Assembly (NCBI GenBank): GCA_003511125.1
Contig: DOJV01000052.1
Location: 1-14,906 of the forward strand
Source of the DNA: Candidatus Uhrbacteria bacterium
Lineage (GTDB): Bacteria; Patescibacteriota; Patescibacteriia; UBA9934; GWF2-40-263
DNA length: 14,906 nucleotides
Direction of reading: 5' to 3'
A program made the position numbers and the translations under genes. Below are positions 1-14,906 of the stretch, one piece after another. How positions within the stretch are numbered: position 1 is the stretch's first letter; every line of letters starts with the position of its first letter. The notes under the pieces are model-generated. The model was given only the letters and a program-made list of their open reading frames with translations. It ran no database searches and was not told the origin of the DNA.

Positions 1-1
1 G

Positions 2-67
2 GAAGTGTTGGTAGAAAAGAAAGATGAAGAAGTCGGAGCGGTCGACGACGAATTTTGGAAATGGTAA
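2..67 (+). CDS. C-terminal end of an unidentified protein (partial)
   Basis: An open frame enters from the left edge and ends at a TAA at 65-67, giving 21 residues that are strongly acidic and finish in DDEFWKW. The fragment is too short to identify. It does not look like the basic C-terminus of ribosomal protein S15, whose gene often precedes pnp in other bacteria. The residue composition and lack of stops support it only weakly. It is on the same strand as pnp, with about 147 bp between them. Confidence 0.45.
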   Translation, partial: EVLVEKKDEEVGAVDDEFWKW

Positions 68-102
68 TCGATAAAATTCTCAAATTATCAGCCACAGACT
101 GA

Positions 103-117
103 TCCGCCAGCGGCGGA
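103..117. repeat. Short perfect GC-rich hairpin
   Basis: TCCGCC and GGCGGA form a perfect 6-bp inverted repeat around a 3-nt spacer in an otherwise AT-rich gap. It is not followed by a T tract on the plus strand, so a simple intrinsic terminator is unlikely. It may be a dispersed small palindrome or a transcript-end hairpin for the upstream gene. Confidence 0.4.
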
Positions 118-142
118 GAAAATTAGAAATTAATAACTAACC

Positions 143-202
143 GTCCCTCCGAGACTCCGAGATGCTCGAAAACTAATTCGAGGTCTTAAGCCTCAGAGGG
201 AC
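143..202 (+). promoter_or_regulatory. Folded leader directly upstream of pnp
   Basis: Three nested helices can be drawn: GTCCCTC (143-149) with GAGGGAC (196-202), GAGAC (151-155) with GTCTT (183-187, one G-U), and CTCGAA (165-170) with TTCGAG (177-182) around a 6-nt loop. The structure ends 12 nt before the pnp ATG. The only Shine-Dalgarno-like purine stretch (AGAGGG, 195-200) lies in the outer helix. In E. coli, pnp is autoregulated through a leader stem-loop cleaved by RNase III and then degraded by PNPase; an analogous role here is inference. Confidence 0.5.
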
Positions 203-214
203 ACAATATATTTT

Positions 215-2473
215 ATGAGCGACATCAAACGCTTCGAAACCGAATGGGGTGGCAAAAAACTCTCCATCGAAACCGGCCGCTTTGCCGAGCAGGCCAACGG
301 TGCCTGCACCGTCCAATACGGCGACACTGTGGTTATTGCCACAGCCACTATTAGCGATTCTCTCCGCGAAGGTTTGGATTTTTTCCCACTTCAAGTTGAG
401 TACGAAGAAAAACTTTATGCGGCTGGCCGCATAAAAGGTTCACGATTTATCAAAAAAGAAGGCCGCCCAACCGACGAAGCGGTTTTAGTTGGAAGATCAA
501 TCGACCGAGGTTTACGCCCACTTTTCGACGACCGCATGAGAAACGACATCCAGGTTATTGTTTCTTGCTTGGCTTTTGATGGCGAAAATGACCCGGATAT
601 TGCCGGAATTATTGCCGCCAGCTGTGCCATTCACATGAGTGATATTCCTTGGAACGGCCCCATTGCCGGAGTCCGAGTTGGCGAAATAAATGGCGAAAAA
701 GTTTTAAACCCAAGTTACGAAACTCGAACCAAATCAATTCTGGACTTGGCTTTTGCCGGAACCGGCGACGGAATTATCATGGTCGAAGCTGGCGCCAACG
801 AAGCGTCCGAACAAGCCGTAATCGATGGTTTTCAATTTGGTTTAAAACACCTAAAAAAACCACTCGAACTTATCGAAGAAGTTCGCAAAGCTGTTGGTAA
901 ACCAAAACGAGACTTCTTGGCTCCAAAAACCGAAGAAGAAACTCTTAAAAAAGAACGCCGCGAAACTATCGAGGAGTTAGCCCGACCTTTTATTACCAAA
1001 AAAACCCACGAACTCTTTTTCTCCGAACCTAAAGCCACCAAAAACGAACGCAAAACCGAAAAAAATCGAGTTAAAGAATTACTCGGTGAATTTTTAACCG
1101 AAAAAGAAATCTCCAAAGACGATCAAAAATACGCTTTCTCTATTGTCAGTGATGTTATCGAAGAAGAAATTGGTCGCGCCATCCTTGAAGAAGGTAAGCG
1201 TGTAGACGGTCGTTCCTTAAACGAAATCCGTAATCTATTTGGCGAGGTTGCCTTATTACCGAGGGTCCACGGCTCTGGTCATTTCAAACGCGGCGAAACC
1301 CAAGTGGTTTCTATTACCACTCTTGGCGCGCCTGGCGACGAACAAACCTTGGATGGTATGGAAACCGTGGGCACCAAACGCTTTATGCATCACTACAACT
1401 TCCCGCCATTTTCAGTCGGCGAAGTTAAACCCATGCGCGGGCCCTCACGTCGCGATATCGGTCACGGCGCTTTGGCCGAAAAAGCTTTGGATCCAATGAT
1501 GCCAGACAAAGAAACTTTCCCTTACACCATTCGAGTTGTTTCAGAAGTTTTTGGTTCTAATGGTTCAAGTTCAATGGCCTCGGCTTGTGGTGCCAGCCTT
1601 TCTCTTATGGACGCCGGTGTGCCTATCAAAACACCAATAGCCGGAATAGCCATGGGTTTAGCCAGTAACAAAAAAGGTGATTGGAAAGTCTTTACTGACC
1701 TTCAAGACTTAGAAGACAGCAAAGGCGGTATGGATTTTAAGGTAGCTGGTTCAAAAGACGGTATCACAGCCATTCAAATGGACACCAAAACCACCGGCCT
1801 TTCCATGGAAATAGTCGAAACTGCTATTAACCAGGCCCGAGAAGCCAGAATGCAAATTTTAGATGTCATCACCTCGATTTTGCCAGCCCCACGAGCCGAA
1901 CTTTCGCCCTATGCTCCACGCATTATTACCCTTCGCATTAATCCAGAGAAGATTGGTGACGTTATTGGCCCGGGTGGAAAGATGATCAACGAAATTATTG
2001 CCACCACAGGCGTTCAAGCAATTGACATCGAGGACGACGGTTTGGTTTGTATCACCTCAACCAACGCTGAAGGCGCCCAAAAGGCCTTTGAGTGGGTTAA
2101 AAACCTAACCCGCGAGGTTGTGGCCGGAGAAATGTTTAAAGGTAAGGTTACTCGCCTTATGGATTTTGGTGCTTTTGTAGAAATTTTGCCAAAACAAGAA
2201 GGTTTGGTCCACGTCAGTAAACTTGCCCCCTGGCGTGTTGAAAAAGTTTCAGATATTGTTAAGGTAGGTGACGAGGTCTTTGTTAAAGTTTCAGAAATCG
2301 ACGATATGGGCCGAATCAATCTTTCAATGAAAGATGCCCCTGGAAATGTTTATCCAGAACAGCCAGCAAACCCACCCCAAGGCGCCGGCTTTGGTGGCGG
2401 TCAAGGACGACCACAAGGCGGCCAACGCCCATTTGGCGGTCGACCAAGAAATGGCCCGCGTCATGACAACTAA
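215..2473 (+). CDS. pnp: Polyribonucleotide nucleotidyltransferase (PNPase)
   Basis: PNPase is a cytoplasmic, phosphate-dependent 3'-5' exoribonuclease that releases nucleoside diphosphates, and a core enzyme of mRNA decay. The 752-residue product has the full family architecture: two RNase PH-like domains (about 10-230 and 330-560) joined by a helical linker, a KH domain with GPGG at 585-588, an S1 domain (about 640-710, containing GKVTRLMDFGAFVE), and a Gly/Arg/Pro/Gln-rich tail. The catalytic residues matching E. coli D486, D492 and K494 appear to be D501, D507 and K509, in a slightly divergent LEDSKGGMDFKVAG context. The ATG at 215 gives an N-terminus (KRFETEWGGKKLSIETG) that aligns with the family. 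No good Shine-Dalgarno is in position. The next gene starts 2 nt after the stop, so the two are probably co-transcribed. Confidence 0.97.
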   Translation: MSDIKRFETEWGGKKLSIETGRFAEQANGACTVQYGDTVVIATATISDSLREGLDFFPLQVEYEEKLYAAGRIKGSRFIKKEGRPTDEAVLVGRSIDRGLRPLFDDRMRNDIQVIVSCLAFDGENDPDIAGIIAASCAIHMSDIPWNGPIAGVRVGEINGEKVLNPSYETRTKSILDLAFAGTGDGIIMVEAGANEASEQAVIDGFQFGLKHLKKPLELIEEVRKAVGKPKRDFLAPKTEEETLKKERRETIEELARPFITKKTHELFFSEPKATKNERKTEKNRVKELLGEFLTEKEISKDDQKYAFSIVSDVIEEEIGRAILEEGKRVDGRSLNEIRNLFGEVALLPRVHGSGHFKRGETQVVSITTLGAPGDEQTLDGMETVGTKRFMHHYNFPPFSVGEVKPMRGPSRRDIGHGALAEKALDPMMPDKETFPYTIRVVSEVFGSNGSSSMASACGASLSLMDAGVPIKTPIAGIAMGLASNKKGDWKVFTDLQDLEDSKGGMDFKVAGSKDGITAIQMDTKTTGLSMEIVETAINQAREARMQILDVITSILPAPRAELSPYAPRIITLRINPEKIGDVIGPGGKMINEIIATTGVQAIDIEDDGLVCITSTNAEGAQKAFEWVKNLTREVVAGEMFKGKVTRLMDFGAFVEILPKQEGLVHVSKLAPWRVEKVSDIVKVGDEVFVKVSEIDDMGRINLSMKDAPGNVYPEQPANPPQGAGFGGGQGRPQGGQRPFGGRPRNGPRHDN

Positions 2474-2475
2474 AA

Positions 2476-3750
2476 ATGTCCAGACTTAGTATTCCACTTT
2501 CAACAAGATTAGGAACCCGCCAATCGACTAGTTCGAGGCGGGTTCTTTGGCTAATCTTGTTTTGGTTGTTTGTTGTTATTTTTTCTTTTGGTTTGTCCAA
2601 ACTTTGGTTCACTCGCGACACTTTAACTAAATATGCTCCAGACGACACGGTGGTTACAATTCATTTGACTCCGTCTAGGTTAGCCTGGACAAAAATAAAT
2701 GAAGACTTTGGACAAACGCCGTTAATAACCGGCCGTCCGCTTACTACAAAAGATCTATCAACATTTAAAACCAAGGAATTAGCAATTTTTATCTCAGAAA
2801 ACAACGAATCTTCGATCGCCATCCGCGCCAACGACAAAGATTTACCCCGTGACTTATTAAATTCTTATGGAATCACCCTTCAAAAACTAAAAAATGACCA
2901 ATGGTTGTTGTCCTCAAAGCTCCTGCCTTTTTCTACTGAAAACAAAAACGTTTGGAATTTTTCTTCAATTTGGCCAAAAAACCTCGGTTTTATTGTTTTA
3001 AACAATTTTATTGGCCAAATAAAACTTTCGAGTAATGGTTATGAAATAAAAGTCCCAAAAATAAAATCCCCCACCAATTATCTTCCAGCCTTACCAGAAA
3101 ACACTGTAGCGGCGGTTAGTTTACAAAAAAACCAACAACTTGATCTTTCCGGACTTTTTGGGGAAATAGGTTCTTTGTTAGACCCTCTCGAATTAGTTGA
3201 CAGCAATGATTTCAATCAAAAAATCGAAGAAAACGGCGGTTTGGTTCTGTTAGCCAGTTCAAATCAAGAAGACAACAAAACCGAATTTCTTATCGAATCA
3301 GAAATCGACAGTCTGGTTTTGTCTCAGACCCTTCAAACCATTGCCGCTTTTCAAAACCCAAAACTGACCTTAATGGACATGCCTGATAATTCAATCGTCC
3401 AAGAAATCACTGTCTCGCCCCAAGAAGTTGAATTTCAATCCCAATGGATCAATGGTTTAGAAGCAAAAGTCGTCGAAACACCAACGGGGAATATTTTAGC
3501 CCTAGAAAGCGAAAATAAAAATATTATTACCTCAAACCAAGACCTTTTGGAGAATTTTTTAAATAAAAAATTTGAAAAAAACAATCCTACTTGTGGTTCA
3601 AAGAAAAACCTCGTCTTTTTAAAACCAGAAGAAATTAAAAACCTCCTGTTTGAAGAGAATTTTTCTTTTTCAAAACCAAACCTTTTGGAAACAGCTTTAA
3701 ACTTTAATGAAATCGCCATAAATAACGGAAAATTGTTTTTATGCTTCTAG
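2476..3750 (+). CDS. Membrane-anchored extracytoplasmic protein of unknown function
   Basis: This 424-residue protein is not recognised as a named family. It has a short basic N-terminus (about residues 1-22, many Arg/Ser), one hydrophobic segment at about 22-45, then a roughly 380-residue domain probably outside the membrane. Two similar elements, APDDTVVTIHL (54-64) and LPENTVAAVSL (206-216), suggest a duplicated module. They recall surface proteins of the DUF3352 type, where a 'LP.dt..v..l' strand starts each repeat; that resemblance is a weak guess. The ATG lies 2 nt after the pnp stop, so translation may depend on ribosomes finishing pnp. Codons 10-29 coincide with a strong hairpin (2502-2561). 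No internal ATG occurs before the late MDMPDN segment, which supports this start despite the hairpin. Confidence 0.8.
   Translation: MSRLSIPLSTRLGTRQSTSSRRVLWLILFWLFVVIFSFGLSKLWFTRDTLTKYAPDDTVVTIHLTPSRLAWTKINEDFGQTPLITGRPLTTKDLSTFKTKELAIFISENNESSIAIRANDKDLPRDLLNSYGITLQKLKNDQWLLSSKLLPFSTENKNVWNFSSIWPKNLGFIVLNNFIGQIKLSSNGYEIKVPKIKSPTNYLPALPENTVAAVSLQKNQQLDLSGLFGEIGSLLDPLELVDSNDFNQKIEENGGLVLLASSNQEDNKTEFLIESEIDSLVLSQTLQTIAAFQNPKLTLMDMPDNSIVQEITVSPQEVEFQSQWINGLEAKVVETPTGNILALESENKNIITSNQDLLENFLNKKFEKNNPTCGSKKNLVFLKPEEIKNLLFEENFSFSKPNLLETALNFNEIAINNGKLFLCF
2502..2561 (+). terminator. Strong hairpin with T-rich tail inside the start of the membrane-protein gene
   Basis: AACAAGATTAG (2502-2512) pairs perfectly with CTAATCTTGTT (2551-2561). 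Stacked inside it, GAACCCGCC (2513-2521) pairs perfectly with GGCGGGTTC (2537-2545). Only a 5-nt bulge (2546-2550) and a 15-nt loop interrupt the roughly 20-bp helix. The following sequence is T-rich (to about 2590), because it encodes the Leu/Phe/Val membrane segment. The geometry resembles an intrinsic terminator or a 3'-end-protecting hairpin for pnp, but it lies within codons of an intact downstream frame. It may act as a partial terminator or attenuator. Confidence 0.55.
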
Positions 3751-3774
3751 TTCTGTCTTAAAAAAAACAAGACG

Positions 3775-3858
3775 TGTGGATAAGTTCGGTATAACCAACC
3801 AAAACTGTGGATAAGTATTCACAGTTTTAAAAATCCTTTGAACACAAAATGTGGAAAA
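3775..3858 (-). promoter_or_regulatory. Cluster of three DnaA-box-like sites
   Basis: TGTGGATAA occurs at 3775-3783 and 3806-3814; each is the exact complement of the consensus DnaA box TTATCCACA. A third copy, TGTGGAAAA (TTTTCCACA on the other strand), lies at 3850-3858. All three point the same way and fall within 84 bp in an AT-rich intergenic region. AT-rich sequence (about 3859-3880) follows, as at a DNA-unwinding element. This fits either a replication origin or DnaA control of the promoter at 3897-3925. No dnaA or dnaN gene is in the window, so the origin reading is uncertain. Confidence 0.5.
3801..3828 (+). terminator. Perfect 9-bp hairpin ending in TTTT, candidate terminator of the pnp operon
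   Basis: AAAACTGTG (3801-3809) is the exact complement of CACAGTTTT (3820-3828) around a 10-nt loop. The stem carries A's on one side and T's on the other, as in a bidirectional terminator, and it lies 51 bp after the membrane-protein stop codon. The U tract is short. The stem and loop also contain the second DnaA-box-like 9-mer, so the palindrome may instead serve protein binding. Confidence 0.4.
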
Positions 3859-3914
3859 CTTTTTAAATTTAACTAAACAAAGCACAAAAGGTATCGTTGA
3901 CTTTTTGTGTTCAA
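3838..3914. repeat. 12-bp inverted repeat whose right arm overlaps the RNA promoter
   Basis: TTGAACACAAAA (3838-3849) is the exact reverse complement of TTTTGTGTTCAA (3903-3914), with 53 bp between the arms. The right arm fills most of the spacer between the -35 and -10 boxes at 3897-3925. The left arm abuts the third DnaA-box-like site. This arrangement suits a looped or paired operator, though no regulator can be named from the sequence. Confidence 0.45.
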
Positions 3915-3925
3915 GCGTGTATAAT
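3897..3925 (+). promoter_or_regulatory. Near-perfect sigma70 promoter
   Basis: TTGACT (3897-3902) and TATAAT (3920-3925) are separated by exactly 17 bp, with AT-rich DNA upstream. The expected start is near 3932. This is the strongest promoter in the window, and it drives a region with no convincing protein gene, which supports the non-coding RNA call. Confidence 0.8.
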
Positions 3926-3931
3926 GGTTAT

Positions 3932-4338
3932 AGAAGCTTAGTAAGCAATTCGAAAACGTTCTTTATACATCAAACGGGAAGTTTTCCGAAGGCGAGATAC
4001 AAAAAACATTGGTCGGTTACCCCATTTTCCGGGCAATGATCTCAATCTTTCGGGAAATATCCCACTTCTCTACTTGTTAGTTTGCGAAAAAACAAAAACA
4101 AAAACAAAAAACCAAGCAACTAGGTCCGCTAGCACTTATGCAGGGGTTTAACCCTCTGTCGCGAGCAAGACCATTAATTGGTAGAGAAGTTGAGTCGTCT
4201 TAGGCTGTTTGTCCCCTGTCGGGTGCCGAGTTTAGTAAAACATGATTGTTTTTCTAAACCCGGCACCTGCTCGATCAATCACAGCCTCCTCAAGGGGGCA
4301 CCCAACTTTTTTTAGGGTATCACCCCCTTCTTTTTTTT
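3932..4338 (+). ncRNA. Candidate structured RNA of unknown class, about 400 nt
   Basis: The region is bounded by a consensus promoter and an intrinsic terminator and is rich in long complementary segments. The 5' domain has GAGAT/ATCTC (3994-3998/4039-4043) stacked on CATTG/CAATG (4007-4011/4034-4038), above a bulged helix TTTCCGAAG/CTTTCGGGAAA (3983-3991/4047-4057). A perfect 10-bp long-range helix pairs ACTTCTCTAC (4064-4073) with GTAGAGAAGT (4181-4190). It encloses an A-rich linker with a repeated CAAAAA unit (about 4086-4112) and a small domain closed by GGTC/GACC (4123-4126/4169-4172), with CAGGGG/CCCTCTG at its tip. The 3' domain has AGGCTGT/ACAGCCT (4202-4208/4281-4287) and a 19-bp hairpin (4222-4267). 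I see none of the hallmark sequences of tmRNA, RNase P RNA, SRP RNA or rRNA. It could also be a long regulatory leader of the downstream traR/dksA-like operon. Confidence 0.6.
4292..4338 (+). terminator. Intrinsic terminator of the candidate RNA
   Basis: AAGGGGG (4292-4298) pairs with CCCCCTT (4323-4329), and ACCC (4300-4303) pairs with GGGT (4315-4318). A run of eight T's follows (4331-4338), then a second T tract. The upper part is interrupted by a small internal loop. An alternative 6-bp hairpin, GCCTCC (4284-4289) with GGGGGC (4294-4299), would exclude this terminator. Confidence 0.75.
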
Positions 4339-4423
4339 AATTTTTTTTTGATCAGAATCCACAGTCCTTTTCTTAACTCAAAAAAATAAGGATTTTTAAA
4401 CCTTTTTTCAGCTCTTTTTACTC

Positions 4424-4451
4424 TTGATTTTTTAAGAAAACCTGCTATACT
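4424..4451 (+). promoter_or_regulatory. Promoter of the traR/dksA-like - lspA - comM group
   Basis: TTGATT (4424-4429) and TATACT (4446-4451) are spaced by 16 bp, with an expected start near 4458. The 5' leader would be about 43 nt. It starts with the inverted repeat AGAACA-CGAGA-TGTTCT (4458-4474), which may be a 5' hairpin or an operator. The position after the RNA terminator and before the ATG at 4501 supports the call. Confidence 0.6.
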
Positions 4452-4457
4452 TAACAA

Positions 4458-4474
4458 AGAACACGAGATGTTCT
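4458..4474. repeat. Palindrome at the predicted transcription start
   Basis: AGAACA (4458-4463) and TGTTCT (4469-4474) form a perfect 6-bp inverted repeat with a 5-nt centre, directly at the predicted start of the downstream transcript. It could be a 5'-protecting hairpin or a binding site for a dimeric repressor. Nothing else identifies it. Confidence 0.4.
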
Positions 4475-4500
4475 AGATTTAATTCCTGAATTTTCATTTT

Positions 4501-4875
4501 ATGAAAAAGGAACTCCTGCAAAAACTAAAAGACCTACTGTTGGCCGAAAAAGAAAGACTAACCAAAGAACTTTCTCAATTCTCCCATCGCAATCCCAAAT
4601 CCGCGACCACGGACTATAATTCTGATTTTCCAAACTTTGGCGACAGCGAAGATGAAAACGCCGCCGAAGTAGCCCAGTTTACCGATAATTTATCTTTGGA
4701 AGACGAGTTAGAAAAAGCCTTACGCGATGTGGACTCTTCTTTAAAACGAATTGAAAATGGCTCGTATGGCCTTTGCAATTATTGCAAACAAGCCATCGAC
4801 GAAAAACGCTTAATTGCTCGACCCACATCCTCTTCTTGTATTCGTTGTAAAAAAACTCTTACCCAAGAGATGTGA
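4501..4875 (+). CDS. TraR/DksA-family zinc-finger protein
   Basis: The product has 124 residues. A charged helical, probably coiled-coil region (about 1-85) precedes a C4 zinc finger with C92-x2-C95 and C113-x2-C116 in the typical context YGLCNYC...RLIARPTSSSCIRC. DksA/TraR proteins insert a coiled coil into the RNA polymerase secondary channel and modulate initiation, in many species together with ppGpp. Length and finger spacing fit the family, though the acidic middle (GDSEDEN) may not match the DksA tip exactly. No Shine-Dalgarno is evident before the ATG. The TGA stop overlaps the lspA GTG start, implying translational coupling. Whether it works as DksA or as another member of the family cannot be told. 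Confidence 0.88.
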   Translation: MKKELLQKLKDLLLAEKERLTKELSQFSHRNPKSATTDYNSDFPNFGDSEDENAAEVAQFTDNLSLEDELEKALRDVDSSLKRIENGSYGLCNYCKQAIDEKRLIARPTSSSCIRCKKTLTQEM

Positions 4876-5315
4876 AGACAAAACAAAAAATCTTAGTTGT
4901 TGCCGCCGCTTTTCTGGTTATTTTAGACGAATGGTTAAAAAACCTAGCATTAAAATCCTTTCCAGGCGAATCAGAAATTTCCGGTAAACATTTTCTCGAG
5001 TTGGCTGTTCATAAAAATTTGGGAATCGCCTTTGATTTACCGATTTGGTTGCCATTGGTGGCAATCTTAACAGTAATCGTCATCGCCGGATTACTCTTTG
5101 TTGCCATTCAAAACAAAAAAACCCAGCCCTGGATTGCCGCTTCGGCCCTAATTATTATCTGTGGAGCTGTTGGAAATCTGATCGATCGTTTGGTTTATGG
5201 ATTCACGGTTGATTATTTAATCATCCCCGTAACCGGCTCGGCTTTTAATCTGTCTGACCTTGTAATAATTTCCGGTTTAATTCTGTTAATTGTAAAAAAG
5301 CAAAAGAAAACTTAG
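4872..5315 (+). CDS. lspA: Lipoprotein signal peptidase (signal peptidase II)
   Basis: LspA is an aspartyl protease of the inner membrane that cleaves signal peptides from diacylglyceryl-modified prolipoproteins. The 147-residue product has about four hydrophobic segments and the family motifs: D19 near the N-terminus (DEWLK), KNLGIAF (48-54), GAVGNLIDR with catalytic D105, and FNLSD with catalytic D129. FNLSD is a variant of the common FN-[IV]-AD. The start is GTG at 4872, overlapping the upstream TGA by 4 nt (GTGA), with an AAGAG purine stretch just upstream. This is close to the family's usual length (about 150-170 residues). It implies that the organism makes lipoproteins. Confidence 0.95.
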   Translation: MKTKQKILVVAAAFLVILDEWLKNLALKSFPGESEISGKHFLELAVHKNLGIAFDLPIWLPLVAILTVIVIAGLLFVAIQNKKTQPWIAASALIIICGAVGNLIDRLVYGFTVDYLIIPVTGSAFNLSDLVIISGLILLIVKKQKKT

Positions 5316-5327
5316 TCCGAAAAAATT

Positions 5328-5370
5328 AACTCCCCCTATTTAATTCATAGTTTTTTGAATTGGGGGAGTT
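5328..5370 (+). promoter_or_regulatory. Hairpin that sequesters the comM Shine-Dalgarno
   Basis: AACTCCCCC (5328-5336) pairs exactly with GGGGGAGTT (5362-5370). An inner helix AATTCA (5342-5347)/TGAATT (5356-5361) extends it after a 5-nt bulge. The right arm contains GGGGGAG, the only strong Shine-Dalgarno in the window, about 4 nt before the ATG at 5373. Folding would hide the ribosome site. The hairpin might also end part of the lspA transcripts, although only TTTT follows. Confidence 0.6.
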
Positions 5371-5372
5371 TT

Positions 5373-6887
5373 ATGTCTGTAACATCTGTAGCCGTGCTCG
5401 GCCTTGAGGCCGAGCCCATCATTGCCGAGGCCGGCATTACCAATAGTGCCACAATCTTCTTTATCGTCGGTTTGCCCGACACGGCGGTTAAAGAATCAAA
5501 AGAACGTCTTCGGTTTGCCATAAAAAATTCGGGTTTCTTTTTTCCACGTCAACATTTGACTGTCAATCTTTCGCCGGCCGATATTAAAAAACAGGGAACC
5601 ATGCACGACGTGGCCATGGCCCTGGCCATTCTAATTGCTCAAAAAGAACTTTCCAAAGAAGCTGTCAAAGAAAGCGTTTTTATTGGTGAGTTAGGCATTC
5701 ATGGAGAAATTCGCGGCGTCACCGGAACTTTGGTGGCGGCAATTATGGCCAAAGAAAGAGGTTTTAAAAGAATTTTCGTACCAAAAGAAAACGCCAATGA
5801 AGCTTTGTTAATCGAAGGACTGGAAGTTTTTGCTGTGGATAATTTAAAAGACTTGGTAGATCATTTAAACAAGGAAATAAGCTTAACACCGGCCGTGTCC
5901 AACCTCGAACTTCTGCCGACCACTACTAACTCGATCGATTTCTCGGAAATCCGTGGTCAGGAACACGCCAAACGTGGTTTAGAGGTGGCGGCGAGCGGTG
6001 GTCACAACTTATTAATGTTTGGACCACCGGGTTCTGGTAAAACCTTAATGGCCAGGGCCTTGCCATCAATTCTACCAGCACCAACTCAAGAAGAAGCCCT
6101 GGAAGTCACCAAAATCTATTCAATCGCCGGAACACTTCGAGAAAACACCGGACTTTTCACCCAACGACCTTTTCGAAGCCCACACCACTCCTGCTCGGCC
6201 GCCGCCTTAATTGGCGGCGGCTCCTGGCCAAAACCGGGCGAGGTTAGTTTGGCTCATCGCGGGGTACTTTTTTTGGACGAGTTCCCGGAATTTAGCCGTC
6301 ATGTTTTGGAACACTTGCGACAACCAATGGAAGATGGTGTGGTTACCATTTCCCGAGCTTTGGCCAGTTTTCGCTTCCCGGCCAAATTTATGTTAGTGGC
6401 GGCCATGAATCCTTGCCCTTGCGGCTATGCCGGAGACCCAACAGGACGTTGCAATTGTCCCTTCTCAAGAATCTCTTCTTACAAAAAGAAAATATCCGGA
6501 CCTCTTATCGACCGAATTGACCTAACGGTTTCTGTGCCGCGGGTGGAAACAGAAAAACTCACCAATAACGTAATTAGCGAATCCTCAGAAGAAGTTCGAA
6601 AGCGAGTTCAAGCGGCCCGTGATCGCCAGCTGATTCGTTTCAAAAATCACAACATTGTTTCCAACTCGGAAATGTCTCCAAGAATTGTCACGGAATTTTG
6701 TGAACTCGACAAGGAAGGGAAGATGTTAATCCACACGGCCATGGAAAAATGGCGGCTCTCGGCTCGAGCCTATACTCGCACCTTAAAACTAGCTCGAACT
6801 ATCGCCGACTTAGATCAAAGTGAAAAAATAACACCCCGACACCTAGCCGAGGCCTTGTCTTACCGTTCGCAAGAAGAAATTTTTTAA
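5373..6887 (+). CDS. comM: ComM/YifB-family Mg-chelatase-like AAA+ ATPase
   Basis: ComM/YifB proteins are hexameric AAA+ motors; in naturally competent bacteria ComM promotes branch migration while transforming DNA is integrated. The 504-residue product has the N-terminal ChlI-like fold (about 1-170, VNLSPADIKKQGTMHDVAMAL), Walker A GPPGSGKT (217-224), Walker B LFLDE with D302, a cysteine cluster NPCPCGY...GRCNCP (C348, C350, C360, C362), and the C-terminal Mg_chelatase_C region ending in HLAEALSYRS. A longer frame from TTG at 5355 exists, but the ATG at 5373 is preferred: a strong GGGGGAG sits just upstream and MSVTSVAVLGLEA matches the family N-terminus. It lies 57 bp after lspA. A role in DNA uptake here is inferred from the family. 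Confidence 0.93.
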   Translation: MSVTSVAVLGLEAEPIIAEAGITNSATIFFIVGLPDTAVKESKERLRFAIKNSGFFFPRQHLTVNLSPADIKKQGTMHDVAMALAILIAQKELSKEAVKESVFIGELGIHGEIRGVTGTLVAAIMAKERGFKRIFVPKENANEALLIEGLEVFAVDNLKDLVDHLNKEISLTPAVSNLELLPTTTNSIDFSEIRGQEHAKRGLEVAASGGHNLLMFGPPGSGKTLMARALPSILPAPTQEEALEVTKIYSIAGTLRENTGLFTQRPFRSPHHSCSAAALIGGGSWPKPGEVSLAHRGVLFLDEFPEFSRHVLEHLRQPMEDGVVTISRALASFRFPAKFMLVAAMNPCPCGYAGDPTGRCNCPFSRISSYKKKISGPLIDRIDLTVSVPRVETEKLTNNVISESSEEVRKRVQAARDRQLIRFKNHNIVSNSEMSPRIVTEFCELDKEGKMLIHTAMEKWRLSARAYTRTLKLARTIADLDQSEKITPRHLAEALSYRSQEEIF

Positions 6888-6907
6888 ATTTTGGATCTAA
6901 AAAACAA

Positions 6908-6940
6908 AAAAAACTCGAGGCTACAAAACTCGAGTTTTTT
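6908..6940. terminator. Bidirectional intrinsic terminator between comM and the HIT gene
   Basis: AAAAAACTCGAG (6908-6919) pairs perfectly with CTCGAGTTTTTT (6929-6940) around a 9-nt loop. With a T run at its end on either strand, it can stop both comM transcripts (plus) and the convergent HIT/HAD transcripts (minus). It lies 20 bp after the comM stop and 13 bp after the HIT stop. Confidence 0.85.
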
Positions 6941-6953
6941 AATCAAAATAAAA

Positions 6954-7421
6954 TTATTTTGTGAACCACTCTCTAAGATCTTTAGCAAATTTAACTCGTT
7001 CTTCGGGATTAATTTTTTTACCCCTCCAAAGTTCTTTTTCAAAATCATCGCCAACAAATCTTGGAAAAACATGTAAATGAAAATGAAAAGCGTGTTGACC
7101 AGCAGTTGGTTCGTTGTTCTGAATCAAATTAACACCATCGGCTTTTCTGACTTCTTTTAAAGCTTTTGCTGTTTTTATTACAACCTCGATTATCCGTGCA
7201 GCAACATCTTCTGGAAGGTCGTAAATATTTTCGTAGTGACCGAACGGAACAATCAACGGATGCCCCTCGTTTCCTTTAACGGCCTTTGATCCGATAAAAC
7301 CAACAACAAAATTATCTTTATAAAAAATATCGTCTTGTTTAATCATTGTCTGTTCAGTCTCTTTTCCTCTTATTGCAAGACAAATCGGGCAAACGTAATC
7401 GTCGGGAGCGTGGTTATACAT
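6954..7421 (-). CDS. HIT-family nucleotide hydrolase/transferase
   Basis: The 155-residue product carries the histidine triad HFHLH (H113, H115, H117) within QHAFHFHLHVFPR, the signature of the HIT superfamily; H115 is the expected nucleophile. An N-terminal CPIC pair (C11, C14) together with H54 or a nearby His may bind zinc, as in many bacterial Hint/Fhit-type proteins. HIT proteins hydrolyse nucleoside phosphoramidates, adenylated intermediates or dinucleoside polyphosphates; the exact substrate cannot be inferred. It starts 1 nt after the stop of the upstream HAD gene, so the two form a tight bicistronic unit. The C-terminal tail (EERVKFAKDLREWFTK) is helical. Confidence 0.9.
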   Translation of the reverse strand: MYNHAPDDYVCPICLAIRGKETEQTMIKQDDIFYKDNFVVGFIGSKAVKGNEGHPLIVPFGHYENIYDLPEDVAARIIEVVIKTAKALKEVRKADGVNLIQNNEPTAGQHAFHFHLHVFPRFVGDDFEKELWRGKKINPEERVKFAKDLREWFTK

Positions 7422-7422
7422 A

Positions 7423-8016
7423 CTAAGATTGAGACAAAAAATCCTTGAGAGATTTTAAATCGACAAATAGATAGGACTCGATTCCGAGCAGTGAGACGTT
7501 TTGTACATTTTCCTTATCGTCATCAACAAAAAGAATTTGGTCTTTCAAAACTCCATCAACAGTTTGAAAAACCCGCCCCCAAAATTCCGGGGTTTTCTTC
7601 TTACAACCAAAATTAGCTGAACAAAACACTTTCTCGACCACCTTACCGCCACCAAGAATCTCTTCCAAAAAATCCCCACGGTATCTTTCTTGATCGGTCG
7701 CCACAAAACAACGAGTTCCGAATTTTTGTAATCCAGAAATATAATCAGCAACCTCTGGATCGATCTCAGTGCCTCGGCTTAACCAATAATCGATCAGTTC
7801 GTCCACTGTTCCTCGCCAGTCCCAATCTACAATGACTTTTAAAAGTTCTTCTTTTAAATCCGCTTGCCCTAAAGAACATTGCTTAAAAACTCCGGTAAAA
7901 AAAGGCAAAGTCTTTGCTTTGCTAATTCCGTGTTCCCGCTCCAAAAGTTCGCTAAAAAGATATTTGTCTTTAATTAACACACCGTCAGCATCAAAAAAGA
8001 GAGCTTTATATTTCAT
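7423..8016 (-). CDS. HAD-superfamily hydrolase
   Basis: The 197-residue product has HAD motif I FFDADGVL (nucleophile D9, acid/base D11), motif II VATDQ (T107), a lysine-rich motif III (K139-K141, before TPEFW) and motif IV FVDDDKEN (D165, D166). A helical cap probably occupies about 15-90, as in subfamily I phosphatases of the phosphoglycolate-phosphatase/haloacid-dehalogenase type. Likely chemistry is phosphate-ester hydrolysis with Mg2+; the substrate is unknown. It is the first gene of a pair with the HIT gene (1 nt gap), which hints at a shared role in nucleotide or metabolite clean-up. No clear promoter or Shine-Dalgarno was found in the 49-bp gap upstream. Confidence 0.88.
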   Translation of the reverse strand: MKYKALFFDADGVLIKDKYLFSELLEREHGISKAKTLPFFTGVFKQCSLGQADLKEELLKVIVDWDWRGTVDELIDYWLSRGTEIDPEVADYISGLQKFGTRCFVATDQERYRGDFLEEILGGGKVVEKVFCSANFGCKKKTPEFWGRVFQTVDGVLKDQILFVDDDKENVQNVSLLGIESYLFVDLKSLKDFLSQS

Positions 8017-8065
8017 AAAATTACGTTCCGAAATAACAATTAATTTTTCGAGTTTTTATTTACTT

Positions 8066-8446
8066 TTACTTTTTAAAAACAAAATACAAAATAACCAAAA
8101 AAATTAACCAACAAATACCCACTACATCCATAATCTTCATCCACTTTTGAAACTCGCCCCAATCACTCCAGCCTCCTAATTTCCAAGACAAACGTCGGCC
8201 AAACAAGGTGGTTATTACCAAAATTGGAATACCAACAATCGGAATGAGCGAGAGAGCAAAAAAAAGGTAAAGTCGGGCGCCTAAAGCCCAACCTTGAGTA
8301 AAAAACAAAGCACCGAGCGAAGGAGTTCTTAAATATTTAGCGCGAGTTTTTTCTTCAGGTTCAAGAATCAAAGTAAAACCACAACCGCGGCATTTTTCAT
8401 TCCATTCTTCGACTTTAGCTTGGCAAAGTCGACAAGTTTTTTCCAT
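8066..8446 (-). CDS. Small zinc-ribbon membrane protein of unknown function
   Basis: Starting at the ATG at 8446, the product has 126 residues. The N-terminus has two CxxC pairs (CRLC at 5-8 and CRGC at 19-22), a compact zinc ribbon. Hydrophobic segments follow, at about 55-85 (Leu/Ile/Pro-rich) and at the C-terminus (about 103-124). A frame extending to 8464 (adding MLYCLG) exists, but it would begin upstream of a TGCTATACT promoter element at 8455-8463, so the shorter form is preferred. The predicted transcript then has almost no leader. The family is not recognised; small zinc-ribbon membrane proteins of this kind are common in CPR genomes. Confidence 0.72.
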   Translation of the reverse strand: MEKTCRLCQAKVEEWNEKCRGCGFTLILEPEEKTRAKYLRTPSLGALFFTQGWALGARLYLFFALSLIPIVGIPILVITTLFGRRLSWKLGGWSDWGEFQKWMKIMDVVGICWLIFLVILYFVFKK

Positions 8447-8454
8447 ACCTAAAC

Positions 8455-8463
8455 AGTATAGCA
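8455..8463 (-). promoter_or_regulatory. Extended -10 promoter for the zinc-ribbon gene
   Basis: Read on the minus strand, 8463 to 8455 is TGCTATACT, an extended -10 element (TGn-TATACT). No good -35 lies 17 bp upstream, as is normal for this promoter type. The start would be near 8448, only 2-3 nt before the ATG at 8446, so the mRNA would be nearly leaderless. The element abuts the terminator of the upstream M23 gene. Confidence 0.5.
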
Positions 8464-8495
8464 AAACCCCCGCTTCTTTTCGAGGCAGGGGTTTT
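8463..8495 (-). terminator. Terminator after the LysM-M23 gene
   Basis: AAAACCCC (8463-8470) pairs with GGGGTTTT (8488-8495), with GC/GC (8472-8473/8485-8486) continuing after one mismatch. On the minus strand the helix ends in TTTT, 7 bp downstream of the M23 stop codon. On the plus strand a longer T tract follows (to 8502), so it could also stop transcripts coming from the left. Confidence 0.7.
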
Positions 8496-8501
8496 ATTTT
8501 T

Positions 8502-9893
8502 TTATTTACAACGAATAAAGTTCAAAGGATTAAGTCGGGAACCGCTTTGAATAATTTCAAAGTGTAAGTGAGTCCCGGTAGAACGACCGGTAGTTCCCAT
8601 TTTACCGAGAGCTTCTCCGGCCCCAACGACATCACCAACCGAGACAAAGAATTTTGATAAATGACCATATCTGGTGATATACCCGCCGCCGTGATCAACA
8701 TCGACACAGTTACCATAACCATCAAACCAACTGGCCCGAACAACCGTACCGGCTCGAGTGGTATAAATATTATTAATATAATCACCGTCGATATCCAGAC
8801 CAAAGTGACTCCAACCATTATAATATTGAGTAATAGTGCACAAATCGGTTGGCCAAATCCAAGAACCGGTGGCCGCGGCCGGAGCTGTCGCCCCGCGAGT
8901 TCCGGTAAAAATACTGGAAGCTGGAGCGGTATAACTTACCGGAGCGCTGGTTGGTGGGGTGGCATCTGGCAACATTAAAGACTGACTAATTTGCAAAGCC
9001 CCGCCAGAAGAAAGGGAATTGAAAGCCATGATTTTATCAGTGGTTGTATTATATTTTTTAGCAATACTAGAAAGAGTGTCACCGTTTTTAACCGAATAAA
9101 GAACCCCATCGGTTGGCGGAACAACTAAGGTCTGGCCTGGGCGAATAGTACTGCGATAAGTTAAACTATTAGCCCACAAAATTGTATTTAAGTTCAGTCC
9201 GTATTTTTCGGCAATCGCTCCTAAAACATCACCTTCTTTAACGGTATAATTAATTGTCGTGCCACGAGCAGCTACACTTTCTCCAGATTCACTAATAGTT
9301 GGGGTGGCAATAGCTCCGCTTTCAGATACAATGGCTAACTGACCTTCGTATAATAAATCAATCTCGGTATCCTTAGCCGAAATGGAATAAATATCAGAAT
9401 AAATCACCGGGGCCAAAGAATCCATTCTGGCCGAAGAAACCTCGTCAACCAAAACCGATGTGTCGTTATTAACAATTCCGAAAAGCAAACTTTGGGAACC
9501 AAAGGTTTCGGCCCGAACCTCACCGGCTTGGATATTAATTACACTAGTGACCGCGGCCACGGTTACAATAGCGGCATGAAAAACGTAACGATTGGTAAAA
9601 ATGAAGAGGAAGCGATTTTTTGCCGGGTTATATAATCTGGCAAAATGTCGACGCAGAAAAAAAGACAAACGATAAATTGGCAAACCTAACCATTTAAACA
9701 AAAAACGGACAAGGTTTAAAAACGGTCTGGTAAAAAACCAGCCAACCTGCCGCGTTGATTGCTTAAGACGCACAAAACCCCGAAGCACTGACAATAAAAA
9801 CCTGATGAGTAATTGTTTGATGGAAAATTTTATAGAAACCTCACTAATAATTTTATTGAAATGTAAGTTTTTTAATACTTTCAAAAAAAACAC
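8502..9893 (-). CDS. LysM-domain M23-family peptidoglycan endopeptidase, membrane-anchored
   Basis: M23 (LytM/NlpD-like) enzymes are zinc endopeptidases that cut peptidoglycan cross-links. The 463-residue product has an unusual N-terminal region of about 100 residues rich in Arg/Lys and aromatics, a hydrophobic membrane segment (about 103-121), an extracytoplasmic linker, LysM domain 1 (about 214-260, NYTVKEGDVLGAIAEKYG), LysM domain 2 (about 264-310, LYSVKNGDTLSSIAKKYN), an Ala/Pro/Thr linker, and the M23 domain (about 345-460). The zinc and catalytic residues are visible: H363 and D367 (HFGLDID), H411 (GHLS), and H442/H444 (HLHFE). It is therefore probably active rather than a degenerate activator. 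The start is GTG at 9893; there is no ATG before residue 157, so the exact N-terminus is uncertain. A promoter lies at 9962-9990. Confidence 0.93.
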   Translation of the reverse strand: MFFLKVLKNLHFNKIISEVSIKFSIKQLLIRFLLSVLRGFVRLKQSTRQVGWFFTRPFLNLVRFLFKWLGLPIYRLSFFLRRHFARLYNPAKNRFLFIFTNRYVFHAAIVTVAAVTSVINIQAGEVRAETFGSQSLLFGIVNNDTSVLVDEVSSARMDSLAPVIYSDIYSISAKDTEIDLLYEGQLAIVSESGAIATPTISESGESVAARGTTINYTVKEGDVLGAIAEKYGLNLNTILWANSLTYRSTIRPGQTLVVPPTDGVLYSVKNGDTLSSIAKKYNTTTDKIMAFNSLSSGGALQISQSLMLPDATPPTSAPVSYTAPASSIFTGTRGATAPAAATGSWIWPTDLCTITQYYNGWSHFGLDIDGDYINNIYTTRAGTVVRASWFDGYGNCVDVDHGGGYITRYGHLSKFFVSVGDVVGAGEALGKMGTTGRSTGTHLHFEIIQSGSRLNPLNFIRCK

Positions 9894-9961
9894 TTAACCA
9901 AACAATAAAAATTCTTAATAAAACCCTAAACCCAAATCTTTTTTAGCTTTCGACAAAAAAG

Positions 9962-9990
9962 AGTATACCATTTTAAAAGAGCTTGGTCAA
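9962..9990 (-). promoter_or_regulatory. Promoter for the LysM-M23 gene
   Basis: On the minus strand TTGACC (9990-9985) and TATACT (9967-9962) are separated by 17 bp, close to the sigma70 consensus. The start is expected near 9955, giving a leader of about 60 nt before the GTG at 9893. This separates M23 transcription from rnhB, whose stop lies 36 bp upstream of the -35. Confidence 0.72.
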
Positions 9991-10025
9991 TTATTAAACA
10001 CTTTTCTTGGCTAATATAACAACAA

Positions 10026-10655
10026 TTATTCTTTGTTCAAAAAATCAAAAATATTTGGTCGAAAAGGTTTCCAGCCGGTTCTGTGAATTGGGCATGGCCC
10101 CTTTTCTTTTATCGCCGCTAAATGTTTTTTAGTGGCATAACCTTTATGCACTTCAAAACCATAATCAGAATATTCTTTAGCCAGCTCGTTCATTAAATTA
10201 TCACGATACACCTTGGCAACAATCGAAGCTGCGGCAATCGACTTCACAGTACGGTCGCCGCGAATAATACCTTTTTGGGGCAAATCCAAACCAGGAATTT
10301 GCCAAGCGTCAATCAAAACAAAATCAATTTCTTTAATTTTTTCCAAAGCCCGACGCATAGCTAGTAAAGTGGCTGCTCGAAGTCCTAAAGAAGCAATTTC
10401 CAAGATACTCGCTTCGCCAACAGCAAAACCCCTGGAACGTTCTTTGATTTCTTCGGACAATCTTTCTCTGGCCAAAGCGGTCAACAGCTTACTGTCGCGC
10501 AAACCGGCAAAACGAAAGGTTGGTGGCAAAACCACAGCTCCGGCCACAACCGGCCCAGCCAAAGCCCCACAGCCCACTTCATCAACCCCAACTACAGCTT
10601 TGTATCCCAAAGCTGCTAATTCTCTTTCAAATTGAAAAGTTGGTAACTGTGACAT
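10026..10655 (-). CDS. rnhB: Ribonuclease HII
   Basis: RNase HII cleaves the RNA strand of RNA-DNA hybrids and initiates removal of single ribonucleotides misincorporated into DNA. The 209-residue product has every family motif: GVDEVGCGALAGP (D25, E26), LRDSK (53-56), LIDA with D116, RGDRTVKSIAAASIVAKVYRD (D134) and YGFEVHKGYATKKH. D25/E26/D116/D134 correspond to the DEDD active site of E. coli RNase HII (D10, E11, D108, D126), with identical spacing between the last two. Length is normal. The ATG at 10655 gives a family-like N-terminus; no Shine-Dalgarno is seen. The gene diverges from hppA, and a clear minus-strand promoter was not found in the gap. Confidence 0.96.
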   Translation of the reverse strand: MSQLPTFQFERELAALGYKAVVGVDEVGCGALAGPVVAGAVVLPPTFRFAGLRDSKLLTALARERLSEEIKERSRGFAVGEASILEIASLGLRAATLLAMRRALEKIKEIDFVLIDAWQIPGLDLPQKGIIRGDRTVKSIAAASIVAKVYRDNLMNELAKEYSDYGFEVHKGYATKKHLAAIKEKGPCPIHRTGWKPFRPNIFDFLNKE

Positions 10656-10683
10656 AAAATAAAGGAGTTTTTCAACAAAATAA

Positions 10684-10713
10684 TTGACAAAACACCCCTT
10701 TCAACACTATCAT
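10684..10713 (+). promoter_or_regulatory. Promoter of hppA
   Basis: A perfect TTGACA -35 (10684-10689) is followed after 18 bp by TATCAT (10708-10713), one base from the -10 consensus. The start is expected near 10720, giving a long leader of about 130 nt before the hppA ATG at 10851. That leader contains a large hairpin (10755-10831). Confidence 0.65.
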
Positions 10714-10754
10714 AACAACGCTAATTGCGAAAATAATTTTTTAGCTTGTAGTTA

Positions 10755-10831
10755 GTAGAAGGTAGTTTGTAGGATCGAGTGGCGGTTTTAAACAACCACT
10801 CCAACCCTACAAGCCACAGGCTACTTCCTAC
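10755..10831 (+). promoter_or_regulatory. Long hairpin in the hppA leader
   Basis: Nested complementary arms are visible: GTAGAAGGTAG (10755-10765) with CTACTTCCTAC (10821-10831, one mismatch and one wobble), TGTAGG (10768-10773) with CCTACA (10806-10811), and GAGTGG (10777-10782) with CCACTC (10796-10801) around a 13-nt loop. The right side ends 19 nt before the ATG. Both arms consist of short GTAG-like and CTAC-like repeats, so the helix may have grown from a simple repeat. No T tract follows, so it is not a terminator; it may affect translation or mRNA stability. Confidence 0.5.
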
Positions 10832-10850
10832 CAGCCACCAACCACTAAAT

Positions 10851-12860
10851 ATGTCCAACATAATTTCACTCCTTTCGATCGGAGCCGGACTTGTGGCTTT
10901 GATCTATGGCGCTATTCTAATCCAATGGATTTTGCGCCTGCCGAGCGGTGACGAAAAAATGAAAGAAATTGCCTCGGCCATCCAAGCCGGAGCCAAGGCT
11001 TACATGACTCGTCAATATAAAACCATCGCCATAATCGGAGCCATTGTCTTTTTGATTCTTGGTTTTGTTTTAGATTGGTGGATGGCCGCCGGTTTTGCTG
11101 TCGGCGCCATTCTGTCCGGCCTAGCTGGTTTTACTGGAATGTTTATTTCCGTCCGTTCCAATGTCCGCACCACCGAAGCGGCTAAAACCGGTTTAAAAGA
11201 AGCCTTGAACGTGGCAGTTCGTGGCGGATCAATTACCGGACTTTTTGTGGTCGGTCTTGGACTGATTGCTGTCGCCGGTTTTTATCTAGTCTCTGGTCAC
11301 AATGTCGAGGCCTTAATTGGTCTTGGTTTTGGTGGCTCGCTTATTTCAGTTTTTGCTCGACTTGGTGGTGGTATTTTTACCAAGGCCGCCGATGTTGGTG
11401 CTGACTTAGTAGGAAAAGTCGAGGCCGGAATTCCTGAAGACGACCCGCGCAACCCAGCGGTTATCGCCGACAACGTTGGTGACAACGTTGGTGACTGTGC
11501 CGGTATGGCCGCCGACTTGTTCGAAACTTATGCTGTTACCATGGTGGCCGCCATGTTCCTTGGAGCCACCTCTATGATGGCTTTTAAAGGCGGAGAAGTC
11601 TTTACGGTTTATCCGCTGGCCTTAGGAGCTTGGGCGATTGTTGCCTCGGTTCTAGGAACTCTTTTTATCAAACTTGGAAAAAAACAAAATATCATGGGTG
11701 CCCTTTACAAAGGTTTGGCGGCCAGCGGTATTATTGCTTTAATCGGTTTCTGGTTTGTTACCAAATACATGTTGGGTTCGGTTATCGATGGCCCAAGTTC
11801 AATCTTTGTTTTCTTGTCCGCGGTTGTTGGTTTGGTGGTTACAGGACTTTTAATCATCATTACCGAATATTACACTTCAACCGATTACAGCCCGGTTAAA
11901 AAACTCGCCGAAGCCTCACAAACCGGACACGGAACAAACATCATTGCCGGTTTGGCCCTCTCGATGAAATCAACCGCTTTGCCGGTTCTAGTCATTGTCT
12001 TCGGAGTTCTCGCCGCTTATGCTTCAGCTGGACTTTATGGCATTGCCATCGCCGCGGTTTCAATGTTGTCTTTGACTGGTATCATCGTGGCCATAGATGC
12101 TTATGGTCCAATCACCGACAACGCTGGCGGTATTGCCGAAATGGCCGGTCTTCCGGAATCTGTCCGTAACATTACCGATCCGCTAGACGCTGTTGGCAAC
12201 ACCACCAAAGCTGTTACCAAAGCCTACGCCATCGGCTCGGCCGGTCTTGCCACCCTAGTGCTCTTCGGAGACTATGTCCACGCTCTCAAAGTTGGTGGTG
12301 CCGAAGCAGTTTTCGACCTGGCCGATCCTAAAGTTATTATTGGTCTTTTCCTTGGAGGTTTAATTACCTATCTTTTCGGAGCCCGAGCCATGGAAGCTGT
12401 TGGTCGTGCCGCTGGCGCTGTGGTTGAGGAGGTTCGCCGTCAGTTTAAAGAAAAGAAAATCATGGAAGGTATCGACAAACCAGATTACGGTCGAGCGGTT
12501 GATATTGTTACCAAAGCCGCCATTAAAGAAATGATCGTACCAGCCTTGTTAGCTGTTCTTTCACCGATCGCTGTTGGTTTTATTCTCGGGCCAATAGCTC
12601 TTGGAGGCCTACTCATTGGTTCCATTATTACTGGCTTGTTCGTGGCTATTTCCATGACTACCGGCGGTGGTGCTTGGGACAACGCCAAGAAGTATATCGA
12701 GTCTGGTAATTTTGGTGGCAAAGGTAGCTCGGCCCACCAAGCCGCGGTTACTGGTGACACGGTTGGCGACCCCTACAAAGACACCGCCGGCCCAGCCATC
12801 AACCCAATGATTAAGATTTTGAATATTGTGGCTTTGTTGATTGTCTCGTTAATTATCTAG
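10851..12860 (+). CDS. hppA: Membrane-bound proton-pumping pyrophosphatase (H+-PPase), K+-independent type
   Basis: HppA hydrolyses pyrophosphate at the membrane and exports ions, conserving energy from biosynthetic waste PPi. The 669-residue product has the many hydrophobic segments expected of the family (about 16) and its signatures: the substrate-binding run [13 protein letters not shown] followed by [22 protein letters not shown], the [16 protein letters not shown] segment, and the C-terminal [13 protein letters not shown] and [15 protein letters not shown](I)NP elements. K453 in GNTTKA marks the K+-independent class; K+-dependent enzymes have Ala there. Known Na+-pumping members are K+-dependent, so H+ transport is predicted. 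An in-frame GTG at 10779 lies inside the leader hairpin and adds a non-homologous stretch, so the ATG at 10851 ([13 protein letters not shown]) is chosen. No Shine-Dalgarno is seen. Confidence 0.96.
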
Positions 12861-12901
12861 GTATTGGGCAAAAGAGTAAAAATGTAAAAGTGTAAACTTT
12901 G

Positions 12902-12935
12902 AAAGACCGCCAAGCTTGTAGCTTTGGCGGTCTTT
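12902..12935 (+). terminator. Strong intrinsic terminator of hppA
   Basis: AAAGACCGCCAA (12902-12913) pairs perfectly with TTGGCGGTCTTT (12924-12935), with TT continuing the T run. It lies 41 bp after the hppA stop. A frame that starts upstream of it (12899) and runs into the next gene is therefore not the real start of that gene. Confidence 0.88.
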
Positions 12936-12958
12936 TTGTGTTAAAATTTTTATATCCT

Positions 12959-13453
12959 ATGAAACTATATTTTGGTTTTGGTGCCAATCGCGATCCGGAA
13001 ATGATTACGGCAATTACCGGAAAAAAACCGATTTTCGGTTTTCCGGCAATTTTGAAAAACTTTGAACTTGTTTATCAATCCATGAACCAAATCCCTAAAG
13101 TCGCTCAAAAAATTTTAAAACAAAACTGGGCTAATGATTTTGTCTCTTACGCTATTAAACCAAATCAAAACCAGGAAGTCTGTGGCACAATCTGGTTTTT
13201 AACAAACAAACAACGGGCCGCAATTTCTTTATGGGAACTAAACGGCCTGTGGTCATACAAAACAACCTCCATGGCCGAGATAAATTTTTTTAAAATAAAA
13301 ATTCCTGTTAAAGTTGAAACTGAAATAATTCATAGTCAAGAACATCTTCCTGTCTCTGGAAAAAATTACAAAACTTTTATTGTTCCAAAAAACAAAATTC
13401 TTGAAACCGCTATTTTAGTTCGCAATCTTCCGGTTCCTGGGGTTATTGTTTAA
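12959..13453 (+). CDS. Gamma-glutamylcyclotransferase-like protein
   Basis: The 164-residue product begins YFGFGANRDPEM, resembling the YGSN-type loop that opens gamma-glutamylcyclotransferase (GGCT-fold) domains. It continues with a VCGTIWFLTNKQRAAISLWE segment like the family's 'GvlY.l...l..LD..E', so E93 is the likely catalytic acid. The C-terminus (KTFIVPKN...LPVPG) is less typical. Such proteins cyclise gamma-glutamyl peptides or amines; the substrate is unknown. The ATG at 12959 is preferred over a TTG at 12899, because the hppA terminator lies between them and the fold begins at this Met. Only 23 bp separate the terminator from the ATG, so a promoter must overlap the T-rich tail; none is clear. 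Confidence 0.55.
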   Translation: MKLYFGFGANRDPEMITAITGKKPIFGFPAILKNFELVYQSMNQIPKVAQKILKQNWANDFVSYAIKPNQNQEVCGTIWFLTNKQRAAISLWELNGLWSYKTTSMAEINFFKIKIPVKVETEIIHSQEHLPVSGKNYKTFIVPKNKILETAILVRNLPVPGVIV

Positions 13454-13479
13454 ACAAGAACGGTTAGACCTTTCTGTTT
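13452..13479 (+). terminator. Weak terminator-like hairpin after the cyclotransferase-like gene
   Basis: AAAC-AGAA-GGT (13452-13464, one bulged A) pairs with ACC-TTCT-GTTT (13468-13479), with one C-T mismatch and a 3-nt loop. It overlaps the TAA stop codon. The T run is only four bases, so the terminator role is uncertain. Confidence 0.35.
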
Positions 13480-13506
13480 TGACAAAAAAAAATAAAGAGG
13501 TATCCT
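13479..13506 (+). promoter_or_regulatory. Possible promoter upstream of the IS element
   Basis: A perfect TTGACA (13479-13484) is followed after 16 bp by TATCCT (13501-13506), which matches the -10 consensus at four of six positions. It could drive the IS200 transposase about 150 bp downstream. The support is only a motif match. Confidence 0.3.
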
Positions 13507-13563
13507 TAAATAAATAAACTTAATATCATTCCAAATAATCAAAAATTAATTAATTCCCGCAAT

Positions 13564-13591
13564 AAACCGCCGGCGAAGCCGGCAACGGTTT
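13564..13591. repeat. Left-end hairpin of the IS200-like element
   Basis: AAACCG-CCGGC (13564-13574) pairs with GCCGG (13578-13582) and CGGTTT (13586-13591), with a GAA loop and a 3-nt bulge (13583-13585). TnpA of this family recognises a hairpin of this kind at the left end. A smaller hairpin, AAGAC-GAA-GTCCTT (13598-13611), follows it. Confidence 0.65.
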
Positions 13592-13653
13592 CCATTTAAG
13601 ACGAAGTCCTTGCCCGATTGAAGAAAAACAACAGTATTGTAAGATGACTAGGT

Positions 13654-14112
13654 ATGGATCAAAACCCTTTGAATCAATACCGAAAATTGTTTCACACCGT
13701 CTACGATTGTCGGTACCACGTCGTTTTCGTTCCCAAATACCGATTCCGTATTCTGGAAGGAGAAATTGCTTCTTGTATTCAAGAAAAATTTCGACAGATT
13801 TGTGAATGGAAAGAAGTTAACCTGATTGAAGGAAAGGTCAGAACCGACCACGTCCATCTTTATCTTTCCGTTCCTCCGAAATACAGTATTTCCGATGTCC
13901 TGAAATGGTTGAAAGGCGACAGTTCGGTTCAAGTCTTTCGTCGATTTCCAGAAATCAAGAAAAGATACTGGGGTCAACATTTCTGGGCAAGGGGCTATTT
14001 TGTCAGTACTGTAGGAATAACCGATGAAATCATTCGGGCTTATATTAAACACCAAGAACAGCAAGAACTTTTGGAGGAAGAGTTAGATAAACAGCAAAGA
14101 CTATGGAAGTAG
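13654..14112 (+). CDS. tnpA: IS200-family Y1 transposase (TnpA)
   Basis: The 152-residue product has the HUH motif TDHVHLYLSVPP (H66, H68) and the helix ITDEIIRAYIKHQEQ with catalytic Tyr130 and metal ligand Gln134. These are the active-site parts of the single-strand transposases of IS200/IS605. Other family landmarks are the opening HTVYDCRYHVVFVPKYR, the SISDVLKWLKGDSS region and WGQHFWARGYFVSTVG. The gene is complete, without frameshift, and of normal length (about 150). TnpA cleaves and rejoins the hairpin ends as a dimer. No Shine-Dalgarno is obvious before the ATG, which agrees with the low expression of many transposases. Confidence 0.96.
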   Translation: MDQNPLNQYRKLFHTVYDCRYHVVFVPKYRFRILEGEIASCIQEKFRQICEWKEVNLIEGKVRTDHVHLYLSVPPKYSISDVLKWLKGDSSVQVFRRFPEIKKRYWGQHFWARGYFVSTVGITDEIIRAYIKHQEQQELLEEELDKQQRLWK

Positions 14113-14147
14113 AAAAAACAACCGATCAACCAACCAACCAAATCAAT

Positions 14148-14193
14148 GAGCGTAGCTCTTAATCAACCAACAAGCCACCGACGAAGTCGGTGG
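14148..14193. repeat. Right-end hairpins of the IS200-like element
   Basis: CCACCGAC (14175-14182) pairs perfectly with GTCGGTGG (14186-14193) around a GAA loop, the same loop as in the left-end hairpin. A smaller stem, GAGC-GTA-GCTC (14148-14158), lies just upstream. Between tnpA and these hairpins is a CAAC-repeat tract (about 14118-14171). The right hairpin probably marks the tnpA recognition site. Confidence 0.65.
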
Positions 14194-14212
14194 TAGTTGA
14201 CTTTTTAAAAAT

Positions 14213-14854
14213 ATGTCCAGAAGAGAATTTAGAACGATGGTGCCCGAAGAAATGTCACAAATAGACCAAGACAAATTAGCTGTATTACAGAACGAAAACA
14301 TACAAATAGAACTCTTACGAGAACAAGTCAAGGATCGCGCCGAGTTAATAGAGTGGTGGAGAGAAAAACCGGAGGGCAGCGAAACAAGTCGTTTTGAAAC
14401 TCTAATAAGACGACCAATGTCTGACAACATAAAAAAAATTAGAGATTTTTTAAGAGGCAAATTCGAAAGAAATGTCGCGGAAAAAAATCATCCAAAATTT
14501 ACAGGTTTTTTAAAAGACGCCGAAGATCTTCTAAAAAAAGCCAGGGAAGTAAATAGCAAAAGTCCGTTGTCTAACGAAGCGGACGTGTTGGCTTACGCCT
14601 TATACGAAGCCGAACCGGCCGTCCATACAATTCTAGAAACACTGGAAAAATGTTTTGACGACGACAGAATTCCCAGCGAACAAAATGATTATACGGCAAC
14701 CGGTTCCTATATTCACAGTTTTGGTGATACTAATCGTTTCACTAAACCTGAGGATTTTAATAAATCAGCTAATGAATTTTTGGCAAATCTTCTAGATTTT
14801 TACGGTCAAAAAATGAGAATCCACGCAAAATACTTAGCAAAACCTAAAAGATAA
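14213..14854 (+). CDS. Unrecognised helical charged protein
   Basis: The 213-residue product matches no family I recognise. It has no signal peptide or membrane segment and is highly charged. The sequence looks predominantly helical, with a possible coiled coil at about 18-50 (QNENIQIELLREQVKDRAELIEWW) and a helix-rich C-terminus (residues about 180-213). It has a single cysteine and no visible catalytic motif. The ATG is 19 bp after the right-end hairpin of the IS200-like element, so it may be flanking chromosomal or accessory cargo, possibly with its original promoter displaced. The long uninterrupted frame with normal amino acid composition supports a real gene. Confidence 0.65.
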   Translation: MSRREFRTMVPEEMSQIDQDKLAVLQNENIQIELLREQVKDRAELIEWWREKPEGSETSRFETLIRRPMSDNIKKIRDFLRGKFERNVAEKNHPKFTGFLKDAEDLLKKAREVNSKSPLSNEADVLAYALYEAEPAVHTILETLEKCFDDDRIPSEQNDYTATGSYIHSFGDTNRFTKPEDFNKSANEFLANLLDFYGQKMRIHAKYLAKPKR

Positions 14855-14906
14855 AATCCTTAGCTAACAACCTTCTGATACTCAGAGTCTCAAGTTAAAA
14901 AAATAT

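Follow-up and report, generated by a model that had tools for sequence, protein, structure and literature searches.

Positions 3932–4338 of the window (the whole stretch of DNA that was analysed, 14,906 nt) almost certainly form a real stand-alone RNA gene, as judged from the sequence and its relatives. Many members of the class, which comprises Uhrbacteria and related candidate lineages, share the predicted gene, mostly in a single copy. We are highly confident that the RNA is a new family outside Rfam 15, although its general kind, the stand-alone structured RNA, is already known. For its role, we lean towards a new class of trans-acting RNA, probably under the control of DnaA.

The RNA gene and its flanking signals

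The gene lies on the + strand and is ~407 nt long, its start being inferred from the promoter and its end from a U-run. The promoter, TTGACT-17-TATAAT, is of the sigma-70 type, is located at 3897–3925 (+ strand) and has 11/12 consensus matches in a promoter scan of the window, as the original prediction implied. At 41 of 52 order-or-class loci, a hand count gives a TTGAC- or TTTAC-type −35 element, a spacing of 16–18 nt, and at least 9/12 matches. The promoter, the leader, and the downstream dksA-type gene are kept across loci.

The 3′ end carries a terminator-like stem and U-run (4292–4338, + strand). By eye, a G-rich stem is formed by 4292–4298 with 4323–4329 and is followed by the U-run at 4331–4338. 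The automatic terminator scan of the window lists no terminator at this end. The scan has a loop limit of 8 and the loop here is longer, so the terminator is a by-eye reading. The predicted intrinsic terminator is present as this stem and U-run.

The minimum free energy of 3932–4338 is −133.1 kcal/mol, compared with −95.3 kcal/mol (s.d. 5.4) in 100 shuffles (z = −7.07). The + strand ORFs of at least 40 aa that overlap the interval encode 62 aa (3851–4039) and 45 aa (4178–4315), and neither has a match in Pfam. As the overlapping ORFs have no family match, a protein gene at 3932–4338 is rejected, consistent with the earlier claim that no convincing protein gene is present.

Consensus structure

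The RNA is predicted to form four main helices, all on the + strand. P1 (3976–4063) pairs GGGA-A-GUUUUCCGAA (3976–3990) with UUCGGGAAAU-A-UCCC (4049–4063). P2 (4064–4190) pairs ACUUCUCUAC (4064–4073) with GUAGAGAAGU (4181–4190) and closes a junction. This is the perfect 10-bp long-range helix of the original prediction; it is exact, and the family consensus adds a few pairs inward. P3 (4123–4172) pairs GGUC (4123–4126) with GACC (4169–4172), followed by one C opposite AA and then by GCU/AGC. P4 (4221–4268) is the 3′ hairpin, GGGUGCCGAGUUUAG...CUAAACCCGGCACC. It had been described with two mismatches; the hairpin is present, with one mismatch corrected, namely an A·C that is conserved between invariant pairs and is replaced by C·C in a few relatives. 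The A-rich segment is also found where it was predicted (about 4086–4113, + strand). It consists of AAAAAC repeats and, by eye, appears to form a hairpin loop within the junction.

Covariation is strong for P2, P3, and P4. Alignments A3 and A6 contain 28 and 27 of the 52 order-or-class loci, respectively, loci with ends that the script could not place and close repeats being omitted. In A3, 92.2% of the cells in the 41 pairs of P2–P4 are standard pairs (77.2% when shuffled), 28 of the 41 pairs show two-sided change (19.3 when shuffled), and the covariation score is 0.499 (0.211 when shuffled and at most 0.139 when slid); the structure scored comes mostly from a fold of the same alignment, which favours that structure. 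By helix, two-sided change is seen in 8/13 pairs of P2, 5/9 pairs of P3, and 15/19 pairs of P4. An alignment of other class families gives 11/20 pairs with two-sided change and a score of 0.397 versus 0.188, and P2 has 9/16 such pairs in the alignment of these families. The class-plus-order alignment (A4) misplaced P3 and is excluded from the counts. Therefore, helices P2, P3, and P4 are well supported as predictions from the alignments.

Covariation is weaker for P1. Its cells are paired in 96.3% of cases (92.7% when shuffled), 4 of its 14 pairs show two-sided change, a count reached by 53 of 500 shuffles, and its score is 0.262 (0.192 when shuffled and 0.193 when slid by one). The signal is weak because P1 is nearly invariant, and P1 is a plausible helix.

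A hairpin at the tip of P1 (4007–4038, + strand) presents CCCCA (4020–4024) in its loop. A CCCCA or UCCCA loop on a stem of at least four pairs occurs in 34 of 52 loci, compared with 58 of 1040 shuffles, although in two of the 34 (G003 and G067) it is a P1 strand instead of the tip hairpin. In 32/52 loci, the loop is kept and the stem differs between genera, the search itself having required that loop. A loop of seven nucleotides in which an A comes after CCC may resemble an anticodon loop. The constancy of the loop on a changing stem is what would be expected of a base-pairing small RNA, the CCCCA loop of which meets G-rich mRNA starts. However, conservation is equally strong over the remainder of the RNA, pointing to more than a single pairing site, and we regard a base-pairing small RNA as improbable.

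Searches for known RNA families

None of the 4227 families of Rfam 15 matches the locus at or above its gathering score. Among matches in the window up to E = 10, the best has an E-value of 0.42; their scores are far under the gathering scores, and they are chance-like and mostly outside the interval. The RNA has no Rfam match at 20 class loci, the single match there being a tRNA outside the RNA, and none at 20 order loci. The absence of a credible match at all of these loci agrees with the novelty originally proposed.

RNase P RNA (RF00010), tmRNA (RF00023 and ARAGORN), and 6S RNA (RF00013) were each considered and rejected, as none of them matches the locus; for RNase P RNA and tmRNA, this bears out the earlier remark that their signatures are absent. 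Across the window, ARAGORN reports neither tRNA nor tmRNA genes. The RNase P RNA of the genome is located elsewhere (G000:C48), and 17 of 24 relatives have a full-length tmRNA that exceeds the Rfam cut-off; some of these relatives (G001 and G003) also carry RNA of the 3932–4338 type. Because RNase P RNA and tmRNA coexist with the new RNA in the same genomes, the new RNA is no replacement for them. We also observe that tmRNA over the Rfam cut-off is absent in 7/24 genomes (G000, G006, G007, G009, G035, G041, and G043), and that G035 is rated 100% complete.

Distribution

A DNA search over 59 relatives matched 8 genomes, that of the window included. Covariance model R1, built from these 8 copies, finds the RNA in 51 of the 72 genomes of the order to which the window belongs, and the match to R1 is partial in G004, G021, G029, G034, and G016. 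Covariance model R2, built from 28 copies and spanning P2–P4, recovers 12 of the 21 order genomes missed by R1, two of them (G051 and G063) weakly. Together, R1 and R2 place the RNA in 63/72 order genomes, the conservation among relatives that a structured RNA should show. The other nine have no match to R1 or R2 and may truly lack the RNA.

At class level, a third covariance model, R3, was trained on 13 copies from other families of the class. With strict filters, it matches 71 of the 285 class genomes, 13 of the 71 being its training genomes. The remaining 214 have no match to R3 under these filters, and real absence is possible in them as well. Two class matches of R2 that are doubtful by eye (G579 and G384) were kept out of R3. 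R3 was not trained on the window's copy but finds it at 61.6 bits, indicating that the RNA is broader than narrowly lineage-specific. Of the proposed new lineage-specific RNA class, the novelty therefore stands, in that Rfam has no match, and the narrow lineage does not. Uhrbacteria belong to the class called ABY1.

Among 286 phylum-wide genomes, R1 matches three and R3 matches five, four of these five in the class. The out-of-class matches, G270 (R1) and G350 (R3), are unsupported by R2 and are treated as chance. When the most conserved segment is used as a pattern to scan named public records, nine matches are obtained. Seven are confirmed by R2, and six of the seven are labelled Candidatus Uhrbacteria; L197 (labelled Sulfuricurvum) and L199 (labelled Deltaproteobacteria) are unconfirmed by R2 and were set aside. 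Weak second matches on the opposite strand, which arise because the hairpins are near-palindromic, were dropped. A mobile element is rejected, as the RNA is found in synteny and mostly as a single copy, and its most conserved segment, searched as one pattern, has no exact match in viral contigs.

DnaA boxes upstream of the promoter

Two perfect DnaA boxes precede the promoter in the window, both on the − strand. The first (TTATCCACA) is located at 3775–3783 and the second, 31 bp from it, at 3806–3814. A pair of boxes in the same orientation and exactly 31 bp apart is found in 35 of 52 loci. Of 53 loci, 52 carry one or more perfect boxes in the 500 nt that precede the RNA core; the exception (G270) is the spurious locus, and the remainder of the same 53 loci contains none. 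As background, 35 of 3196 segments of 500 nt contain a perfect box and 3 contain two, the stretches from which they are drawn including some RNA loci. When the upstream stretches are replaced by first-order Markov copies, 7 of 2080 contain a perfect box, and 0/4 RNase P and tmRNA loci have one upstream. Among 25 further R2 or R3 loci, a perfect box lies no more than 330 nt away in 20; the other five (G046, G051, G579, G384, and G427) have none within this distance.

A second element, TTGAACACA (3838–3846, + strand), is an inverted copy of TGTGTTCAA (3906–3914), which lies inside the promoter spacer, so that the pair flanks and enters the promoter. Two copies are present in the window, compared with 0.18 expected. 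Six of its nine positions agree with the DnaA box. TGAACAC or GTGTTCA occurs within 500 nt upstream in 35/52 loci and is missing in 17/52. The inverted pair may represent weak DnaA boxes or the site of another regulator. In other genera (G010, G060, G061, and related loci, L032, L033, and L035), we observe by eye that an inverted repeat, TTGACC-TTGACT ... GGTCAA, replaces GTGTTCAA in the promoter spacer.

The placement of the boxes suggests that DnaA is likely to act at the RNA promoter. The boxes could, however, serve an origin rather than the promoter.

Position relative to dnaA and the replication origin

If the boxes serve an origin, the locus would be, or be part of, the chromosomal origin, and transcription or an RNA–DNA hybrid would help or restrain initiation. 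In addition to the upstream boxes, several observations are consistent with this. A cluster of DnaA boxes, as expected of oriC, is found at the RNA locus, and in G013, G014, and G002 no denser cluster occurs in the sequence that was read than the one upstream of the RNA. We searched for dnaA in 21 genomes and found it on the contig of the RNA in 13. The distance between the two is at most 25 kb in 11 of the 13; in the other two it is 55 kb (G019) and 132 kb (G359), the RNA in G359, as in G366 and G598, being called by R3 only. The GC skew changes sign near the RNA in G004 and G013.

Other observations argue against an origin at the RNA. The minimum of the cumulative GC skew is closer to dnaA in both G013 (minimum at 62.2 kb, dnaA at 65.2 kb, and RNA at 76.3 kb) and G014 (minimum at 75.3 kb, dnaA at 73.9 kb, and RNA at 49.8 kb, ~25 kb off the minimum). 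In G004, the minimum falls between dnaA and the RNA, with a gap in the data, and no clear skew is seen in G002, G019 (half read), or G419 (a third read). The RNA is far from dnaA in the two genomes given above, and weaker boxes also precede dnaA itself. In five genomes (L128, L129, L131, L132, and L135), these form a weaker DnaA-like pair 51 bp apart, which is perhaps the actual origin. Since the skew minimum is nearer dnaA in G013 and G014, we conclude that the RNA belongs to the neighbourhood of dnaA and that the origin itself is more likely at dnaA. We therefore consider an origin at the RNA locus unlikely.

Neighbouring genes

Downstream of the RNA, the window has a dksA/traR-type zinc-finger gene (4501–4875, + strand), then lspA (4872–5315), and then a comM-type gene, the first two being conserved neighbours. 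Upstream lies a gene for a 424-aa protein (2476–3750) that has no match in Pfam or NCBIfam. The RNA is thus flanked by the 424-aa gene and the dksA-type gene, which corrects the earlier placement in that it does not lie directly between pnp and lspA. Several class loci likewise have long ORFs, about as large as the 424-aa gene, on the upstream side of the RNA. Elsewhere in the window, an IS200/IS605 family transposase (NF033573) is located at 13654–14112.

A dksA-type gene is present within 1500 nt downstream in 48 of 52 loci, and two of the four exceptions are cut by contig ends. The dksA–lspA order is also found in class loci of other families (L177, L181, L188, and L190). The RNA lies directly upstream of the dksA-type gene and on the same strand in the window and in most loci, as a riboswitch-like leader of dksA would. 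However, ~160 nt separate its terminator-like end from the start of dksA, and this gap contains a weaker promoter-like site (4424–4451). Moreover, the RNA is not tied to dksA: in G385, the RNA and the dksA-type gene are on opposite strands, and no dksA-type gene is seen within 1500 nt downstream in G001 and G047. These strand and gene exceptions in particular make a dksA leader very unlikely.

The same neighbour bears on a functional stand-in for 6S RNA, which would regulate RNA polymerase and adjoin dksA, the product of which also binds polymerase. In accordance with such a role, RF00013 has no match in 24/24 genomes, but the same model failed to give a match in 9 of 14 control genomes, and its silence thus says little. 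Adjacent genes need not have a common function. The consensus structure combines a junction with separate hairpins, unlike 6S RNA, which is a single rod with a central bubble. A stand-in for 6S RNA is, on the predicted structure and gene order, quite improbable.

Proposed function

The reading that we prefer is a trans-acting RNA under probable DnaA control. DnaA, perhaps with a second factor at the TTGAACACA element, would set transcription of the RNA, and the amount of RNA would then follow either the initiator or the cell cycle. Its action would be in trans, with the junction and P4 as putative protein-binding parts, and the exposed CCCCA loop may contact either a protein or a G-rich segment of a second nucleic acid. 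In this detail, the model of a trans-acting, protein-bound regulator is tentative. It is doubtful that the RNA is a class-wide, dedicated replication regulator, the synthesis of which is driven by DnaA through the box pair and which feeds back on DnaA or initiation. An RNA of this kind is not known to be part of replication control in other bacterial chromosomes, and none is among the papers listed in a literature search.

Patescibacteria are a large, almost uncultured share of bacterial diversity and have very small genomes. An RNA gene kept across many families of the class in such genomes likely matters to the cell. It could open a new kind of housekeeping RNA, or RNA-based replication control in patescibacteria, and the consensus structure and covariance models make its function testable.

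Comparison with known systems

OLE, ROOL, GOLLD, and raiA, large bacterial RNAs of unknown or recently found role, are, like the new RNA, long, strongly structured, encoded by their own gene, and of narrow taxonomic range; the new RNA differs from them in having no Rfam match, other helices, and fixed upstream DnaA boxes. Like 6S RNA, the new RNA has a separate small gene of housekeeping type, in its case close to the gene for a protein that binds polymerase, but it does not match RF00013 and has a different architecture. RNase P RNA and tmRNA are similar in length and number of helices and likewise have a long-range helix and an A-rich joint, whereas neither model matches the locus and RNase P RNA is encoded elsewhere in the genome. 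The datA and DARS loci of E. coli, DnaA-box loci outside oriC, are likewise small conserved clusters of DnaA boxes near, and not at, dnaA; unlike them, the new locus carries a conserved RNA gene.
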